This document shows positions 1 to 64,000 of a stretch of 64,000 nucleotides of DNA, piece by piece (position 1 is the stretch's first letter; each line of letters begins with the position of its first letter). The notes under the pieces were generated by a model. That model was not told the DNA's origin, searched no databases, and worked only from the letters and a program-made list of their open reading frames with translations. The translations under genes were made by a program, and so were the position numbers. Source of the DNA: Haloprofundus halobius (GTDB lineage Archaea > Halobacteriota > Halobacteria > Halobacteriales > Haloferacaceae); contig NZ_CP083666.1 in assembly GCF_020097835.1 (NCBI RefSeq), forward strand, positions 2,046,001-2,110,000, written 5' to 3'.

Positions 1-1
1 C

Positions 2-370
2 ACGCCCTATCTGGAATCGACGTCGCAGACGACGCTCACCGGGACGCGGAGCGGTGCGGGTGTCGCGGGTGCCGCCGCGGCGCTCGATGCTCTCTGGCCC
101 GACGGCTACCGAGAGCAGTTCGAGGAGTCGATGGCCGACGCTGAGTGGTTGGCCGACGCGCTCGCCGCTCACGGCTTCGGCGTCGTCGCCCCCGAACTGC
201 CGCTCGTCGCGTGTGAGATGCCGGACTCGACGTTCGACGCGCTTCGCGATGCGGGCTGGCGAATCTCGCGGACGGCCGCGGGCGAACTCCGCATCGTCTG
301 CATGCCGCACGTGACCCGTGAGATGCTCCGTCGGTTCGTCGCCGACGTCGATTCGCTCTCGGAGAAGTGA
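2..370 (+). CDS. mfnA: L-tyrosine/L-aspartate decarboxylase MfnA, C-terminal part
   Basis: The gene is cut by the left window edge; 122 residues remain and end at the TGA at 368-370. The fragment opens with a [11 protein letters not shown] stretch and closes with a Met-Pro-His-Val-Thr-Arg-Glu-Met segment. Both are typical of the small domain of archaeal group II PLP-dependent decarboxylases of the MfnA type. The catalytic PLP lysine lies upstream of the window. In archaea the family decarboxylates tyrosine (methanofuran route) or aspartate (to beta-alanine for CoA). In a haloarchaeon the aspartate role is the likelier one, and pantothenate/CoA genes also occur at 24.5-26.2 kb. The substrate is inferred, not seen. 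Confidence 0.8.
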
Positions 371-440
371 GTTTACCGCAGAGCAACCATACTACCGACG
401 AACCTGAAGGTTTACAACGCCGCACTTTCCAGATTCACGT

Positions 441-1001
441 GTGACCGCGCTGCTCCCCGCGTTAGACCTCGCACTCGGCCTCTTACCGGATTTCTCGTGG
501 ATGGAGCGCGCCGTCGAACACGCCACCGGCTGGTTCGGCCTCGTCATCATCTTCGTCTACTCGTTTCTCATCGCCTTCGCGCTGCCGGGCGTGAGCGAAG
601 TCGTCCTCGCCGCGCCGCTGAACCTCGGTCTCGACTACGCCGGGCGGATGACGGTCATCATCCTCGTCAGCGCCACCGGCAAGGCCGCAGGAAGTCTGTT
701 CGCGTTTCACATCGGCCAGGAGGCCAAGGACTCCGGAATCATCTTACGGTGGCTCCAGCGGCTACCGGTCGACATCGTCGCGTGGTCCGAGAAACAGACG
801 ATGACCATCGCGCGCAAGTGGGGGCACGGCGGCCTCGCCATCGCGCTCTGCGTTCCGTTTTTCCCGGACACGCTCTCGATATACGCCTTCTCGATACTGG
901 AGGAGGATTATCTGAAGTTCGCGGGGGCGACGTTCGTCGGCAGCGCCGGTCGGCTCCTCGTCACGCTGGCGCTCGTCCACGGCGCCGCCGCGCTGTTGTG
1001 A
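441..1001 (+). CDS. VTT/SNARE-associated (YqaA-like) membrane protein
   Basis: This is a 186-residue integral membrane protein with about four hydrophobic segments (roughly residues 30-50, 65-85, 125-145 and 160-185). It contains a Gly-Lys-Ala-Ala-Gly-Ser motif near residue 80 and a Pro-Phe-Phe-Pro-Asp motif near residue 138, which fit the DedA/YqaA (VTT) family of small lipid-scramblase-like proteins. The start is a GTG. A TATA-like GTTTACA lies about 26-32 bases before it (408-415), which fits a leaderless transcript. Substrate and role are unknown. Confidence 0.7.
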   Translation: MTALLPALDLALGLLPDFSWMERAVEHATGWFGLVIIFVYSFLIAFALPGVSEVVLAAPLNLGLDYAGRMTVIILVSATGKAAGSLFAFHIGQEAKDSGIILRWLQRLPVDIVAWSEKQTMTIARKWGHGGLAIALCVPFFPDTLSIYAFSILEEDYLKFAGATFVGSAGRLLVTLALVHGAAALL

Positions 1002-1264
1002 ACGGGAGAGTTAAACGGCTTCGCTGCTTTCTAGACACCGTGACCCGACAGGCTCACCCGACTGGCGTTCGCGCAAGCGACGCCCCCGTGATGCGCATGC
1101 GACGCTTCTAGCGCCGGGTGGACCCGTCAGTTCGTCCGTCGGTCGGTAACGCGACTCGACGGGCGTTCGCCGCGAAACTCGGACGCTCGGTTCTCCCCTC
1201 CGAGCGACGCGTCGCGTCGCCGGGAAGAGACGCACCGGAGTCGATTACAGCGGACTACGAACCA

Positions 1265-1281
1265 GCGGGCTTTAGGCCCGC
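1265..1281. promoter_or_regulatory. Inverted repeat over the likely metG TATA box
   Basis: GCGGGC (1265-1270) and GCCCGC (1276-1281) form a perfect 6-bp inverted repeat around TTTAG, about 23-39 bases before the metG ATG. The TATA-like element sits in the loop and the left arm. The repeat could be an operator that blocks TBP, or a chance GC-rich palindrome. The rest of 1002-1303, about 300 bases, holds no other gene that I can see. Confidence 0.4.
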
Positions 1282-1303
1282 ATTCACGATACCACAAGAC
1301 AAG

Positions 1304-3403
1304 ATGAGTCACGAGCAGTTCCCCACGGAGAAGCCAGCGGTGGTGACCTGCGGGTTGCCGTACGCCAACGGCGACCTGCACGTCGGCCACCTCCGAACGT
1401 ACGTCGGCGGCGACGTCTACTCGCGCGCGCTACGCAAACTCGGCCAGCAGACCGCCTTCGTCAGCGGGTCGGATATGCACGGCACCCCCGTCGCCGTCAA
1501 CGCCGAGAAGGAGGGCGTCACCCCCGAGGAGTTCGCCCTCGGCTGGCACGAGAGGTACGAGGAGACGTTCCCCAAGTTCAACGTCGAGTTCGACAACTAC
1601 GGCCACACCCACGACGAGACGAATACCGAACTGACCAAGGAGTTCGTCCGCACGCTCGACGAGAACGGCCACGTCTACGAGAAGACGATCATGGTCGCCT
1701 ACGACCCCGAGGAGGACCAGTACCTCCCGGACCGCTACGTCGAGGGCGAGTGCCCGTACTGCGGGGCGAAAGCCCGCGGCGACGAGTGCGACGAGGGCTG
1801 TCAGCGCCACCTCGAACCCGGCGAAATCGTCGACCCCGTCAGCACCATCACGGGTAACCCCGCCGAGTACCGCGAGCGGACGCACAAGTTCTTCCGCGTC
1901 TCCGAGTTCCAGGAGTACCTGCAGGAGTTCATCGACCGCCTCGAAGGCACCTCGAACGCCCAGAACCAGCCCCGCGAGTGGATCGAGGGCGACCTGCAGG
2001 ACTGGTGTATCACCCGCGACATGGACTGGGGTATCGACTATCCGGGCGAAGAAGGGGACGGTACCGAGGAGTTAGTTCTCTACGTCTGGGTCGACGCTCC
2101 CATCGAGTACGTCGCCTCGACGAAGCAGTACACCGAACGCGTCGGCGCGGAGGAGTACGACTGGACCGAGGTCTGGCAGGACGAGGGCGACATCGTACAC
2201 GTCATCGGCCGCGACATCATCCAACACCACACCGTCTTCTGGCCCGCGATGCTCCGCGGCGTCGGCTACGAGGAACCGCGCGCCGTGATGGCCAGCGGTT
2301 TCGTTACGCTCGGCGGGAAGGGCTTTTCCACCTCGCGGAACAGAGCAGTTTGGGCCGACGAGTACCTCGACGAAGGGTTCGACCCCGACCTGCTCCGGTA
2401 CTACCTCGCCACCAACGGCGGCTTCCAGCAGGACGTCGACTTCTCGTGGTCGAAGTTCCAAGAGCGCGTCAACGGCGAACTCGTCGGCACCGTCGGAAAC
2501 TTCCTCTACCGGTCGCTCTTGTTCGCGTACCGGAACTACGAGGGAACGCCTAACGCCGACGTCTCCGAGGAGGTCCAGAACCGAATCGAGGGCGCGATTC
2601 GTGACTTCGGCGAGGCGGTCAACGACTACTCGGTCCGGAAAGCAGGCCTCGCGACGGTCGAACTCGCCCGCTTCGGCAACGAGTACATCCAGCGAAACGA
2701 GCCGTGGAAGCTCACCGACGAAGAACCGGAGAAGGCGGCGCAGGTCATCCGCGACTGCGTCCAGATAGCCAAAGCCGTCGCCGTGCTCTTCGAACCGGTC
2801 GCACCCGGCAAATCCGAGCGCCTCTGGGACGCTCTCGGCGAAGAGGGCTCGGTCCACGACGCGGAGATTCACGCGGCGCTCGACGCACCGCCCGAGTCGT
2901 TCGGCGAGCCGACCGAGTTGTTCGAGAAGATAGAGGACGAGCGCGTCGAGGAGCTAAACGAGAAACTCGACGAGCGAGTCGCGGAAGCGACCGAAGACAA
3001 GGAAGAAATAGACGAGGGAACCGAAAGCGACGAGTCGGAAACGGACGCCACCTCGGGCGTGAGCGACCTCGAACCCATCGCGGAAGACCGAATCAGCTTC
3101 GACGAGTTCCAGGCGCTCGACCTTCGCGTCGGCGAAATCGTCTCCGCAGAAGGCGTCGACGGCGCGGACAAACTCGCGAAACTCGAAGTCGACATCGGCC
3201 ACGAGATTCGACAAATCGTCGCCGGTATCAAACAGCTACACGACCTCGACTCGCTCGTCGGCGAGCGCGTCGTCGTCGTCGCCAATCTCGAAAAGGCAGA
3301 ACTGTTCGGCGTCGAGTCCAACGGGATGCTCCTCGCGGCGGGCGAGGAGGCCGACATCCTGACGACGCACGGCGACTCGGTGCCGGGGACGAAGGTCCGG
3401 TAA
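1304..3403 (+). CDS. metG: Methionyl-tRNA synthetase
   Basis: This cytoplasmic class I synthetase (699 residues) charges tRNA-Met. The HIGH motif appears as His-Val-Gly-His near residue 27. A zinc knuckle, Cys-Pro-Tyr-Cys with a second Cys pair, lies around residues 146-162. The KMSKS loop appears as Lys-Gly-Phe-Ser-Thr-Ser near residue 340. An acidic linker of about 60 residues leads to a C-terminal EMAP/tRNA-binding OB domain (about 595-699), the fused form that helps dimerisation and tRNA binding. The reading frame is open further upstream, but I chose the ATG at 1304. It begins the family's normal N-terminus and lies correctly after the TATA-like element at about 1270. Confidence 0.96.
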   Translation: MSHEQFPTEKPAVVTCGLPYANGDLHVGHLRTYVGGDVYSRALRKLGQQTAFVSGSDMHGTPVAVNAEKEGVTPEEFALGWHERYEETFPKFNVEFDNYGHTHDETNTELTKEFVRTLDENGHVYEKTIMVAYDPEEDQYLPDRYVEGECPYCGAKARGDECDEGCQRHLEPGEIVDPVSTITGNPAEYRERTHKFFRVSEFQEYLQEFIDRLEGTSNAQNQPREWIEGDLQDWCITRDMDWGIDYPGEEGDGTEELVLYVWVDAPIEYVASTKQYTERVGAEEYDWTEVWQDEGDIVHVIGRDIIQHHTVFWPAMLRGVGYEEPRAVMASGFVTLGGKGFSTSRNRAVWADEYLDEGFDPDLLRYYLATNGGFQQDVDFSWSKFQERVNGELVGTVGNFLYRSLLFAYRNYEGTPNADVSEEVQNRIEGAIRDFGEAVNDYSVRKAGLATVELARFGNEYIQRNEPWKLTDEEPEKAAQVIRDCVQIAKAVAVLFEPVAPGKSERLWDALGEEGSVHDAEIHAALDAPPESFGEPTELFEKIEDERVEELNEKLDERVAEATEDKEEIDEGTESDESETDATSGVSDLEPIAEDRISFDEFQALDLRVGEIVSAEGVDGADKLAKLEVDIGHEIRQIVAGIKQLHDLDSLVGERVVVVANLEKAELFGVESNGMLLAAGEEADILTTHGDSVPGTKVR

Positions 3404-3445
3404 CCCCGACACCGCGACGCCGGGCGGTTCTCTCCGCTCGCGTTC

Positions 3446-3688
3446 TCAGCTCTCTCGGCGGAACTCGTCTGCCAGTTGCACGTACTCGTCTGTCACGACC
3501 GTTATCTGGTTCGCGTCGAGCGTCAGCGACTCCTCGTCGGGCGCGGCGGAGTTGGCCATATCCGCTTCGACGCCGGTGTACGGTTTGACGACGGCGCGGT
3601 CGTTTTTGACGGCGTTCACGCGTCCGATCTCGTCGCCGTCGGGCGTGACGACTGGCTTGCCGACGGCTTCCTCGGTGACGTGTTCCAT
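3446..3688 (-). CDS. PRC-barrel domain protein
   Basis: This 80-residue acidic protein has a PRC-barrel-like beta pattern: Gly-Lys-Pro-Val-Val-Thr-Pro-Asp-Gly-Asp-Glu-Ile-Gly near the start and a Val-Asn-Ala-Val strand after it. Small PRC-barrel proteins are common in haloarchaea and are thought to bind RNA or partner proteins; FtsZ-binding members are known. The frame is open upstream, but the ATG at 3688 begins the domain. It converges with metG and shares a divergent region with the pyruvate kinase gene. A second 80-residue protein of similar type lies at 26482. The function is unknown. Confidence 0.75.
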   Translation of the reverse strand: MEHVTEEAVGKPVVTPDGDEIGRVNAVKNDRAVVKPYTGVEADMANSAAPDEESLTLDANQITVVTDEYVQLADEFRRES

Positions 3689-3849
3689 AGCGTCGAACCG
3701 TACGATGGCGAGCGATTTATAGCTCAGTTCGGGACGAAAAGCTTGGGGCCGAACCGGACGCACCGTTCCCGTCTGGATTCCGCATAACCGTTCACTCGGC
3801 GGCGAGTTTCATCGTCGGGGTTTTTAGCCGCACGGGTGTATCGCCCAGT

Positions 3850-5604
3850 ATGAGAAACGCCAAAATCGTCTGCACGCTCGGCCCGGCGTCGGACGACCGA
3901 GGGACGATTCGGGCGCTCGCGGACGCCGGGATGTCCGTCGCTCGGCTGAACGCGAGTCACGGCACGACGGACCACCGAGAAACAGTCGTCGACCGCATCC
4001 AGGCGGTCGACGAAGCGACGGAAGATCCGCTGGCGGCGATGGTCGACCTGCAGGGACCCGAAGTCCGCACCGCCCCGCTGGACGAACCGATCACGCTCGG
4101 AACCGGTTCCGAGGTCCACTTCTTCGAGGGTGACACCGCGACGCCCGAGAAAGTCGGCCTCTCGCTGCCCATCGACGCCGCCGAACCCGGCGCAACCATC
4201 CTGTTGGACGACGGTCGCATCGAGGCGACGGTCGTCCGCGTCGTCGACGACGGCGTCGTCGCCCGCATCGACTCCGGCGGCGAACTCGGCGGCCGGAAGG
4301 GCGTGAACGTCCCGGGCGTCGAACTCGACATCGATCTTATCACCGAAAAGGATCGACGGGAGATAGAGCTCGCAGCCGAGAAGGACGCCGACTTCGTGGC
4401 GGCGAGTTTCGTCCGCGACGCCTCGGACGTGTACGCCATCAGCGACGCCATCGAGGAGGCGGGTGGCGACATCCCCGTCATCGCGAAAATCGAACGCGCG
4501 GGCGCGGTCGAGAACCTCGACGGCATCATCGACGCCGCCTACGGCGTGATGGTCGCCCGTGGCGACCTCGGCGTCGAGTGTCCGCTCGAAGACGTGCCGA
4601 TGATACAGAAGCGCATCATCAGCAAGTGTCACGCCGACGGCGTCCCCGTCATCACCGCGACGGAGATGCTCGACTCGATGGTCCACGCGCGGCGGCCGAC
4701 CCGCGCGGAAGCCTCGGACGTCGCCAACGCCGTCCTCGACGGCACCGACGCGGTGATGCTCTCCGGGGAGACGGCCATCGGCGACCACCCGGTTCGAGTC
4801 GTCGAGACGATGGACCGCATCGTCCGCCAGATAGAGGCCAGCGAGGAGTACGACGAGACCCAAGAGCAGCGCGTCCCGACGGCGACCGAAGAGTCGCGCA
4901 CGGAAGCGCTCGCCCGCTCGGCGCGCTATCTCGCCCGCGACATCGGCGCGGCGGCCATCGTCGCCGCCTCCGAATCCGGCTACACGGCCCGCAAGACGGC
5001 GAAGTTCCGCCCGGGCGTCCCGGTCATCGCGACGACGCCGAACGACCGCGTCCGCCGCCAGCTGTCGCTGTCCTGGGGTGTCGACGCGCAGTACGCCGAC
5101 TACCGCGAGAGCGCCGAGGAAGTGATGCAGGCCGGAGTCAACGCCGCGCTGGAGGCAGGCGTCGCCGAGAGCGGCGACACGCTCGTCGTTCTCTCGGGGA
5201 TGATGACCGAACTCGAGGGGACGAACACGACGAACATGCTGAAGGTCCACGTCGCCGCCGAGGCCATCACGACCGGCCGGAGCGTCGTCGGCGGACGCGT
5301 CGCCGGTCCGGTCGTCCGTTCGAACGACGGCGACCTGACGGCGATTCCCGAGGGGTCGCTGGTGGCGCTCGACGCCGAGTTCGACGGCGAGTTCACGGGC
5401 GACGTGGACCGACTCGGGGGCATTATCGACGCGCGCGAGGGGATGACAGGGTACCCGGCGCTCGTTGCCAGAGAGATCGACATTCCGATGATAAGCGGCG
5501 CATCGCTGCCGGGAGACGTCGACGACGGGACGCTCGTCACACTCGACGCCGAGCGCGGCATCGTCTACGACGGCAACGTCGTCCGCCACGAGGCGAAGCG
5601 GTAA
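3850..5604 (+). CDS. pyk: Pyruvate kinase
   Basis: This 584-residue enzyme makes pyruvate and ATP from PEP and ADP in the lower part of glycolysis. It starts with Lys-Ile-Val-Cys-Thr-Leu-Gly-Pro-Ala, has Arg-Leu-Asn-Ala-Ser-His for the N-terminal active-site strand, and carries a Lys-Ile-Glu motif (about residue 216) and a Met-Val-Ala-Arg-Gly-Asp-Leu-Gly-Val segment for metal and substrate. The alpha/beta C-terminal domain is followed, from about residue 490, by an extra PEP-utilising mobile-type domain (Ile-Ser-Gly-Ala-Ser-Leu-Pro). That extension is also found in Bacillus-type and many haloarchaeal pyruvate kinases. A TATA-like GTTTTTAG lies about 28 bases before the ATG, so the transcript is probably leaderless. 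Confidence 0.97.
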   Translation: MRNAKIVCTLGPASDDRGTIRALADAGMSVARLNASHGTTDHRETVVDRIQAVDEATEDPLAAMVDLQGPEVRTAPLDEPITLGTGSEVHFFEGDTATPEKVGLSLPIDAAEPGATILLDDGRIEATVVRVVDDGVVARIDSGGELGGRKGVNVPGVELDIDLITEKDRREIELAAEKDADFVAASFVRDASDVYAISDAIEEAGGDIPVIAKIERAGAVENLDGIIDAAYGVMVARGDLGVECPLEDVPMIQKRIISKCHADGVPVITATEMLDSMVHARRPTRAEASDVANAVLDGTDAVMLSGETAIGDHPVRVVETMDRIVRQIEASEEYDETQEQRVPTATEESRTEALARSARYLARDIGAAAIVAASESGYTARKTAKFRPGVPVIATTPNDRVRRQLSLSWGVDAQYADYRESAEEVMQAGVNAALEAGVAESGDTLVVLSGMMTELEGTNTTNMLKVHVAAEAITTGRSVVGGRVAGPVVRSNDGDLTAIPEGSLVALDAEFDGEFTGDVDRLGGIIDAREGMTGYPALVAREIDIPMISGASLPGDVDDGTLVTLDAERGIVYDGNVVRHEAKR

Positions 5605-5683
5605 GCCCCATCGGCGCGGCTCCCGTGTCTCCCGCGTCTCCCGCCGGCGGCAGACATTTCAGCGACCGTTTCGTACGACCGGT

Positions 5684-5923
5684 ATGCGCGATTCACACAC
5701 CGGGGAGCGAGACGAGGGGGAGACCGGCGACGACGAGTCGGAGTGGCGCTTCGGCATCGACGACGTCGGCGAGGATGCCGAGGAGAGCGAGGCGGAGAAC
5801 GGAACGCAGCCTGAGAAACGCGAACTGCCGCCGCTGGAGCCGGAGTCGCCGTCGCTGGAGAACAGCCTCTTCGTGCTCGTCGGCGTCCTCGGCACGCTGG
5901 TGTTCATCTTCAGTGTACTGTAA
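5684..5923 (+). CDS. Small acidic tail-anchored membrane protein
   Basis: The protein has 79 residues. The first 55 are very acidic, followed by a single hydrophobic helix at the C-terminus (about residues 60-79, Leu-Phe-Val-Leu-Val-Gly-Val-Leu-Gly). It looks like a conserved haloarchaeal protein family of unknown function. It lies 43 bases before the NfeD gene on the same strand, so it may belong to the NfeD-SPFH membrane cluster. The acidic part would face the cytoplasm if it is tail-anchored. Confidence 0.7.
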   Translation: MRDSHTGERDEGETGDDESEWRFGIDDVGEDAEESEAENGTQPEKRELPPLEPESPSLENSLFVLVGVLGTLVFIFSVL

Positions 5924-5966
5924 CCGAGAGCCGAAGCGTTAATCATCCAACGTACTTAGGTCAGCT

Positions 5967-6578
5967 ATGGCACGCCCACGTCTTGCGCAGATGCTCTTAC
6001 AACTCGACATCGGCCCCGACGCTCTCCCGCTGTTGCTCGTCATGGCCGGACTCGGTCTCTCCATCGCCGAAGCGCTCGCTCCCGGTGCACACTTCATCAT
6101 CGTCGGCATCGCGCTGCTGGCGGCCGGACTGGTCGGCCTCTTTCTGCCCGCACTGGCAAGTCCGCTGTTGCTCGGGATTCTCGTTCTCGTCTTCGGCGCG
6201 CTCTCCTTCTACGTCTACCGCGAGTTCGACTTCTACGGGGGGAAGGGGACCGCACAGACGTCAGACTCGGACACGCTGAAAGGCAAGACCGGCCGCGTCA
6301 CCGAACGAGTGACGCCGTCGGAGGGGCAGATAAAGATCGCCGGCGGCGGCTTCAACCCCTACTACGCCGCCCGCTCGTACCACGGCGAGATTCCGGAAGG
6401 AACCGAGGTGATGGTCGTCGACCCCGGCGGCGGCAACGTCGTGATGGTCGAGTCGTTCGACATCGTCGAAGACGAGATCGACCGCGAACTGGCGAAGGGG
6501 CGACGAGAGCGCGAGGAGGCCGCCGACGAGGTCATCGAACGCGAACGCGAGCGCGAAGAGGAGACCGAACGCGCCTGA
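5967..6578 (+). CDS. NfeD-like membrane protein
   Basis: The protein has 203 residues. Hydrophobic helices cover about residues 15-75, followed by a soluble OB-fold of the NfeD type (about 100-160, with Gly-Lys-Thr-Gly-Arg-Val and a Gly-Glu-Ile-Pro-Glu-Gly turn). A charged Glu/Arg tail of about 40 residues is probably a coiled coil. NfeD proteins pair with SPFH/stomatin proteins in membrane microdomains, and the next gene (120 bases downstream) is an SPFH protein. There is no N-terminal ClpP-like protease domain, so this is the short NfeD form. The tail could contact the coiled coil of the SPFH partner. Confidence 0.85.
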   Translation: MARPRLAQMLLQLDIGPDALPLLLVMAGLGLSIAEALAPGAHFIIVGIALLAAGLVGLFLPALASPLLLGILVLVFGALSFYVYREFDFYGGKGTAQTSDSDTLKGKTGRVTERVTPSEGQIKIAGGGFNPYYAARSYHGEIPEGTEVMVVDPGGGNVVMVESFDIVEDEIDRELAKGRREREEAADEVIEREREREEETERA

Positions 6579-6666
6579 ACCGGCCTGAACGGGCCTAAAC
6601 ACGTCGACGGAGGCCGACGACAGTTCGGACCCGCGTCGACGGACTGGCCGACGAGGTTGAAGAAAA

Positions 6667-6675
6667 CCTTATCAA
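6667..6675 (+). promoter_or_regulatory. TATA box of the SPFH gene
   Basis: CTTATCAAT lies 23-31 bases before the ATG at 6698, in an otherwise AT-rich stretch that follows GC-rich coding DNA. The spacing fits an archaeal TATA box for a leaderless mRNA. The SPFH gene can therefore be transcribed independently of nfeD. Confidence 0.6.
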
Positions 6676-6697
6676 TCAATCATACAAAGGTCCAGTT

Positions 6698-7927
6698 ATG
6701 GACCCCGTCCTGTTACAGACCGGCCTGGGAATACCGATCCTCTTCGTGGGTGTGCTATTCCTGTTGCTGGCAGTCCTCGTAGTGTTCCAGTCAGTCGAAA
6801 TCGTCCAGGCGTACGAGAAGCGTGCGCTGTCGGTGTTCGGCGAGTACCGCAAACTGCTCGAACCGGGTATCAACTTCATCCCGCCGTTCGTCTCGCGGAC
6901 GTACGCCTTCGACATGCGGACCCAGACGTTAGACGTTCCCCGGCAGGAAGCGATCACGCGCGACAATTCGCCCGTGACCGCCGACGCCGTCGTCTACATT
7001 AAGGTGATGGACGCGAAGAAAGCGTTCCTCGAAGTCGAAGATTACAAGACCGCCGTCTCGAACCTCGCACAGACGACGCTGCGCGCCGTGCTCGGCGACA
7101 TGGAGCTCGACGACACGCTCAACAAGCGCCAGGAGATAAACGCCCGAATCCGCAAGGAACTCGACGAACCCACCGACGAGTGGGGGATTCGCGTCGAGAG
7201 CGTCGAGGTGCGTGAGGTCAACCCCAGCGCCGACGTCCAGCAGGCGATGGAGCAGCAGACCTCCGCCGAGCGTCGTCGCCGCGCGATGATTCTCGAAGCC
7301 CAGGGTGAGCGGCGCAGCGCCGTCGAGAGCGCCGAGGGTGAGAAGCAGTCGAACATCATCCGCGCGCAGGGTGAAAAGCAGAGTCAGATTCTCGAAGCGC
7401 AGGGTGACGCTATCTCCACCGTCCTCCGCGCGAAGTCCGCCGAGTCGATGGGCGAGCGCGCGGTCATCGACAAGGGGATGGAGACGCTCGCCGACATCGG
7501 CTCCAGCGAGTCGACGACGTTCATCCTCCCGCAGGAACTCACCTCGCTCGTCGGCCGCTACGGCAAACAGCTGACCGGCAGCGACATCCAGGAGCAGGCT
7601 GGCCTCGACAGCCTCGACTTCGACGAGGAGACCCGCGAGATGCTCGGTCTCGACGATATCGAGGAGATACTCGGCCAGATAGACCAGGCAGCGGAGATGG
7701 ACGTCCAACAGCTCGAACAGGAGGCGCAGGCCGTCAAAGCCGGCGACACCGACATAAAGAGCGCCGACGAGGTGATTCAGAAGGCCAACTCCGAAGACGA
7801 GGCCACCATCAAAGACGCCGACGAGGTCATCGAGGAGACAGAACAGCCGCCATCGAGTGACGGAGCCGACGACGCGGCCGACGACGAGGACGAAGAGGAG
7901 ATGGAGTTCGACCGAGAACTCCAGTAA
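6698..7927 (+). CDS. SPFH/band-7 (stomatin-like) membrane protein
   Basis: The protein has 409 residues. A membrane helix (about 8-32) is followed by the SPFH domain (about 38-210). A flotillin-like helical region then follows, in which Glu-Ala-Gln-Gly-Glu and Glu-Gly-Glu-Lys-Gln-Ser repeat (about 200-255). The acidic C-terminal extension runs to residue 409 and ends in a Glu/Asp cluster. SPFH proteins oligomerise on membranes and organise microdomains or restrain proteases. The nfeD-like gene next to it is the usual partner. The C-terminal extension of about 120 residues is longer than in bacterial stomatins. Confidence 0.9.
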   Translation: MDPVLLQTGLGIPILFVGVLFLLLAVLVVFQSVEIVQAYEKRALSVFGEYRKLLEPGINFIPPFVSRTYAFDMRTQTLDVPRQEAITRDNSPVTADAVVYIKVMDAKKAFLEVEDYKTAVSNLAQTTLRAVLGDMELDDTLNKRQEINARIRKELDEPTDEWGIRVESVEVREVNPSADVQQAMEQQTSAERRRRAMILEAQGERRSAVESAEGEKQSNIIRAQGEKQSQILEAQGDAISTVLRAKSAESMGERAVIDKGMETLADIGSSESTTFILPQELTSLVGRYGKQLTGSDIQEQAGLDSLDFDEETREMLGLDDIEEILGQIDQAAEMDVQQLEQEAQAVKAGDTDIKSADEVIQKANSEDEATIKDADEVIEETEQPPSSDGADDAADDEDEEEMEFDRELQ

Positions 7928-7930
7928 ACG

Positions 7931-7942
7931 AAGCGTTTTTGT
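7931..7942 (+). terminator. T-run terminator after the SPFH gene
   Basis: A T5 run lies just after the TAA of the SPFH gene and before the next ATG at 7968. Short T-runs are the usual archaeal termination signal. There is no hairpin. Confidence 0.35.
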
Positions 7943-7967
7943 CCTCCACACCCCGTAGCAGGGGTAG

Positions 7968-8570
7968 ATGTCCGACCGGGTAGACGAGGAGAAGCGAGCG
8001 ACGCTCCGCCGGTTCGCCGCGCTCGGCGCGGCGGTGCCGTTCGCCCGCCTCGACGACGCCGACGAGTCGCGAAGCGACGTCCGCGACGCCATCGTCGGCT
8101 ATCTCGCTACGACGCCAGGTGCCCACTTCTCGAAGATCCGAGACGACCTCCGTCTCGGAACCGGCGAAACTCAACACCACCTCGAGCGACTGCTGTCGGA
8201 GGGCGTCGTCCGCTCGCGTCGCGACGGCGACTATCGGCGGTTCTTCCCCGCACAGCGGTTCTCTCGATTCGAACAGGTCGCACTCGGCTACCTCCGCCGC
8301 GACACCCCGCGGAAGATGCTCCTCGAACTGCTCCGAAACCCCGACGCGACCGGCGTTCGACTCGCGGAGGCCGCGGACGTCTCGACGGCGACGGTGAGTT
8401 CGTACCGAAAGCAATTGGAGGACGCCGAACTGTTCGCGCGCGAGCGAAGCCTCGTCGTCGAACGCCCCGAGACGCTCATCATGCTGCTCGTCCGCTACGC
8501 CGACTCCTTCGGCACCGACACCGTCGAGTTCGCCGCCGAGGCCGACGAGTTGGTCAGCTTTGACCCGTAG
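7968..8570 (+). CDS. Two-domain winged-helix transcriptional regulator
   Basis: The 200-residue protein carries two winged-helix units. The first (about 45-105) reads Gly-Ala-His-Phe-Ser-Lys-Ile-Arg-Asp-Asp-Leu and then Gly-Glu-Thr-Gln-His-His-Leu, a recognition-helix pattern common in haloarchaeal MarR/ArsR-like regulators. The second (about 115-165) has Thr-Gly-Val-Arg-Leu-Ala-Glu-Ala-Ala-Asp-Val-Ser. It has no ligand domain and no membrane helix. The target is unknown. Its position after the SPFH cluster may be coincidental because a T-run separates them. Confidence 0.75.
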   Translation: MSDRVDEEKRATLRRFAALGAAVPFARLDDADESRSDVRDAIVGYLATTPGAHFSKIRDDLRLGTGETQHHLERLLSEGVVRSRRDGDYRRFFPAQRFSRFEQVALGYLRRDTPRKMLLELLRNPDATGVRLAEAADVSTATVSSYRKQLEDAELFARERSLVVERPETLIMLLVRYADSFGTDTVEFAAEADELVSFDP

Positions 8571-8624
8571 CGACTGCTCGTGGCGCGTTCGCTCGCGCTT
8601 TCGGTTCGGATTTTCGATTTCGAC

Positions 8625-8634
8625 GACAAAAAGA
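8625..8634 (-). terminator. T-run terminator for the minus-strand gene at 8708
   Basis: Read on the minus strand this is a T5 run located about 75 bases after the stop of the gene at 8708-8941. It is the only T-run in this short convergent region. Confidence 0.25.
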
Positions 8635-8707
8635 GCGTACCCGAAGACGGCGAGTGCCCGGAGGGAGGAGGGCCGTAGTCAGCGAGGGTCGCTACGTCGC
8701 GCCGCGG

Positions 8708-8941
8708 TTACGTACTCACTTTCCACGTCGTCCCCGAGGAGTACCCCCACTTTTCGACTTTCACGTCGAAGTCGCCGTCGAGAATCGCGGTCATGTTCGC
8801 GCCGACCTCCTTGGCGCTCAGCCCGAGTTCTTCGGCGATGAGGCGGGATTTGAAGTACGTCTGCGTCGCGGCGTTCGTCCGGAGATACCGGAGGATCAGT
8901 TGCTGTTTGTCACTGAGCTCGGTGGCCGTGGTAACGCTCAT
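8708..8941 (-). CDS. Small haloarchaeal winged-helix protein (DUF7123-like)
   Basis: This 77-residue protein has a helix-turn-helix pattern: Lys-Gln-Gln-Leu-Ile-Leu-Arg-Tyr-Leu-Arg, then Phe-Lys-Ser-Arg-Leu-Ile-Ala-Glu-Glu-Leu-Gly-Leu-Ser-Ala-Lys-Glu-Val-Gly. A short beta-wing (Lys-Trp-Gly-Tyr-Ser-Ser-Gly-Thr-Thr-Trp) ends the chain. This fits a conserved haloarchaeal family of lone wHTH proteins, probably DNA-binding. The family name is from memory and not certain. Targets are unknown. Confidence 0.7.
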   Translation of the reverse strand: MSVTTATELSDKQQLILRYLRTNAATQTYFKSRLIAEELGLSAKEVGANMTAILDGDFDVKVEKWGYSSGTTWKVST

Positions 8942-9282
8942 ATCTCTGCCGTAGTGACTGCCACTAATATGGGATTTGGTACGAGAGGTTAACCCCGCTG
9001 AGTCGGGCGATTTCCCGTAGTGATTCGACCGGCATTCGAGAACTGAGACGCCTCCTGGTACGATGGGCTAATACTAAATATTTTGTGACTGTATGCTCTT
9101 ACTTACGGTCCGGTAAGGTGGTATTTACATCCGTTGATTCGAGGTAACGTCGGATTACGCGGGTAAAACCGGGATTTTTCGCCGCCCGGACCCGACGAGT
9201 GAACGAAACGACGGCTCCTTTGCAATTCCACGTATCTTGAGAGTCAGAAGCTTCTTAGCCATCGTCGGCGCATGGGTGAACA
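8942..9282. other. AT-rich intergenic region upstream of aglD
   Basis: This is a stretch of 341 bases without a convincing gene. Bases 9060-9140 are clearly richer in A and T than the surroundings. It must hold the promoters of aglD (plus strand) and of the small wHTH gene (minus strand). CTTCTTA at about 9250 is a possible TATA box about 30 bases before the aglD ATG. I see no strong inverted repeat or tRNA-like fold. Confidence 0.4.
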
Positions 9283-11124
9283 ATGGACCGCCCGGTCGAG
9301 GTCAGCGTCGTCCTTCCTGCGTATAACGAAGAACATACGATAGAGGAGACGGTGCGGACCACGCTTGAGACGCTTGCAGCGTTCCTCCCACGAGACGCAG
9401 TCGAGGTCATCGTCGCGGAGGACGGGTGCGACGACCGCACACCAGAGATCGCAGATCAGTTGGCCGCCGAAGATAGTCGAGTCCGGCACTTCCACTCCGA
9501 GAAACGACTCGGGCGCGGCGGCGCGCTCGAACGCGCGTTCGAGGCCGCGAACGGAGAGACGCTCGTCTACTTCGACACCGACCTCGCGACGGATATGCGC
9601 CACCTGAAGCAACTTGTCGAACGCGTCCGCTCGGACGGATACGACGTCGCCACGGGTTCGCGGTGGATGCCGGATAACGTCGCCGACCGACCCGCGAAAC
9701 GCGGCGTCCCGAGTCGCGCGTACAACGGACTGGTTCGGCTGTTCCTTCGGTCGAAACTCCGTGACCACCAGTGCGGCTTCAAAGCGCTGAGCCGCGACGC
9801 GTTCTACCAACTCAAAGACGACATCCGGGACGACCACTGGTTCTGGGACACCGAACTGTTGGTCCGCGCCCAGCGCGAGGGACTCCGAGTCGCCGAGTTC
9901 TCCGTCGACTGGGAGCCGAAGGGCGACACCAAGGTCGACCTCGTCCGCGACATCTTCGGGATGGGGAGCCAGATCGGTCGCACCTGGTGGGAACTGTCGG
10001 TTCGACCGCGAATCGACCGCCGCGTCACGATGGCCGCGGGCGTCGCGCTCACGCTGGTCGCGCTGGCGCTCATGACCGTCTATCTCGACCCGCAGGAGGT
10101 GCTTCGGGTGATGGGCGAGGCCGACCCGGCGCTCGTACTGCTCGCCGCCGTCGTCTACCTCGTCTCCTGGCCGATCCGCGGGCTTCGCTACCGCGACATC
10201 CTCGCCGAACTCGGATTCCGCGAGCGGACCGGATTCCTGACGGGGGCCATCTTCATCAGTCAGACCGGCAACCTCGTGTTCCCCGCCCGCGCGGGCGACG
10301 CGGTTCGCGCCTACGTCGTGAAGGCCCGACGGGGCATCCCGTACCCCTCCGGCTTCGCGTCGCTGGCTGCCGAGCGCGTGTTCGACCTGCTCACCATCAC
10401 CGTTCTCGCCGGGACGGTACTCCTGGGTCTCGTCGCGACAGGGAACACGACCGCTCTCGTCGAGGGTCTGAGCGGCAGCGGGAGCAGTCAAGTCGGTGCC
10501 GAGAGCAGACAGGCCGGTCGCACGGCGGCGATGGTCGCTACCGGAGTCGGCCTCGCGGCGATACTCGCTGTCGCAGGAATCGTCGCCAGCGCCCGGTCGG
10601 ACCGCAACCTCGTCCGGAAGACGCTCGGCCGGTTCTCCTCGGACTCCTACGCCGACTACATCGCCGGCATCGTCGAGCAGTTCGTCGTCGACCTGCAACG
10701 GACCGCGGGTCGACGCGACGCGTTCGCCCGCGTCGCCGTCAGCAGCCTCGCCATCTGGGCGCTCGACGTCGTGACCGCGATTCTCGTGCTCGTCGCGCTC
10801 GGCGCGAACGCCGAGATGTCGGTCGTGACGCTCGTGGCGGTAAGCTTCTTCGCCGTCAGCGTCGGCAACCTCGCGAAAGTGCTCCCGCTGTCGCCCGGCG
10901 GCATCGGCCTCTACGAGGGCGCGTTCACCATCCTCGTGGTCGCGCTCAGCCCCGTCTCGGCGACCGTCGCCGTCGGTGCGGCGATTCTCGACCACGCGGT
11001 GAAGAACGTCGTCACAGTCCTCGGCGGCGTCGCGTCGATGCTGTCGCTCAACGTCTCGCTCACTCAAGCGGTCGAGGAGAGCGCCAGTGCGCGCGAACAG
11101 GCCGACCCCGTCGAATCGGACTGA
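9283..11124 (+). CDS. aglD: AglD-type dolichol-phosphate sugar transferase with flippase-like membrane domain
   Basis: The protein has 613 residues. Residues 1-230 form a GT2 glycosyltransferase with Val-Val-Leu-Pro-Ala-Tyr-Asn-Glu near residue 9, an Asp-Thr-Asp-Leu-Ala-Thr-Asp metal/nucleotide-sugar motif near residue 100, and a Cys-Gly-Phe-Lys-Ala-Leu motif. Residues 245-595 are a multi-helix LPG-synthase/UPF0104 domain with a Pro-Ala-Arg-Ala-Gly-Asp motif and Pro-Gly-Gly-Ile-Gly. This domain order and length match Haloferax AglD, which charges dolichol phosphate with the last sugar of the S-layer N-glycan. No other agl genes lie in the window, as is also the case for the separately encoded Haloferax gene. 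The glycan itself is not known. Confidence 0.85.
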   Translation: MDRPVEVSVVLPAYNEEHTIEETVRTTLETLAAFLPRDAVEVIVAEDGCDDRTPEIADQLAAEDSRVRHFHSEKRLGRGGALERAFEAANGETLVYFDTDLATDMRHLKQLVERVRSDGYDVATGSRWMPDNVADRPAKRGVPSRAYNGLVRLFLRSKLRDHQCGFKALSRDAFYQLKDDIRDDHWFWDTELLVRAQREGLRVAEFSVDWEPKGDTKVDLVRDIFGMGSQIGRTWWELSVRPRIDRRVTMAAGVALTLVALALMTVYLDPQEVLRVMGEADPALVLLAAVVYLVSWPIRGLRYRDILAELGFRERTGFLTGAIFISQTGNLVFPARAGDAVRAYVVKARRGIPYPSGFASLAAERVFDLLTITVLAGTVLLGLVATGNTTALVEGLSGSGSSQVGAESRQAGRTAAMVATGVGLAAILAVAGIVASARSDRNLVRKTLGRFSSDSYADYIAGIVEQFVVDLQRTAGRRDAFARVAVSSLAIWALDVVTAILVLVALGANAEMSVVTLVAVSFFAVSVGNLAKVLPLSPGGIGLYEGAFTILVVALSPVSATVAVGAAILDHAVKNVVTVLGGVASMLSLNVSLTQAVEESASAREQADPVESD

Positions 11125-11137
11125 CGCGAAACATCGC

Positions 11138-11644
11138 TCAGTAGAGTTCCGAGACGAACGGACCGAGCGCGCCCGCGACGGCGGTCGAAAGCGCCGTCTC
11201 GCGGTCGATTCGTCCACCCGTCAGCACGCCCGCCGCCCCTTCTCCGCTCGCGATACCCGTCGTGTCGAGTACGTCGTCCATCACCGGACCGAGTTCCTCG
11301 CCGCCGCGGATTCGGGCGGCGATTCTCGACGGGAGGCGAACGCTCGGTCCCGACCCGCGGCCGACCCGGACGCCGTCGGTGACTGCCGCCCACATCACCA
11401 GATACAGGTCCTCGGCCCCGTCGAACGACGCGACGCCGCCCTCCAAGCCGACGGCGTAGTCGTACTCGCCGGCATCGAGGGCGTGCCACGCCCGCGTCTC
11501 CGCGCCGGCGATGGTCTTGGCGTGGCCCCGCGGTTGCTCGGAGACGCCCGATGAGACGGCGACTGCTTCGACTGTCGCGTCCCTCGCGACGGCTTCGACG
11601 GCGGCTCTCTTGACTGGGTTCTCGCTTCCGACGGCGATTCGCAT
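11138..11644 (-). CDS. Inosine/xanthosine triphosphatase (YjjX family)
   Basis: The protein has 168 residues and begins Met-Arg-Ile-Ala-Val-Gly-Ser-Glu-Asn-Pro-Val-Lys-Arg-Ala-Ala-Val, the phosphate-loop start of the DUF84/YjjX fold. It also has Gly-Leu-Glu-Gly-Gly near residue 68, with the expected acidic metal ligands. The family hydrolyses deaminated purine nucleotides (ITP, XTP) and so protects nucleic acids from damaged bases. It converges with aglD with only 13 bases between the stops. The length is normal for the family. Confidence 0.85.
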   Translation of the reverse strand: MRIAVGSENPVKRAAVEAVARDATVEAVAVSSGVSEQPRGHAKTIAGAETRAWHALDAGEYDYAVGLEGGVASFDGAEDLYLVMWAAVTDGVRVGRGSGPSVRLPSRIAARIRGGEELGPVMDDVLDTTGIASGEGAAGVLTGGRIDRETALSTAVAGALGPFVSELY

Positions 11645-11716
11645 ACCTCCGACTGTCGACGGAAGGTTATCGACCTATCGTAACAGATGAATGAACGAAG
11701 GGATGTACTGTCAACA

Positions 11717-12457
11717 TCAGTAGAGTATCTTCGACAGCGTCTCGACACCCTCGACGAGTCGCGGACTCGGCTGGTTCAAAAGCGAGTCGTCGACGACGTG
11801 GACTTCCGGGTCGACCGCCCACCCTCGCTCCGCGACGACGTCTGGGTCGACTCGGTCGCCACGGCCGCAGATGTGGAGAATCGCGTAGTCTGGGTCGGCG
11901 GAGACGACGGTCTCCTCGTCGATTTCGTGGGACCGCTCGCCCGAGGCGACGAACGGATACCTGCCGCCCGCGGCGACGACGGCGTCGGGGACCCAGTTTC
12001 CGGCGGCCATCGGTGGGTCGGACCACTCCTCGCAGTAGACGACGGGACGCGGTTCGCCGTCGACGCGCTCGGAGACGGCGTCGAGGCGCGCCTCCGCGTC
12101 GGCGCGGAGCGCCTCGCCCGCCTCCGGACGGTCGACCGCCTCACCGATGGCGACGAACGAGTCGAGCACGTCCGAGAGCGTCGCGGGTTCGACGTGGTGG
12201 ACGCGATAGCCTCGGTTTCTGAGTTCGTCGCGAACGTCGCGCTGGAGCGCGTCGCTCGTGCAGACCAACTCGGGGTCGAGTTCGGCGAGGCGGTCGTAAT
12301 TGGGGTTGAGCCATCCGCCGACCGAGGGGACGTCGGCGTCGCAGTGGACCGTCGCCCCGAGGAGGTCGTCGGTCGCTCCCATCGCGTCGAGCGTCGCCGT
12401 CGCGCTCGGCGCCAGCGACACCACGCCGGGTTGACGCCGAGAGTCGGTCGCATCCAT
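11717..12457 (-). CDS. BtuF-like cobalamin-binding protein without signal peptide
   Basis: This 246-residue periplasmic-binding-protein fold has Val-Ser-Leu-Ala-Pro-Ser-Ala-Thr near the start, Pro-Asn-Tyr-Asp-Arg-Leu-Ala-Glu-Leu-Asp-Pro-Glu-Leu-Val at about residues 51-65, and a Glu-Glu-Trp-Ser-Asp-Pro-Pro motif. These match cobalamin/siderophore binders of the BtuF type. The start at 12457 follows the family N-terminus. The frame stays open upstream, but that part shows no signal peptide or lipobox. The protein as read would therefore be cytoplasmic, unlike a normal ABC-importer binding protein. No BtuC or BtuD gene is nearby, so a B12 role is by family resemblance only. Confidence 0.75.
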   Translation of the reverse strand: MDATDSRRQPGVVSLAPSATATLDAMGATDDLLGATVHCDADVPSVGGWLNPNYDRLAELDPELVCTSDALQRDVRDELRNRGYRVHHVEPATLSDVLDSFVAIGEAVDRPEAGEALRADAEARLDAVSERVDGEPRPVVYCEEWSDPPMAAGNWVPDAVVAAGGRYPFVASGERSHEIDEETVVSADPDYAILHICGRGDRVDPDVVAERGWAVDPEVHVVDDSLLNQPSPRLVEGVETLSKILY

Positions 12458-12582
12458 ATCTCGGGGTCGGTGCCGCGGAGTATAACGGCTGCCCCGATCG
12501 AGACTATTTGAACGTTGTGATATTCCGTTACAAATAGCTGTTTGAGCCGTCGAATCGGCGCTAACTGCGCCCGACACCAAAC

Positions 12583-12592
12583 CATTTATGTA
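12583..12592 (+). promoter_or_regulatory. Likely TATA box for the TFB gene
   Basis: CATTTATGTA stands in the divergent region between the cobalamin-binding protein gene and the TFB gene. Transcription from it would start near 12610 and give a leader of about 70 bases. That would be unusual for haloarchaea but plausible for a regulated general factor. Confidence 0.4.
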
Positions 12593-12684
12593 ACACACTA
12601 CCCTGCAACGGGTAAGGACCGCTCTGGACGCTCGGCCCACGTTCTTTGGCCCGTCTCGACCCCGGAGCTAGCCGTCTCACACCT

Positions 12685-13650
12685 ATGAGCGAACGGACGT
12701 ACACCCGACGACCCGACGAACAGGAGCGAGAAACACCCGAGAACGACGAGTCCGTGCAGTGCCCGGAGTGCGGCGGGCACGTCGTCACCGACACCGAGCA
12801 CGGCGAGACGCTCTGTGAGGACTGCGGCCTCGTCGTCAGCGAGGACTCCGTCGACCGCGGTCCCGAGTGGCGCGCGTTCGACGCCCGCGAGAAAGACCAG
12901 AAGTCCCGCGTCGGCGCGCCGACGACGAACACGATGCACGATAAGGGACTGTCGACGAACATCGACTGGCGGAACAAGGACGCCTACGGCAACTCGCTCG
13001 GGTCTCGACAGCGCCAGAAGATGCAGCGGCTCCGCAAGTGGAACGAGCGCTTTCGGACCCGCGACTCCAAGGAACGCAACCTGAAGCAGGCGCTCGGCGA
13101 GATCGACCGCATGGCGTCGGCGCTCGGCCTGCCGAAGAACGTCCGCGAGACCGCCTCGGTCATCTACCGTCGCGCGCTCGGCGAGGACCTGCTGCCCGGC
13201 CGCTCCATCGAGGGCGTCGCCACCGCCTGCGTCTACGCCGCCGCGCGGATGGCCGGCGTCCCCCGCAGCCTCGACGAGATCGCCGACGTCTCGCGTATCG
13301 AGAAGAGCGAGGTCGCCCGGACGTACCGCTACGTCGTCCGCGAGTTGAAACTCGAAGTGAAACCGGCCGACCCCGAGCAGTACGTCCCCCGGTTCGCCTC
13401 CTCGCTCGACCTCTCGGAGGAAGCCGAACACCGCGCTCGCCAGTTGCTCAAAAACGCCAAGGAGAAGGGCGTCCACTCGGGGAAGTCGCCGGTTGGCCTC
13501 GCCGCCGCCGCCGTCTACGCCGCCGCGCTGCTGACGAACGAGAAGACGACGCAGGCCGCCGTCTCCGACGTCGCCGACATCAGCGAAGTCACCATCCGCA
13601 ACCGCTACCACGAACTGCTCGAAGCCGAAGAAGGCGTCGGCGTCGCCTAA
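12685..13650 (+). CDS. tfb: Transcription initiation factor TFB
   Basis: The protein has 321 residues. An N-terminal zinc ribbon (Cys-Pro-Glu-Cys ... Cys-Glu-Asp-Cys-Gly, about residues 25-46) is followed by the B-finger/linker region (about 55-110) and two cyclin-like repeats (about 125-215 and 220-315, each with a Tyr-Ala-Ala-Ala pattern). TFB binds TBP-TATA complexes and recruits RNA polymerase. Haloarchaea carry several TFB paralogues with different promoter preferences; which one this is cannot be read from sequence alone. I chose the ATG at 12685 because the open frame before it does not match TFB. Confidence 0.96.
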   Translation: MSERTYTRRPDEQERETPENDESVQCPECGGHVVTDTEHGETLCEDCGLVVSEDSVDRGPEWRAFDAREKDQKSRVGAPTTNTMHDKGLSTNIDWRNKDAYGNSLGSRQRQKMQRLRKWNERFRTRDSKERNLKQALGEIDRMASALGLPKNVRETASVIYRRALGEDLLPGRSIEGVATACVYAAARMAGVPRSLDEIADVSRIEKSEVARTYRYVVRELKLEVKPADPEQYVPRFASSLDLSEEAEHRARQLLKNAKEKGVHSGKSPVGLAAAAVYAAALLTNEKTTQAAVSDVADISEVTIRNRYHELLEAEEGVGVA

Positions 13651-13668
13651 CGCGGTTTTCTCGTTCGA

Positions 13669-15198
13669 TTAGTCGCGCCAGTACGTCCGCGTCAGGAGGA
13701 CGAGCACGGGGATGACCTCAATGCGGCCGACCCACATCAGGAGAATCATCACGAGTTTCGTCGTCGCCGGGAACTCCACGTAACTGCCGAACGGCCCCGC
13801 GAGGCCGAACCCGGGGCCGATGTTGAGAAACGTCGCGGCGCTCGCGCCGAGCGCCTCCAGTTCGGTGAGCGAGAGGCCGATGCGGGCGGCGTCGACGATG
13901 ATGAACACCGTCGCGCAGGCGAAGATGACGAGGTTCAACATCGTGTAGGCGTACATCTGGCGGATGCTGTCCTCGTCGACGACGCCGCCGTCGAGTCGGA
14001 CGGGGCGAACCGCGCTCGGGTGAACGGCCATAAAGATGTCCCGACGGAGCGACTTCACGATGACGAGCCACCGGAGCAGTTTTATCGAACAGGTCGTACT
14101 GCCGACCATCCCGCCGAAGAACATGCAGAGAAAGAGCACGTTCTTCGCCGACGGCGACCAGAGGTCGAAGTTCACGCTCGCGTACCCCGTCGTCGTCAGG
14201 ATGGAGACGACCTGGAACGTCGCGTGCCGAAGCGTCTCCTCTAGCGAGTACTGCTGGTGCGGTTGGACGAAGAGGAGTCCTGCAACGAGTAGTGAGAGGA
14301 ACGCGACGAGGCCGACGTAGACGCGGAACTCCTCGCTTCTGAGCGGCGCGTCGTACTTTCCTCGCGTGACGCGGTAGATGATGACGAAGTTCGTCGCGCC
14401 GACGAACATCACGGGAATGTACGCCCACTGGACGGCCGGCGAGAACGCCGCGATGCTGTCGGCGCGCGGCGAGAAGCCGCTCGTCGAGATGCTCGTGAAC
14501 GCGTGGTTTACCGCGTCGAAAAGCGTCATCTCGGGAGCGAACCCCGTGAGGTGGAGCGCGTACACTCCGGCGACGGCCGCCACGGTCAGCCCGAGATAGA
14601 GTGTACCGAGCAGGCGAGCGGTCCCCTCGATGCGCGGCGTCAGTTTTCGGATGCTCGTCGTCGCCGTCTCCGTCTCCATCAACTGCGCGCCGCCGACCGA
14701 CAGTTCCGAGAGGACGGCGACGGCGAGAACGAGGATGGAGAGCCCGCCGAGCCACTGGATGAGCGATCGCCACAGCATGATGGGACGGGAGTGGGCGTCG
14801 AAGTCGACGATGACCGTCGCGCCGGTCGTCGTCGTGCCGCTCATGCTCTCGAACAGCGCGTTCACCGGGTCGGCGATGACGCCGTTTCCGGCGAGGACGA
14901 ACGGAATCGCGCCGACGACCGGGAGGACGAGCCACGTCAGCGCGACGATGAGATACCCTTCGCGTTGCCCCGGTTCGGTGTCGGGGCCGCTCCGTTCGAG
15001 GAGGGCGCCGCCGACGACGACGAGCGCGAACGTGACGGCGAACGGGACGACGTCGACGCCCTCGTACAGCGCGAACAGCAGCGGGACCGCGAGCGGGACG
15101 GAGAGATACTTCGTGATCGTCCCGATGAGCGCGGCGCTCCCGCGCACGTCGACGCGGAGTTTCGAGAGTCCGAGTCCGAAGTGCGACGAACGAGACAC
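13669..15198 (-). CDS. trkH: TrkH-family potassium uptake channel subunit
   Basis: This membrane protein has 509 residues from the GTG at 15198 and about ten or more helices. All four pore-loop filters are visible: Thr-Thr-Thr-Thr-Gly-Ala-Thr, Ser-Thr-Ser-Gly-Phe-Ser, Thr-Thr-Thr-Gly-Tyr-Ala, and Asn-Ile-Gly-Pro-Gly-Phe-Gly. Gly-Ser-Thr-Thr-Cys-Ser-Ile-Lys forms the intramembrane gate loop. It carries K+ into the cell, central to the salt-in strategy. A TrkA gating subunit would be needed, but no trkA gene is adjacent. The start is uncertain: another GTG at 15294 would add 32 residues unlike the family. It diverges from the methyltransferase gene. Confidence 0.92.
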   Translation of the reverse strand: MSRSSHFGLGLSKLRVDVRGSAALIGTITKYLSVPLAVPLLFALYEGVDVVPFAVTFALVVVGGALLERSGPDTEPGQREGYLIVALTWLVLPVVGAIPFVLAGNGVIADPVNALFESMSGTTTTGATVIVDFDAHSRPIMLWRSLIQWLGGLSILVLAVAVLSELSVGGAQLMETETATTSIRKLTPRIEGTARLLGTLYLGLTVAAVAGVYALHLTGFAPEMTLFDAVNHAFTSISTSGFSPRADSIAAFSPAVQWAYIPVMFVGATNFVIIYRVTRGKYDAPLRSEEFRVYVGLVAFLSLLVAGLLFVQPHQQYSLEETLRHATFQVVSILTTTGYASVNFDLWSPSAKNVLFLCMFFGGMVGSTTCSIKLLRWLVIVKSLRRDIFMAVHPSAVRPVRLDGGVVDEDSIRQMYAYTMLNLVIFACATVFIIVDAARIGLSLTELEALGASAATFLNIGPGFGLAGPFGSYVEFPATTKLVMILLMWVGRIEVIPVLVLLTRTYWRD

Positions 15199-15293
15199 GT
15201 GTTCGAGAGAGTCCCGCGTTCCTATCAGTACACCGGTTGAACCCGCCCGACGCCGCGGGGTCGGAGTGCACCGACTGCGACGGACCCAAAACA

Positions 15294-15303
15294 CTACATA
15301 ACA
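15294..15303 (+). promoter_or_regulatory. TATA-like element of the methyltransferase gene
   Basis: ACTACATAAC ends 19 bases before the GTG at 15323, with its centre near -25. This suits a leaderless transcript that begins at the GTG. Bases 15199-15322 also carry the divergent trkH promoter. Confidence 0.4.
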
Positions 15304-15322
15304 ATACGCTCACAGGTACGGT

Positions 15323-16375
15323 GTGCAGACCGAACACGTCCATCGACTCGGCGACGCTGCGGAGATGGACACCCTCGAGTCGGAGTCGGTCGAACTGATC
15401 GTCACCTCGCCGCCGTATCCGATGATCTCGCTGTGGGACGACCTCTTTTCGGCGCGGGACCCCGCGGTGGGGAAGGCGTTGGCATCGGGCGACGTCGACG
15501 CCGCCTTCGAGGCGATGCACGCCCAACTCGACGCCGTCTGGGACGAAGTGGTTCGCGTGCTCGCGCCCGGCGGCGTCGTCTGCGTCAACGTCGGCGACGC
15601 GACGCGGTCGGTCGACGGGGAGTTCCGGCAGTTCCCGAACCACGCGCGGGTGATATCGGCGCTTCGAGAGCGGGGGCTTCGATCGCTGCCCGACATCCTG
15701 TGGCGGAAGCCGACGAACCGCCTGACGAAGTTCATGGGGTCGGGGACGCTGCCGCCGAGCGCGTACGTCACGCTCGAACACGAGTACGTCCTCGTCTTCA
15801 GGAAGGGCGGCCCCCGGAAGTTCGAGGCGGGGGACGACCGACGCTACGAGAGCGCGTTCTTCTGGGAGGAGCGAAACGAGTGGTTCTCCGACCTCTGGAC
15901 GCTCACCGGTACCGACCAGACGCTCGCCGCGCCGAGCGACCGTCGCGAGCGCTCGGGCGCGTTCCCGCTGGAGTTGCCGCTCCGCCTCGTCCGGATGTAC
16001 TCGGTGTACGGCGACACCGTGTTGGACCCGTTCACCGGGACGGGGACGACGACGGTGGCGGCGATGCTCTCGGGCCGCAGTTCGGTCGGATACGAACTCG
16101 ACGCGACGGTGCTCGACGCGTTCGACTCCCGGATAGAGGGGCTGCCGAGAGAGTCCCGACAGCGGGTCAGAGAGCGACTCGCGCGCCACGAGTCGTTTGT
16201 CGCGGAGGGCGGCGTGGAGGCGACACACCGAGCCGTCAACTACGAGTTCCCTGTCGTCACGAAGCAGGAACGGCGTCTGCGCCTGTACGCCGTCACGAGC
16301 GTCGAGCACGTCGACCGAACCGAGACCGAACGCCGGTACGTCGCTGCCCACGAACCGGTCGCCGCCGACGACTGA
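15323..16375 (+). CDS. Orphan N4-cytosine DNA methyltransferase, CTAG type (Zim-like)
   Basis: The protein has 350 residues. The catalytic motif IV, Thr-Ser-Pro-Pro-Tyr-Pro-Met (about residue 30), comes before the SAM motif I, Asp-Pro-Phe-Thr-Gly-Thr-Gly-Thr (about residue 235). This is the beta-class order, and the (S/T)PPY form with Thr-Ser in front is usual for N4-cytosine enzymes. No restriction endonuclease gene is next to it. Haloarchaea share a conserved orphan m4C methyltransferase of this kind (Haloferax Zim) that modifies CTAG. The assignment to CTAG is by family knowledge. The sequence itself shows only the class and the scarcity of CTAG. It starts at GTG and lies 47 bases before aroD. 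Confidence 0.8.
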   Translation: MQTEHVHRLGDAAEMDTLESESVELIVTSPPYPMISLWDDLFSARDPAVGKALASGDVDAAFEAMHAQLDAVWDEVVRVLAPGGVVCVNVGDATRSVDGEFRQFPNHARVISALRERGLRSLPDILWRKPTNRLTKFMGSGTLPPSAYVTLEHEYVLVFRKGGPRKFEAGDDRRYESAFFWEERNEWFSDLWTLTGTDQTLAAPSDRRERSGAFPLELPLRLVRMYSVYGDTVLDPFTGTGTTTVAAMLSGRSSVGYELDATVLDAFDSRIEGLPRESRQRVRERLARHESFVAEGGVEATHRAVNYEFPVVTKQERRLRLYAVTSVEHVDRTETERRYVAAHEPVAADD

Positions 16376-16389
16376 CCCCCACAACTGAA

Positions 16390-16400
16390 CCCTTTTTCAG
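16390..16400 (+). terminator. T-run after the methyltransferase gene
   Basis: CCCTTTTTCAG follows the TGA of the methyltransferase gene by about 15 bases and precedes the aroD ATG. It could be a terminator T-run. Alternatively, it could be a TATA-like element for aroD at about -30. Confidence 0.3.
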
Positions 16401-16422
16401 TCTCCGCGACGGGAGTGTGCGC

Positions 16423-17103
16423 ATGGAGTTCGACTCGTTCGTGTTGGCGGCCAGTACGGCCGACTTGGAGGAGGCGACGGCGGCGACGGAGCACGCCGAC
16501 GCCGCCGAGTTCCGGATGGACCTCGCGTCGGACCCGCTCGAAGCGCTCGACGACTACGACGGCGAACTGCCGCTTCTCGTGACGAACCGCGCCGACTGGG
16601 AGGGCGGGGAGGCCGACGACGACGGCCGCCTGACGACGTTGGAGGCGACGTTCGACCACGACGCCGTCGTCGCCGTCGACATCGAACTCGCAGCGCTCAG
16701 TCCGCACGGCCCGGACGTCCCCAGCGCCGTCGCACTTCGGACGGAAGCACGCGAGTGGGACCTCTCCGTCGTCGCGTCGGTCCACGATTTCGATCGGACG
16801 CCGTCGGTGGGGGAACTCAGGGGATTGCTCTCGGCCGCGTCGGAGGCCGGCGACGTAGGGAAACTGGCGGTGACTGCGGCGAACCGGTCGGACACGCTCG
16901 CGCTGCTCTCGGCGACGCACGAGGCGACGGCCGCCGGTCGTCGGGTCGCGACGATGGCGATGGGTGAACCGGGACGACACACGCGCGCCGTCGCTCCGCT
17001 CTACGGGTCGAAAATCGGGTACGCGCCACCGAACGCCGCCGACGCGACCGCACCGGGCCAGTACGATTTGGAGACGCTCTCGACACTTATCGAGAAGCTG
17101 TGA
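16423..17103 (+). CDS. aroD: 3-dehydroquinate dehydratase, type I
   Basis: This 226-residue TIM-barrel enzyme turns 3-dehydroquinate into 3-dehydroshikimate in aromatic amino acid synthesis. Glu-Phe-Arg-Met-Asp-Leu near residue 30 supplies the substrate-binding Glu-Arg pair. Ser-Val-His-Asp-Phe near residue 120 supplies the catalytic His, and Gly-Lys-Leu-Ala-Val near residue 149 supplies the Schiff-base Lys. The ATG at 16423 gives the family N-terminus. It is probably cotranscribed with nothing downstream, since an AT-rich promoter region follows. Confidence 0.92.
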   Translation: MEFDSFVLAASTADLEEATAATEHADAAEFRMDLASDPLEALDDYDGELPLLVTNRADWEGGEADDDGRLTTLEATFDHDAVVAVDIELAALSPHGPDVPSAVALRTEAREWDLSVVASVHDFDRTPSVGELRGLLSAASEAGDVGKLAVTAANRSDTLALLSATHEATAAGRRVATMAMGEPGRHTRAVAPLYGSKIGYAPPNAADATAPGQYDLETLSTLIEKL

Positions 17104-17225
17104 GTTTTGGGCGGCGTTCGAGGGCCGTGTGCGCGTCCAAAAACGCCGTTCGCGCCGTAATTGCCAGAGATTCATCGGTATCTGGATATCTCTTCTCTGC
17201 CGGAAATTCGCCGCAGAACCCACGA

Positions 17226-17232
17226 ATTTATA
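17226..17232 (+). promoter_or_regulatory. TATA box of the zinc-ribbon membrane protein gene
   Basis: ATTTATA lies 26-32 bases before the ATG at 17258. This spacing decides the start: an earlier in-frame ATG at 17237 would be upstream of the expected transcription start. Confidence 0.6.
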
Positions 17233-17257
17233 CGGTATGGCTCTGGACGTTGGGGAC

Positions 17258-17701
17258 ATGACCGACACACCCCGACGTGCGCTCGTCGCCGCCGTCCTCG
17301 GGACGCTGTTCGCCACCGTCGGCGTCGCGGGCGTCGCTCACCTCTACCTCCGTCGGTGGCGACGCGGCGTGGCGTGGTTCGTGTTCGTCCTCGGCATCGG
17401 GGTCGCGCTCGTCGTGGCGCTCAACCCGGCCACGATATCCGTGTCGTCGCTCGCCGCTGCACCCGTTCGGACGCTCGCGTCGGTGAACGTCGAACCGTCG
17501 AGCGTCTACCCGCCCCTGCTGTTCCTTCTGGGGTTGAGCATCTACGACGCCTGCCGCATCGCCATCAAACCGGCCGAGGCGGACGAAGACGCCGTCGCCT
17601 GCCCGGTCTGCGGCTATCCGCTGGATGCGGAGTTGGAGTTCTGTCACTGGTGTACCGCCGCCATCTCGTGGTCGGAGCCGAATCCCGACCCGGACCGCTG
17701 A
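17258..17701 (+). CDS. Membrane protein with C-terminal zinc ribbon (DUF7575-like)
   Basis: The protein has 147 residues. Two or three hydrophobic helices (about 8-25, 36-55 and 78-95) are followed by a short zinc ribbon at the C-terminus, Cys-Pro-Val-Cys-Gly ... Cys-His-Trp-Cys (about 112-131). The layout is common in haloarchaeal proteins of unknown role, in which the ribbon faces the cytoplasm. The start at 17258 is supported by the TATA spacing. Confidence 0.75.
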   Translation: MTDTPRRALVAAVLGTLFATVGVAGVAHLYLRRWRRGVAWFVFVLGIGVALVVALNPATISVSSLAAAPVRTLASVNVEPSSVYPPLLFLLGLSIYDACRIAIKPAEADEDAVACPVCGYPLDAELEFCHWCTAAISWSEPNPDPDR

Positions 17702-17713
17702 TTTTCGACCTGT

Positions 17714-18613
17714 TCAGGCTTCGAGTATCTCGTCGTCCTCGATCTCTGGCACGACGATATCACCGTCGAGCGCCGTCACCGCCCGTCCGCCGACCCGGAC
17801 GGCGTCGCCGACGCGGACCCGAACCCGGCCCGGTCTATCGACGAACTCGCCCTGTTCGAACTGCATCTCGTCGGGGAGCACGTCGAATGCGCCGACGTGC
17901 CGGAGATACGCGCCGCACGCGCCGCTGGCGGTACCGGTGACGGGGTCCTCGGCGACGCCCGCGCCGGGGGCAAACATCCTCGCGTGCAGCGTCGACTCGG
18001 CGTCCAGCGTGTCGAAGGTGAACAGGTAGACGCCGGTCGCGCCGTGGTCGTCGGCCAGCGCGGCGACGGCGCTCGTGTCTGGGGTCGCGCCGCCGACCGC
18101 TTCGAGGAAGTCGACGCCGAGGACGAGAAACGGGAGTCCAGTCGACGCGACGGCCGCCGGCAGGTCGTCGGCGACTGCCCGTAGCGAGTCGACCGGGACG
18201 CCGAGCGCGTCGCTCACGCGGTCGTAGTCGACGTCGACGGGACGTACCGTCGGCTGCGCCTGCGTCATCCAGACGAAGCCGTCCTCCGTCACTTCGATAT
18301 CGAGGTCGCCGACGTTCGTCTCCAGCGCATGGACGCCCGCGTCGATGGCGTTCTCCTCGAAGAGGTGCGCGTGCGCTGCGACGGTCGCGTGGCCGCAGAG
18401 GTCGACCTCCTGCGTCGGCGTGAAGTACCGGACGCGACGGTCGGCGCTCCCGGAGGGGTGCAGAAACGCCGTCTCGCTCACCGACAGTTCGCGGGCGACC
18501 GCTTGCATCTGTTCGACCGAGAGACCGTCGGCGTCGGGAACGACGCCGGCGGCGTTACCCGCGAGCGGTTCGGCGGTGAACGCGTCGACCAGGAGCACGC
18601 GACGAGTGTCCAT
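17714..18613 (-). CDS. PhzF-family isomerase/epimerase
   Basis: The protein has 299 residues with two mirrored halves. The N-terminus has Val-Asp-Ala-Phe-Thr-Ala-Glu-Pro-Leu-Ala-Gly-Asn-Ala-Ala-Gly-Val. Glu-Thr-Ala-Phe at residues 46-49 carries the catalytic Glu of PhzF. Leu-Cys-Gly-His-Ala-Thr lies near residue 72, and Asp-Pro-Val-Thr-Gly-Thr-Ala-Ser-Gly in the second half. PhzF folds are related to diaminopimelate epimerase. Outside phenazine producers their substrates are mostly unknown, and no phenazine genes are present here. It converges with the zinc-ribbon gene. Confidence 0.85.
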   Translation of the reverse strand: MDTRRVLLVDAFTAEPLAGNAAGVVPDADGLSVEQMQAVARELSVSETAFLHPSGSADRRVRYFTPTQEVDLCGHATVAAHAHLFEENAIDAGVHALETNVGDLDIEVTEDGFVWMTQAQPTVRPVDVDYDRVSDALGVPVDSLRAVADDLPAAVASTGLPFLVLGVDFLEAVGGATPDTSAVAALADDHGATGVYLFTFDTLDAESTLHARMFAPGAGVAEDPVTGTASGACGAYLRHVGAFDVLPDEMQFEQGEFVDRPGRVRVRVGDAVRVGGRAVTALDGDIVVPEIEDDEILEA

Positions 18614-18720
18614 GCACTCACCACCGACCGGGGGACAAAGAAAGTATCAGTCGCTCGCGACGCTCCCGAACCGCGTTCCGGCGGCCGTCGGATACTGGTT
18701 GCGGTCGCGTACTCGACGGG

Positions 18721-20175
18721 TTACGCGCCGTCGGCCGTCGTCTCGTTCGGCGTTTCGGTCGCAGTCTGCGTCGCGGTCTGCGTCGACGTTGCCGTCTCAG
18801 TCTCGGTCGCAGTCTGCGTCGACGTTGCCGTTTCCGTTGCAGTCTCTGTCGAGGTGGCAGTCGACGTTTCGGTCGCAGTCTGTGTCGAGGTAGCCGTTTC
18901 TGTCTCGGTCGCGGTCTGCGTCGACGTTGCCGTCGCGGTCTGCGTCGACGTTGCCGTCGCGGTCTGCGTCGACGTTGCCGTCTCGGTCTGCGTCGACGTT
19001 GCCGTCTCGGTCTGCGTCGAAGTCGATGACGTGCTCGTCTCGGTGGACTTCGAGGAACCGCACGCTTCGACGCTCTCGGTTATCGCCGAGGACTCTTCGT
19101 CTTCGACCGGCACCGACTCGTCGGTGTCGGTTCGCGTCGCCTCGGTGACCACGTAGTACTGACCCTCGGCGTCGCCCAAGTCGAGGTCGACGGTGGTCGA
19201 CTCACCGGGGCCGAGTTCGACGTTCCCGCTCGTCCCCGTCTCCTGGACGGAGTAGCTGTAGGCCACCGCGAACTCGTTGGGGTTCGAGACGGTGAGCTGA
19301 CCGCACTGGTCCGAGCTATCCTGCAGCGGTTCGACCGACGACGACGTAGAAGTCGTCGTCTCGGTCTCGGTCGGCGTCGAAGTCGACGACGTGCTCGTCT
19401 CGGTGGTCTCCGAGGGACCGCAGGCTTCGACGCTCTCGGTTATCGCCGAGGTCTCCTCGTCCTCGACGGGCACCGACTCGCCGGAGTCGGTTCGCGTCGC
19501 CTCGGTGACCACGTAGTACTGGCCCTCGACGTCGCCCAAGTCGAGGTCGATGGTGGTCGACTCGCCGGGTTCGAGTTCGACGTTCCCGCTCGTCCCCGTC
19601 TCCTGAACGGAGTAGCTGTAGGTCACCGCGAACTCGTTGGGGTTCGAGACGGTGAGTTGACCACACTGATCCGAGCTATCCTGTAGCGGTTCGACCGACG
19701 CCGATGCGGAGGTGGTCGTGTCGTCTGCGTCGGAATCGTCCGACTCGTCCGAATCGTCGGCGTCGTCGGAGCCGCCAGCGTCGTTCGAATCGTCAGCGTC
19801 GTCAGAATCGTCAGAATTGTCGGCGTCGTTCGAGCTACCGGCGTCCGAATCGTCGGCGTCGTCGGAACCACCGGCGTCGTTCGAGTCGCCGGCGTCCGAG
19901 CCGCCAGCATCGTCGTCATCGGCGGTAGACGGCGCATCCGTGGTCGTCGTCTCCGACGTCTCGTTCGGCGTCGTCTCGTTCGGCGTCGTCTCGTTGGTGA
20001 CGATTTCGGAGCCGGCAGTCTCGCTGCTCGATTCGTTGGGGGAGTCGTTGACCGGGGACAGTGACCCTGCGTCGAACTGCGACGCGAAGCCGGAACCGAC
20101 GGCTATTGCGCCGAGGGCGACGACGAGGAGCACCACCAAGGGCACATACTGTCGTGTCGAACCAGAGTCGGGCAT
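18721..20175 (-). CDS. Repeat-rich Thr/Asp surface protein with two near-identical 95-residue domains
   Basis: The protein has 484 residues. An N-terminal signal-anchor helix lies at about residues 12-30. A Thr/Glu stretch and an Asp/Ser/Gly low-complexity stretch (about 75-160) follow. Two near-identical domains of about 95 residues come next (about 162-260 and 282-380), each with one Cys near the start (Asp-Gln-Cys-Gly-Gln-Leu) and one at the end (Glu-Ala-Cys-Gly). The tail of about 100 residues is built of Ser-Thr-Gln-Thr-Ala/Glu-Thr-Ala units. There is no C-terminal PGF sorting motif. It is probably an exported, O-glycosylated wall or adhesion protein. I do not recognise the domain. A start 6 codons earlier is possible. 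Confidence 0.75.
   Translation of the reverse strand: MPDSGSTRQYVPLVVLLVVALGAIAVGSGFASQFDAGSLSPVNDSPNESSSETAGSEIVTNETTPNETTPNETSETTTTDAPSTADDDDAGGSDAGDSNDAGGSDDADDSDAGSSNDADNSDDSDDADDSNDAGGSDDADDSDESDDSDADDTTTSASASVEPLQDSSDQCGQLTVSNPNEFAVTYSYSVQETGTSGNVELEPGESTTIDLDLGDVEGQYYVVTEATRTDSGESVPVEDEETSAITESVEACGPSETTETSTSSTSTPTETETTTSTSSSVEPLQDSSDQCGQLTVSNPNEFAVAYSYSVQETGTSGNVELGPGESTTVDLDLGDAEGQYYVVTEATRTDTDESVPVEDEESSAITESVEACGSSKSTETSTSSTSTQTETATSTQTETATSTQTATATSTQTATATSTQTATETETATSTQTATETSTATSTETATETATSTQTATETETATSTQTATQTATETPNETTADGA
18768..19026. repeat. Tandem 24-base repeats in the surface-protein tail
   Basis: A unit close to GTCTGCGTCGACGTTGCCGT recurs about every 24 bases, with cleaner copies at 18905-19020 and more diverged ones before. 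It encodes an eight-residue Ser/Thr/Gln/Ala unit on the minus strand. Arrays like this can change length by slippage. Confidence 0.7.
19022..19695. repeat. Two direct repeats of about 315 bases, 360 bases apart
   Basis: Bases from about 19022 to 19335 and from about 19382 to 19695 match almost base for base. For example, GTGCTCGTCTCGGTGG occurs at 19031 and 19391. The shift is exactly 360 bases, or 120 codons, so the frame is kept. The high identity at third codon positions points to a recent duplication or to gene conversion. Confidence 0.8.
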
Positions 20176-20232
20176 CGCGTGCGGCAAGAACAACTACTGG
20201 CTTTGTTATGGGCAACCGTTCGATTGTTTCAG

Positions 20233-20252
20233 CAGTATGGCCCGGCATACTG
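20233..20252. promoter_or_regulatory. Inverted repeat upstream of the surface-protein gene
   Basis: CAGTATG (20233-20239) and CATACTG (20246-20252) form a perfect 7-bp inverted repeat with a 6-base spacer. It lies 58-77 bases upstream of the surface-protein ATG (minus strand) and in the divergent region shared with the GST gene. It looks like a possible operator. The rest of 20176-20390 holds no gene that I can see. Confidence 0.4.
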
Positions 20253-20390
20253 TTACGATAATCCGAGCGTACGACCGCCGGACGGCGCGGCGAATGCGCG
20301 CGATTCGCCACTCCGCCGAACGCTTTTGCTCGCAGCGGCCGTACGTGTGAACGAAATGACTCGACCAGCGACGCTCAGGGGCGACAGTCG

Positions 20391-21371
20391 ATGAACATGC
20401 TCGTCGACGGCGAGTGGACCACCGACGCCTACCAGACGACCAACGACGAGGGAGAGTTCGACAGACAGGAGACGTCGTTCCGCGACCGCATCGAGGACCG
20501 CGAGGACGCGAGGTTCCCCGTCGAGGCGGGTCGATACCACCTCTACATCTGCCGGGCCTGCCCGTGGGCGCACCGAGCGGCGATGACGCGCGCGCTCTTG
20601 GGTCTCGAACACGCCGTCACGCTCTCGTTGACCGAACCGGTCCGCATCGACGACGGCTGGGAGTTCTCCGAACGGTTCCCGGACCCACTATACGACGAAC
20701 CGTACCTCCGGGACATCTACGTCCGCGCGGACGGCGACTACACCGGCCGCGTGACAGTCCCCGTCCTCTGGGACAAAGCGGAGGAGACCATCGTCAACAA
20801 CGAGTCCGAAGAGATCATGCGGATGCTCGATACCGGATTCGGCCGCCTCGCCGAACGCGACGTAGACCTCTACCCGGAGGGGTATCAAGACGAAGTCGAC
20901 CGACTCATCGACGACATCTACGAGCCGGTCAACAACGGCGTCTACCGCGCCGGATTCGCGGATTCGCAGTCGGCGTACGACCGCGCGGTCGGGGACCTGT
21001 TCGAGGCGCTCGACCACTGGGAGGAGGTACTCGACGAACGGCGCTTCCTCGCAGGCGACGTGCTCACGGAAGCGGATCTGGCGATGTTCGCGACGCTCGT
21101 CCGCTTCGACCACGTCTACCACACTCACTTCAAGTGCAACCGCCGGGCGATTCACGAGTATTCGAACCTCTGGAACTACACGAAGGAACTGTTCCAGTTG
21201 CCCGGAATCGCGGAGACGGTCAACCTCGAACACATCACCGAGCACTACTACCGAAGCCACGGCGACGTGAACCCCAAACGGCTGGTACCGGTCGGACCGG
21301 ACATCGACTTCTCGGAACCGCACGACAGAGACCTTCTCGCGGGTGGCCCGCCGGACAGTCTGTTCGAGTAA
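20391..21371 (+). CDS. Xi-class glutathione S-transferase-like reductase
   Basis: The protein has 326 residues. Cys-Pro-Trp-Ala-His-Arg near residue 56 is the signature of Xi-class enzymes (glutathionyl-hydroquinone reductases), with the active Cys first. A helical GST C-domain from about residue 160 has Phe-Leu-Ala-Gly-Asp-Val-Leu-Thr-Glu-Ala-Asp and ends with the Xi-type His-Tyr-Tyr-Arg-Ser-His segment. Haloarchaea use gamma-glutamylcysteine rather than glutathione, so that thiol is the likely partner. The enzyme would remove thiol adducts from quinones. A CGCTTTTGC element upstream (about 20320) may be its TATA region, which would leave a leader. Confidence 0.88.
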   Translation: MNMLVDGEWTTDAYQTTNDEGEFDRQETSFRDRIEDREDARFPVEAGRYHLYICRACPWAHRAAMTRALLGLEHAVTLSLTEPVRIDDGWEFSERFPDPLYDEPYLRDIYVRADGDYTGRVTVPVLWDKAEETIVNNESEEIMRMLDTGFGRLAERDVDLYPEGYQDEVDRLIDDIYEPVNNGVYRAGFADSQSAYDRAVGDLFEALDHWEEVLDERRFLAGDVLTEADLAMFATLVRFDHVYHTHFKCNRRAIHEYSNLWNYTKELFQLPGIAETVNLEHITEHYYRSHGDVNPKRLVPVGPDIDFSEPHDRDLLAGGPPDSLFE

Positions 21372-21473
21372 TTCGTCTGGACAGTACGGTATCGAAGACA
21401 GACTCCCGAACGTGACGTTCGCCCGAAACCTTTCGAGGCTCCGTGCTGAGTTCTCACAGGGAGAACACACGTG

Positions 21474-22292
21474 ATGAACAACCGACGAGAGACGATGGAC
21501 GAAGCAAAGCGCGTGGCCCGCGCGATAGTGGAGGACGAACCTACCGAGTCGTCCGGTGCGGACTCGGACGCGGACTCGACGTCGTTCGACGTCGAACGGT
21601 TCCTCCGGACGCTCGCGGGACAGGACACAGCACAGAGTCGCGAGCGACGGACGGGAAAGCAACTCGTCGCGGTGTCGCTCGTCGCTCTCGGCGTACTCCG
21701 ACGACTGAGCCGAGACGAGCGAATCGGACGACTGCTGGCGGAGACGGACGCTCCAGCGCAGGATGCCGAAGCGGAACCGGCGGCCGGAGAGTCGTCCGGG
21801 TCGCGGTCGGTCGTCGGGACGCTCCTGCGACTGCTCACGTTCGCGGTGGTCGTCGCTGTCGTCGCCTACGCCGTGCAGAAGCGCCGTGCGGTGGGCGACT
21901 CCGAACCCGACGCGACCGAACGCGACATCACCGAGACGAACGTCGCCGAGGAGGACGTGATGGGTACGAACGTCGCCGAGGAGGACGAAGTCGACGAGAT
22001 GGTCGACACGGTCGAAGACGAGAGCGGCGACGTCTCGCCGGAACCGGGTGAGACAGTCGTGGAAGAAGATGTCGTCGAGGCGGCGACGGACGAGGACGGC
22101 GACCAAACCGCCGGCGAGGCTGTACTGGAGACCGAAGAGTCGGACGACGAGACCGACGAGGAAGAATCCGACGGGAGTGACACAGAGTCAGATTCGGGCG
22201 GTACCGAGGGTGAGTCGCCGCTCGAAGCCGACGGCGAGGCGGAATCCGACGACGAGGAAGCGGAGGAGACGAGCGAGTCACCTAACCAGTAG
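21474..22292 (+). CDS. Acidic membrane protein of unknown function
   Basis: The protein has 272 residues. The N-terminal part of about 60 residues is soluble. There is one weak hydrophobic patch near residues 60-75 and one clear membrane helix near 108-125 (Leu-Leu-Thr-Phe-Ala-Val-Val-Val-Ala-Val-Val-Ala-Tyr). The last 140 residues are almost all Glu, Asp, Ser, Thr and Val, with two copies of a Thr-Asn-Val-Ala-Glu-Glu-Asp unit. The start could be GTG at 21471, ATG at 21474 or ATG at 21495. I do not recognise the family. Confidence 0.6.
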   Translation: MNNRRETMDEAKRVARAIVEDEPTESSGADSDADSTSFDVERFLRTLAGQDTAQSRERRTGKQLVAVSLVALGVLRRLSRDERIGRLLAETDAPAQDAEAEPAAGESSGSRSVVGTLLRLLTFAVVVAVVAYAVQKRRAVGDSEPDATERDITETNVAEEDVMGTNVAEEDEVDEMVDTVEDESGDVSPEPGETVVEEDVVEAATDEDGDQTAGEAVLETEESDDETDEEESDGSDTESDSGGTEGESPLEADGEAESDDEEAEETSESPNQ

Positions 22293-22348
22293 TCGACCGC
22301 GTCGGTTCCGACGACGCGCTCTTGTAGCGTCCGTTTCCTAGAGTAACT

Positions 22349-23425
22349 GTGTTATCGCGCGACACGGTCGGAGGGGTACTCGCTGCCGTCGAGCCACAGC
22401 CGCGTCTCGTCGACTGGTCCATCTTCGCACTCGTCTGCTTCGAAACTCTCTCCGGACTGCTGAGTTTCACCGTCGGGACGTCCGACGGCGCGTGGCTGTT
22501 CTGGCTACACGCGGTCGCCGGACTGACGCTCGTCGCGCTCGTGGGATTCAAACTCTACCGCGTCCGTCACCGGGTGACGAACCGCCGACTGTGGACCCGC
22601 GCGACCGCGCTGTCGCTGCTGTTGACGGTGCTCGCGCTGGCGACACTCGGTACGGGTATCGCGTGGGTGATCGGTGCGGACGCCGATATCTGGCTGTGGA
22701 ACCTGCTGAGCGTCCACGTCTTCTTCGGTTTACTGCTCGTTCCCGTCGTGGTGCTCCACCTCCGTACGCACTTTCGGCCGCCGCGTCGAGTCGACTTCGA
22801 GGACCGCCGCGCCGCCCTCCAGTACGCGGGCCTGCTCGTCGGCGGCGCGGTGCTGTTTCGCGCCCAGGAGACGACGAACCGCTTGCTCGGCACGACAGGC
22901 GTCGAACGCCGGTTCACCGGGTCGAAACCCGTCGAAGGGTCGTCGTTTCCGGTGACGAGTTGGGTCGCCGACGACCCCGACCCGGTCGACACGGAGACGT
23001 GGACACTGTCGGTCGGCGGCCGCGTCGAGACGACGCTGGAACTCGACTACGACGACCTGACGACCGGGGCGGAGCTGGAAGCGCTGCTCGACTGCACGAG
23101 CGGGTGGTACACCGTCCAGAACTGGCGCGGCGTCCGCGTCGGAGACCTGCTCGACGCTGCGGGCCTCGCCGACGACGCCCGGTACGTCCGCTTTGTCTCC
23201 GTCACCGGCTATCGCTGGAGCCTCCCCGTCGAGGAAGCCCGAGAGGCGCTGCTGGCGACCCGCGTCGGCGACGACCCGCTCTCGCACGGCCACGGCGCGC
23301 CGCTGCGACTCGTCGCGCCGGGACGCCGCGGCTTCCAGTGGGTGAAGTGGGTCGAGGAGGTGTCCGTCCGACGCCGTGGCGACCCGGCACAGTGGCTCGT
23401 CACCTTGATAAGCGGCTTCGACTGA
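22349..23425 (+). CDS. Membrane-anchored sulfite-oxidase-like molybdopterin protein
   Basis: The protein has 358 residues. The first half has four to five membrane helices (about 22-45, 50-70, 85-107, 115-138 and 150-165) with His residues in His-Ala-Val-Ala-Gly and Val-His-Val-Phe-Phe, resembling a cytochrome b561-type domain. From about residue 190 a sulfite-oxidase molybdopterin fold follows. Leu-Leu-Asp-Cys-Thr-Ser-Gly-Trp-Tyr near residue 249 gives the conserved Mo-ligand Cys, then Gly-Val-Arg-Val-Gly-Asp-Leu-Leu. The fusion would pass electrons between a surface Mo site and the membrane. The substrate is unknown. The start is a GTG. Confidence 0.85.
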   Translation: MLSRDTVGGVLAAVEPQPRLVDWSIFALVCFETLSGLLSFTVGTSDGAWLFWLHAVAGLTLVALVGFKLYRVRHRVTNRRLWTRATALSLLLTVLALATLGTGIAWVIGADADIWLWNLLSVHVFFGLLLVPVVVLHLRTHFRPPRRVDFEDRRAALQYAGLLVGGAVLFRAQETTNRLLGTTGVERRFTGSKPVEGSSFPVTSWVADDPDPVDTETWTLSVGGRVETTLELDYDDLTTGAELEALLDCTSGWYTVQNWRGVRVGDLLDAAGLADDARYVRFVSVTGYRWSLPVEEAREALLATRVGDDPLSHGHGAPLRLVAPGRRGFQWVKWVEEVSVRRRGDPAQWLVTLISGFD

Positions 23426-23494
23426 CCGCCTCCGTCGCCCGCTCTCGCCGCCTCTCGTTTCCGTTATCGCTCGCTCTCACCGCCGCTCGTCCGC

Positions 23495-24394
23495 TCAGTC
23501 GGCCGTCGACTTCGTGGACGGCTCCGGGGCCGCGGCCGACCAGTTGGCGTCGAGGTACTCCTCGAACGAGGTGAACTCGAACTCGTACCGCTCCCGGATG
23601 GCCTCGACGTCGACGTCGTAGCCGCCGTCGTTGACGAACTCGAACAGCGTGACACGTTCCTCGGTGAGTTCCTCGCGAACGGCGTCCATCGGAGCGCGAA
23701 TTCCAGTCACCTCGTGGCCGAGCACGTCGGCGAACATCGACGCGAGTTCGTCGAGGGTGTAGGCGTCGGCCGCGAGTTCGAGCGTTTCGCCGAGGAAAGT
23801 GTCGGGACTGTCGAGCACGCGAGCGACGACCGCCGCCACGTCCGCGGCGTCGACGAGGTGCAGATGGGAGCCCTCTTCGAGCGGTAGCGTGAGTGTGCCG
23901 GACTCGATACCACCTCGACACGATTCGAACTGTTGCATGAGAAGTGCCGGACGGAGTACGGTCCACGGAACGTCAGCGTCGCGAACGCGCCGTTCGACGG
24001 CGTGGATGGCGTCGAGTTCCGGGACATCGGTTTCGGACTCGACACCGCCGGCGCTCGCGTAGACGAACTGCGGGAGGTTCGCTCGCTCGGCGGCCTCAAC
24101 GAGCGCTTCGCCCATCGCGACGATGCGCTCGCGTTCGGCGTCGGCGTCGTCCGCGTCGTCGCTGAGAAAGAGGGCGTCGGCGTCCTCGACGGCGGTCGCT
24201 AACGCGTCGGCGTCGGACGCGTCCACCTCGACGAGTATCGGTCCCTGCTCGGTGCGGAACTCCGTGACGTCGGGGGTCGACGTATCCGTGAGAACCCGAA
24301 CGTCGAACGTCTCGCACTCGTCGGAGGAAAGGTGTTCGGCAACGGCTTTTCCGAGTCTTCCAGTCGCGTTTGCGACGAGGACTCGACGAGTCAT
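23495..24394 (-). CDS. NmrA-like NAD(P)-binding protein
   Basis: The protein has 299 residues and starts Met-Thr-Arg-Arg-Val-Leu-Val-Ala-Asn-Ala-Thr-Gly-Arg-Leu-Gly, a Rossmann glycine motif of the NmrA/HSCARG kind. Phe-Val-Tyr-Ala-Ser-Ala-Gly-Gly-Val and Pro-Trp-Thr-Val-Leu-Arg-Pro follow in the middle. The atypical SDR Tyr-x-x-x-Lys pair is not obvious. Such proteins act as redox sensors or as quinone/NADPH reductases. The ATG at 24394 is preferred over an upstream one because it starts the Rossmann strand. The specific role is unknown. Confidence 0.8.
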   Translation of the reverse strand: MTRRVLVANATGRLGKAVAEHLSSDECETFDVRVLTDTSTPDVTEFRTEQGPILVEVDASDADALATAVEDADALFLSDDADDADAERERIVAMGEALVEAAERANLPQFVYASAGGVESETDVPELDAIHAVERRVRDADVPWTVLRPALLMQQFESCRGGIESGTLTLPLEEGSHLHLVDAADVAAVVARVLDSPDTFLGETLELAADAYTLDELASMFADVLGHEVTGIRAPMDAVREELTEERVTLFEFVNDGGYDVDVEAIRERYEFEFTSFEEYLDANWSAAAPEPSTKSTAD

Positions 24395-24547
24395 AGACCG
24401 CCGTATGCGATGGTGGTAGATAAGCGACACTACCTGCGGCGGTGACGGCGATGCGAGCCACCCGACCGACTGACGACGAGTCCGTCCGCCGCGCGGAGAC
24501 GAGCGGCGTTGGGCGAGCGGTGTTCGGCGAGCGGCGTGCAGGTCGAA

Positions 24548-25288
24548 CTATTTCGCCCCGGTCCGAATCGCGTTCTCGGCCGCTTCGAGCGCCGCCGCCG
24601 CGTCGAACTCGGCGACGATTCGTTCGAGGTCCTCGCGGGGTCGTCGCCGTAGCTCACGGGCGTGTCGGGTGACGTTCGGTACCGCGCGAACGATGTTGTC
24701 GACGATCGGGACAGTAGCGCTCTGTGCCGACCGTGACATCGGGTTGAGGTCGACGACGAGTTCGACTTTCCCCATCGCCGCGAGCGCCTCGGCTCTGTCC
24801 CCGTCTTCGAGGGGGACCAAGACGACGTCGGCGTCGCCGATACCGTCGGCGTCGACTTTCGCGCGTTCGTGCGAGAGGCCGGGGATGCGGCCGTCGGCGG
24901 TCAACCCCTTCACCTCGGTCGCGCCGTGCTCGCGCAGGTGGTCGGCGATGGCCGCCATGCGCTCTTCGGTCCGGTTGAACAGATTCACTTCGAGGTCTGC
25001 GCCCACGACTTCGGCGAGTTCGACGAGTTCGCCCGGGCAGAGCGCGGCGACGTTCCCGTTTATCGACAGCACGGGGTGGTCGGCCAGGAGGAGATGCGCC
25101 GCGGCGGCGCGCTCGGCGGCGTCGGCGCTCTCGGTCGTCCGCTCGCCGAGGAGGTAGTCGAACGCTTCGCCGCGTCCCTGGGCGATGAGTCCCTGCCTGC
25201 TGGTGATACCCTCGTCGACTCCCGCCTCGATTCGATGTCGCGTCAAAAGCGACTCGTACCGGGGGTGGTCCGCGGGAATATCGGTCAT
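24548..25288 (-). CDS. 4-phosphopantoate-beta-alanine ligase
   Basis: This 246-residue enzyme joins 4-phosphopantoate and beta-alanine to give 4'-phosphopantothenate, the archaeal step that replaces bacterial PanC and CoaA. The family pattern is present: His-Pro-Arg-Tyr-Glu-Ser-Leu, Glu-Gly-Ile-Thr-Ser-Arg-Gln-Gly-Leu-Ile-Ala-Gln-Gly-Arg-Gly-Glu-Ala (about 27-43), Ser-Ile-Asn-Gly-Asn-Val, and Val-Asp-Leu-Asn-Pro-Met-Ser-Arg-Ser-Ala (about 190-199). It lies 34 bases downstream of pantoate kinase on the same strand, in the order of the pathway. The start at 25288 gives the family N-terminus. Confidence 0.93.
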   Translation of the reverse strand: MTDIPADHPRYESLLTRHRIEAGVDEGITSRQGLIAQGRGEAFDYLLGERTTESADAAERAAAAHLLLADHPVLSINGNVAALCPGELVELAEVVGADLEVNLFNRTEERMAAIADHLREHGATEVKGLTADGRIPGLSHERAKVDADGIGDADVVLVPLEDGDRAEALAAMGKVELVVDLNPMSRSAQSATVPIVDNIVRAVPNVTRHARELRRRPREDLERIVAEFDAAAALEAAENAIRTGAK

Positions 25289-25322
25289 ACCGGCTATTGA
25301 CGACGGGGGATAAAAATCGGTG

Positions 25323-26213
25323 TTACTCGTTGCCCGGCGCCGCGGGAGACGGCCCACGTCCCGCGGGCGCGCCACTTTCGTCGTCGCCGAGCACTCTCGC
25401 GCCCGCCGGGTGACTGTGACAGACCGCCGGGTCGTACCCCGCGTCGGAGAGGCCGGCCCCGAGCGCGAAGACGGAGTCACCGAGCATCGCCATCGACGCT
25501 TCGCCGTCGACGGCGTTCACGTCGCGTATCGCCGCCTCGGCGCGGCCGGTGAGCAGTCCCGCTTCCCTGGCGAACCGACGCGACGCGAACATGAACCGGT
25601 CGAGCGTGGGGCGTTCGACGAGACTCGACAGCGCGCGACTCCCGGCCTCCGAGAGCCGGGTCGTGTCGCCCGAGAGCACGTCCTCGGTGGAGCGTTCGCC
25701 GAACGTGACGTACTCGATACGGGTCTGGGCGGGGATGCTGTCCAGCAGTCCCTCGCCGGGTGCCCCGGGTTCGAGGCGAATCGGCACGCCACCGTGCGCC
25801 TGTGCGACTACGTCGCCGAGACCGGTACCAGACTGTACTTCCGCGCCGTGGGCGAGTGTGACGAGTTCGTTCTGCGAGAGCGCTCGGTCGAAGACGCTGT
25901 TGGCCGCCAACGCGGTCCCGAGCGCCATCGCGCCCGAGACGCCGAACCCCGCGCCCAAGGGCAACGACGTGTCGGCGTCGACGGTCGCCGTCACCGAGAG
26001 TGCCTCCAGCACTCGCTCGACCGGTTCGACGCGAATCGTCTCGCCGTCGAGCGTCACCGTCGTCGTCGCCGCCGGACGGATGCGGACGGTTACCCCCGTC
26101 GAGAGGGTCACGCCCGCCCCGCGCGACCCGGCGACGGCCGGGTCGTCGTTCGGATGGGCGCTGAAGAAACCGGTTACGTGACCGGGAACGAACGCTACTG
26201 CCTCGCCAGCCAT
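25323..26213 (-). CDS. Pantoate kinase
   Basis: This 296-residue GHMP-type kinase phosphorylates pantoate in archaeal CoA synthesis. Motifs include Pro-Gly-His-Val-Thr-Gly-Phe-Phe (about 10-17), the ATP loop Leu-Pro-Leu-Gly-Ala-Gly-Phe-Gly-Val-Ser-Gly-Ala (about 84-95), and Gly-Thr-Gly-Leu-Gly-Asp-Val-Val-Ala-Gln (about 128-137). With the ligase gene right after it, the two form the complete archaeal CoA entry pair. A TATA-like GTTAAAC lies about 27-34 bases before the ATG on the minus strand. Confidence 0.93.
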   Translation of the reverse strand: MAGEAVAFVPGHVTGFFSAHPNDDPAVAGSRGAGVTLSTGVTVRIRPAATTTVTLDGETIRVEPVERVLEALSVTATVDADTSLPLGAGFGVSGAMALGTALAANSVFDRALSQNELVTLAHGAEVQSGTGLGDVVAQAHGGVPIRLEPGAPGEGLLDSIPAQTRIEYVTFGERSTEDVLSGDTTRLSEAGSRALSSLVERPTLDRFMFASRRFAREAGLLTGRAEAAIRDVNAVDGEASMAMLGDSVFALGAGLSDAGYDPAVCHSHPAGARVLGDDESGAPAGRGPSPAAPGNE

Positions 26214-26388
26214 ACTCGGTCATCCCCGCGCCGCGGGTTTAACAGTTACAATCCGGGACGGCAGTCGTTCAGGCCGTTCACGCGAATAAACGCCGCATTT
26301 CCGTCTGGTAGCCAGTAGCACTACGATCCATCATTTGGAACCGAATATCGGCATTTTCGGGAGTTCTCGCGGCACATTTTTCGGTTGG

Positions 26389-26420
26389 GACCCGGAGAAA
26401 CGGTCGGGTCGCTTTTTACG
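26389..26420 (+). promoter_or_regulatory. Hairpin next to a T-rich TATA-like box, leader of the gene at 26482
   Basis: GACCCG (26389-26394) pairs with CGGGTC (26405-26410) and is followed by GCTTTTTACG. Read as a promoter, the T-rich part is a TATA box and transcription would start near 26440. Read as RNA, it looks like an intrinsic-type terminator or attenuator, but no gene runs into it from the left on this strand. Confidence 0.4.
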
Positions 26421-26468
26421 TCTCTCCCTCGTCGGTGTCGACGCGACCAGCAGGTCGCAGACGACTAC

Positions 26469-26473
26469 GGAGG
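26469..26473 (+). promoter_or_regulatory. Strong Shine-Dalgarno before the gene at 26482
   Basis: GGAGG ends 8 bases before the ATG at 26482. Most neighbouring genes look leaderless, so a full-strength ribosome binding site here stands out and decides the start. Confidence 0.6.
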
Positions 26474-26481
26474 ACCCACCG

Positions 26482-26724
26482 ATGGCAACTAACATCACCG
26501 AAGACGATGAGGGGAAGAAGGTCGTCGCCGCCGACGGCGACACCGTAGGCATCGTTGCCGATGTTGAACACGGAACAGCGTACGTCGAACCGGACCCCGG
26601 ACTCACCGAGAAACTCAAATCGAAACTCGGCTGGGGTGAGAGGGACGAAGACACGTACCCGCTCCAGGAGGAAGCCGTCGAGGCGGTCACCGACGACGAA
26701 ATCAGACTTCGTCGGGACGTGTGA
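26482..26724 (+). CDS. Small PRC-barrel-like protein
   Basis: The protein has 80 residues. The N-terminal half reads Gly-Lys-Lys-Val-Val-Ala-Ala-Asp-Gly-Asp-Thr-Val-Gly-Ile-Val-Ala-Asp-Val and then Thr-Ala-Tyr-Val-Glu-Pro-Asp, a PRC-barrel-like strand pattern. The rest is charged. It resembles many small haloarchaeal stress proteins of unknown role, and the 80-residue protein at 3446. The leader is unusual: a hairpin, a T-rich box, about 40 bases of 5' UTR and a GGAGG site. Confidence 0.7.
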   Translation: MATNITEDDEGKKVVAADGDTVGIVADVEHGTAYVEPDPGLTEKLKSKLGWGERDEDTYPLQEEAVEAVTDDEIRLRRDV

Positions 26725-26944
26725 CGCACGGCGCGTCCACCACGCCGTTCGCAACCTAACTCGCCGAACGGTCGACAAGTTAGACATGCATCACTCCCGG
26801 ACGCACCGCCGTTTCGCGTCCTCTCGGTCGTTTCTCGCGACGTGACGTCGTCCGGCACCGAGCGATCGCCCATCCTGTTTCTCGCCGCCGAGCGGCGACA
26901 TCCGTTCGACGCAGTTGCCGGAGTCGACGACTACCTCGGCGCGC

Positions 26945-27496
26945 CTACGCGAACGAGACGCGTGCGTTCGGATGCTGGTCGACGTCCTCGGCGAGAACCC
27001 CCTCGTCGCGGAGCGCCTCTATCTGCGCTTTGGCCTCGGTCGGGTTCAGTTCCCCGAGAGCGGCCGTCGCGTCGAAGAGGAGACTGCGCGGAACACCTCG
27101 CCCCGCGCCGCCCATGCTGAACGCGTTTTCGCTGTCGTCGACGTCGTCGAGGATGACTTCGAGATACCGCCTCACGTCGCTCTCGCCGCGGAGACCCTCG
27201 TGCCAGCGTTCGGGGAACGTACTCACGCGGCCGTCGTCGACGGTGTAGAGGACATCGTCGCCGACCCACGAGGAGGAGTTGGTTCGGCGTTCCTCGACGG
27301 CCGACGGGACGCTCGGCGCGTCGATGCGCGCGCCGTCGGCCTCCAACGCTTCGGCGTACGTCACGACGCGCTCGGATTCGACGCCTGGCCGGTCGCTCCG
27401 CTCGTGGCGTTCGATGAGTCCGACGAGGTCCGTGACCAGAAGCGTCCGCCCGCGGTCGCCCGCCTCGCTAAGCACGGTGTCGTTCAGTTCGGGCAT
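26945..27496 (-). CDS. Conserved-looking haloarchaeal protein of unknown function
   Basis: The protein has 183 residues, is soluble and acidic, and has no membrane helix or cysteine cluster. It contains Val-Val-Thr-Tyr-Ala-Glu-Ala-Leu near residue 44, Tyr-Leu-Glu-Val-Ile-Leu-Asp-Asp-Val-Asp near residue 110, and a helical C-terminus (Pro-Thr-Glu-Ala-Lys-Ala-Gln-Ile-Glu-Ala-Leu-Arg). Amino-acid composition and codon use are those of a real halophile gene. I do not recognise the family. It lies 142 bases downstream of aspS on the same strand. Confidence 0.65.
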   Translation of the reverse strand: MPELNDTVLSEAGDRGRTLLVTDLVGLIERHERSDRPGVESERVVTYAEALEADGARIDAPSVPSAVEERRTNSSSWVGDDVLYTVDDGRVSTFPERWHEGLRGESDVRRYLEVILDDVDDSENAFSMGGAGRGVPRSLLFDATAALGELNPTEAKAQIEALRDEGVLAEDVDQHPNARVSFA

Positions 27497-27638
27497 CGAG
27501 CCGGGCTTGGAAGCGGACGCGAATAAGTCGCTTGGCCGTCTCAGTCGTCCGTCAGTATCGTCGAAACAGAAGCCGCTTTCGTCGCTGTCTGCTCTCCGAG
27601 CGACGCGAAAAATGAAGTGGTCGTCAGTTCCGTTGGGT

Positions 27639-28943
27639 CTACGGGCTCAGACGCTGTCTGTCACGCGGGAAGAGGACGGCTTCACGGATGTTCTCCAGTC
27701 CGAGCATCGTCATGATGAGACGCTCGCCGCCGAGACCGAATCCGGCGTGCGGGGGCATGCCGTACTTGAACATCTTCGTGTAGTAGTCGAACGACTCGGG
27801 GTCGAGCCCCTGCTGTTCGAAGCCGGCGACGAGTTCGTCGTAGCGGTGTTCACGCTGGCCGCCCGAGACGAGTTCCATGGTCGGGTGCATCATGTCGAAC
27901 CCGGTCGAGAGCGACTCGTCGTCGTCGTGGTCCTTGATGTAGAACGGCTTGATCTCGCTGGGCCAGTCGGTGATGAAGTAGTGCTCGCCGACGTCCTCGC
28001 CGAGCGCCTTCTCACCCTCGGTCGGCAGGTCGTCGCCCCAGACGAGGTGCTCGTCGAGTTCGCCCGACGCGTTGATGCGTTCGATGGCCTCCTCGTAGGT
28101 GAGTCGCGGGAACTCGCCGGAGGGGGCCTCGAACTCGTCTTCGAGTCCGAGCGCTTCGAGTTGGCGCTGACAGTTCTCCTCGACGGCCTCGTACGCCGCC
28201 TTGACGACGGCCTCGCAGACGTCCATCGCCTCCGTGTGGTCGACGAACGCCGACTCGAAGTCGATGGAGGTCGCCTCGTTGAGGTGTCGCGGCGTGTTGT
28301 GCTCCTCGGCGCGGAAGATGGGACCGATCTCGAAGACGCGCTCCAGTCCGGAGCCGACCATCAGCTGTTTGAACAGCTGTGGCGACTGGTTCATGAACGC
28401 CTCCTTGCCGAAGTAGGTGATGGGGAACAGTTCGGTGCCGCCCTCGGTGCCCGTGGCGACGATTTTCGGCGTGTTGATCTCGGTCGCGTGCAGGTCGCGG
28501 AACGTCTCGCGGACGGCGCGCTGGACCTCGGCGCGAATCTCGAAGATGGCCTTTACCTCGTCTTTCCGGAGGTCGAGCGTTCGGTTGTCGAGGCGCGTCG
28601 GCAGTTCGGCGTCGACCTTCCCGGAGGGGTCCAGCGGCAGTTGCGGGTCGGCCTCGGCGACGACGTCGAGGCTCTCGGGGACGACTTCGACGCCCGTCGG
28701 CGCGCGCGGTTCCTCGCCGACCTCGCCGGTCACCGAGATGACGCTCTCGCGGTGGACGCCCAGTCCGGTCTCGACGAGTTCCTCGTCCATCTCGTCCTTC
28801 TCGAACTTGATCTGAATCTTGCCGGTCGCGTCCCGCAGGATGAGAAAGGCGATGCCGCCGAGGTCACGAACCTCGTGGACCCAGCCGGCGAGCGTCACCG
28901 TCTCTCCCGGTTCGGCGTCCGCTGCGTACGTTCTGTTTCGCAT
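27639..28943 (-). CDS. aspS: Aspartyl-tRNA synthetase, archaeal type, probably non-discriminating
   Basis: The protein has 434 residues with the class II layout. An N-terminal OB anticodon-binding domain (about 1-100) precedes a catalytic core with motif 2 around Gly-Pro-Ile-Phe-Arg-Ala-Glu (about 208-214) and motif 3 Gly-Leu-Gly-Gly-Glu-Arg-Leu (about 404-410). Two residues set tRNA specificity in archaeal AspRS. The Trp-Lys pair of discriminating enzymes is replaced here by His23 (Gly-Trp-Val-His-Glu) and Pro82 (Arg-Ala-Pro-Thr-Gly), the pair of non-discriminating enzymes. It would thus also make Asp-tRNA(Asn), to be amidated by GatCAB; gatB is at 41909. The ATG at 28943 has a TATA-like CTTTTTATG about 28 bases upstream. 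Confidence 0.95.
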
Positions 28944-29117
28944 GGTCACGCTTCGAAGCTACACGGCATAAAAAGGGTCGATTCGCTCCGACGATGAGCT
29001 CTCGGCCGCGACGAGAGGGGACCGGGAGACGACCATCACGTCGCACCAACGGCTATCGGACAGATGCTCGCGCCCGTGAACAAAACACATTTCAGCGTAG
29101 TGCTCACGCTTCAATGC

Positions 29118-29594
29118 ATGCCACAGCGGGAAATAGACGACCTCGACCGCTACATCATCTACGCGCTACAGGGTGACGCGCGAGGGACGTCCGCCCGAGA
29201 GATTGCGGACGCGCGAGGCGTCTCTTCGAGCACCGTCCGAAACCGAATCAAACGGTTACAGGACGACGGAATCATCCGCGGTAGCCATCTCGACATCGAC
29301 TTCGAGGCGGCCGGATACCAACTGTACACGCTCATCCTCTGTACGGCCCCGATTCCCAAACGAGAGCAACTCGCACGGCAGGCGCTCGACGTCGACGGAG
29401 TCGTCTCCGTCCGCGAAATCATGACCGGCGACGAGAACGTCCACATCACCGTCGTCGGACAGGATAGCGACGATCTGAGCCGAATCGGGCGCGACCTCAG
29501 CGCGCTCGGCTTCGAAATCGTCGAAGAGGAACTCATTCGGAACGAGTACACCTGTGCGTATACGGCGTTCGACTGCGACCGCCCCGTTGAGTAA
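29118..29594 (+). CDS. Lrp/AsnC-family transcriptional regulator
   Basis: The protein has 158 residues. An AsnC-type HTH (about 2-60) reads Asp-Asp-Leu-Asp-Arg-Tyr-Ile-Ile-Tyr-Ala-Leu-Gln and Ser-Ser-Ser-Thr-Val-Arg-Asn-Arg-Ile-Lys-Arg-Leu. A RAM-like effector domain (about 70-150) has Val-Asp-Gly-Val-Val-Ser-Val-Arg-Glu and Asn-Val-His-Ile-Thr-Val-Val-Gly. It sits 207 bases before the first antiporter gene on the same strand, so it may control it. Proteins of this kind occur next to antiporter or TrkA-like genes in other haloarchaea. The ATG at 29118 gives the family N-terminus. Confidence 0.88.
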   Translation: MPQREIDDLDRYIIYALQGDARGTSAREIADARGVSSSTVRNRIKRLQDDGIIRGSHLDIDFEAAGYQLYTLILCTAPIPKREQLARQALDVDGVVSVREIMTGDENVHITVVGQDSDDLSRIGRDLSALGFEIVEEELIRNEYTCAYTAFDCDRPVE

Positions 29595-29642
29595 TCCTGA
29601 AAAATAGTCTCCTATTTTAACGATTCCGCATAACAACCGGCT

Positions 29643-29650
29643 ACTTTATC
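29643..29650 (+). promoter_or_regulatory. TATA box ahead of the short leader ORF and first antiporter
   Basis: ACTTTATC lies 26-33 bases before the ATG at 29676. The expected transcription start is therefore at or near 29676, 126 bases before the antiporter start codon. Confidence 0.55.
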
Positions 29651-29675
29651 ACGTATCCGAACCCACGTAGACGAA

Positions 29676-29795
29676 ATGATCACTCGACACGTGGCATCAG
29701 TTCCGCCGAACCCGACCGGCGAGACGAGAGGTCCGAACTCCGCCGTTTCCGACCGAGCGCCCGCCGGACGCATCGCGGACCGGGGTGGGACGTAG
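29676..29795 (+). CDS. Short upstream ORF before the first antiporter (39 codons)
   Basis: The ATG at 29676 is placed as a leaderless start relative to the TATA box. The ORF runs 39 codons to a TAG at 29793-29795 and stops 6 bases before the antiporter ATG, in the same frame. The peptide is rich in Arg, Pro and Gly and unlike an acidic halophile protein. It may act in translational coupling or control. It may also be an untranslated leader with the ORF arising by chance. Confidence 0.3.
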   Translation: MITRHVASVPPNPTGETRGPNSAVSDRAPAGRIADRGGT

Positions 29796-29801
29796 GGACC
29801 G

Positions 29802-32183
29802 ATGGACCCACTCGTCGTCCCCGGCCAGACCGTCATCGAACCGCTGGGACACGACCAGTTGCTCTGGTTGTTCGTCATGCTCACCACGCTGCTGGTCGTC
29901 GCGCGCGGTCTCGGTGAGTTGGCGAAGCGGTTTGACCTGCCCGCAGTCGTCGGCGAACTGACCGCCGGTATCGTCCTCGGTCCGTCGCTCTTCGACGTGA
30001 CGACGCTCGTCTCGGGGGCCGTCTTCGCACCAGGCACGAACATCGAACCGCAGTTCCACCTCATCGAGGTCGTCTCGTGGATCGGGCTGTTGATGCTTAT
30101 CATCCTCACTGGACTGGAGACCGACCTCAGACTCATCGTGAGTCGGGCGACGGAGTCGACAATTATCTCCATCACGAGCATCGTCGTCCCCTTCGTGATC
30201 GGGTTCGCGTTCGCCTGGTATCTTCCCGTCCGATTCGTCGCGCAAGCGGACCAGCGGCTGGCGTTCGCGCTGTTCGTCGCGGTCGCGATGAGCATCTCCG
30301 CCATCCCGGTCATCGCGAAGATCCTGATGGACATGGACGCCATCAGGCGCGACTTCGGACAGATTTCGCTGGCCGCCGGAATGATAAACGACACCGTCGG
30401 CTGGATTCTGCTGGCGCTCGTCGCCGGACTCGCCCGCACGGGGCAGATAGAGCTGGCGAGCACGGGGCTGACGATCCTGTACCTCACGGTCTTCCTGCTG
30501 TTCGGGTTCACCGTCGGACAGCGCCTCGTCAGGTGGCTCATCCGCTGGGTCGACAACGTCGTCGGCGGACAGGTGGCGAAGATAACGACGGTGATGGTGT
30601 TGTCGATGGGCGTCGGGTCGTTCACCCACTACCTCCACCTCGAGGTCGTCCTCGGCGCGTTCGTCGTCGGCATCCTCGTCGGGCAGGTCAAGCGCTTCGA
30701 CTACGAGACCGAACACACCTTCGAGATGATGACGATGGGCGTGTTCGCGCCTATCTTCTTCGCGACGGCGGGTCTCCGCGTCGACCTCACCTCGCTTTTC
30801 GAACCAGTAGTGTTCTTCGCTGCGATAGGGGCGCTTCTTATCGCCGTCGTCGGGAAGTTCGTCGGCTCCTACGTCGGCGCGAAAGCCGCCGGTCTCTCCC
30901 ACTGGGAGGGGATCACGATGGGCGCGGGGCTGAACGCTCGCGGTGCGATGGAGATAATCGTCGCTATGGTCGGTCTCGGACTCGGAGTCCTCACGGTGGA
31001 GATGTACAGCATCATCGTCATGATCGCCATCGTCACCTCACTGATGGCTCCGCCGCTGCTCCGCTGGAGCCTCCCGAAGGTGCCGATGTCCGACGCCGAG
31101 CGCGAGCGTCTCGAGCGCGAGAAGCGACAGGCTGGGAGCTTCCTCGGGTCGGTGACGACGATCCTGCTGCCGACGCGGTGCAGCGGCGACTCGCAGTTCG
31201 CCGCCCAGTTGCTCGGCCGTCTCACCCGCGACGAGGAGATAGAGGTGACGAACATGTATCTTCGGTACGACGAGACGGAGCGGTCCCCTGGTCGAATAGA
31301 GTCGTTCGTCTCGAAACTGCCGTATGTCGGATCCGACGAGGCGACACACGCGACCGACGGCGGGCGCGAGGATCCGACGGCCGGCGGAGCTGAACGGTCG
31401 TCACGGACGGACACCGGACAGTCGTCACAGTCGGGGACGGGCACCGACGGTGAGACCGACTACGCGAGCGACTCGGCGCGATGTCTGAACCTGATGCAGT
31501 TCCAACTCGATCCTGGCGGTGACGTGTCGGCGCGGAACGTCGTCCGCAGCGAGCGGGGGAGTGCAACGGAGGCGGTACTCACCGAGGCCGAGCGGGATTA
31601 CGACATGCTCGTCCTCGGTGCGTCCGAGCGCGGCGCGCGTCCGGACGACCCGCTTTTCGGGTCGGTCGTCGACGAAGTCGTCCAGAACGCCCCCTGTCCG
31701 GTGATGGTCGTCAACGCGGACCCGGAGGCGTCGGACGGGATTCTCGAACAGAAACCGATTCGACGGATCCTCCTGCCGACGGTCGGCGCGGAGTACAACC
31801 GCCACGCCGCCGAAGTGGCGTTCGCCATCGCCGGCGGAAACACGCTGGTCGAAGTGCTTCACGTGGTCAACCCGCCGCAGATCGGCGACCGATTCGTCGA
31901 GGAACCCGACATCCAACAGGCGCGGCGCATCGGCGAGGAGATAGTCGACGCTGAGGCGGACCTCGGGCGCGCGATGGGCGTCGAGGTGACGACCAAGGTG
32001 TTCGTCGGCGACGACGACGAACCGCAGGAGGCCATCGTGGAGTACGCCGACGAGACCGGGGCGGATCTCGTCCTCCTCGGGAGCAACATCCGACCGGTGT
32101 CGGGTCGGGCGTTCCTCGGACACCGGGCCGAGTACGTGATACGGAACGCCACCTGTCCGGTGGCCGTGCTCAGTTCGCGGTGA
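29802..32183 (+). CDS. CPA2-family cation:proton antiporter fused to USP domains
   Basis: The protein has 793 residues. About residues 15-425 form a CPA2 (KefB/NapA-like) transporter with around 12 helices and Gly-Glu-Leu-Thr-Ala-Gly-Ile-Val-Leu-Gly-Pro-Ser near the N-terminus. It carries one Asn-Asp site (Met-Ile-Asn-Asp-Thr-Val-Gly, near residue 200) and Gly-Leu-Asn-Ala-Arg-Gly-Ala-Met-Glu (near 377). Two universal-stress-like domains follow. The first (about 445-640) is split by a Ser/Gly/Thr linker near 520-555; the second covers about 645-793 (Leu-Leu-Gly-Ser-Asn-Ile-Arg near 766). USP domains bind ATP or cyclic dinucleotides in some transporters and would gate ion exchange here. Confidence 0.92.
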   Translation: MDPLVVPGQTVIEPLGHDQLLWLFVMLTTLLVVARGLGELAKRFDLPAVVGELTAGIVLGPSLFDVTTLVSGAVFAPGTNIEPQFHLIEVVSWIGLLMLIILTGLETDLRLIVSRATESTIISITSIVVPFVIGFAFAWYLPVRFVAQADQRLAFALFVAVAMSISAIPVIAKILMDMDAIRRDFGQISLAAGMINDTVGWILLALVAGLARTGQIELASTGLTILYLTVFLLFGFTVGQRLVRWLIRWVDNVVGGQVAKITTVMVLSMGVGSFTHYLHLEVVLGAFVVGILVGQVKRFDYETEHTFEMMTMGVFAPIFFATAGLRVDLTSLFEPVVFFAAIGALLIAVVGKFVGSYVGAKAAGLSHWEGITMGAGLNARGAMEIIVAMVGLGLGVLTVEMYSIIVMIAIVTSLMAPPLLRWSLPKVPMSDAERERLEREKRQAGSFLGSVTTILLPTRCSGDSQFAAQLLGRLTRDEEIEVTNMYLRYDETERSPGRIESFVSKLPYVGSDEATHATDGGREDPTAGGAERSSRTDTGQSSQSGTGTDGETDYASDSARCLNLMQFQLDPGGDVSARNVVRSERGSATEAVLTEAERDYDMLVLGASERGARPDDPLFGSVVDEVVQNAPCPVMVVNADPEASDGILEQKPIRRILLPTVGAEYNRHAAEVAFAIAGGNTLVEVLHVVNPPQIGDRFVEEPDIQQARRIGEEIVDAEADLGRAMGVEVTTKVFVGDDDEPQEAIVEYADETGADLVLLGSNIRPVSGRAFLGHRAEYVIRNATCPVAVLSSR

Positions 32184-32516
32184 CCGGCCGCCGTGCGGTC
32201 GTCGAACCTGACGCCGCTCGGCCAGTCCGTCGCCGCGAGGGACTGGTCATCGGCTTCGAGTCGACCACGGGAGCGAGAACCCCGCGACCCCGGAACCGTC
32301 ACAACGAATTCGAAACTCGAGCTGAATTATCTGCGGATGTGTGAATCAAATCGGGTTGCTTATGTGGATTCGTTCCCCACGCTCGGACGAGAGAAGTCAG
32401 CGAGCGTGCGATAACCCGCTAAGATACTCTTTGTTCATGTACGTGAATCTCCTCGTCACCGACACAGACGCCCCGAGACGGAGAACGAGACGCCGACACC
32501 ACAAGGAGAGCGGCTG
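32184..32516. other. Intergenic region between the two antiporter genes
   Basis: This is a 333-base stretch. Bases 32310-32365 are AT-rich. The right part holds a short ORF (32437-32517) and a Shine-Dalgarno AGGAG at about 32504-32508, 8 bases before the second antiporter ATG. I see no other gene. A stretch of this size between two related transporters suggests that they are separately controlled. Confidence 0.5.
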
Positions 32517-32517
32517 A
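32437..32517 (+). CDS. Short upstream ORF overlapping the second antiporter start (26 codons)
   Basis: The ATG at 32437 opens 26 codons that end in TGA at 32515-32517. The last base of this stop is the first base of the antiporter ATG (TGATG). The peptide is Arg-rich (Arg-Arg-Arg-Thr-Arg-Arg-Arg). The arrangement permits stop-start translational coupling. The peptide itself may have no function. Confidence 0.3.
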   Translation: MYVNLLVTDTDAPRRRTRRRHHKESG

Positions 32518-33761
32518 TGGTCGAAGCCGCCGAGATCGACATCCTAGGTCTCCTGCTCGTTCTCGCCGTCGCGTGGGTGTTCGGCGCGCTCGCCGAACGC
32601 TTCGGCTACCCGGCGATGATGGGCGAACTGTTCGCCGGACTCGTCTTCGGGCCGCCGATACTGGGAATCATCCAACCGTCGGAGGTACTGACGGTGCTCT
32701 CGGAACTCGGTGTCTTCCTGCTGATGGTGTACGTCGGCACCGAGGTCGACCTCCACAAACTCTTCGAACTCGGGCCGCAGGCACTACTCATCGCTATCGG
32801 CGGGTTCGTCATCCCGTTCGGTCTCGGCTACGCGGCCGGGATGGTACTCGGGGAGTCGACGGGCGCGGCGCTGTTTTTGGGGCTGGCGATGGCGGCGACG
32901 TCGCTGGCGACGAAGTCGCGGATCCTCTCGGACCTCGACCTTCTCGACACGCGCATCGCGGGCGTGCTCCTCGGCGGGGCGCTCGTCTCCGACGTGGGCG
33001 TGCTCGTCGCGTTCGCGGGCATCATCGGCTTCGTCGAGGCCGGGTCGGTGAACCCCGTCGACATCGCCGTCATCTTCGCGAAGGCGCTGGCGTTCTTCGC
33101 GGTGACGCTGTTCATCGGCGACCGCTTCCTGCCGCCGCTGTGGACGAAACTCGAAGAACTCCGCGAGCAGTACGGCTTCGTCGACAAGACGACAGCGTTC
33201 ACGTTCGCGCTGCTGGTCGCACTACTGTTCGCCGAACTCGCCGCTCTGGCGGGACTGCACACGATCATCGGCGGGTTCATGGCCGGAATGTTCCTCCGCC
33301 AGGCCGACATCACGCCGGGACTGTACGAGCACATGGAGAACGTCATCTACGACCTCGCCATCGGCTTTTTCGCACCCATCTTCTTCGTCACCGTCGCCTT
33401 CGAGTTGACGTTCGACGTGTTCACGCAGAACCTCGGGTTGCTCGCGCTGCTCGTCGCCATCGCGTTCGTCGGCAAGATCGTCGGCTCGTGGCTGTTCTCG
33501 TTGCCGACGAAGCTCACCTCCCGCGAGGGACTGGTCATCGGCTTCGGGATGAACGGCCGCGGTACCGTCGAGATCATCATCGCCTCCATCGGGCTGTCGG
33601 CGGGCGTCATCGACCAGCAGATGTTCTCTATCCTCGTCTTCATCGCCATCTTCACGACGGCGCTCGTCCCCGTGACGATGACGTGGGGCGTGAAGCTGCT
33701 GGAGTCAGCCGGCGAACTCGTCAGACTCGACGAGGACGAGGCGGTCGGTACGGCGGACTGA
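32517..33761 (+). CDS. CPA2-family cation:proton antiporter
   Basis: The protein has 414 residues and around 12 membrane helices. Family marks are Gly-Glu-Leu-Phe-Ala-Gly-Leu-Val-Phe-Gly-Pro-Pro near residue 37, a Leu-Val-Ser-Asp-Val-Gly motif near residue 158 with a single Asp, and Gly-Met-Asn-Gly-Arg-Gly-Thr-Val-Glu near residue 343. There is no TrkA_N or USP domain, unlike the preceding gene. It probably exchanges Na+ or K+ for protons. AGGAG lies 8 bases before the ATG. Confidence 0.92.
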   Translation: MVEAAEIDILGLLLVLAVAWVFGALAERFGYPAMMGELFAGLVFGPPILGIIQPSEVLTVLSELGVFLLMVYVGTEVDLHKLFELGPQALLIAIGGFVIPFGLGYAAGMVLGESTGAALFLGLAMAATSLATKSRILSDLDLLDTRIAGVLLGGALVSDVGVLVAFAGIIGFVEAGSVNPVDIAVIFAKALAFFAVTLFIGDRFLPPLWTKLEELREQYGFVDKTTAFTFALLVALLFAELAALAGLHTIIGGFMAGMFLRQADITPGLYEHMENVIYDLAIGFFAPIFFVTVAFELTFDVFTQNLGLLALLVAIAFVGKIVGSWLFSLPTKLTSREGLVIGFGMNGRGTVEIIIASIGLSAGVIDQQMFSILVFIAIFTTALVPVTMTWGVKLLESAGELVRLDEDEAVGTAD

Positions 33762-33810
33762 CCGCTCTCTGTTACCGAACGTCGACTCGAACCGAAAGCA
33801 CGGAGAAGAA

Positions 33811-34521
33811 TTACTCGGCGTGGGCGTCCTTGACGCCCTCGACGGTCTCGCGGACGGCGTCGACACCCTCGTCGTGGAGCAGGTCGCCGACGACGACGAC
33901 GTCGGCGTACTGACCCATCTCGTAGGCGGCGTCGTAGCTCCGGATGCCGCCGCCGTAGAACAGCGCCGAGTCGTCAAGGGCGTCCTGTGCGGCTCGTACT
34001 TTCTCGGTGTCGCCGTACATGCCGGAGTACTCGACGTAGACGATATCCTGGCCGAACATCTTCTCGGCGACGGCGGCCCACGCGGCCACGTCGTCGACGG
34101 ATTGCTCGCAGTCGGCGTCGGTCAGTTGCGCGACGGAGGCCTCGGGGTTGAGGACGATGTACGCCTCAGTGTGCGTGCGGTCCCAGTCGAGGCCGTTCTC
34201 GATGCGGACCCACTCCTTGTGCGCGCCTGTGACCCAGAATGAGTCGCTGGCGTTGAAGACGGTTGGGATGAGGTAGCCGTCGAGCGCGTCGTCGTCGACG
34301 ACCACCGCGGGGTTCGACGGCTCCTGGTACAGCGGCACGTCGTACTCGGCGCAGGCGTCGACGACGCGCTGCATCTTCTCGGTGGTGATGTCGAGCGTGC
34401 CGCCGATTTCGATGGCGTCGGTGCCGGTCTCGCAGGCGTCGGCGAACGTCTCGCCGTCGACGAGCGGTTTGTCGGGATCGATTTTGAGGATGTGGTCCCA
34501 CGATTCCCAGGGGAGAGTCAT
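33811..34521 (-). CDS. Geranylgeranylglyceryl phosphate synthase
   Basis: This 236-residue TIM-barrel enzyme of the PcrB/GGGPS family makes the first ether bond of archaeal membrane lipids from sn-glycerol-1-phosphate and GGPP. Seen are His-Ile-Leu-Lys-Ile-Asp-Pro-Asp-Lys (about 10-18), Glu-Ile-Gly-Gly-Thr (about 38-42), Tyr-Gln-Glu-Pro-Ser-Asn-Pro, Tyr-Val-Glu-Tyr-Ser-Gly-Met-Tyr-Gly (about 163-171), and Phe-Tyr-Gly-Gly-Gly-Ile-Arg (phosphate site, about 192-198). The length matches the short haloarchaeal form. It converges with the antiporter gene. Membrane association is expected through the lipid substrate. Confidence 0.94.
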
Positions 34522-34646
34522 TGGACTGTGTACTCCCGGCAGTCGTTAAAAAGCGTGCGGAACGCTAGTTCGGCCAGTCTCTGGCGGACGTTCTCGGAGA
34601 TTCCATAGATTCAGGTCGGTCGGACGAACCCATCGATGTAACCGTC

Positions 34647-35014
34647 ATGAGCCAGTCGACGCTCTCGGAGTCACCGTATCTGAACTCGAATCTGTTCTCG
34701 AACTACTATCTCGACGAGCGGATCTCCGACCTTAGTGAGTGGGACTGTGACGAGGGGCCGGTGGGTTCGCGAACTTCCGGAAGACGGCGACGAAGACCAA
34801 CTCGCTGGTCGACCGCATCGAGGCGCTGACGCTCCCCGCCGTCGACGACGTGCGCGACGGACTGGAGCGGTATCTGGAGACGAAGGAACGCGCCGACGAG
34901 TCGGAGGCGAAAATCGAGAAAACGGACGACCTCATCGACCGGATCGTGTACGAGTTGTACGGGTTGACGGAGGAGGAGATAGAGATTGTGAAGGGGGCGG
35001 TAGCGGACGAGTAG
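34647..35014 (+). pseudogene. Remnant of an Eco57I/type IIG-like restriction-modification gene
   Basis: The first 40 codons (34647-34766) read Met-Ser-Gln-Ser-Thr-Leu-Ser-Glu-Ser-Pro-Tyr-Leu-Asn-Ser-Asn-Leu-Phe-Ser-Asn-Tyr and on to Trp-Asp-Cys-Asp-Glu. This is the usual N-terminus of large haloarchaeal restriction-modification methylases. From about 34766 a second frame, open to the TAG at 35012-35014, gives the usual C-terminus of the same proteins (Asp-Asp-Leu-Ile-Asp-Arg-Ile-Val-Tyr-Glu-Leu-Tyr-Gly-Leu-Thr-Glu-Glu-Glu-Ile). The methylase and target-recognition core, normally more than 1000 residues, is missing, and the two ends are out of frame. It is probably a dead gene left by an internal deletion. 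The family link is from memory of such proteins. Confidence 0.75.
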
Positions 35015-35067
35015 TTCCTCTGTGAGTGAGGCCGCTGAGAAGGTAACAAGCCGGTCTACTCCCTCAA

Positions 35068-35217
35068 CTAAAGTCGGTCTCGGGTAGCGTCGAGACTGTC
35101 CGCTCCACAGTCGTCGCAGGTGATTCGGATCCAGTCGTTCGGGATACTGGAATGGGTTTTCACGTCGGAGCTCGTGCATTCAGGACATGACATCCAGCGA
35201 GCCAGTTCTTCGTTCAT
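35068..35217 (-). CDS. 49-residue double-CxxC zinc-ribbon protein
   Basis: A short ORF runs from the ATG at 35217 to the TAG at 35068. It has Met-Ser-Cys-Pro-Glu-Cys (about 9-14) and Thr-Cys-Asp-Asp-Cys-Gly (about 33-38), two knuckles spaced as in a zinc ribbon. This is the layout of haloarchaeal zinc-finger micro-proteins, some of which affect biofilm or stress phenotypes. It lies between the restriction-modification remnant and topA. The gene may be independent or may be left from the same lost island. Confidence 0.65.
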   Translation of the reverse strand: MNEELARWMSCPECTSSDVKTHSSIPNDWIRITCDDCGADSLDATRDRL

Positions 35218-35259
35218 AACAGCTCCAACGTTTCTGGCGTTAAAAGGACCTCTGACAGT

Positions 35260-35393
35260 AGCACACTTACTGCGAGCGAACGAAGTGAGCGAGCAGACCG
35301 ACGACTGAACGGAGCGAAGCGAAGTGAAGAAGGAGTGCTTTTGGTCCAGCTTTTACCGAGCGAGCGAAGCGAGCGCAGCGTAAAAGGTGGGAG
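35260..35393. repeat. Purine-rich GAGCGAAGCGAG-type intergenic repeats with an inverted repeat
   Basis: The 176 bases before topA hold many overlapping GCGAGCGAA / GAGCGAAGC units (35271-35297, 35311-35335, 35358-35379). The last cluster is bracketed by CTTTTAC (35350-35356) and GTAAAAG (35380-35386), a perfect 7-bp inverted repeat. Transcribed from topA, this could fold into a hairpin at the mRNA end. Such repeats are scattered through haloarchaeal intergenic DNA. Their role is unknown. Confidence 0.55.
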
Positions 35394-37958
35394 TTAGTCC
35401 GCTTTCGCCTGCCAATCGCGAACCCTATCCGCACCCACGCCTTCGACAGTCGCCGCCACGTCGTCGGGGTCGGCGTCCTTCAGCCCGGGCACGTCCGCGA
35501 TGCCGGCTGCTCGCAGTTTCTCCGCCGTCTTCTCGCCGATACCCGAGATGCTCTGCAGCTCGTCGCCGCCGACCTGTTGGGCTTGGTACTCGCGGTAGTT
35601 GCAGATGGGGCAGCCGAGTTCCCACGGTTCGTCGCCGTTGTGGACGACGAGGTGGGGGAGGCCGTGTTCCTCGCACTCCTCGTCGGTGACTTCGATCTCG
35701 CCGCGGCGCGGCAGCGGCAGCGAGTAGTCGCACTCGGGGTAGCGCGTACAGCCGACGAGCCGAGAGCCCGAACGCAGTTGCTTGATAGCCAACTCGCCGC
35801 CGTGCGCTTCGGCGGTTTCACCGCCTTCGCCTCGCGACGTCTCCGACGTCGCGCCCTCTCCACAGTCGGGACACGCCCCGATGACGAGGTCGTCCTGCTC
35901 GTCGGCCTCGTCGGCTTTACACTGCGGACAGCCGTGGACGAACGTCTTGCGCCCGGCGAGCATCTTCACGTGGTGGAGGCCGTGCTCCTCGCACTCGTCT
36001 TCGAGGATGAGCGGCTTGCCCGTCGACGGAAGCGGGAGCGTGTACTCGCAGTCGGGGTAACCGTCGCAGCCGACGAAGTACGAGCCGTACCGGCTCTTTC
36101 TGACGAGCAGGTCCTCGCCGCACTCCGGACACGGCCCGAGTGTCTTGTCCGCCTTCAGCGACTTCTGGAGCTGTTTGCCCAACTCGTCGCCGGACTCCAT
36201 CAGCCCCTCGAAGACGGCTTCGAGCATCTCGCGGGACTCCTCGGTTACGTCCTCGAAGTCCTTCTCGCCGTCGGCGATGGCGAGCATGTCGGATTCGAGT
36301 TGGGCGGTCATCTCCTCGCTCACGATGCGGTCGGCGAACTCCTCCGAGGCGCTGACGACGGCGCGGGCGAGGCGCGTCGGCCGCGGCGGGTCGCTCTCGA
36401 TGTAGTTTCTGTCGTAGAGCTTCTGAATCACGTCGTGGCGGGTCGCCTTCGTCCCGATGCCCATCTTCTCCATCGTCTCGATGAGCCGCGACTGGCCGTA
36501 GCGTCGCGGCGGTTGGGTCTCCTTGGCCTCGAAGCGGGTGTCGGTGACCGAGAGGGTCTCGCCCTCCGAGACGTCGGGGACGAAGCTCTCGGTGTTGTTG
36601 AAGTACGGGTAGACGGCGTGGTAGCCCTCCTTGACGAGTCGTTTCCCGTTGGCCTTCAGCGAGAGCGGCTCGCCGTCGGCGTCGACGTCGGCGACGACGC
36701 GGAGGTGTTCCCACTTTGCTGCCTCGGCGACGGTGGCGAAGAAGCGCCGAACGACGAGTTCGTACACGTCGTACTCGTCCTCGGAGATGTCTGCGGAGGA
36801 GGGGAGTTCGCCCGTTGGGTGGATCGGCGGGTGGTCGGTCGTCTCCTCGTCGCCTTCCGTCGCCGTGAGTTCGTCGAGTTCCAAGAGAGACTCGGCGTCG
36901 TCGCCGAAGCGCCGAGTGCCGACGAACTCCGAGACGAGCTCCTCGGGGTCCAAATCGTCCGGGTAGACGGTGTTGTCCGTCCGGGGGTAGGTGATGTAAC
37001 CGGCCGTGTAGAGGTCCTCGGCGATGCTCATCGCGCGCTGGGCGGAGTAACCGATACTTCCTGCGGCGCGGATGAATTGAGTAGTATTGAACGGCGCGGG
37101 CGGCTTGTCCGTCCGCGTGCGGCGGCGAACCGACTGCACCGTCGCCGACGACGCGGTCTGGATCGTGTCGTAGACCTCGTTCGCGGTCTCCTCGTCCCAG
37201 ACGCGTTCGGCCTCGTTGCCGTCCTCGTCGGGGTAGAAGTACTGCGCCTCGAAGGTCTCCCCCGACCCACTTTTTTCGAGGTCCGCGAACAGTTCCCAGT
37301 AGTTCTCGGGGTCGAACGCGTCGATTTCGCGCTCGCGGTCGACGATGAGTTTCAGCGTCGGCCCCTGCACCCGACCGACGGAGATGAAGTCGTCGCCGAG
37401 TTGGCGCGCCGACAGCGAGAGGAAGCGCGTCAGCGCCGCGCCCCACACGAGGTCGATGATCTGTCGCGCCTCACCGGCGGCCGCGAGGTCGAAGTCCAGA
37501 TCTTCGGGATTCTCGAACGCCTCGGTCACCTCGCGCTTCGTGATAGAGGAGAATCGAACGCGGTCGATCGGAGCCTCTTCGTTGACGTCGCGGACGAGTT
37601 CGTACGCCTCCTTCCCGATGAGTTCGCCCTCGCGGTCGTAGTCGGTGGCGATGGTGACGCGGGAGGCGTGGCGAGCGAGTCGTCGCAGCGCGGCGACGAT
37701 GTTCTCCTGGGTCGGATGTTTGTCGATGGGTGCGTCGATGAGTTCGACGGGTTCGACGTCGCGCCAGTCGTTGTACTCCGGCGGGAAGTCGACGCCGACG
37801 ACGTGCCCCGACAGGCCGATACAGCGCTTGCCACCCCACTTGTAGACGTTCACGCCGTTCATCCGCTCGGCGTCGGCGGACTCGCCGCTGAGGATGTCCG
37901 CGATGCGCCTCGCGGCGTTGTCCTTCTCGGTGATTATCAGTTCCGGCCCCTTACTCAT
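35394..37958 (-). CDS. topA: DNA topoisomerase I (type IA)
   Basis: The protein has 854 residues and relaxes negative supercoils. The Toprim domain lies at about 1-150 (Ile-Ile-Thr-Glu-Lys-Asp-Asn-Ala; Asp-Tyr-Asp-Arg-Glu-Gly-Glu-Leu-Ile). The active-site Tyr sits in Gly-Tyr-Ile-Thr-Tyr-Pro-Arg-Thr-Asp-Asn-Thr. Several C4 zinc modules follow from about residue 605. A helix-hairpin-helix domain (Gly-Ile-Gly-Glu-Lys-Thr-Ala-Glu-Lys-Leu-Arg) ends the protein. Directly after the Cys-Pro-Asp-Cys-Gly knuckle (about 695-700) there is an insert of about 15-20 residues coded by two palindromes (35811-35853). A TATA-like GATTTAGG precedes the ATG at 37958 by about 29 bases. Confidence 0.95.
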   Translation of the reverse strand: MSKGPELIITEKDNAARRIADILSGESADAERMNGVNVYKWGGKRCIGLSGHVVGVDFPPEYNDWRDVEPVELIDAPIDKHPTQENIVAALRRLARHASRVTIATDYDREGELIGKEAYELVRDVNEEAPIDRVRFSSITKREVTEAFENPEDLDFDLAAAGEARQIIDLVWGAALTRFLSLSARQLGDDFISVGRVQGPTLKLIVDREREIDAFDPENYWELFADLEKSGSGETFEAQYFYPDEDGNEAERVWDEETANEVYDTIQTASSATVQSVRRRTRTDKPPAPFNTTQFIRAAGSIGYSAQRAMSIAEDLYTAGYITYPRTDNTVYPDDLDPEELVSEFVGTRRFGDDAESLLELDELTATEGDEETTDHPPIHPTGELPSSADISEDEYDVYELVVRRFFATVAEAAKWEHLRVVADVDADGEPLSLKANGKRLVKEGYHAVYPYFNNTESFVPDVSEGETLSVTDTRFEAKETQPPRRYGQSRLIETMEKMGIGTKATRHDVIQKLYDRNYIESDPPRPTRLARAVVSASEEFADRIVSEEMTAQLESDMLAIADGEKDFEDVTEESREMLEAVFEGLMESGDELGKQLQKSLKADKTLGPCPECGEDLLVRKSRYGSYFVGCDGYPDCEYTLPLPSTGKPLILEDECEEHGLHHVKMLAGRKTFVHGCPQCKADEADEQDDLVIGACPDCGEGATSETSRGEGGETAEAHGGELAIKQLRSGSRLVGCTRYPECDYSLPLPRRGEIEVTDEECEEHGLPHLVVHNGDEPWELGCPICNYREYQAQQVGGDELQSISGIGEKTAEKLRAAGIADVPGLKDADPDDVAATVEGVGADRVRDWQAKAD
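35811..35853. repeat. Two-hairpin palindromic insert inside topA
   Basis: GGCGGT (35811-35816) pairs with ACCGCC (35820-35825) across 3 bases. Seven bases later CGCGACGTC (35833-35841) pairs with GACGTCGCG (35845-35853) across TCC. The element lies in frame between a zinc knuckle and the conserved Gly-Gly-Glu-Leu-Ala-Ile strand and codes for Ala-Thr-Ser-Glu-Thr-Ser-Arg and neighbours. It matches, in order and frame, the element at 49927-49966 in the MTAP gene. Confidence 0.6.
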
Positions 37959-38117
37959 TGCCAGGCGATATGCGAAGGGACGGCCTAAATCTTTCGCGGT
38001 GGGTTGGGCCAAAATCGCAAGCAAGCGCAGACACGCGCACGTGTGAGCGCCCGTGCAACGCTCGCGTCGCGCGTTCGCGTACGCGCGAGAACTACCAACT
38101 CGACGCCGCATTCGCGC

Positions 38118-39959
38118 TCAGACGTGTTCGTCCAAGAACGCGCGAATCCGCTCGAACTCCTCGACGAGATTCGAACGCGTCGTCGTGTGGTGGCCCTCGT
38201 CCTCGAAGACGAGTTTTTCGACCGGTATACCGCGTTCGCGCACGCGCTCGACGATCTGCTCCGTCTCGCCGACGGGGACGCGCGGGTCGTTCGCGCCGTG
38301 TTGGACGAACAGCGGACACTCGACTCGGTCGACGTTGTGAATCGGACTGATGGATTTCAGCAACTCCCGGTTCTCCAGCGACCCGTACTCGGCGCTACGG
38401 TGGTCGCGCCGCCACTCGCCGGTGTTCTCCAGAAACGTCTCGAAGTCGGCGATGCCGACGAACTCCACCGCCGCTGCCCAGATGTCGGGATACTCGGTGA
38501 TAGCCGCGAGCACCATGAACCCGCCGTAGGAGCGACCGTAGGCGACGATTCTGTCGGCGTCGACGGCCTCCTGCTCGTACAGCCAGTCGACGGCCGCTTT
38601 GACGTCCTGCACCGAGTCCATCCGCTTCTCTCGGTCGTCGAGGTGGGTGTACGCCTTCCCGTAGCCCGACGACCCGCGGGCGTTCGGTTCCAGTACAGCA
38701 TACCCCTCGTTGAGGAAGTACTGCTTGGTCGGGTAGAACCACGGCCGCCGCTGGTGTTCGGGGCCGCCGTGGATATCGACGATAACCGGCGTCGAACCGG
38801 GTTCGGCGTCCTCAGCTTCGCCGGGGAGCGTCCAGTACGCCGGTATCTCTCTTCCGTCGAAGCTCTCGTACCGAACCGTCTCGGCGCTCCGGAACGTCGA
38901 CTGCGGGATGCCGACGGTGTCGAGCGGCGTCCAACGGGTGGGTTTGGCGGTCGCCGCGCCGTTGTCGTCGTCCGACGTCAGTTCGCCGACGTAGACGCCG
39001 AACGGTTCGGTGTTCTCCGAGAACGTGAACGCGAACCGTTCACCGTCGGGACCTAGCGTCACGTCGGACGCGACGCCTCGCGGGAGGTCGACCGCACCGA
39101 CGTCGACCGTCGTCTCGTCGACGAGTCCGCCAGCGTACAGTTCCGAGTAGCCGTCGACGTTGCGGCCGTAGACGACGGCCCGAGAGTCGCGGTCGAAGAC
39201 GAACTCTTCGACGTTCCAGTCGCCGCCGTCACCGCTACCGTCGGCGACGACGTCCACCTCGCCCGATTCGAGGCCGAGTCGTCCAAGATAGCTCGTGTCC
39301 GCGTCGTAGTTCGTCACGAGGTAGAGCGACTCGCCGTCGGGACCGAACGCGACGCAGTCGTAGCTGGCTTCCCCGTCTGGGGTGACGACGCGCGCCTGGC
39401 CGGATTCGAGGTTCAGAATCGAGAGCTCCTGGTCGTAACTCGCGTGCGCCTCGCGGAGCGCGAGCGACTCGCCGTCGGGCGACCATCCGAGGATTTCGAG
39501 CCAGCCGTCGGACTCGAAGACGAGTTCGGCGTCGTCGGGGCCCCCGTTTCGCGCTTGCACGTACACGTCGAACGCCCGTGCGTCGCGGCGGTTCGAGGTG
39601 AAGGCGAAGGAGTCGCCCGACGGCGACCAACCGCCCCAGCCGTGTATCGCCTCGGGACGCTCGGTGAGGCCGTAGATAGTGCCGTCGGCGGCGTCGTAGC
39701 GGAACAACTGGTCGCGCTCGTCGCTGCCTTGGTCCATCCCGAAGACGAACTCCTCGCGCGTCGGCGACCACTCGATAACGGAGATGCGCTCCTCGAACGC
39801 GGTGAGTCGCGTCGGCGGCGCGTTCGCGTCGGCGAGCGTCCATATTTGGGGCGTTCCGGTCGTGTCACGGATGAATGTCAGCCTCTCTCCGTCCGGCGAG
39901 AACGCGGGTTGCTGAGCGGCGTCGATGCCGAGGTAGCGGGCGACGGCGTACTGTGGCAT
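38118..39959 (-). CDS. S9-family (acylaminoacyl-peptidase-like) serine peptidase
   Basis: The protein has 613 residues. An N-terminal beta-propeller with WD-like strands (Phe-Ser-Pro-Asp-Gly-Glu-Arg, Trp-Ser-Pro-Asp-Gly-Glu-Ser) spans about 15-340, followed by an alpha/beta-hydrolase domain. The catalytic Ser is in Gly-Arg-Ser-Tyr-Gly-Gly-Phe (about 462-468), the Asp in His-Gly-Ala-Asn-Asp-Pro-Arg-Val-Pro (about 545) and the His in Asp-Glu-Gly-His-His (about 580). There is no signal peptide, so it acts in the cytoplasm on short or N-blocked peptides. CCTTATC upstream of the ATG at 39959 fits a TATA box. Confidence 0.92.
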   Translation of the reverse strand: MPQYAVARYLGIDAAQQPAFSPDGERLTFIRDTTGTPQIWTLADANAPPTRLTAFEERISVIEWSPTREEFVFGMDQGSDERDQLFRYDAADGTIYGLTERPEAIHGWGGWSPSGDSFAFTSNRRDARAFDVYVQARNGGPDDAELVFESDGWLEILGWSPDGESLALREAHASYDQELSILNLESGQARVVTPDGEASYDCVAFGPDGESLYLVTNYDADTSYLGRLGLESGEVDVVADGSGDGGDWNVEEFVFDRDSRAVVYGRNVDGYSELYAGGLVDETTVDVGAVDLPRGVASDVTLGPDGERFAFTFSENTEPFGVYVGELTSDDDNGAATAKPTRWTPLDTVGIPQSTFRSAETVRYESFDGREIPAYWTLPGEAEDAEPGSTPVIVDIHGGPEHQRRPWFYPTKQYFLNEGYAVLEPNARGSSGYGKAYTHLDDREKRMDSVQDVKAAVDWLYEQEAVDADRIVAYGRSYGGFMVLAAITEYPDIWAAAVEFVGIADFETFLENTGEWRRDHRSAEYGSLENRELLKSISPIHNVDRVECPLFVQHGANDPRVPVGETEQIVERVRERGIPVEKLVFEDEGHHTTTRSNLVEEFERIRAFLDEHV

Positions 39960-40112
39960 GCTTGCAGAGTGGCCGCGGGTCGGATAAGGGTTCAGCATCC
40001 GGCGGATGCTTGCCGGGAGTCTGCCGAAGGCGGTGCCGCCCCGTCGTTCGCGCACGTCGCTCGCCGGAAGCCGTGACCTTATCCCCCGACCGACCGAGAC
40101 TCCGGAGAGAGC

Positions 40113-41543
40113 GTGTCGAAGCAGAGCGAGAGCCGTATCGATATGACTACCGGCGCGATTTCGCCGAAACTCGTCGCGTTAGCCTGGCCGCTGGTCGCCG
40201 GGAACTTGCTCCAGACGTTCTACAATCTGGCGGATATGTTCTGGGTCGGCCGCGTGAGTCCCGAGGCCGTCGCCGCCGTCTCGTTGATGTTTCCGCTGTC
40301 GTGGATGTTCGTCTCGACGGCGATGGGTATCACGGCGGCGACCATCGCGCTCGTCTCCCAGCACGTCGGCGCGGGCAACGACCGCGAGGCCGACCACGTC
40401 GTCGGCCAGACCATCCTACTCACCCTCGCGGTCGCGACGTTGCTGTCGGCGTTCGGCCTCGCCGTCCAGCGCCCGCTGTTACGCGCGATGGGCGCGACCG
40501 GTCCGGTGTTCCCCGATGCGCTCGCGTACATCGAGGTCATCTTCCTCGCGCTGCCGTTCACCTTCTGTTTCTTCGCCTTCCGCGCGGCGCTACAGGGCGC
40601 GGGCGACACGAAGACGGCGATGTGGCTCATGGTCGGTTCGGCGGGTCTCAACGTCGTTCTCGACCCCTTCCTCATCCTCGGTTGGTGGGTGTTCCCCGCG
40701 ATGGGGACGCGCGGCGCGGCGGTTGCGACTTTCATCTCGCGGGCGCTCGTCACCCTCGCCGGGGTGTACATCCTCCTGCGCGGCGACTGGGGCGTCCGCC
40801 TCCACGTTCCCGACCTGCGGCCCGACAGACGGGTGCTGAAGAAACTCGTCGACGTCGGCTACCCGGCGACGCTCGACGGCTGGGCGCGCAGTTTCGCCGC
40901 CGTCGCGATGGCGACGCTCGTCGCGCAGTTCACCGTCGCTGCCATCGCCGCCTACGGCATCGGTGTCCGCCTCATGTCCGTCTCGTGGACCGTTTCGGGT
41001 GCTGTCGGTCAGGCGACGGCGACGGGCGTCGGACAGAACCTCGGCGCGCGGACGCCCGAGCGGGCGGCGGAGGTGACGTGGAAGGCGACCGTCGGCACGA
41101 TGGGCGTGCTGTTCGCCGCCGCGGCGCTCGTCTTCGCCTTCCCGGACGTGGCGATGCGTCTCTTCGTCGGTGACGCGGCCGTCGTCGACGAGGGCGTCAG
41201 GTTCCTCCGCATCATCGCGCCGTTCTGGGCCTTTTTCGGCGGGACGATGGTGATTCAGGGGGCGTTCCGCGGCGCGGGCCAGACGAAGGTGGCGATGGCG
41301 CTGTCGTTCCTCTCGCGGTGGATTTTCCGCGTTCCGGTGGCGCTCGTGCTCGCCTTCGCGTGGACGGTGCCGCTTCCCGGCGGGCTGGCCGTTCGCGCGT
41401 TCGGCTGGGGCGTCGACGGTCTCTGGTGGGCGTTCGCCGTCGGCGCGACGGCGGCGTTCGTCGTCGCCGTCGTCTGGTTCCAGCGCGGCGGGTGGCAGAC
41501 GGGTGTTCTGGAGGAGAAAGAGCGACCCGCGGCGGCGGACTGA
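40113..41543 (+). CDS. MATE-family efflux transporter (first copy)
   Basis: The protein has 476 residues and twelve membrane helices in two similar halves. The N-half reads Leu-Ala-Trp-Pro-Leu-Val-Ala-Gly-Asn-Leu-Leu-Gln-Thr and Asp-Met-Phe-Trp-Val-Gly. Gly-Ala-Gly-Asp-Thr-Lys-Thr-Ala marks helix 6, and Gly-Ala-Gly-Gln-Thr-Lys-Val-Ala its twin in the second half. It exports organic cations or drugs in exchange for Na+ or H+. CCTTATCC lies 29-36 bases before the GTG at 40113, which supports that start over the ATG at 40143. A second MATE gene is at 50295. Confidence 0.9.
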   Translation: MSKQSESRIDMTTGAISPKLVALAWPLVAGNLLQTFYNLADMFWVGRVSPEAVAAVSLMFPLSWMFVSTAMGITAATIALVSQHVGAGNDREADHVVGQTILLTLAVATLLSAFGLAVQRPLLRAMGATGPVFPDALAYIEVIFLALPFTFCFFAFRAALQGAGDTKTAMWLMVGSAGLNVVLDPFLILGWWVFPAMGTRGAAVATFISRALVTLAGVYILLRGDWGVRLHVPDLRPDRRVLKKLVDVGYPATLDGWARSFAAVAMATLVAQFTVAAIAAYGIGVRLMSVSWTVSGAVGQATATGVGQNLGARTPERAAEVTWKATVGTMGVLFAAAALVFAFPDVAMRLFVGDAAVVDEGVRFLRIIAPFWAFFGGTMVIQGAFRGAGQTKVAMALSFLSRWIFRVPVALVLAFAWTVPLPGGLAVRAFGWGVDGLWWAFAVGATAAFVVAVVWFQRGGWQTGVLEEKERPAAAD

Positions 41544-41548
41544 CCCGG

Positions 41549-41832
41549 TTAGTTCCGCCAGTCACGCACGCGCTTGCTATCTCCGACGTTCACCTTCGAG
41601 GGGTTCGCCTTCCGAAGCCAGCGGACGAACATCCGCATCTCTTCGGCCTCTCTGAGTCGCTCCAGTATGTCGTAGTAGTGACGGAGTTCGTGGTGGGTGA
41701 ACGTCGCGTGGACCTGCCGGTGACACGGCTGACAGAGGTCGACCGTGTCGCTCTCCTTTCGAATTTTTGGGAATTAGGTGGTGCCGCGTCGTCTTCGCGA
41801 CCGTTCGCTCGCAGCGAGGCGCACTCGGGCAT
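41549..41832 (-). pseudogene. Frameshifted HNH endonuclease-like gene
   Basis: Three reading frames together give one protein. Frame 1 reads Met-Pro-Glu-Cys-Ala-Ser. One extra base (about 41812) moves it to Cys-Glu-Arg-Thr-Val-Ala-Lys-Thr-Thr-Arg-His-His-Leu-Ile-Pro-Lys, a Cys pair and the HH part of an HNH site. A second extra base (about 41756) moves it to Lys-Glu-Ser-Asp-Thr-Val-Asp-Leu-Cys-Gln-Pro-Cys-His-Arg-Gln-Val-His-Ala, the second Cys pair and final His, ending in TAA at 41549. The restored protein would be about 94 residues. Either the gene is dead or the sequence has two base errors. Confidence 0.7.
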
Positions 41833-41908
41833 GAGGACGAGGGGTCTAGGGGTCCGGTTGGTTTGAACCCCGCGGCGGTGAAAATGCGGCAGTAGGTCGA
41901 CGCGGAGC

Positions 41909-43429
41909 TTACTCGTCCAACCGCTCTCTGAGCATGCCGTTGACGCTGCCGGGGTCGGCGCTGCCGCCGGTCTTCTGCATCACCTGACCGACGAGGAAGT
42001 TGAGGGCGCCGCCCTCGCCGCTGTGGTAATCTTCGACGGCGTCGGGGTTCTCCTCGATGGCCTCCTCGACGGCGGTGACGACCGCGTCGTCGTCGGCTTT
42101 GCCGAGGCCTTCCTCGTCGATGAGGTCGTCGGGAGCCATCCCGTCGTCGAGCATCCGGCGGAGGACGACCTCCTCGGCGTTCTTCGTCGTGATCTCGTCC
42201 TCGGCGACGAGTTCGACGAGGCGGGCGAACTCGTCGAGTCGCCCTTCGACGTCCTCGATTTCCATGTCGCGGTAGTTGAGTTCGCCGAGCAGGTTGTCGG
42301 CGACCCACGTCGCCGCGAGGTCGGGGTCGAACGCCTCGGCGACGCGCTCGTAGAAGTCCGCGACTTCTTTCGTCGACGTGAGCTTCGAGGCGGACTCGGC
42401 GTCGAGGCCGTACTCCTCGCGGAAGCGCTCGCGCCGCGCGTCGGGCAGTTCCGGGATGTCGATGGTCTCCTTCCACCCGGCGACCTGCAGCGGCGGGAGG
42501 TCGGCCTCCGCGAAGTAGCGGTAGTCCTTCTCCTCCTCTTTGGTGCGCATCGACACCGTCGAACCGTGCGCCTCGTTGAAGTGTCGCGTCTCCTGATCGA
42601 CGGTTTTCCCGCGCTGGACGAGGTTCCGCTGGCGGGACGCCTCGTAGGTGAGCGCCTTCTCCGCGCCCTTGTGACTGGAGATGTTCTTCACCTCGGTGCG
42701 GTTGGCGGCTTCGAGCACGTCTTTGGGAATCGAGCCGTCGTCGCGAACCTCGTCGACGGGGACGAGACTCAGATTCGCGTCGATGCGGAGCGACCCGTCG
42801 CGCGTGGAGTCGAAGACGCCGAGGTATTCGAGCACTTCCTCCAGTTTCGCGAGGAACGACCGGACCTCCGAGGGACTGCGGAAGTCGGGCCGGGTGACCA
42901 CCTCCATCAGCGGCGTCCCCGCGCGGTTGTAGTCGACGAGTGTGTAGTCCGCGCGGTCGATGGCGACCGTCCGCGAGTCGAGGGTCCCCGCGCCGTCGCG
43001 GACGTGTTTGATGCTGCCGGGGTCCTCTTCGAGGTGAGCGCGGCGGATGCTGACCTCTCGGTGTTCACCCTCGACGGCGAACTCCAGCGTCCCGTCCTGA
43101 CAGATGGGGGCGTCGTACTGCGTGATCTGGAAGTTCTTCGGCAGGTCGGGGTAGTAGTAGTTCTTCCGGTGGAAGCGCGTCTGCTCGGGGATGTCGGCGT
43201 CGAGCGCCTTTCCCACCTTCACGGCGGCCTCGACGGCCCCCTCGTTGAGCACGGGGAGCGCGCCGGGGAGACCGAGACAGGTCGGGCAGGTCCGGGTGTT
43301 CGGTCGTTCGTCCTCGGCGGCGTCGGTCGAACAGCCACAGAAAATCTTCGTCGCGGTTTCGAGTTGGACGTGGACCTCCAACCCGATGACGACGGCGAGG
43401 TCGCGCTGTTCGAGCGCTTGCGCGGTCAT
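41909..43429 (-). CDS. gatB: Aspartyl/glutamyl-tRNA amidotransferase subunit B
   Basis: This 506-residue subunit is the kinase/amidotransferase and tRNA-binding part of GatCAB, which turns Asp-tRNA(Asn) and Glu-tRNA(Gln) into Asn- and Gln-tRNA. Seen are Gly-Leu-Glu-Val-His-Val-Gln-Leu (about 17-24), a Cys-Gly-Cys and Cys-Pro-Thr-Cys pair of zinc ligands (about 32-50), Leu-Pro-Lys-Asn-Phe-Gln-Ile-Thr-Gln-Tyr, and Asp-Tyr-Asn-Arg-Ala-Gly-Thr-Pro-Leu. The C-terminal YqeY helical tail covers about 355-506. GatA and GatC are not in the window. Confidence 0.96.
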   Translation of the reverse strand: MTAQALEQRDLAVVIGLEVHVQLETATKIFCGCSTDAAEDERPNTRTCPTCLGLPGALPVLNEGAVEAAVKVGKALDADIPEQTRFHRKNYYYPDLPKNFQITQYDAPICQDGTLEFAVEGEHREVSIRRAHLEEDPGSIKHVRDGAGTLDSRTVAIDRADYTLVDYNRAGTPLMEVVTRPDFRSPSEVRSFLAKLEEVLEYLGVFDSTRDGSLRIDANLSLVPVDEVRDDGSIPKDVLEAANRTEVKNISSHKGAEKALTYEASRQRNLVQRGKTVDQETRHFNEAHGSTVSMRTKEEEKDYRYFAEADLPPLQVAGWKETIDIPELPDARRERFREEYGLDAESASKLTSTKEVADFYERVAEAFDPDLAATWVADNLLGELNYRDMEIEDVEGRLDEFARLVELVAEDEITTKNAEEVVLRRMLDDGMAPDDLIDEEGLGKADDDAVVTAVEEAIEENPDAVEDYHSGEGGALNFLVGQVMQKTGGSADPGSVNGMLRERLDE

Positions 43430-43663
43430 TGAGCGGGCTATGACGGCGGGCGGCTAAATACTAACGCCTCGGCGCTCTCGCGCGTGTCCCCTCGGCGTGT
43501 CCGTCGTCGACGAACTCACCGACGACCGGCGGGACGACCCGGCCACGTAGTCACTTCCCTTCGGAATCGAATCCGGGAATTTCGACGGATTCGGGCGCTC
43601 TCGACGAACCGTCCGCTCTCCGTCTGACGTACTTTTATGAAGACGGAGGAGCGGTGTATGTCC

Positions 43664-43942
43664 ATGAGTAACCGGGTGGAGGAACTCGAATCCCAAGTGT
43701 CGGAGCTGAGAGCCGCAGTCGACGGACTCACCGAAGAACTCGTCGAGACCAAAGAGCGACTGCGGCAGTTGGAGGCGGCGACCGACGCCGAACCGTCGGT
43801 CCAGTCGTACGCGGGGTCCGAGGAGGCCGAAGAGACGGCCGCATCCGAGGCCGAATCGGAGGCCGAAGAAGCTAAATCCACCGAGGAGAAGGCTCAAGAA
43901 AGCGAGTCCGAATCCGACGAAAGCGACATCATCGTCGCCTGA
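43664..43942 (+). CDS. Short coiled-coil acidic protein upstream of smc
   Basis: The protein has 92 residues. Residues 1-42 make a heptad-type coiled coil (Val-Glu-Glu-Leu-Glu-Ser-Gln-Val-Ser-Glu-Leu-Arg ... Leu-Arg-Gln-Leu-Glu-Ala). The rest is Glu/Ser/Ala low complexity, ending Asp-Ile-Ile-Val-Ala. It lies 32 bases before smc on the same strand and is likely cotranscribed. TTTTAT at 43633-43638 is about 26-31 bases before the ATG at 43664, so I prefer this start over two ATGs upstream. It may belong to a conserved haloarchaeal family found next to smc; its role is not known. Confidence 0.75.
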   Translation: MSNRVEELESQVSELRAAVDGLTEELVETKERLRQLEAATDAEPSVQSYAGSEEAEETAASEAESEAEEAKSTEEKAQESESESDESDIIVA

Positions 43943-43974
43943 GCCGTCGGGTCGACTCCCTCCACGAGCAACAC

Positions 43975-46900
43975 ATGCACATCAAAGAGCTCGTCCTTGA
44001 CAACTTCAAGAGTTTCGGGCGCAAAACCCGAATCCCGTTCTACGAGGACTTCACCGTCGTCACGGGGCCGAACGGCTCCGGTAAGTCGAACATCATCGAC
44101 GGCGTGCTGTTCGCGCTCGGCCTCGCCCGGACGCGCGGCATCCGCGCCGAGAAGCTGACCGACCTCATCTACAACCCCGGTCACGACGGCGGCGAGTTCT
44201 CGGGCGGTCCCCGCGAAGCCAGCGTCGAAGTCGTTCTCGACAACAGCGACGGGACGCTCGACCGGTCGCAGGTGACCACCGCCGCCGGGACCGACAGCGT
44301 CGGCGAGGTCGACGAGATCACCATCCGCCGTCGGGTGAAGCAGACCGAGGACAACTACTACTCGTACTACTACCTGAACGGTCGGTCGGTGAACCTCTCG
44401 GACATCCAGGACCTGCTCTCGCAGGCGGGCGTCGCCCCCGAGGGGTACAACGTCGTCATGCAGGGCGACGTGACCGAGATAATCAACATGACGGCGTTCC
44501 AGCGCCGCGCGATCCTCGACGAGATAGCGGGCGTCGCCGAGTTCGACGCGAAGAAGGACGCCGCCTTCGAGGAACTGGAGACGGTCGAAGACCGTATCGG
44601 GGAAGCGGACCTCCGCATCGAAGAGAAGGAGGACCGGCTCGACCAACTCGCCGACGAACGCGAGACGGCGCTCCAGTACAAGGAACTCCGCGAGGAGAAA
44701 GCGGAGTTCGAGGGCTACCTGAAGGCGGCCGAACTCGAAGACAAACGCGCGGACCTCCAACGAACGACGACGAAAATCGAGTCGAAGGAGGAGACGCTCG
44801 CGGACCTGCGCGACGAACTCGACACCCGACAGGGTCGACTCTCGCGGCTCGAAGACGAGCTCGACGAACTCAACCGGGAGGTCGAGCGGAAAGGCGAGGA
44901 CGAGCAACTCCGCATCAAACGCGAGATAGAGTCGGTCAAGGGCGACATCAGCCGCCTCGAAGGCCAGATAGAGAACGCCGAGGAGCGGAAGGAGACGGCC
45001 GAGACCGAGCGAAGACAGGCGTTCGTCGAAATCGACCACAAACAGGAGAAGATCGACGACGTCGCGACGCAGATGCGGCAGGTAAAAGTCGAGAAGGCAT
45101 CCGTGAAGAGCGACATCGTCGACAAGCGAACGACGCTCGCCGAGATAGAAGACGAGATAGCGAACGTCGACACCGAGTTCGACGAACTCAAAGCCGATCT
45201 CGCCGACCGCCGCGAGCGCGTCGAGGAGCTCAAATCCGAGAAAAACGAGAAACAGCGCGAGAAGGACCGCCTGCTCGACGAGGCGCGGCGGCGCTCGAAC
45301 CGCGTCAGCGAGACGCGCGACGACCTCGAAGCAGCCCACGAGTCGATTCCGGAACTCAAGGCGAAGCTCTCGGAACTGCACAGCGAACTCGACAAGGCGC
45401 AGAAGAACGCGTCGAAATCTCAGGAGATCGTCTCGGAGTTCCGCGAGAAGAAGCAGGCGCTACAGGACGAACTGAGCGAGGTCGAAGACGACATCCGCTC
45501 GAAGCAGTCCGAGTACGCCGAACTCGAAGCCCGCGCCGGACAGAACGGCGACAACTCCTTCCCACGCTCTGTCACCACCGTCCTCAACGCCGGTATCGAC
45601 GGCGTTCACGGCGCGGTCGGTCAACTCGGCTCCGTCGCCGGCGAGTACGCCGTCGCCTGTGAGACGGCGGCGGGTGGCCGGCTCGCGAACGTCGTCGTCG
45701 ACGACGACGGCGTCGGGTCGTCGTGTATCGACTACCTCAAATCCCGGAACGCCGGTCGAGCGACGTTCCTGCCCATCACGAAGATGCAGAACCGTCGCCT
45801 GCCGCGGAAGCCGAAGGACCCCGGCGTCGTCGACTTCGCGTACAACCTCGTGGAGTTCGACAGCCGGTACGACAGCGTCTTCTCGTACGTCCTCGGTTCG
45901 ACGCTCGTCGTCGAGGACATGCAGACCGCCCGTCAGTTCATGGGCGACTACCGGATGGTGACGCTCGACGGCGACCTGGTCGAGAAGAGCGGCGCGATGA
46001 CCGGCGGCAGCCGCGGCGGGTCGCGCTACTCGTTCTCCAAGTCGGGCGAAGGACGACTCGAACGCGTCGCCAAGGAGATCTCGAAGCTCGAAGACGAGCG
46101 GCAGTCGCTCAACTCGGAGATTCGAGAGTTAGAGAGCAAACTCGACGACGCCCGCGAGCGGCAGTCGAACGCCGCCGACAAGGTGCGCGCCATCGAGGGC
46201 GACATCGAGCGGGTGGAGAACGACCTCGACGACGCCGAGTCGAAGATAGAGGAGTTGGAGGCGACGCTCGACGAGTTGGAAGCCGAGCGCGACTCCGTCG
46301 ACGAGGAGATGAGTTCGCTCGACGCCGAAGTCAACGGACTCGACGCCGAAATCGCGGACGTAGAGGCCGACATCGAGGACCTGGAGGCGGAACTCGCCGA
46401 CTCGAAGATCCCCGAACTGACGAGTCGCGCCGACGACGTCCGCGCGGACATCGACGACCTCGAAGGTCGGATGGACGAGTTGGACAGCCGACTCAACGAA
46501 CTCCAACTGGAGAAGCAGTACGCCGAGGACGCCGTCTCCGATCTCGAAGAGACAGTCGAGAGCGCCCAAAATCGGAAAGCCGCCGCCGAGGAGAAGATCG
46601 CCGAGGCGGAGGCCGCCATCGAGGGGAAAGAGGCGGTTCTGGACGAGAAGCACGAGGCGGTCGAGGAACTCGAAGCGGAACTCGTCGAACTCAAGGAAGA
46701 GCGAAACGAACTCCGCGACGAGCTACGGGAGGCGAAGGACGAACGCGACGAGCAGAAGGAGGTCGTATCGCAGGCCGAGTCGCGCCTCGAATCGCTCGAA
46801 AGCGCGAAGGAGCGACTCGCGTGGGAGATAGACGAACTCGAAGCCGAGGTCGGAGAGTACGACCCCGAGGAGATTCCCGACCACAAAACCGTAGAGAGGA

Positions 46901-47682
46901 ACGTCGAACGACTCGAAGGCGAGATGGGAGCGCTCGAACCGGTCAACATGCTCGCCATCGACGAGTACGACTCGGTCGAGGCCGACCTCTCGGACCTCCA
47001 GGAGCGCCGGGACGTGCTCGTCGAGGAGCGAGACGGCATCCACGAGCGCATCGAGCAGTTCGAGACGCAGAAGAAGCGGACGTTCATGGAGGCGTACGAG
47101 GCAATCGACGCCCAGTTCCAGCGCATCTTCAAGCGCCTCTCGGCGGGGTCGGGCGAACTCCACCTCGAAGACCCCGAGGACCCGTTCGAGGGCGGTCTGA
47201 CGATGAAAGCCCAACCCGCCGACAAGCCGATTCAGCGCCTCGACGCGATGTCGGGCGGCGAGAAGTCGCTGACGGCACTCGCCTTTATCTTCGCGATCCA
47301 GCGACACAACCCCGCGCCGTTCTACGCGCTCGACGAGGTGGACGCCTTCCTCGACGCCGCCAACGCCGAGCGCGTCGGCCAGATGGTCGACGACCTGGCG
47401 GGCGACGCGCAGTTCGTCGTCGTCTCGCACCGTTCGGCGCTGCTGGAACGCTCCGAGCGCGCCATCGGCGTGACGATGCAGGGCGACAACGTCAGCGCTG
47501 TCACCGGCATTCGGTTCGGCGGCGACGGTGCCGGAAGTGGAGCCGACGGTGACGACGACGGCGGCGACGGAGGCCCAGACGACGGCGGGAGTGACGAGGG
47601 AGACGCCGGTGAGGGCGACGGTGGTGACGGTGACAGCGACACAGACGAAGGGCTCGCCGCGGAGGTGAGCGCCGATGACTGA
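43975..47682 (+). CDS. smc: Chromosome segregation protein SMC
   Basis: The protein has 1235 residues. The Walker A loop is Gly-Pro-Asn-Gly-Ser-Gly-Lys-Ser-Asn (about 32-40). A long coiled coil (about 170-510) leads to the hinge (about 520-680, with Gly-Gly-Ser-Arg-Gly-Gly at its end). The return coiled coil covers about 685-1020. The C-terminal head has the signature Met-Ser-Gly-Gly-Glu-Lys-Ser (about 1092) and Walker B Phe-Tyr-Ala-Leu-Asp-Glu-Val-Asp. An unusual tail of about 50 residues is Asp/Gly-rich. SMC with ScpA forms the condensin-like complex that organises and separates chromosomes. scpA overlaps its 3' end by 8 bases. Confidence 0.97.
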   Translation: MHIKELVLDNFKSFGRKTRIPFYEDFTVVTGPNGSGKSNIIDGVLFALGLARTRGIRAEKLTDLIYNPGHDGGEFSGGPREASVEVVLDNSDGTLDRSQVTTAAGTDSVGEVDEITIRRRVKQTEDNYYSYYYLNGRSVNLSDIQDLLSQAGVAPEGYNVVMQGDVTEIINMTAFQRRAILDEIAGVAEFDAKKDAAFEELETVEDRIGEADLRIEEKEDRLDQLADERETALQYKELREEKAEFEGYLKAAELEDKRADLQRTTTKIESKEETLADLRDELDTRQGRLSRLEDELDELNREVERKGEDEQLRIKREIESVKGDISRLEGQIENAEERKETAETERRQAFVEIDHKQEKIDDVATQMRQVKVEKASVKSDIVDKRTTLAEIEDEIANVDTEFDELKADLADRRERVEELKSEKNEKQREKDRLLDEARRRSNRVSETRDDLEAAHESIPELKAKLSELHSELDKAQKNASKSQEIVSEFREKKQALQDELSEVEDDIRSKQSEYAELEARAGQNGDNSFPRSVTTVLNAGIDGVHGAVGQLGSVAGEYAVACETAAGGRLANVVVDDDGVGSSCIDYLKSRNAGRATFLPITKMQNRRLPRKPKDPGVVDFAYNLVEFDSRYDSVFSYVLGSTLVVEDMQTARQFMGDYRMVTLDGDLVEKSGAMTGGSRGGSRYSFSKSGEGRLERVAKEISKLEDERQSLNSEIRELESKLDDARERQSNAADKVRAIEGDIERVENDLDDAESKIEELEATLDELEAERDSVDEEMSSLDAEVNGLDAEIADVEADIEDLEAELADSKIPELTSRADDVRADIDDLEGRMDELDSRLNELQLEKQYAEDAVSDLEETVESAQNRKAAAEEKIAEAEAAIEGKEAVLDEKHEAVEELEAELVELKEERNELRDELREAKDERDEQKEVVSQAESRLESLESAKERLAWEIDELEAEVGEYDPEEIPDHKTVERNVERLEGEMGALEPVNMLAIDEYDSVEADLSDLQERRDVLVEERDGIHERIEQFETQKKRTFMEAYEAIDAQFQRIFKRLSAGSGELHLEDPEDPFEGGLTMKAQPADKPIQRLDAMSGGEKSLTALAFIFAIQRHNPAPFYALDEVDAFLDAANAERVGQMVDDLAGDAQFVVVSHRSALLERSERAIGVTMQGDNVSAVTGIRFGGDGAGSGADGDDDGGDGGPDDGGSDEGDAGEGDGGDGDSDTDEGLAAEVSADD

Positions 47683-48556
47683 GTTCGGCGTCGGAGATGG
47701 GGTGGCGGACGACCCCGAGAACGGCGATGGACTCGAAGACGGCGTAGCCGTCGTCGAAGAGACAGCCGACGAGGACGAGGTCGAACCGGTCGAACTCCTC
47801 GTCCAGCTCGCCGAAGAGGGCGAGATCGAGCCGTGGGACATCGACATCGTCGCGGTCACCGACGCGTTCCTCGAACGTCTCGACGCGACGGACCTCCGGA
47901 CGTCGGGGCGGGCGTTGTTCTACGCGAGCGTCCTGCTGCGGATGAAGAGCGACGAACTGCTCGCACCCGAGGAGCCCGAAGCGCCGGAGCCGGAGCCGTG
48001 GGAGCTGGCGATGGAAGGCGGCGAGGACGTGGCACCGGGTTTCGACCCCATCGACGCGCTCGAAGACGAGATGGACCGTCGCCTCGAACGCCGGAGCGCA
48101 CGCGGGTCGCCGGAGACGCTGGACGAACTCGTCCACGAACTCCGCGAGGCCGAGCGCGGGTCGTGGTGGAAACGGTCGCGCGAGTACGACACGACCGCCT
48201 CGCCGCGGGGGTTCAGTCGAGGGACGCAGACGCTCGACTACCACGCGGCCGACGACCTGCGGCGCGACGGCGAACCCGGCGAGGACGACGTGACGGGGAC
48301 GGCCCACGACGAGCACATAGAGACGACCATCGAGACGGTGGAGGCGCACCTCAGCGAGCAGTACGACAGAGGGCGCGACGAAGTGCTGTTCGCGGAACTG
48401 AGCGGCGTCGGCGGGCGGCCCGTCGAGACGTACCTCGCGCTGCTGTTTCTGGCGCACCGCAGCGTCGTCACGCTCGAACAGGACGACCTGTTCGGCGACC
48501 TCTGGGTGCAGTCGAGAGACGAGGAGGCGGAGAAGACGCCGGCGGTCGCCGACTGA
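47675..48556 (+). CDS. scpA: Segregation and condensation protein A (kleisin)
   Basis: The protein has 293 residues. An acidic N-terminus of about 35 residues is followed by the kleisin pattern Pro-Val-Glu-Leu-Leu-Val-Gln-Leu-Ala-Glu-Glu-Gly-Glu-Ile-Glu-Pro-Trp-Asp-Ile-Asp-Ile-Val (about 37-58) and Arg-Ala-Leu-Phe-Tyr-Ala-Ser-Val-Leu-Leu-Arg-Met-Lys-Ser. A C-terminal winged helix (about 225-280) binds the SMC head. It begins within the last 8 bases of smc, a layout that implies coupled translation. No scpB gene follows; the next gene is on the other strand. Confidence 0.93.
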   Translation: MTEFGVGDGVADDPENGDGLEDGVAVVEETADEDEVEPVELLVQLAEEGEIEPWDIDIVAVTDAFLERLDATDLRTSGRALFYASVLLRMKSDELLAPEEPEAPEPEPWELAMEGGEDVAPGFDPIDALEDEMDRRLERRSARGSPETLDELVHELREAERGSWWKRSREYDTTASPRGFSRGTQTLDYHAADDLRRDGEPGEDDVTGTAHDEHIETTIETVEAHLSEQYDRGRDEVLFAELSGVGGRPVETYLALLFLAHRSVVTLEQDDLFGDLWVQSRDEEAEKTPAVAD

Positions 48557-48616
48557 ACTCCGGAGCGGGATACTCTGCGACCCTGACGGCGTGAGCGAGA
48601 CGACCGCCCGAGTCGA

Positions 48617-49027
48617 TTAGCCGAATTCCATGTGTCGGGCGTGTTCGAGCCACTCTTCGAGCGACGCCGAGCGGTAGAACCTGATCTCGTTCTGTCGCAC
48701 GTCGTAGTCGACGAGTCCTGCCTCGTCAAGGCGCGGTAACTTCGAGTGGTGGACGTCGACGCTGACCTGCTCTCGCGTCGGAGGTTCGTCCGTCTCCGTA
48801 CCCGCCGCCTCGTACTCCCGCACGGCCTCGACTACGTCTTCGGTTCTGGTTACGTCGCCGTTCATCCCGTAGAGGTAGTAGAGGGCGTAGCGAACGCGAG
48901 CGACGCGCAAGAGGTCGAAGATAGTGTCGAGGTCCGCGGTGACCTCCGCGTGCCGTACTAACTGGTGCGCACCCTCACCCACCTCGTTATTCTCGGTCCC
49001 ACCGCATCCGAATTTATCGTCAGACAT
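48617..49027 (-). CDS. Haloarchaeal winged-helix protein, DUF7344-like (first copy)
   Basis: The protein has 136 residues. Asp-Leu-Leu-Arg-Val-Ala-Arg-Val-Arg-Tyr-Ala-Leu-Tyr-Tyr-Leu and Val-His-His-Ser-Lys-Leu-Pro-Arg-Leu-Asp-Glu-Ala-Gly-Leu-Val-Asp-Tyr-Asp are the first helix and the recognition/wing part of the common haloarchaeal DUF7344 HTH fold. The C-terminal 20 residues are Trp/His-rich. The start could be the ATG at 49027 or two or more codons upstream. The upstream DNA is very AT-rich with a palindrome at 49083-49098. The target is unknown. Confidence 0.75.
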   Translation of the reverse strand: MSDDKFGCGGTENNEVGEGAHQLVRHAEVTADLDTIFDLLRVARVRYALYYLYGMNGDVTRTEDVVEAVREYEAAGTETDEPPTREQVSVDVHHSKLPRLDEAGLVDYDVRQNEIRFYRSASLEEWLEHARHMEFG

Positions 49028-49082
49028 TCTACTCATCATACAACGTCCTCGTAGTAAATGTTGGCATTTTCACATGAATAGA

Positions 49083-49098
49083 ATAATTTAAAAATTAT
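49083..49098. promoter_or_regulatory. AT-only palindrome upstream of the wHTH gene
   Basis: ATAATTT (49083-49089) and AAATTAT (49092-49098) form a 7-bp inverted repeat with a 2-base spacer, 56-71 bases before the wHTH start. An AT-only palindrome is rare in DNA this GC-rich. It may be an operator, perhaps for autoregulation. Confidence 0.4.
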
Positions 49099-49191
49099 AG
49101 TAGGCGGTGACAGATTAGAACCCGTGTCGAGGGCGCCCGAGCCGTGTCACCGGTTTAACACCCTTCCAACGGTACCTGGAGCGTCGAACGT

Positions 49192-50097
49192 TCAGTCGAG
49201 GTAGTCGCCGACGAGCAGGTCGACGCGCTCGCGCGTCTGCTCGGGGATGGCGTCGGCGGGCGTGTTGATGGTACCTTCGAGCGCCGTGTGCGCGCCGCAC
49301 TCGAACTCCTCGGGGAGCGTCCGGATCGCCTCCTCGACGGTACGCTTGATGGCTTCCTGGTTCTTTTCGGCGTTCTCCAGCACCTCTTCGAGCGTCACCT
49401 CGTGGTCCCGTTTCCAGACGTCGTAGTCGGTGACGCCCGCGACGGTGGCGTACGCGATCTCGGCTTCGCGGGCGAGTTTCGCCTCCGGCACCGCCGTCAT
49501 ACCGACGACATCCCATCCCTGCGCGCGGTAGAACTCGCTCTCGGCGCGCGTGGAATACTGCGGTCCCTCGATACAGACGTAGGTGCCGCCCTCCTCTACG
49601 TCGGCGTCGGTGACGGACTCCGCGGCGGCGGTGAGGTGTGAGACGAGTTCGGGGCTGTACGGCTCGGTGATGGGCTGGTGGACGACGACGCCGTCGCCGA
49701 AGAACGTCGACGTGCGGTGTTTCGTGCGGTCGAAGATCTGCCCCGGAACGACGAGCGTCCCCGGTGGAAGCTCTTCCTTCAGGCTGCCGACGGCGTTGGA
49801 GGCGAAGATGTACTCGACGCCCAGTTTCTTGAACGCGTAGATGTTCGCGCGGTACGGCAGGTTCGTCGGCGAGCGGCCGTGTTTCGGCCCATGCCGCGGC
49901 AGGAACGCCACTTCGTGGCCCGTGTCGACGGCGGTGCCGTCTGTCCGAGACGTCTCCGACGTCTCGCTCTCCCCGAACTCGCCGATGGTGACCGGCGCGC
50001 TCGGCTCGCCGTAGGGGGTTTCTATCTCCTCTTCGCGCGTGTTCGACAGCGGCAGCGCCTCGTAGATGCCGCTTCCGCCGATGAAGCCGATGGTCAT
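49192..50097 (-). CDS. S-methyl-5'-thioadenosine phosphorylase
   Basis: The protein has 301 residues and cleaves methylthioadenosine with phosphate for methionine and adenine salvage. Gly-Phe-Ile-Gly-Gly-Ser-Gly-Ile-Tyr (about 4-12), Phe-Leu-Pro-Arg-His-Gly-Pro (about 64-70), Ala-Ser-Asn-Ala-Val-Gly-Ser-Leu, and Glu-Gly-Pro-Gln-Tyr-Ser-Thr-Arg-Ala-Glu (about 180-189) are the family marks. It is longer than usual by an insert of about 15 residues (about 44-59) before the His-Glu-Val-Ala-Phe-Leu-Pro strand, coded by the palindromes at 49927-49966. The ATG at 50097 gives the family start. Confidence 0.92.
   Translation of the reverse strand: MTIGFIGGSGIYEALPLSNTREEEIETPYGEPSAPVTIGEFGESETSETSRTDGTAVDTGHEVAFLPRHGPKHGRSPTNLPYRANIYAFKKLGVEYIFASNAVGSLKEELPPGTLVVPGQIFDRTKHRTSTFFGDGVVVHQPITEPYSPELVSHLTAAAESVTDADVEEGGTYVCIEGPQYSTRAESEFYRAQGWDVVGMTAVPEAKLAREAEIAYATVAGVTDYDVWKRDHEVTLEEVLENAEKNQEAIKRTVEEAIRTLPEEFECGAHTALEGTINTPADAIPEQTRERVDLLVGDYLD
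49927..49966. repeat. Two-hairpin palindromic insert inside the MTAP gene
   Basis: GACGGC (49927-49932) pairs with GCCGTC (49936-49941) across 3 bases. Four bases later CGAGACGTC (49946-49954) pairs with GACGTCTCG (49958-49966) across TCC. The order, core and reading frame (Glu-Thr-Ser-Glu-Thr-Ser-Arg) match the topA element at 35811-35853. The third pair of the long stem is A-T here and C-G there. Confidence 0.6.
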
Positions 50098-50294
50098 GGT
50101 CGTACTGTCGACGGTACGCACCTAAAGCGTCCGTTTCCGACTCGCCGTCGGTTCGTGCACCAGCGACCACCTCCCGGTCGCCCGTCCTCCGACCGAAAGC
50201 GACGGTTCGTACACTTTGCCGCTACCTTCCGGCAATTTCGACTGACCCGTGATACCCACTATCAGGAGATTTGAAGTGGTTCGGCGCGTTTCAG

Positions 50295-51749
50295 GTGACA
50301 GTGACAACGCCCTCCTATGAAAGCGAGTTAACAGACGGCGACCTCGTCAGGCCGATGCTCCGGTTGGCGGTACCGATGGTCGTCATCCAACTCCTCCAAG
50401 TGACGTACAACGTGGCGGACACGTTCTGGCTAGGCCTCCTCTCGGCGAACGCCGTGGGCGCGTTGAGCCTCGCGTTTCCGATGATCTTCTTTCTCATCTC
50501 CATCGGGGGCGGGTTCACCGCCGCGGGGACGATTCTCGTCGCGCAGTACACCGGCGCCGACAGCGACGGGTCGGCGGACCTCATCGCCGGGCAGACGATA
50601 TCGTTCGTGACGCTCTTGGCGGTCGTCATCGGCATCTTGGGCTTCTTTCTCACCGACCCGATGCTCTCGCTGTTGCCGACGGACGCCGAGACGGGCGCGG
50701 ACATCGTCCCGCTCGCGGGCGACTACATGCGCCTGTTCTTCCTCGGGTCGCCGTTTCTGTTCGGCTTCTTCATCTTCTCCTCGTTGATGCGCGGCTACGG
50801 CAACACGCGCGTCCCGATGCTGGTGATGGTCGTCAGCGTCGCCATCAACGTCGTGCTCGACCCGCTTCTCATCTTCGGATGGTGGGTGTTTCCCCGGATG
50901 GAGATAGAAGGCGCAGCCATCGCAACCATCTTCGCCAGAGCCGTCGCGGCGGCAATCGGGATGTACGTGCTCTTCGGTACCGATGTGGGTCCGGACGTTC
51001 GCCTCGAACACCTGCCGCTACGGTTCGACCGCGTCCGCGACATCGTCTCGCTCGGCGTGCCGACGGCGCTCGAACAGTCCTCCAGCGCGCTCGCGATGAT
51101 TCTGATGACCGGGATGGTCGCGACGTTCCCGCCGGCGGTCGTCGCCGCCTACGGCCTCGGCAACCGCCTCACCTCGCTCGTCTTCCTCCCGGCGATGGGG
51201 ATGGGGCAGGCCATCGACGCCGTCGTCGGGCAGAATCTCGGCGCGGGCAAACCCGAGCGCGCGGCGCGGGCGGCGAAACTGGCCACGAAAATCGTCACCG
51301 TCGCGCTGCTGCCGCTTGCGGTAATCGCCGCCGTCACGCCCGAACCCATCGTCGCCGTCTTTCTCGGCGCGGAGAGCGCGCGGGCGGCGGCGACGGTCGG
51401 CTACGCCAGCGACTATCTCCGCATCGCGTCGGTGATGTTCGTCTTCATGGGCGTCCTACAGGTGATGCTCGGGACGTTCCGCGGCGCGGGCAACACGAAG
51501 ACGGCGCTCGCCATGTCGGCTATCACGCTGTGGGTCGTCCGCCTACCGGCGACGTACGTGCTCGTCTTCGCAGAGGGCTGGGCCGAGACGGGCATTTGGG
51601 TCGCCGTCGCCCTCGGCGACGTCGTCGGCGCTATCGTCGCCGTCGCGTGGTTCACCCGCGGGACGTGGAAGAGCGCCGTCGTCGACACCGACGACGGGGA
51701 GTCGTCGAGAGACGAGTGTCCCGTCGACCGGACGCCGACCGACGACTAA
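50295..51749 (+). CDS. MATE-family efflux transporter (second copy)
   Basis: The protein has 484 residues and twelve helices. Leu-Ala-Val-Pro-Met-Val-Val-Ile-Gln-Leu-Leu-Gln-Val-Thr-Tyr-Asn marks helix 1, Val-Leu-Asp-Pro-Leu-Leu-Ile-Phe-Gly-Trp-Trp-Val-Phe-Pro helix 5-6, and Phe-Arg-Gly-Ala-Gly-Asn-Thr-Lys-Thr-Ala the second half. It is clearly related to the gene at 40113 but not a recent copy. The start is uncertain: TTG 50271, GTG 50295 or GTG 50301. I took 50295 because CACTATC at 50257-50263 is a fitting TATA box. An AGGAG at 50263-50267 is too close to 50271 for comfort. Confidence 0.88.
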   Translation: MTVTTPSYESELTDGDLVRPMLRLAVPMVVIQLLQVTYNVADTFWLGLLSANAVGALSLAFPMIFFLISIGGGFTAAGTILVAQYTGADSDGSADLIAGQTISFVTLLAVVIGILGFFLTDPMLSLLPTDAETGADIVPLAGDYMRLFFLGSPFLFGFFIFSSLMRGYGNTRVPMLVMVVSVAINVVLDPLLIFGWWVFPRMEIEGAAIATIFARAVAAAIGMYVLFGTDVGPDVRLEHLPLRFDRVRDIVSLGVPTALEQSSSALAMILMTGMVATFPPAVVAAYGLGNRLTSLVFLPAMGMGQAIDAVVGQNLGAGKPERAARAAKLATKIVTVALLPLAVIAAVTPEPIVAVFLGAESARAAATVGYASDYLRIASVMFVFMGVLQVMLGTFRGAGNTKTALAMSAITLWVVRLPATYVLVFAEGWAETGIWVAVALGDVVGAIVAVAWFTRGTWKSAVVDTDDGESSRDECPVDRTPTDD

Positions 51750-51764
51750 CAGGGAACGTCGCCG

Positions 51765-52088
51765 TCAGAAAATCGCTTCGAGAATCGCTTCGAGTTCTTC
51801 GATATCGTCGGCCAGCGAGACCTGCTGGTTCTCCGGATCGTATTGAATCATCTCGTGCTCCTCTAACTTCGGTAGATGGACATGTCTCATGGTGATTTCG
51901 ACTCGTTCGAGCTGCTCCTCGGTGACATCGTTCGGCGAATCGACCTCTCGAAGCGCGGTTTCGTACACCAGTATCGGAAGTCTCATCGGAGACTCCACTT
52001 CGCGCAGCGTCAATAGAACATATACTCGGCGTTGGCTACTGAGGAGCCCACCCGTCGTTAGGGCCTCTCTCTGTGTTTGTTGTGTCAT
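51765..52088 (-). CDS. Haloarchaeal winged-helix protein, DUF7344-like (second copy)
   Basis: The protein has 107 residues: Leu-Ser-Ser-Gln-Arg-Arg-Val-Tyr-Val-Leu-Leu-Thr-Leu-Arg-Glu (about 16-30) and Met-Arg-His-Val-His-Leu-Pro-Lys-Leu-Glu-Glu-His-Glu-Met-Ile-Gln-Tyr-Asp (about 67-84), the same fold pattern as the gene at 48617. A basic-to-acidic change ends it (Asp-Asp-Ile-Glu-Glu-Leu-Glu-Ala). It converges with the MATE gene, stops 15 bases apart. GTTTTATAT at about 52107 is a likely TATA region on the minus strand. Confidence 0.8.
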   Translation of the reverse strand: MTQQTQREALTTGGLLSSQRRVYVLLTLREVESPMRLPILVYETALREVDSPNDVTEEQLERVEITMRHVHLPKLEEHEMIQYDPENQQVSLADDIEELEAILEAIF

Positions 52089-52661
52089 TTTGATCCCCCT
52101 CTTGTCGTTGTTTTATATCTTTTCATCAGGATTTAAAGTGTGAACTCGCTATCAGGAACTTCATACGGTACAATAACTTCAGACGGGAAAACCCCAGTCG
52201 TTCACCCAGTTACGGAAAAGGCGTACAAAAACCGGATTGGCGTCCGTAAGGCGGGAGATCGGCTCGCCGTACAGCAGATATGTCTGTCACCCACATCCTC
52301 ACACGTTATTATATTGATGATTGCGTGAGTCTCAATAGTTTAAGATAGTATCGTACGCAGAGGTTGAATTAGTTCGTGGTTCGAACCTTCGCGTCGGCAA
52401 TAGTTACCAACTACTGACTCTCGGATCGATATGAGTGACACGCATTGGACAGTGGTGGGGACCCCATCTCAATGCGTGCCGACTGTGGCTATGATGTCGA
52501 CCGATATGTGCTTTGTGTGATTAACTGAGTGAATTTCTTTGCGAAAGCTTGCGTGCGAATCGCCGCAGAAGAGTTCCCGCGTAATACAAAGGCCTTTGCG
52601 GGTGGCTGAAAAAGAGAACAACAACCGTCTTCGAATCCGTTCGGAGGCGATGGTGGGGACC
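52089..52661. other. AT-rich 573-base intergenic region
   Basis: This is the longest gene-free stretch of the window and clearly richer in A and T than the surrounding genes. It holds the promoter of the wHTH gene at its left end and that of the TrmB-type gene at its right. It also holds an inverted repeat at 52439-52478. A 62-codon frame at 52140-52328 has non-halophilic composition and I do not call it. The base composition suggests old foreign DNA or a worn-out mobile element, but no transposase piece is readable. Confidence 0.5.
52439..52478. repeat. 9-bp inverted repeat with 22-base loop
   Basis: CACGCATTG (52439-52447) and CAATGCGTG (52470-52478) are perfect inverted copies. A separate GGGGACCCC palindrome (52457-52465) lies in the loop. 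The whole could fold as a stem-loop or serve as two half-sites. It is 184-223 bases upstream of the TrmB-type ATG. Confidence 0.5.
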
Positions 52662-53480
52662 ATGAGTTCGGATGACACACAGCAGCAAGCGGTTGGATTG
52701 CTCCAACAACTCGGCTTGAAAGAGTACGAGGCGAAATGTTTCGTCGCGCTCTCCCGGTTACCGAAGGGGACGGCCAAGGAGATAAGCGACATCGCGGACA
52801 CGCCCCGGACCAGGGTGTACGACGCGATTCGGATACTGGAAGCCAAGGGGCTGGTCGAGATTCAACACACCAGCCCACAGCTGTTTAGGGCCGTCTCGCT
52901 CGGAGAGGCAACCGAGACGCTACGTCAACAGTACGAGAGCCGCGTCGACGAGCTGTCGACGCTGTTGGAGAACCTCGACCCGGTGGAATCGGACGACGAC
53001 GACTCGAGCGCCCACGAGGTCTGGGGGCTGTCCGGGACGGGCACCATCGCGGCTCGAACGAACAACCTCATCGAAAACGCGACCAAGGAGGTCGTGTTGA
53101 TCGTCGGGTCCGAGGGGATGCTGACCGACGCGCTCATCGAGAGTCTGAACGACGCGACCGACCGAGGAGTTCAGGTGGTCGTCGGAACCGTCTCCGAGGA
53201 CATCCGCGAACGGCTCCAGCAGCGTGTCGCCGACATCAACGTGTTCGTCTCCGAGCTCAAGTGGCTCCACGAGTCCGAAGCGACCGATAGCGACAACGTC
53301 GTCAGTATCGAGCGCATCCTCCTCGTGGACCGAAACACGATTCTGATGAGCTCGCTCGACCCGGAGACGAAAAACGAACACGCCGTGTTCGGGCGCGGGT
53401 TCGACAACGGACTCGTCGTCCTCACGCGCCGACTGATGGCCTCGGGCATCGTGCCGTCGCATGACCCCGGTCAGGACTGA
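52662..53480 (+). CDS. TrmB-family transcriptional regulator
   Basis: The protein has 272 residues. An N-terminal TrmB winged helix reads Leu-Leu-Gln-Gln-Leu-Gly-Leu-Lys-Glu-Tyr-Glu-Ala-Lys-Cys-Phe-Val-Ala-Leu and Thr-Pro-Arg-Thr-Arg-Val-Tyr-Asp-Ala-Ile-Arg-Ile-Leu (about 10-60). A coiled linker (about 75-100) leads to a PLD-like/TrmB effector domain (about 120-260) with Glu-Val-Val-Leu-Ile-Val-Gly. It is of the general haloarchaeal TrmB kind, not the sugar-binding TrmB proper. The start is 52662, or 52650 with GGAGG just before. Targets are unknown. Confidence 0.85.
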   Translation: MSSDDTQQQAVGLLQQLGLKEYEAKCFVALSRLPKGTAKEISDIADTPRTRVYDAIRILEAKGLVEIQHTSPQLFRAVSLGEATETLRQQYESRVDELSTLLENLDPVESDDDDSSAHEVWGLSGTGTIAARTNNLIENATKEVVLIVGSEGMLTDALIESLNDATDRGVQVVVGTVSEDIRERLQQRVADINVFVSELKWLHESEATDSDNVVSIERILLVDRNTILMSSLDPETKNEHAVFGRGFDNGLVVLTRRLMASGIVPSHDPGQD

Positions 53481-53510
53481 GACCCCAGCGTCGACGAGAG
53501 TCGCGCGACG

Positions 53511-53984
53511 TTACGCGCTCGCCTCGTCCGTCGTGCTCGATCCACTCGAAATCACGCCGAGCTGTTCCATCATCCCGAGCGCGTGCGGACTGTTGAACTC
53601 CTCGATGCAGCGGTCGCCGTCGAATCGAACGACGGAGATGCCCGGCGTCTCGATGGTCTTTCCCGTCGGTGGAATCTCCATACCGCGGACGTGAAGCGTC
53701 CCCTCGTGGGTGCCTGTGACACGGTACCGGCAGACGACGCAGTCGTCGGCGACGATGAGGTCGTCGATGTGGACGGTGAGGTCCGACATCGCCTCGCGGT
53801 ACGAGTCGATGAGCGCCCGGTACTCGTCGACGCCGCGGAACGACTGGTCGAGTTGGTACTGCGTCGAGACGTATCCGTCGGCGAGGACTTCGTCGAGGAC
53901 GTCGTAGTCGCCTTTGCTCCACGCCTCGTCGGCGACGCGGCGGAACTGTGCCTCCATCTGTGTCTTCGGTTCGGTAGTTGCCAT
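53511..53984 (-). CDS. SnoaL-like/ester-cyclase family protein
   Basis: The protein has 157 residues and an NTF2-type fold. Trp-Ser-Lys-Gly-Asp-Tyr-Asp-Val-Leu-Asp-Glu-Val-Leu-Ala-Asp-Gly-Tyr (about 20-36), Gly-Val-Asp-Glu-Tyr-Arg-Ala-Leu-Ile, and Pro-Pro-Thr-Gly-Lys-Thr-Ile-Glu-Thr-Pro-Gly (about 110-120) are typical of SnoaL-like polyketide-cyclase relatives. The catalytic role is unknown. No polyketide genes are near. The ATG at 53984 gives the family start; an in-frame ATG five codons upstream is possible. Confidence 0.8.
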   Translation of the reverse strand: MATTEPKTQMEAQFRRVADEAWSKGDYDVLDEVLADGYVSTQYQLDQSFRGVDEYRALIDSYREAMSDLTVHIDDLIVADDCVVCRYRVTGTHEGTLHVRGMEIPPTGKTIETPGISVVRFDGDRCIEEFNSPHALGMMEQLGVISSGSSTTDEASA

Positions 53985-54069
53985 TAGTATCACCAACAAT
54001 CATTTACAATCGGCGAGGGGATAGAGGTTCGGTACGACCCGACAGAGTGTATCGAGAACTGCCCGTTCG

Positions 54070-55038
54070 TCAGATTACCGCACCCGACTCCAACACTGCG
54101 ATGAGAACCGTCAACACCGGAATGCTGACGAGCGTCGTCGAGAAGACGACGGCGCTGACGTACTCCGCCGCCGAGAGGCCGCCGATGGTCACCCCGTCGG
54201 AGAACTCGATGACGAGGATGAGCGGCGTTATGGCGGCGGGCATCGCACATTCGAGGACGAACACGCGCGCGACGGTGGGGTCGGCAAAGCCGAGCGCGAG
54301 CGCGACGCCGAGACCGACGACGGGCGCGACGGCCATCTTGAGTGCGCTGGCGAGACCGACGCGCGAGAGCGCGGAGCCGTAGTCGGTGTTGGCCAACTGG
54401 ATACCGAGGATGAGCAGCATCACCGGGATCGAGGAGTCGCCGACGAGCTGTATCGTCTCCATCGCCGCGCTGTCGACGGGTGGAACGATTCCCAGCCACC
54501 GCGCCGCGAGAGCGGCGACGACGGCGTAGACGAGCGGGATTCGGAGCGCGCGCTTGAAGCCGTCGAGCCCCGCCGACCCGCCGCTTCGCGAGGCGATGTA
54601 GACGCCGACGGTGTAGACGAGCACGCCCTGTACCGCGAGGTAGAGCACCGCCGTACTCCGTCCGGTCGCGCCGAAGGCGAACTCCGACAGCGGGACGCCG
54701 TAGTTGCCGGAGTTCGGGAAGGCGCTGACGAGAACGAGCGCGCTCAGGATGGGTTCGGGTTCGCCGAGCAGGCGGCCGATCCCCTCGGCGACGACGATCA
54801 TCGCGACGGTAAAGACGGTGACGCCCGCGGCGACGCGGACGAGCGTCCCGCCGCCGAGCGTCGTCGTCGCGAGGCTGTGAAAGACGAGCGCCGGCGCGAG
54901 CACGTAGAGCGTAATCGTGTTCAGCGGGCCGGGGTCGACGTCCTGCGTCCGGCCGAGCAGAAAGCCGATACCCGCCAACGCGAGAATCGGCAGTATGGCG
55001 GTGGCGAAGATAGAGACGAGTGACACGCTCGAAGCCAC
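54070..55038 (-). CDS. AEC-family (auxin efflux carrier-like) transporter
   Basis: The protein has 322 residues and ten membrane helices. The N-terminus, Ile-Leu-Pro-Ile-Leu-Ala-Leu-Ala-Gly-Ile-Gly-Phe-Leu-Leu-Gly, and the middle motif Phe-Pro-Asn-Ser-Gly-Asn-Tyr-Gly-Val-Pro (about 107-116) are hallmarks. A late Glu-Cys-Ala-Met-Pro-Ala-Ala (about 264-270) marks the second-half crossover. Related proteins move organic acids or amino-acid derivatives. The start is GTG 55038; a GTG four codons later is possible. Confidence 0.88.
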   Translation of the reverse strand: MASSVSLVSIFATAILPILALAGIGFLLGRTQDVDPGPLNTITLYVLAPALVFHSLATTTLGGGTLVRVAAGVTVFTVAMIVVAEGIGRLLGEPEPILSALVLVSAFPNSGNYGVPLSEFAFGATGRSTAVLYLAVQGVLVYTVGVYIASRSGGSAGLDGFKRALRIPLVYAVVAALAARWLGIVPPVDSAAMETIQLVGDSSIPVMLLILGIQLANTDYGSALSRVGLASALKMAVAPVVGLGVALALGFADPTVARVFVLECAMPAAITPLILVIEFSDGVTIGGLSAAEYVSAVVFSTTLVSIPVLTVLIAVLESGAVI

Positions 55039-55122
55039 CCGCGCAGTAATACCAAACGTTTCGGATGCGGCGAGGAGGGCTGATTCGGCGAGCGCCGGAG
55101 GCGAGGTACCGTCGTCGGTCGA

Positions 55123-55836
55123 CTACGCGCCAACGCCCTCGTTGTCGATGAGTCGCCACGCGCCCGAGCCGGTGGTCTCGACGAACTCGCGGCGCTCCAT
55201 CTCCGTCATCACTTCTCGGAGACGGTTCGGCTGGGCGATTTCCATCCCGATTGGGTCGACGTCGTGGAACTCGTCGAGGTAGTGACGCACGTCTTCGAGT
55301 TCGAACGTCTCCTCGTCGGCTTTCACCATCACGCCCGAGATGAGGTCGACCATGTCCTCGATGAAGTTCCACGGGTAGACGATCCACGCCCACTCTTCGA
55401 GGCTCTCGCCGACGTAGTCCGGTTCGAACTCGCTGGTCTGCAGCAGTTGCAGCGTCGCCGTGCGGACCTCGTCGGCGTCGCGCTCGCGGACGTACTCGTC
55501 GGCGCGTTTGATGGAGCCGCCGGTGTCGGCGATGTCGTCGATGATGAGGACGTCCTTGCCTTCGACGCTGCCCTCCGGCATCGGGTAGCGGACCTCGGGT
55601 TCGCCCAACTTCTGGGCGGTACCGACGTAGTGTTCCATCTTCAGACTCGTCAGGTCGTCCAGCCCGAGGAAATCACAGAGACACCGACCCGCGAACCACC
55701 CGCCGCGGGCGAGTGCGACGACGACGTCCGGTTCGAACGCCGACTGTTTCACGTCGTCGCTCACGTCGCGGCAGAGTCCGTAGATGTACTCCCAGTTGGT
55801 GATGGTGCACTTGAACTCGTCGGGGAGGTCGCTCAT
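55123..55836 (-). CDS. Purine phosphoribosyltransferase-like protein with C-terminal winged helix
   Basis: The protein has 237 residues. The PRPP loop is Val-Leu-Ile-Ile-Asp-Asp-Ile-Ala-Asp-Thr-Gly-Gly-Ser (about 95-107). Val-Val-Val-Ala-Leu-Ala-Arg-Gly-Gly-Trp (about 38-47) is the first substrate loop of xanthine/guanine-type enzymes, and Glu-Trp-Ala-Trp-Ile-Val-Tyr-Pro-Trp is the base-binding hood. Residues 165-237 look like a winged helix. The likely role is guanine or xanthine salvage; use as a regulator is also possible. The start at 55836 is preferred over an ATG seven codons upstream. Confidence 0.85.
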   Translation of the reverse strand: MSDLPDEFKCTITNWEYIYGLCRDVSDDVKQSAFEPDVVVALARGGWFAGRCLCDFLGLDDLTSLKMEHYVGTAQKLGEPEVRYPMPEGSVEGKDVLIIDDIADTGGSIKRADEYVRERDADEVRTATLQLLQTSEFEPDYVGESLEEWAWIVYPWNFIEDMVDLISGVMVKADEETFELEDVRHYLDEFHDVDPIGMEIAQPNRLREVMTEMERREFVETTGSGAWRLIDNEGVGA

Positions 55837-55995
55837 TTCCGACTGTGGTTCGACCACGCCCGCACATAAGGGTTTACAGGTCGTCTCGTCGGCGTATCCG
55901 GTGTCGTCCGCGTCGCCGACGGCGGAGCGCGACCGCGTCCGCGACGGGTGTCGGCGCGTCGCCAGCTACATCCCGTCTGCGACGAAAAGTGAGTC

Positions 55996-56445
55996 GTGAA
56001 CGACGAACCGACCTTCCGCGAAGTACAGCGGTTCCGCCAGCGCTGGCTCTGGCTGTTCCTCGGGATTGTGCTCGCGTTTTCCTTACTGCTCGGCCCCGTT
56101 TCGATAGTCGGATTTGCCGTCGCCGCCGCGGGAGCGTCGTTGCTCTACAACGCCCGACTGGAGACCGAAGTACGAGCCGACGGCATCTACGTCCAGTTCG
56201 CCCCCTTCCACCGCTCGCCGCGTCGAATCAGGTGGGAGGAGATAGTGTCGGCGGAGGCGACGGAGTACAGTCCCATCGGCGAGTTCGGCGGGTGGGGGCT
56301 CCGGTGGCGACCCGGTGTGGTCGCCTACTCGGTCAGCGGGAGCGAGGGCGTCCGCATCGAACGGACCGACGACCGAGATGTCGTCGTCGGGTCACAGCGC
56401 GCCGCGGAGTTCGCCGAGGCCATCGACCGCACACGTCGGCAGTAA
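55996..56445 (+). CDS. Small two-helix membrane protein (DUF6141-like)
   Basis: The protein has 149 residues. Two adjacent hydrophobic helices lie at about 17-33 and 35-50. A soluble PH-like domain reads Ile-Tyr-Val-Gln-Phe-Ala-Pro-Phe and Arg-Arg-Ile-Arg-Trp-Glu-Glu-Ile, then Trp-Gly-Leu-Arg-Trp-Arg-Pro-Gly. This is the pattern of membrane proteins with a bPH2/DUF6141 domain and unknown function. The start codon is GTG. Confidence 0.75.
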   Translation: MNDEPTFREVQRFRQRWLWLFLGIVLAFSLLLGPVSIVGFAVAAAGASLLYNARLETEVRADGIYVQFAPFHRSPRRIRWEEIVSAEATEYSPIGEFGGWGLRWRPGVVAYSVSGSEGVRIERTDDRDVVVGSQRAAEFAEAIDRTRRQ

Positions 56446-56467
56446 GTCGGCGGTACTCGGCTTCGAC

Positions 56468-57184
56468 TCAGCGGACCGTCCCCGCGCCGAGGCGGGCGAA
56501 GCCGAGCGCGTGCGTCGAGTACGTCGCGTCGTCGCACCGCTCGCGGAGCGCCCGTTGGGCGGCGACGACACGGCGGTCCAGCAGGTCGGTCGCCGCGCCG
56601 AGGTCCGCTGGTCGCTTCGACGGCATCCCCGCGAGCACGAGACCGTGAAACAGCGCGTTCAGCGGACGGGCTTCGGGGCGTGTACTCCGCGCTAAATCCA
56701 GCAACGCGAGACGCCCGCCCGGCCCGACGAGGCCGGCCCAGCCGTCGACGACGGCGGCGGGGTCGGCGAGCATCCCCGAGACGAACGAGGCGACGACGGC
56801 GTCGGCCTCCCTCACAGGCGGTTTCGTCGCGTCCGCGCGGACGACGTGGACGTTCGCCCACCCCTCCTGAGCGACCCGCTCGCGGGCGACGGCGAGCATC
56901 CCCGGCGAGAAGTCGACGCCGACGAGGGTGCCCGAGGAACCGACGCGCTCGCGGAGGTACGCGAAGTTCGCGCCCGTCCCACAGCCCATCTCGACGACGG
57001 TGTCACCCGGGTCGGGGTCGAGCGCCGCCGCGGTGCGCTCGCGGAGCGTCGAGACGCCGGGACCGTACGTCGCCAGCGCGTCGTACACCCGCGCCCAGCG
57101 GCTGTAGAACGCCTGGGCGGTCGCGACCCCGGACGACGACGCGCCGGTCGCGACCGCGTCCGCGGCGGCGTCACGGTCGGTCAT
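56468..57184 (-). CDS. Class I SAM-dependent methyltransferase
   Basis: The protein has 238 residues. The SAM motif is Val-Val-Glu-Met-Gly-Cys-Gly-Thr-Gly-Ala-Asn (about 63-73), with Gly-Val-Asp-Phe-Ser-Pro-Gly-Met (about 91-98) and Arg-Ala-Asp-Ala (about 120) after it. The general UbiE/COQ5-like look suggests a small-molecule substrate, perhaps a quinone or cofactor. Its ATG (57184-57182) overlaps the TGA of thiR by 3 bases, so it is translated from the same mRNA as dcd and thiR. A thiamine link is therefore possible but unproven. Confidence 0.85.
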   Translation of the reverse strand: MTDRDAAADAVATGASSSGVATAQAFYSRWARVYDALATYGPGVSTLRERTAAALDPDPGDTVVEMGCGTGANFAYLRERVGSSGTLVGVDFSPGMLAVARERVAQEGWANVHVVRADATKPPVREADAVVASFVSGMLADPAAVVDGWAGLVGPGGRLALLDLARSTRPEARPLNALFHGLVLAGMPSKRPADLGAATDLLDRRVVAAQRALRERCDDATYSTHALGFARLGAGTVR

Positions 57185-58083
57185 CGCAACAGCTCTCGGA
57201 CCGTACTGGCGACGGTCGTCGCGTCGGGACCGAGCACGTAGGTGATGGGTTCGATACCGTAGCTCCCCGTCTGGTAGAGCACGAACGTCTCGCCGATGTC
57301 CAGTCCGTCGAGCGCGGCGGCGACGGCGTCGGTCGGCGCGTCGGGGTCGAACTCGACGGTCCGGTAGCCCGCCTCTTCGAGCGACGCGACGATGTCGGGG
57401 TCGTAGCGCACGTTGACGGCGGCGCGGACCGGCGCGCCCGCCTTCCGAGCCGAGAGGAGGACGGAGGCGACGTGGCCGCTTGCGCCGAACTCGGGGTCGC
57501 CCGCGACGGTGGCGCGACCTTTCACGTCGAAGATGCGACCCGGGACCGCGGCGACGTCCTCTATCTCCTCGGCGTCGGGCAGACACTCGGCGAGGTTCGA
57601 GCCGACGTGCGGGATGAGACCCGCGAAGCCGCTGGCGTTCGTGAGCGTCCGCAGGCCGCGTCGGACCGACGAGAGCACGCGTTCGGTGGCTCTGAGCGCG
57701 CTGTCGGGGTCGTGAACGTCGAACTCGCCATCGAACTCGGCGAGTTCGGGCATCGCCGCCTCGTGGAGCTCCGCGAGCAGGTCGCCGTCTTCGAGGTGGC
57801 GGATGAACACCTCGGTCTCGACGAGCGCCTGTAGCTGGCTCATCTCGCCGGTCGCCAACCCCTCGGCGACGCGATCGACGAGTTCGCGGACGCGCTCGTC
57901 GGCTTCGACGGTCTCGTTGCGGGCGACCCGGCCGTGGGCGTACTTCGAGACGGCGCTCTGGCTCACGCCGAGCGCCTCGGCGACTTCCTGTTGGGTGAAC
58001 TCTCTGTCTCTGAGTTCCGCTGCGAGCATCGACCGGAACGTCGGGAGGAACTCCTCGACGACGACTTCCTCGACGAACTTCAT
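57181..58083 (-). CDS. thiR: ThiR: HTH-ThiN transcriptional regulator of thiamine genes
   Basis: The protein has 300 residues. An N-terminal XRE-type HTH reads [20 protein letters not shown] (about 29-48). A C-terminal ThiN domain (about 125-300) has [12 protein letters not shown], Val-Pro-Gly-Arg-Ile, and [10 protein letters not shown]. A ThiN domain without a ThiD part and with an HTH is the layout of the archaeal repressor ThiR, which senses thiamine phosphates. It sits between dcd and a methyltransferase with 4-base overlaps at both ends. No thi gene is in the window. Confidence 0.88.
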
Positions 58084-58667
58084 CGCTCGCCGTGGAACTC
58101 GGGGTCGTCGCCCAGCCGCGACGCCTGCGGGCCGCGCTGGCCCTGATACTTCGATCCGCGTTCGACGCCGTAGGGGCGCTCGGCGCGCGTCTTCAGTTCG
58201 GTGAAGATGAGTTGGGAGACGCGCATCCCCGGCGTGAGCGCGACCGGTGCGGTGCCGAGATTCGACAGTTCGAGCGTTATCTGGCCCTCGTACCCCGGAT
58301 CCACGATACCGGCGGTCGCGTGGATGACGATGGCGAGCCGGCCGAGCGACGAGCGACCCTCGACCGTGGCGATGAGGTCCGGCGGAATCTCGACGCGCTC
58401 TTTCGTCGTGCCGAGCACGAAGTCGCCCGGGTGGAGGATGAACTCGTCGCCCTCGTCGACATGGGTCTCGGAGACGTACTGGCCGATCTCCTCCTCCCTG
58501 TTGGGGTGGATACAGGAGATGTTCGTCCGCTGGAACTCCAGGAACTCCTCGCCGAGTCGGAGGTCGATGCTCGCCGGTTGCACCTGCATATCGAGGTCGT
58601 CGAGGGGGTCGACGACGAGGTCGCCGACCTCCAGTCGTTCGAGGAGGTCCACGTCCGAGAGTATCAT
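58080..58667 (-). CDS. dcd: dCTP deaminase
   Basis: This 195-residue trimeric dUTPase-fold enzyme makes dUTP from dCTP for dTTP synthesis. [10 protein letters not shown] (about 28-37), Val-Glu-Gly-Arg-Ser-Ser-Leu-Gly-Arg (about 104-112) and [11 protein letters not shown] (about 124-134, with the catalytic Glu) are the family marks. It is the first gene of a run in which thiR starts inside its stop codon (ATGA). The ATG at 58667 is the family start. Confidence 0.95.
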
Positions 58668-58744
58668 ACTGGGGTGGGCGTGGGCCACCACGTAAAGTCT
58701 CCCGGTCGCCTCGGACGCCTCCGCTCGCGTCGACCGTCCGCCGG

Positions 58745-59452
58745 TCAGCCGACGATTCCGAGGAGGAACACGACGAACGCGACGAGACCGGCGACGCGGA
58801 GTGCGACGTCGCTGTCGAGGCCGCGGGCGTGTTCGAGACCCGCACGCCAGACGAACAGTTGCCAGCCGGCGACGACGAGACCGACCGCGAACGCGACCGG
58901 CCAGTCGAGAAACGACTGCAACCCCTGCAACTGCTGGAGGAGTGCCTCGGGGGTCTCCGAGAACGACGTTTCACGGATGACTCTCGACGCCGCGACGAGG
59001 CCGACGGCGGACTCGACGAGCATCGGCACGCCGCCCCACGCGGCGACCGCCAGCGTGTCGGCGAACGTTCCCCGGTCGCCGCCGCGCGAGAGGAGGTGTA
59101 GGAAGGCACCGACGACGAGCCACCCGAGCAACGAGAGCAGAAACACCATCGGGAGGAGGCCGGCGAACCGGTCCCAGAGCTCGTCGCCGAGATTCAGCTC
59201 CCTCGTCTCCGGCTCGTCGCAACCGGGCCAGTCGTCGCCGTTGTCCTCGCAGACCCAGTCGGGCGGTCGGTTCTCGTTCTCGACGGTGATGGTCGTGTCT
59301 AACGCTTCGCTGAACTGCCAGCCGACGAAGCCGACGGCGGCCGTCGTCAGTAGTGCAACGAGGAGCGCAGTCGCCAGCGCGCGGCCGAACCCGAGTCCGG
59401 GTGCGCGCTCTCGGAAGTACTCGTCGGGGTGGAGGAGGGGCGTGCGGGGCAT
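58745..59452 (-). CDS. Yip1-domain-like membrane protein
   Basis: The protein has 235 residues. Leu-Leu-His-Pro-Asp-Glu-Tyr-Phe near the start is a common N-terminus of haloarchaeal Yip1-type proteins. Five membrane helices follow (about 27-45, 95-118, 130-150, 180-200 and 212-232). A loop outside helix 1 (about 60-85) holds two Cys residues, in Val-Cys-Glu-Asp and Gly-Cys-Asp-Glu, which could form a disulfide. The function is unknown. The ATG at 59452 is preferred over one 16 codons upstream. Confidence 0.75.
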
Positions 59453-59631
59453 CGTCGTCGTCGACTCGGTGCTCGGTGATAGTTCTTGTCGATTGACCAT
59501 ACACGCCGTTCGAGGGAACGTGGCGGCCGTCGCAGTCGCGGCGAGCGCAGCGACGCCGTCCGGTACGCGTTCGACCGCCTCTCCGCTCCGGCGATAGCAG
59601 GTGATTTACCGCACCGACGGAGACGGGAGGT

Positions 59632-59970
59632 ATGAAGCAGGTCATCGTCGCCCGGACCGACATCGGGATGGGCCGCGGAAAGCTCGCCGCACAGGTCGCC
59701 CACGCGTCGCTGTCGGCGTACGAGGACGCCGACTCGCGCACGCGCAAGAAGTGGAAAGGGGAGGGACAGAAGAAAGTCGTCGTGAAGGCTCGCGGCGAGA
59801 AGGAGCTGTTTCGCTTGGCGGACCTCGCCGAGCGCGAGGGACTGCCGAACGCCATCGTCCGCGACGCCGGTCACACGCAGTTAGAGCCGGGCACGGTGAC
59901 GGCGCTCGCGGTCGGTCCCGGGCAGGACAACCTCGTCGACAAGGTGACGGGCGACCTCTCGCTGTACTGA
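59632..59970 (+). CDS. pth2: Peptidyl-tRNA hydrolase, Pth2 type
   Basis: This 112-residue enzyme frees tRNA from stalled peptidyl-tRNA. [14 protein letters not shown] (about 12-25) carries the catalytic Lys and His of the Pth2/PTRHD family, and [11 protein letters not shown] (about 78-88) the C-terminal part. The length is normal. GATTTACC at about 59602 stands 24-30 bases before the ATG, so the mRNA is probably leaderless. Confidence 0.95.
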
Positions 59971-59974
59971 GCTC

Positions 59975-60367
59975 TCAAACCATCTCCTCGGCGGTGTCGA
60001 TGCCGACGGCCACGCCGACGCTGTCTTCGGCCGGTTCGGCGCTCTCGACCGACGAGTCGAACAGCAGTCGCGCCTGCTCGTCGTGGGCGCGACCGGCGGC
60101 CGAGAGGAGTTCGTCGTCGAGGTCGAAGGAGTCGACGAACGACGACCACGCCGCCTCGTCGACGAGGTACGCCCGGCGACCGTCGACGGTGACATGGTCG
60201 AAGTCGCTCTCGAACTCGGAGTGTTTGCCGCGGAGCTCGGCGTCGAGGACGACGAGCGCGTCCGTCAGTTCGTCGACGGCCACGTCGGTCGTCTCGACGG
60301 TTCGTTCGACGACACTGGTATCGAAGGGGAGGTCTCTCATCTCGTCGCTGTCGTTGTGGTCGGACAT
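59975..60367 (-). CDS. Acidic soluble protein of unknown function
   Basis: The protein has 130 residues with no membrane helix. It reads Asp-Val-Ala-Val-Asp-Glu-Leu-Thr-Asp-Ala-Leu-Val-Val-Leu-Asp-Ala-Glu-Leu (about 28-45), then Ala-Tyr-Leu-Val-Asp-Glu and Leu-Leu-Ser-Ala-Ala-Gly-Arg-Ala-His. It looks like a conserved haloarchaeal hypothetical protein. Its stop lies 5 bases from the pth2 stop (convergent), and its start faces truD. I do not recognise the family. Confidence 0.6.
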   Translation of the reverse strand: MSDHNDSDEMRDLPFDTSVVERTVETTDVAVDELTDALVVLDAELRGKHSEFESDFDHVTVDGRRAYLVDEAAWSSFVDSFDLDDELLSAAGRAHDEQARLLFDSSVESAEPAEDSVGVAVGIDTAEEMV

Positions 60368-60440
60368 CGTTCTCGACTCAATAGACGGCCGCCGACCGTT
60401 TTGTCGTTGTGGCTGACTGCAGGAGTGCGGAACTACAGCG

Positions 60441-60447
60441 CTTTTAC
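60441..60447 (+). promoter_or_regulatory. TATA-like box for the truD transcript
   Basis: CTTTTAC is 25-31 bases before an ATG at 60472, so a leaderless transcript would start there. The truD frame, however, is entered only from 60513 (GTG) or 60564 (ATG). Confidence 0.45.
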
Positions 60448-60471
60448 CCGCGCCGCCGGAACCGACGGACA

Positions 60472-60564
60472 ATGAGCGAACCGACGGCGACGACACGGCG
60501 TCCGGCGGCGGTGTGGCAGCCGACGACGCGACGACGGCCGGCGACCGAACGGAGGACGCGCTGA
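60472..60564 (+). CDS. 30-codon ORF at the truD 5' end, probably a shifted truD start
   Basis: The ATG at 60472 has correct TATA spacing and runs 30 Arg-rich codons to TGA at 60562-60564, whose last base starts an in-frame truD ATG. The truD frame over the same bases codes for an acidic halophile-like stretch ([10 protein letters not shown]). A single missing base near 60480 would join the ATG to that frame. This is therefore more likely a frame-shifted truD start than a true leader peptide. Confidence 0.3.
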
Positions 60565-61937
60565 TGCGCGAGGCACACCCCATCGAACGCGAGGTCGGCA
60601 TGGAGTACTACGTGAGCGACGCCGACGGTATCGGAGGCGAGCTCCGCGTCGCTCCCGAGGATTTCCGCGTCCGCGAACTGGAGGCGTTCGACGCCGCGCC
60701 CGTCGACGCCGACCCCGGCGCGTACGCGAACCTCGTCGTCCGCGCGACGCTGCGCGGGTGGGACACCAACGACTTCGCCGTCCGCCTCTCCGACGCGCTC
60801 GGCATCAGCCGCGAGCGCATCTCGTGGGCCGGGACGAAGGACAAACACGCGATTACGACTCAGCTGTTCACAGTTCGCGGCGGCGACCCCGACGACCTAC
60901 CGGAGGTGCGCGACGCCGACGTGGAGGTCGTCGGCCGTGCGGGTCGTGACATCTCCTTCGGCGATTTGGCGGGCAACGCGTTCGGCATCCGCGTTCGCGA
61001 CGCCCAAAACCCGGAGAGCGTCGGCGAGATAACCGAGCAGCTGCGCGAGTTCGGCGGCGTCGAGAGTAACGACGGCGACGATTCGAACGACGACGCGCCC
61101 GTCGTCGGCGTCCCGAACTACTTCGGCCAGCAGCGCTTCGGCAGTCGTCGCCCCGTCACGCACGTCGTCGGCCTCCACGTCGTCCGCGGCGAGTGGCGAG
61201 AGGCCGTGCTCTCGTACGTCGGCAACCCCCACGAGAACGAACCCGAGGAGACCCGCAAAGCGCGCACGGTAGTGGACGAGGAAGCCGACAGCGCCGACCC
61301 AGACTGGCACCGCGCGCTCGACCGGATGCCCGGCTATCTCCGCTACGAGCGCTCGATGCTCCACCGTCTCGACGAGGACGGCGCGGAATCCGGCGACGAC
61401 TGGCGACACGCGCTCGAAGCCGTGCCGTCGAATCTCCAGAGGTTGTTCGTCAACGCCGCGCAGTCGTACGCCTTCAACCGCATCCTCTCGGAGCGTCTTC
61501 GTCGCGGTATCCCGTTCGACAAGCCGGTCGAAGGCGACATCGCGTGTTTCGCCGACCGGGACGCGCCCGAGGGCCTGTTCCGCCCCGACACCGACCGACT
61601 GCAGGCGGTGACGGGCCGTCGCGTCGACATCGTGGGCAAGCACTGCGAACGCGGCCGAGCGTTCGTCACCGCGCCGCTGGTCGGGACGGAGACGGAACTC
61701 GGTGAGGGGGAACCGGGCCAGATAGAGCGCAAGATTCTGTCGGAACTGGACCTCGAACAGAGCGACTTCGATTTGCCCGGCAACTTCGAGTCGACGGGGA
61801 CGCGGCGGGCGATTCTGGTTCGGACGCGGATGGAAATCGAGGAACGCCCATTGGATTTCGAGTTCTCGCTGCCGTCGGGGTCGTATGCGACGGCCGTGAT
61901 GCGCGAGTACACGAAGTCGGGGCCGTTGGATCTCTAA
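60564..61937 (+). CDS. truD: tRNA pseudouridine(13) synthase TruD
   Basis: The protein has 457 residues from the ATG at 60564. [12 protein letters not shown] (about 91-102) carries the catalytic Asp. Gly-Asp-Leu-Ala-Gly-Asn-Ala-Phe (about 133-140) and [11 protein letters not shown] (about 182-192) are TruD hallmarks. The insert TRUD domain covers about 205-400. An acidic loop of about 20 residues lies at 160-180. It makes pseudouridine 13 in tRNA and probably other sites in archaea. The N-terminus may be shortened by a single-base shift upstream. Confidence 0.93.
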
Positions 61938-61946
61938 CCGACGGCG

Positions 61947-63326
61947 TTAGCTCGGTGCAGTACCGTCACGCGGGTCGGACGGTGGTCCGCCGCCATCTTT
62001 TCGGTCGCGTGCGAGCGACGCCCCGACGAGGAGCAACGGCGCCCCGAGTACCGCGAGGGCGACGGCGTAGACGCCCGTGAAGAGGACGAGAAGCAGGCTC
62101 ATCCCGGCCACCGGGGTGGTGAGCGGCGACCACGACAATACTGGAAGCGCGAACGCCAACGTCGCCGTCGCAACGCCGAGTTTCCGGTCTCCACGACCGA
62201 TCGCGTACCCCGCCGGGAGGAGCGCGAACGCTGGAACCACGAATGGAAGACTTGACAGGAGCGCCGTCGTCACGCCGGACGCGTCGAACAGCGCCGCCCC
62301 GCCGATAGCCGCGGCGGCGGCGAGACACGTCGCAACGGCCGCCCCCACGAGTACGGTGCGGAACGTCGCGTGTTCGCGGACATCTCCCACCGAGAGCCCG
62401 ATTCCGATCGCGGCGAGACCGACGCCGATTCCGAACATCGGCGCGTCGAATCCACCCATTCTGAATACGGTGATAGAGAGGAGTGGATACGCTGCTGCGA
62501 GCACACCGACCGTGAGGAGGCCGGTCCCCGCGTAGTTCTCGACGCGCTCGAAGTGTCCACTCCGCGTTGAGAGCCACGACACCGCACCCGCGATGCCCGC
62601 GACGAGAGTGGCGAAGAACGCGGTCGGCAGACCGACGAACACGCCCAGATTCAGCGCGGCGACCGGGCCGAGTTTCTCGGTGACGGCGAGCGGGCTCAGG
62701 ACCGCCCCGAAAGCGCTGTCTTCGGGGACGAACGTGACGAAGTCGCCCTCGTCGGCGTCGGTGAACTCGGTGAGCGTCATTCGTCGCCCGTCCTCGGAGA
62801 CGGTCGAACCGGGGACGGTCCAACCGACGCGCATCCCGTCGGGCGCGACGACGACGAGTTCGTCCGCGCCGAGTCCGTCGAGGTTGCGGTACCCGTACGA
62901 CTCGGTGAACGCGCCCGAGCGGAGCGTGCCCCCGGCCGACCGCTCGGCGAACTCGGGCTCGCGGTAGCGCGCGGTTAGCACGCCGTCTTCCGAGACGGTC
63001 GTCGATAGCAGTTCGGTGTCCCACATCGCGCGGTCGGCGATGGTCTCGCGGAGTGTGGCGTTGGCTCGTAGTCGCGTTGCGGCCTCGGCGTCGGCGACGC
63101 GATTGCGGACGACCCACGTCGCGCTGCCGTTCTCGTGAACTCGGACGGTCGCGGTGCTCTCCTCGACCGAGAGGTCGACCCCGCGGTCGGCGGCCGTCTC
63201 GGCGAACGAGTCGCCGCACCCGTCGCAGAGCGGCCGCGGCGGTGGACGGGCGTCGGCGACTGGCGCGACGAGCGAGGTCGCGAGGAGGGTGGCGCAAAGG
63301 AGGGCGAACCACAGCGGGCGATTCAT
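61947..63326 (-). CDS. Exported membrane protein of unknown function
   Basis: The protein has 459 residues. A signal peptide (about 1-27, Phe-Ala-Leu-Leu-Cys-Ala-Thr-Leu-Leu-Ala) is followed by a Cys-Asp-Gly-Cys-Gly pair near residue 34. An extracellular beta-rich part of about 180 residues has Asn-Gly-Ser-Ala-Thr-Trp-Val-Val-Arg-Asn. About seven helices from residue 215 onward include a Val-Ala-Ala-Leu-Asn-Leu-Gly start. A similar layout (ectodomain plus membrane part) is seen in haloarchaeal surface sensors or transport accessory proteins. I do not recognise it. The ATG at 63326 fits the signal peptide. Confidence 0.7.
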   Translation of the reverse strand: MNRPLWFALLCATLLATSLVAPVADARPPPRPLCDGCGDSFAETAADRGVDLSVEESTATVRVHENGSATWVVRNRVADAEAATRLRANATLRETIADRAMWDTELLSTTVSEDGVLTARYREPEFAERSAGGTLRSGAFTESYGYRNLDGLGADELVVVAPDGMRVGWTVPGSTVSEDGRRMTLTEFTDADEGDFVTFVPEDSAFGAVLSPLAVTEKLGPVAALNLGVFVGLPTAFFATLVAGIAGAVSWLSTRSGHFERVENYAGTGLLTVGVLAAAYPLLSITVFRMGGFDAPMFGIGVGLAAIGIGLSVGDVREHATFRTVLVGAAVATCLAAAAAIGGAALFDASGVTTALLSSLPFVVPAFALLPAGYAIGRGDRKLGVATATLAFALPVLSWSPLTTPVAGMSLLLVLFTGVYAVALAVLGAPLLLVGASLARDRKDGGGPPSDPRDGTAPS

Positions 63327-63460
63327 GTCACCGATGTGTATCGTGTCGGCCAAGAAGGTATCGGAGGCTGAAACGACCGCTGCACCTTCGCTCGTGTGGG
63401 ACGGATGCTGACTCTCGGTGGGAGAAATCCTTAATTCTTAGACAGGAGAGCACGAATACG

Positions 63461-63694
63461 ATGAACGTCGGCAAAGTCCTCCAGTCGAGTCGCTTCTCGA
63501 CAATCGACCCCGCGGTAGCAGTCGCGCTCCCGATCGCCGTCGCGCCGTTCGGCTACCTCGTCGGATATCTGTTCGTCGTCCACCTCGTCGCCTCCGAGGC
63601 GGAGGCCGTCTGGCTGACGACCGTCGTAGCGACCACCCTGGCATTTCTCGGCTACTCGCTCGCGTTCGACACCGATTCTGGACCGGACCGCTAA
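63461..63694 (+). CDS. Small two-helix membrane protein
   Basis: The protein has 77 residues. Two hydrophobic helices (about 18-40 and 48-67) are joined by a short loop with two Glu. It resembles many tiny haloarchaeal membrane proteins of unknown role. AGGAGAG about 16 bases before the ATG is too far to be a clear ribosome site; CTTAATTC at about 63429 may be the TATA box. Confidence 0.6.
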   Translation: MNVGKVLQSSRFSTIDPAVAVALPIAVAPFGYLVGYLFVVHLVASEAEAVWLTTVVATTLAFLGYSLAFDTDSGPDR

Positions 63695-63733
63695 GCCCCG
63701 AACCTCCATCCCTTCGGGCATCGTCCACCGCGT

Positions 63734-64000
63734 ATGGTCGCCGCTCACGAACCGCTCGAACGCCTCGACACCGGTCTCTGGACCTACCGCGAACCGCTGC
63801 GCTTCTTCGGCCTCGAAATCGGCCGCGTAATGGTCGTCGTCCGCCTCTCAAGTGGCGGTCTGTTCGTCCACTCGCCGGCCGAACTGACCACCGACCTCCG
63901 CCGGGCGTTGGCCGAACTCGGCGACGTACGGTTCGTCGTCCCGGCGAGCAAACTCCACGGTCACCTGTACATGGAGCAGTACCGCGAGGCGTACCCGCGC
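63734..64000 (+). CDS. DUF4336-like protein, N-terminal part
   Basis: The gene starts at the ATG at 63734 and is cut by the right edge after 89 residues. Leu-Asp-Thr-Gly-Leu-Trp-Thr-Tyr-Arg-Glu-Pro-Leu-Arg-Phe-Phe-Gly (about 11-26), Leu-Phe-Val-His-Ser-Pro and Lys-Leu-His-Gly-His-Leu match the DUF4336 family, whose fold is related to metallo-beta-lactamases. Substrate and role are unknown. Confidence 0.75.
   Translation, partial: MVAAHEPLERLDTGLWTYREPLRFFGLEIGRVMVVVRLSSGGLFVHSPAELTTDLRRALAELGDVRFVVPASKLHGHLYMEQYREAYPR

Follow-up and report, generated by a model that had tools for sequence, protein, structure and literature searches.

The gene for S-methyl-5'-thioadenosine phosphorylase (MTAP) of Haloprofundus halobius carries a 45-bp insert of two hairpins, which we consider with good confidence to represent one member of a dispersed family of palindromic insertion elements in the Halobacteriales. 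Empty sites in close relatives, unrelated host genes, tandem arrays, intergenic copies, variable stems that remain paired, and a single reading phase and strand were observed; from these sequence comparisons the unit appears to be mobile. The following features were located in the window, i.e. the whole 64-kb stretch of DNA that was analysed.

49192..50097, minus strand: MTAP host gene (TIGR01694, 284.8 bits, above cut-off)
49924..49968, minus strand: 45-bp two-hairpin element in MTAP, encoding SETSETSRTDGTAVD (empty site in four sister species; covariance model score 59.4 bits)
49946..49966, minus strand: hairpin 1 of the MTAP element, CGAGACGTC GGA GACGTCTCG, with a 9-bp stem that holds the TCT codon
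49942..49945, minus strand: unpaired 4-nt spacer GACA between the hairpins (GGGCA in the family consensus when the count starts at the inner 8-bp stem)
49927..49941, minus strand: hairpin 2 of the MTAP element, GACGGC ACC GCCGTC, with a 6-bp stem and an ACC loop

The start of MTAP was placed at the conserved MTIGFIGG, and the ends of the element are uncertain by 1–2 nt. The minus-strand DNA at 49924–49968 is AGCGAGACGTCGGAGACGTCTCGGACAGACGGCACCGCCGTCGAC, and the codons on the coding strand (49968–49924) are AGC GAG ACG TCG GAG ACG TCT CGG ACA GAC GGC ACC GCC GTC GAC. An initial annotation had proposed that some 15 extra residues of MTAP coincide with two palindromes, and that these represent a further copy of an element in topA. 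The insert indeed comprises exactly 45 bp and 15 residues, and the covariance model together with the comparison of sister species identified it as a true insert: all four other Haloprofundus species have an uninterrupted GEFG-DTG at this position, with the insert-free sequence GEFGDTGREVAFLPRHG. A loop with unpaired DNA common to all haloarchaeal MTAPs was not found. Almost all of the 63 haloarchaeal MTAPs fetched together with an organism name lacked the insert, and besides H. halobius only Candidatus Halobonum tyrrellensis had one in that loop, also of 45 bp and with two hairpins, the stems of which differ from those of H. halobius.

Folding of the MTAP element gave both hairpins as drawn, with z = -3.4 for DNA and -3.0 for RNA. 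However, seven double hairpins with 6-bp stems occurred in the GC-rich window versus approximately four expected by chance, and the hairpins alone were therefore not relied on; the MTAP insert is convincing because of homology, empty sites and covariation. In an AlphaFold2 model of MTAP (pLDDT 86.9), the sole segment below 50 was formed by residues 44–57, which correspond to the insert, in the turn linking strands 35–40 and 60–66. Placed in a turn between two β-strands, the insert should be tolerated.

The H. halobius genome contains four copies of the unit, in MTAP, topA, a rhodanese-like gene and leuD, all in one reading phase. The first three were found by BLAST and pattern searches, and leuD was picked up by a covariance model (R1) trained on 15 copies that did not include it. 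The four copies scored 45–59 bits with R1, with the rest of the genome at ≤26 bits; three compositionally matched sister genomes (10.6 Mb) served as background and gave a maximum of 28.4 bits. Among the 24 matches to the pattern GACGTCGGAGACGTC (one mismatch), only those in topA, MTAP and the rhodanese-like gene were true copies, and the others were mostly ordinary-looking codons with no second hairpin.

35394..37958, minus strand: topA, DNA topoisomerase I gene (NF005555, 1001 bits)
35808..35855, minus strand: 48-bp copy in topA, with hairpins at 35833–35853 and 35811–35825 (58.1 bits; empty in the two sister species whose topA was read)

The topA copy sits after a CPDCG zinc-finger motif. 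Copies at this zinc-finger site were seen in several genera, which belong to at least two families (loci L188, L317, L326 and L428, and 35808–35855 of the window). The site in the rhodanese-like gene was empty in three of the four sister species, and H. marisrubri has its own copy there, the second hairpin of which shows paired changes (GACGGG/CCCGTC versus GGTGGC/CCCGCC) with one pair broken. The rhodanese and topA copies lack the GAC ends, a point against the reading as an insertion element. At the rhodanese insertion site of Halegenticoccus soli (L120), a long acidic array that contains several hairpins (e.g. GCGGACGCGGAGTCCGC) was present, as though this site had been hit repeatedly.

From the copies collected, the layout of the unit was AGC, hairpin 1 (17–19 nt), the 5-nt spacer GGGCA, hairpin 2 (15–17 nt) and GAC. 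Its overall size is 45–48 bp, in agreement with clean differences of 45 or 48 bp to empty sites. Among approximately 77 coding copies, hairpins of 19 + 15 nt were present in 48 and of 17 + 17 nt in 18, both giving 45 bp with the 5-nt spacer; intergenic copies, nearly all from the large genus g21, also had 19 + 17 and 19 + 19 nt, lengths that would shift a frame. In some genes the 45-bp units form head-to-tail arrays (e.g. L091). The loop of hairpin 1 was C-GGA-G or C-GAA-G in 42 of 47 copies, and that of hairpin 2 was C-GAA-G in 37 of 47. GAC was the left neighbour of 48 and the right end of 61 of 77 coding copies. In accC, the empty site VED/GEFYF corresponds to VED-15 residues-GEFYF when filled, and at the DNA level GAC/GGC corresponds to GAC-[...GAC]-GGG, with GAC on both sides, which may mean either that 3 bp of the target were duplicated or that GAC is favored as a target.

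The unit was detected in 118 of 170 genomes and 24 of 28 genera of the family Haloferacaceae, with up to 31 copies per genome (covariance model, E ≤ 1e-5), and in 180 of 293 genomes and 63 of 87 genera of the order Halobacteriales (E ≤ 1e-6). In a phylum-wide sample, all 35 genomes with a match belonged to the Halobacteriales, and no match lay outside this order, among the matches listed in both cases. Similar stretches were present on two haloarchaeal megaplasmids, in genes for an NADH:flavin oxidoreductase and a 3-hydroxyacyl-CoA dehydrogenase, in sense orientation and phase 0 relative to the annotated starts. A search of viral contigs with two degenerate patterns revealed no unit.

Several sites are shared between genomes, and these bear on a reading in which old insertions or alleles were passed among haloarchaeal genera by homologous recombination, the element now being immobile and the sister species having lost or replaced theirs. 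The topA copy of H. halobius is nearly identical in sequence and site to that of L317 from another genus, while the sister species lack it, and the accC, topA and metG sites are filled in several genomes or genera. We regard this reading as possible though unlikely: clean empty sites separate three loci within one genus, stems differ among the copies of one genome, and tandem arrays and intergenic copies exist. At some sites at least, spread between genera by homologous exchange is likely, as the near-identical topA copies suggest. More generally, fresh transposition need not account for the sites shared by several genera (topA, accC, a P-type-ATPase-like gene, MTAP), which could stem from homologous exchange or from old insertions followed by losses. 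In the P-type-ATPase-like gene (LSPDEATVRRD-insert), the unit occupies one site in several genera and in another family (L174, L189, L309, L424); its recurrence at one site, like that in topA and accC, would reflect either repeated targeting or gene exchange.

Coding sequences harbor 78 of the 97 placed copies (two of the 78 weakly supported), and 76 of these 78 are in the sense strand and in phase 0. Only 35% of the GAC trinucleotides in genes are in-phase and sense, so that target preference alone fails to explain the single phase; the binomial probability against this expectation was 1.6e-32, a value that is overstated since related copies are not independent. The phase-0 peptide has a mean charge of -3.3 and is the only clearly acidic frame, the other five ranging from -0.1 to +4.6, one of them with frequent stops. 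The simplest filter behind the single phase is purifying selection for a salt-tolerant acidic loop. The encoded peptides themselves are diverse, e.g. SETPEESRADGEAVD, SEARSASGSRTESGD and SVASETQRADGEAVD.

The uniform sense orientation would also be expected of a functional pair of RNA hairpins, selected as mRNA structure e.g. for transcript processing or translational pausing. In line with this, the RNA fold is stable (about -24 kcal/mol), which itself speaks against the reading as an insertion element, and some compensatory changes occur within orthologous inserts. Nevertheless, we judge a selected RNA structure to be improbable, because the orthologous genes of close relatives lack the insert, broken pairs persist, the insert occurs in unrelated host genes, a search of six loci against Rfam gave no match, and the orientation is accounted for by the fact that this frame alone is acidic.

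Stem sequences vary among copies, even within one genome, yet pairing is kept. Standard pairs made up 97.9% of the pair cells in 42 distinct ungapped copies, both sides had changed in 11 of 15 pairs, and 87 double-changed cells were counted versus 16 expected from shuffles, all of these values being inflated because the covariance model favors copies that pair. The initial annotation had noted that the codon in the MTAP stem appears to follow base pairing, and that topA has C and G where MTAP has A and T; both statements proved correct. The third base of codon 7 was complementary to the middle base of codon 2 in 83 of 84 distinct copies, the two bases (codon 2 first) being A-T in 62, C-G in 11, T-A in 7 and G-C in 3. 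At codon 7, 35 of 47 copies had CCT or TCT, although in the window (35 genes, 15,143 codons) CCT accounts for 1.4% of Pro codons and TCT, as anticipated, for only 2.5% of Ser codons. In the loop, codon 12 was GAA in 40 and GAG in 3 copies, although GAG represents 70% of Glu codons. The placement of rare TCT and CCT codons and of GAA where pairing or the loop demands them indicates that DNA structure, and not host codon preference or the peptide, sets these codons. In our reading, the palindrome dictates the codons, and the protein filters only frame and charge.

The further proposal that TCT had been chosen in MTAP to preserve the stem found no clear support: in a simpler reading it arrived with the palindromic element, and orthologous metG inserts include broken pairs. 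In genus g21, metG was matched in 51 genomes, of which 16 have the insert (presence being derived from match length where the genome was not fetched). Among 13 distinct metG inserts, for which protein matches instead of the covariance model guided the choice, 96.4% of the cells pair and 7 of 195 are unpaired; two compensatory double changes were observed, one seen once and one common to six sequences. This pattern would fit slow decay with, now and then, a coupled change that arises through template switching or when another copy replaces the resident one. Judged from these alignments, the hairpin structure may be at most loosely kept in place after insertion, and metG falls short of proving selection on the stem.

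Template switching during replication (quasipalindrome repair) might even have made the hairpins in place, with no mobile unit involved. Near-perfect arms with a different sequence at each locus and paired double changes would be its expected products, and such conversion has been proposed for coding palindromes of nematomorph mitochondria (PMC6649704). As an origin of the unit we hold it to be very improbable, since common descent is required for unrelated loci to share a fixed total length, the AGC, GGGCA and GAC segments and a single phase; it may, however, explain how stems stay paired after insertion. Selection of an acidic disordered linker peptide, with the palindrome as a by-product of GC-rich codons, can practically be dismissed: the peptide is acidic and hydrophilic like halophilic loops, but pairing persists across widely different peptides, GAA and the rare codons TCT and CCT appear where pairing or the loop requires them, the coupling of codons to pairing refutes it, and intergenic copies exist.

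For the preferred reading, a dispersed insertion element, the following route is conceivable. GNA loops closed by G-C stems form extraordinarily stable mini-hairpins in single-stranded DNA (PMC4686876), and such ultra-stable hairpins would point to a single-stranded DNA stage. The unit might spread through this stage with its two C-GNA-G hairpins recognized by shape, would join next to a GAC, and would survive in genes only where an acidic flexible loop results. Counting against this reading, no copy above noise was found near 27 Y1_Tnp transposase loci from seven genomes, and IS200/IS605 ends, considered as a source of the unit, gave no match above noise at the same loci. Y1_Tnp, counted with the RAYT subtype included, was present in seven of eight genomes and absent from one genome with about 15 copies. 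Only tentatively, and leaning slightly against it, do we propose the most far-reaching version: an order-wide mobile element addressed by the shape of its GNA-loop hairpins, the drifting stems of which stay complementary through the action of an enzyme or through template-switch conversion, and which still writes acidic 15-residue loops into essential enzymes with no IS605-type transposase.

The closest parallels are the palindromic elements of Rickettsia (RPE) and Wolbachia, which are dispersed among unrelated protein genes, where they lie in-frame and, as a rule, within unstructured segments (PMC10969869, PMC2996958). Like RPEs, the haloarchaeal unit occurs in several unrelated genes of one genome (MTAP, topA, rhodanese-like, leuD) and is inserted in-frame, with orthologs lacking it; unlike RPEs, which by their description are ~150 bp long with a family-specific sequence, it has 45–48 bp and two hairpins with stems that are free as long as they pair. 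We read it as working like RPEs while representing a separate archaeal family. An archaeal precedent of palindromic repeats with coding potential is cited for Methanocaldococcus jannaschii (Suyama 2005), which belongs to a distant, non-halophilic lineage.

PATEs (palindrome-associated transposable elements) of Haloquadratum are transposase-free, related to the IS605 type, and have palindromes near their ends, with 52-bp end-only forms (PMC3119063). The present unit is likewise haloarchaeal, palindromic and transposase-free, but neither an IS605 end nor a Y1 transposase was found with it at the 27 loci mentioned; the 52-bp PATE form keeps one palindrome copy where the unit has two, and PATEs show no target duplication whereas the unit often has GAC on both sides, be it as a duplication or as a favored target. 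REP sequences mobilized by RAYT are short stem-loops with 6–9-bp stems and tiny loops, sometimes in genes and arrays (PMC3733652). In contrast to these, the unit (consensus AGC...GAC) has no terminal GTAG or CGTC tag, lies mostly in genes in one phase, and showed no link to RAYT. The nematomorph palindromes are also coding inverted repeats, with arm conversion as the proposed upkeep, but they are long, organellar and have no fixed dispersed unit. The unit also differs from MITEs in that its ends, AGC and GAC, are not mutual inverted repeats, the transposon comparison having covered Y1 types.

No earlier description of this haloarchaeal family was found in the open-access literature. Coding palindromic elements were previously known from Rickettsia, Wolbachia and one methanogen, and the new family is present in most sampled genera of the Halobacteriales. 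With both empty and filled sites present in relatives amenable to genetics, element movement, the upkeep of arm pairing and the gain of protein loops become testable. Insertions of 15 residues in haloarchaeal enzymes may be explained by the unit, which is also a warning against adaptive readings of them.

Besides the unit, further repeats were noted. Intergenic repeats of several hundred bases in genus g21 (L272–L291, e.g. L272, L278, L280) are arrays of 2–6 hairpins that include the 45-bp unit and share the flanks CCTCACGCCTCCCCAGCCTCGTC before and CTCGCGCGTG and GCACGCGCCACCGC after the array; Rfam gave no match at four loci searched, and the repeats could be structured RNAs or a larger element invaded by the 45-bp unit. 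A second, mostly intergenic two-hairpin family has the spacer TGATGA and the flanks CGTTC...GAACCACG (L101, L278, L282; L403, L412, L417). Hairpin pairs resembling this family lie within Y1-transposase genes carrying a TGA stop. Finally, the window is repetitive at 18704–19651, where 12-bp steps occur and two copies of a 300-nt segment, 92% identical, lie 360 nt apart.
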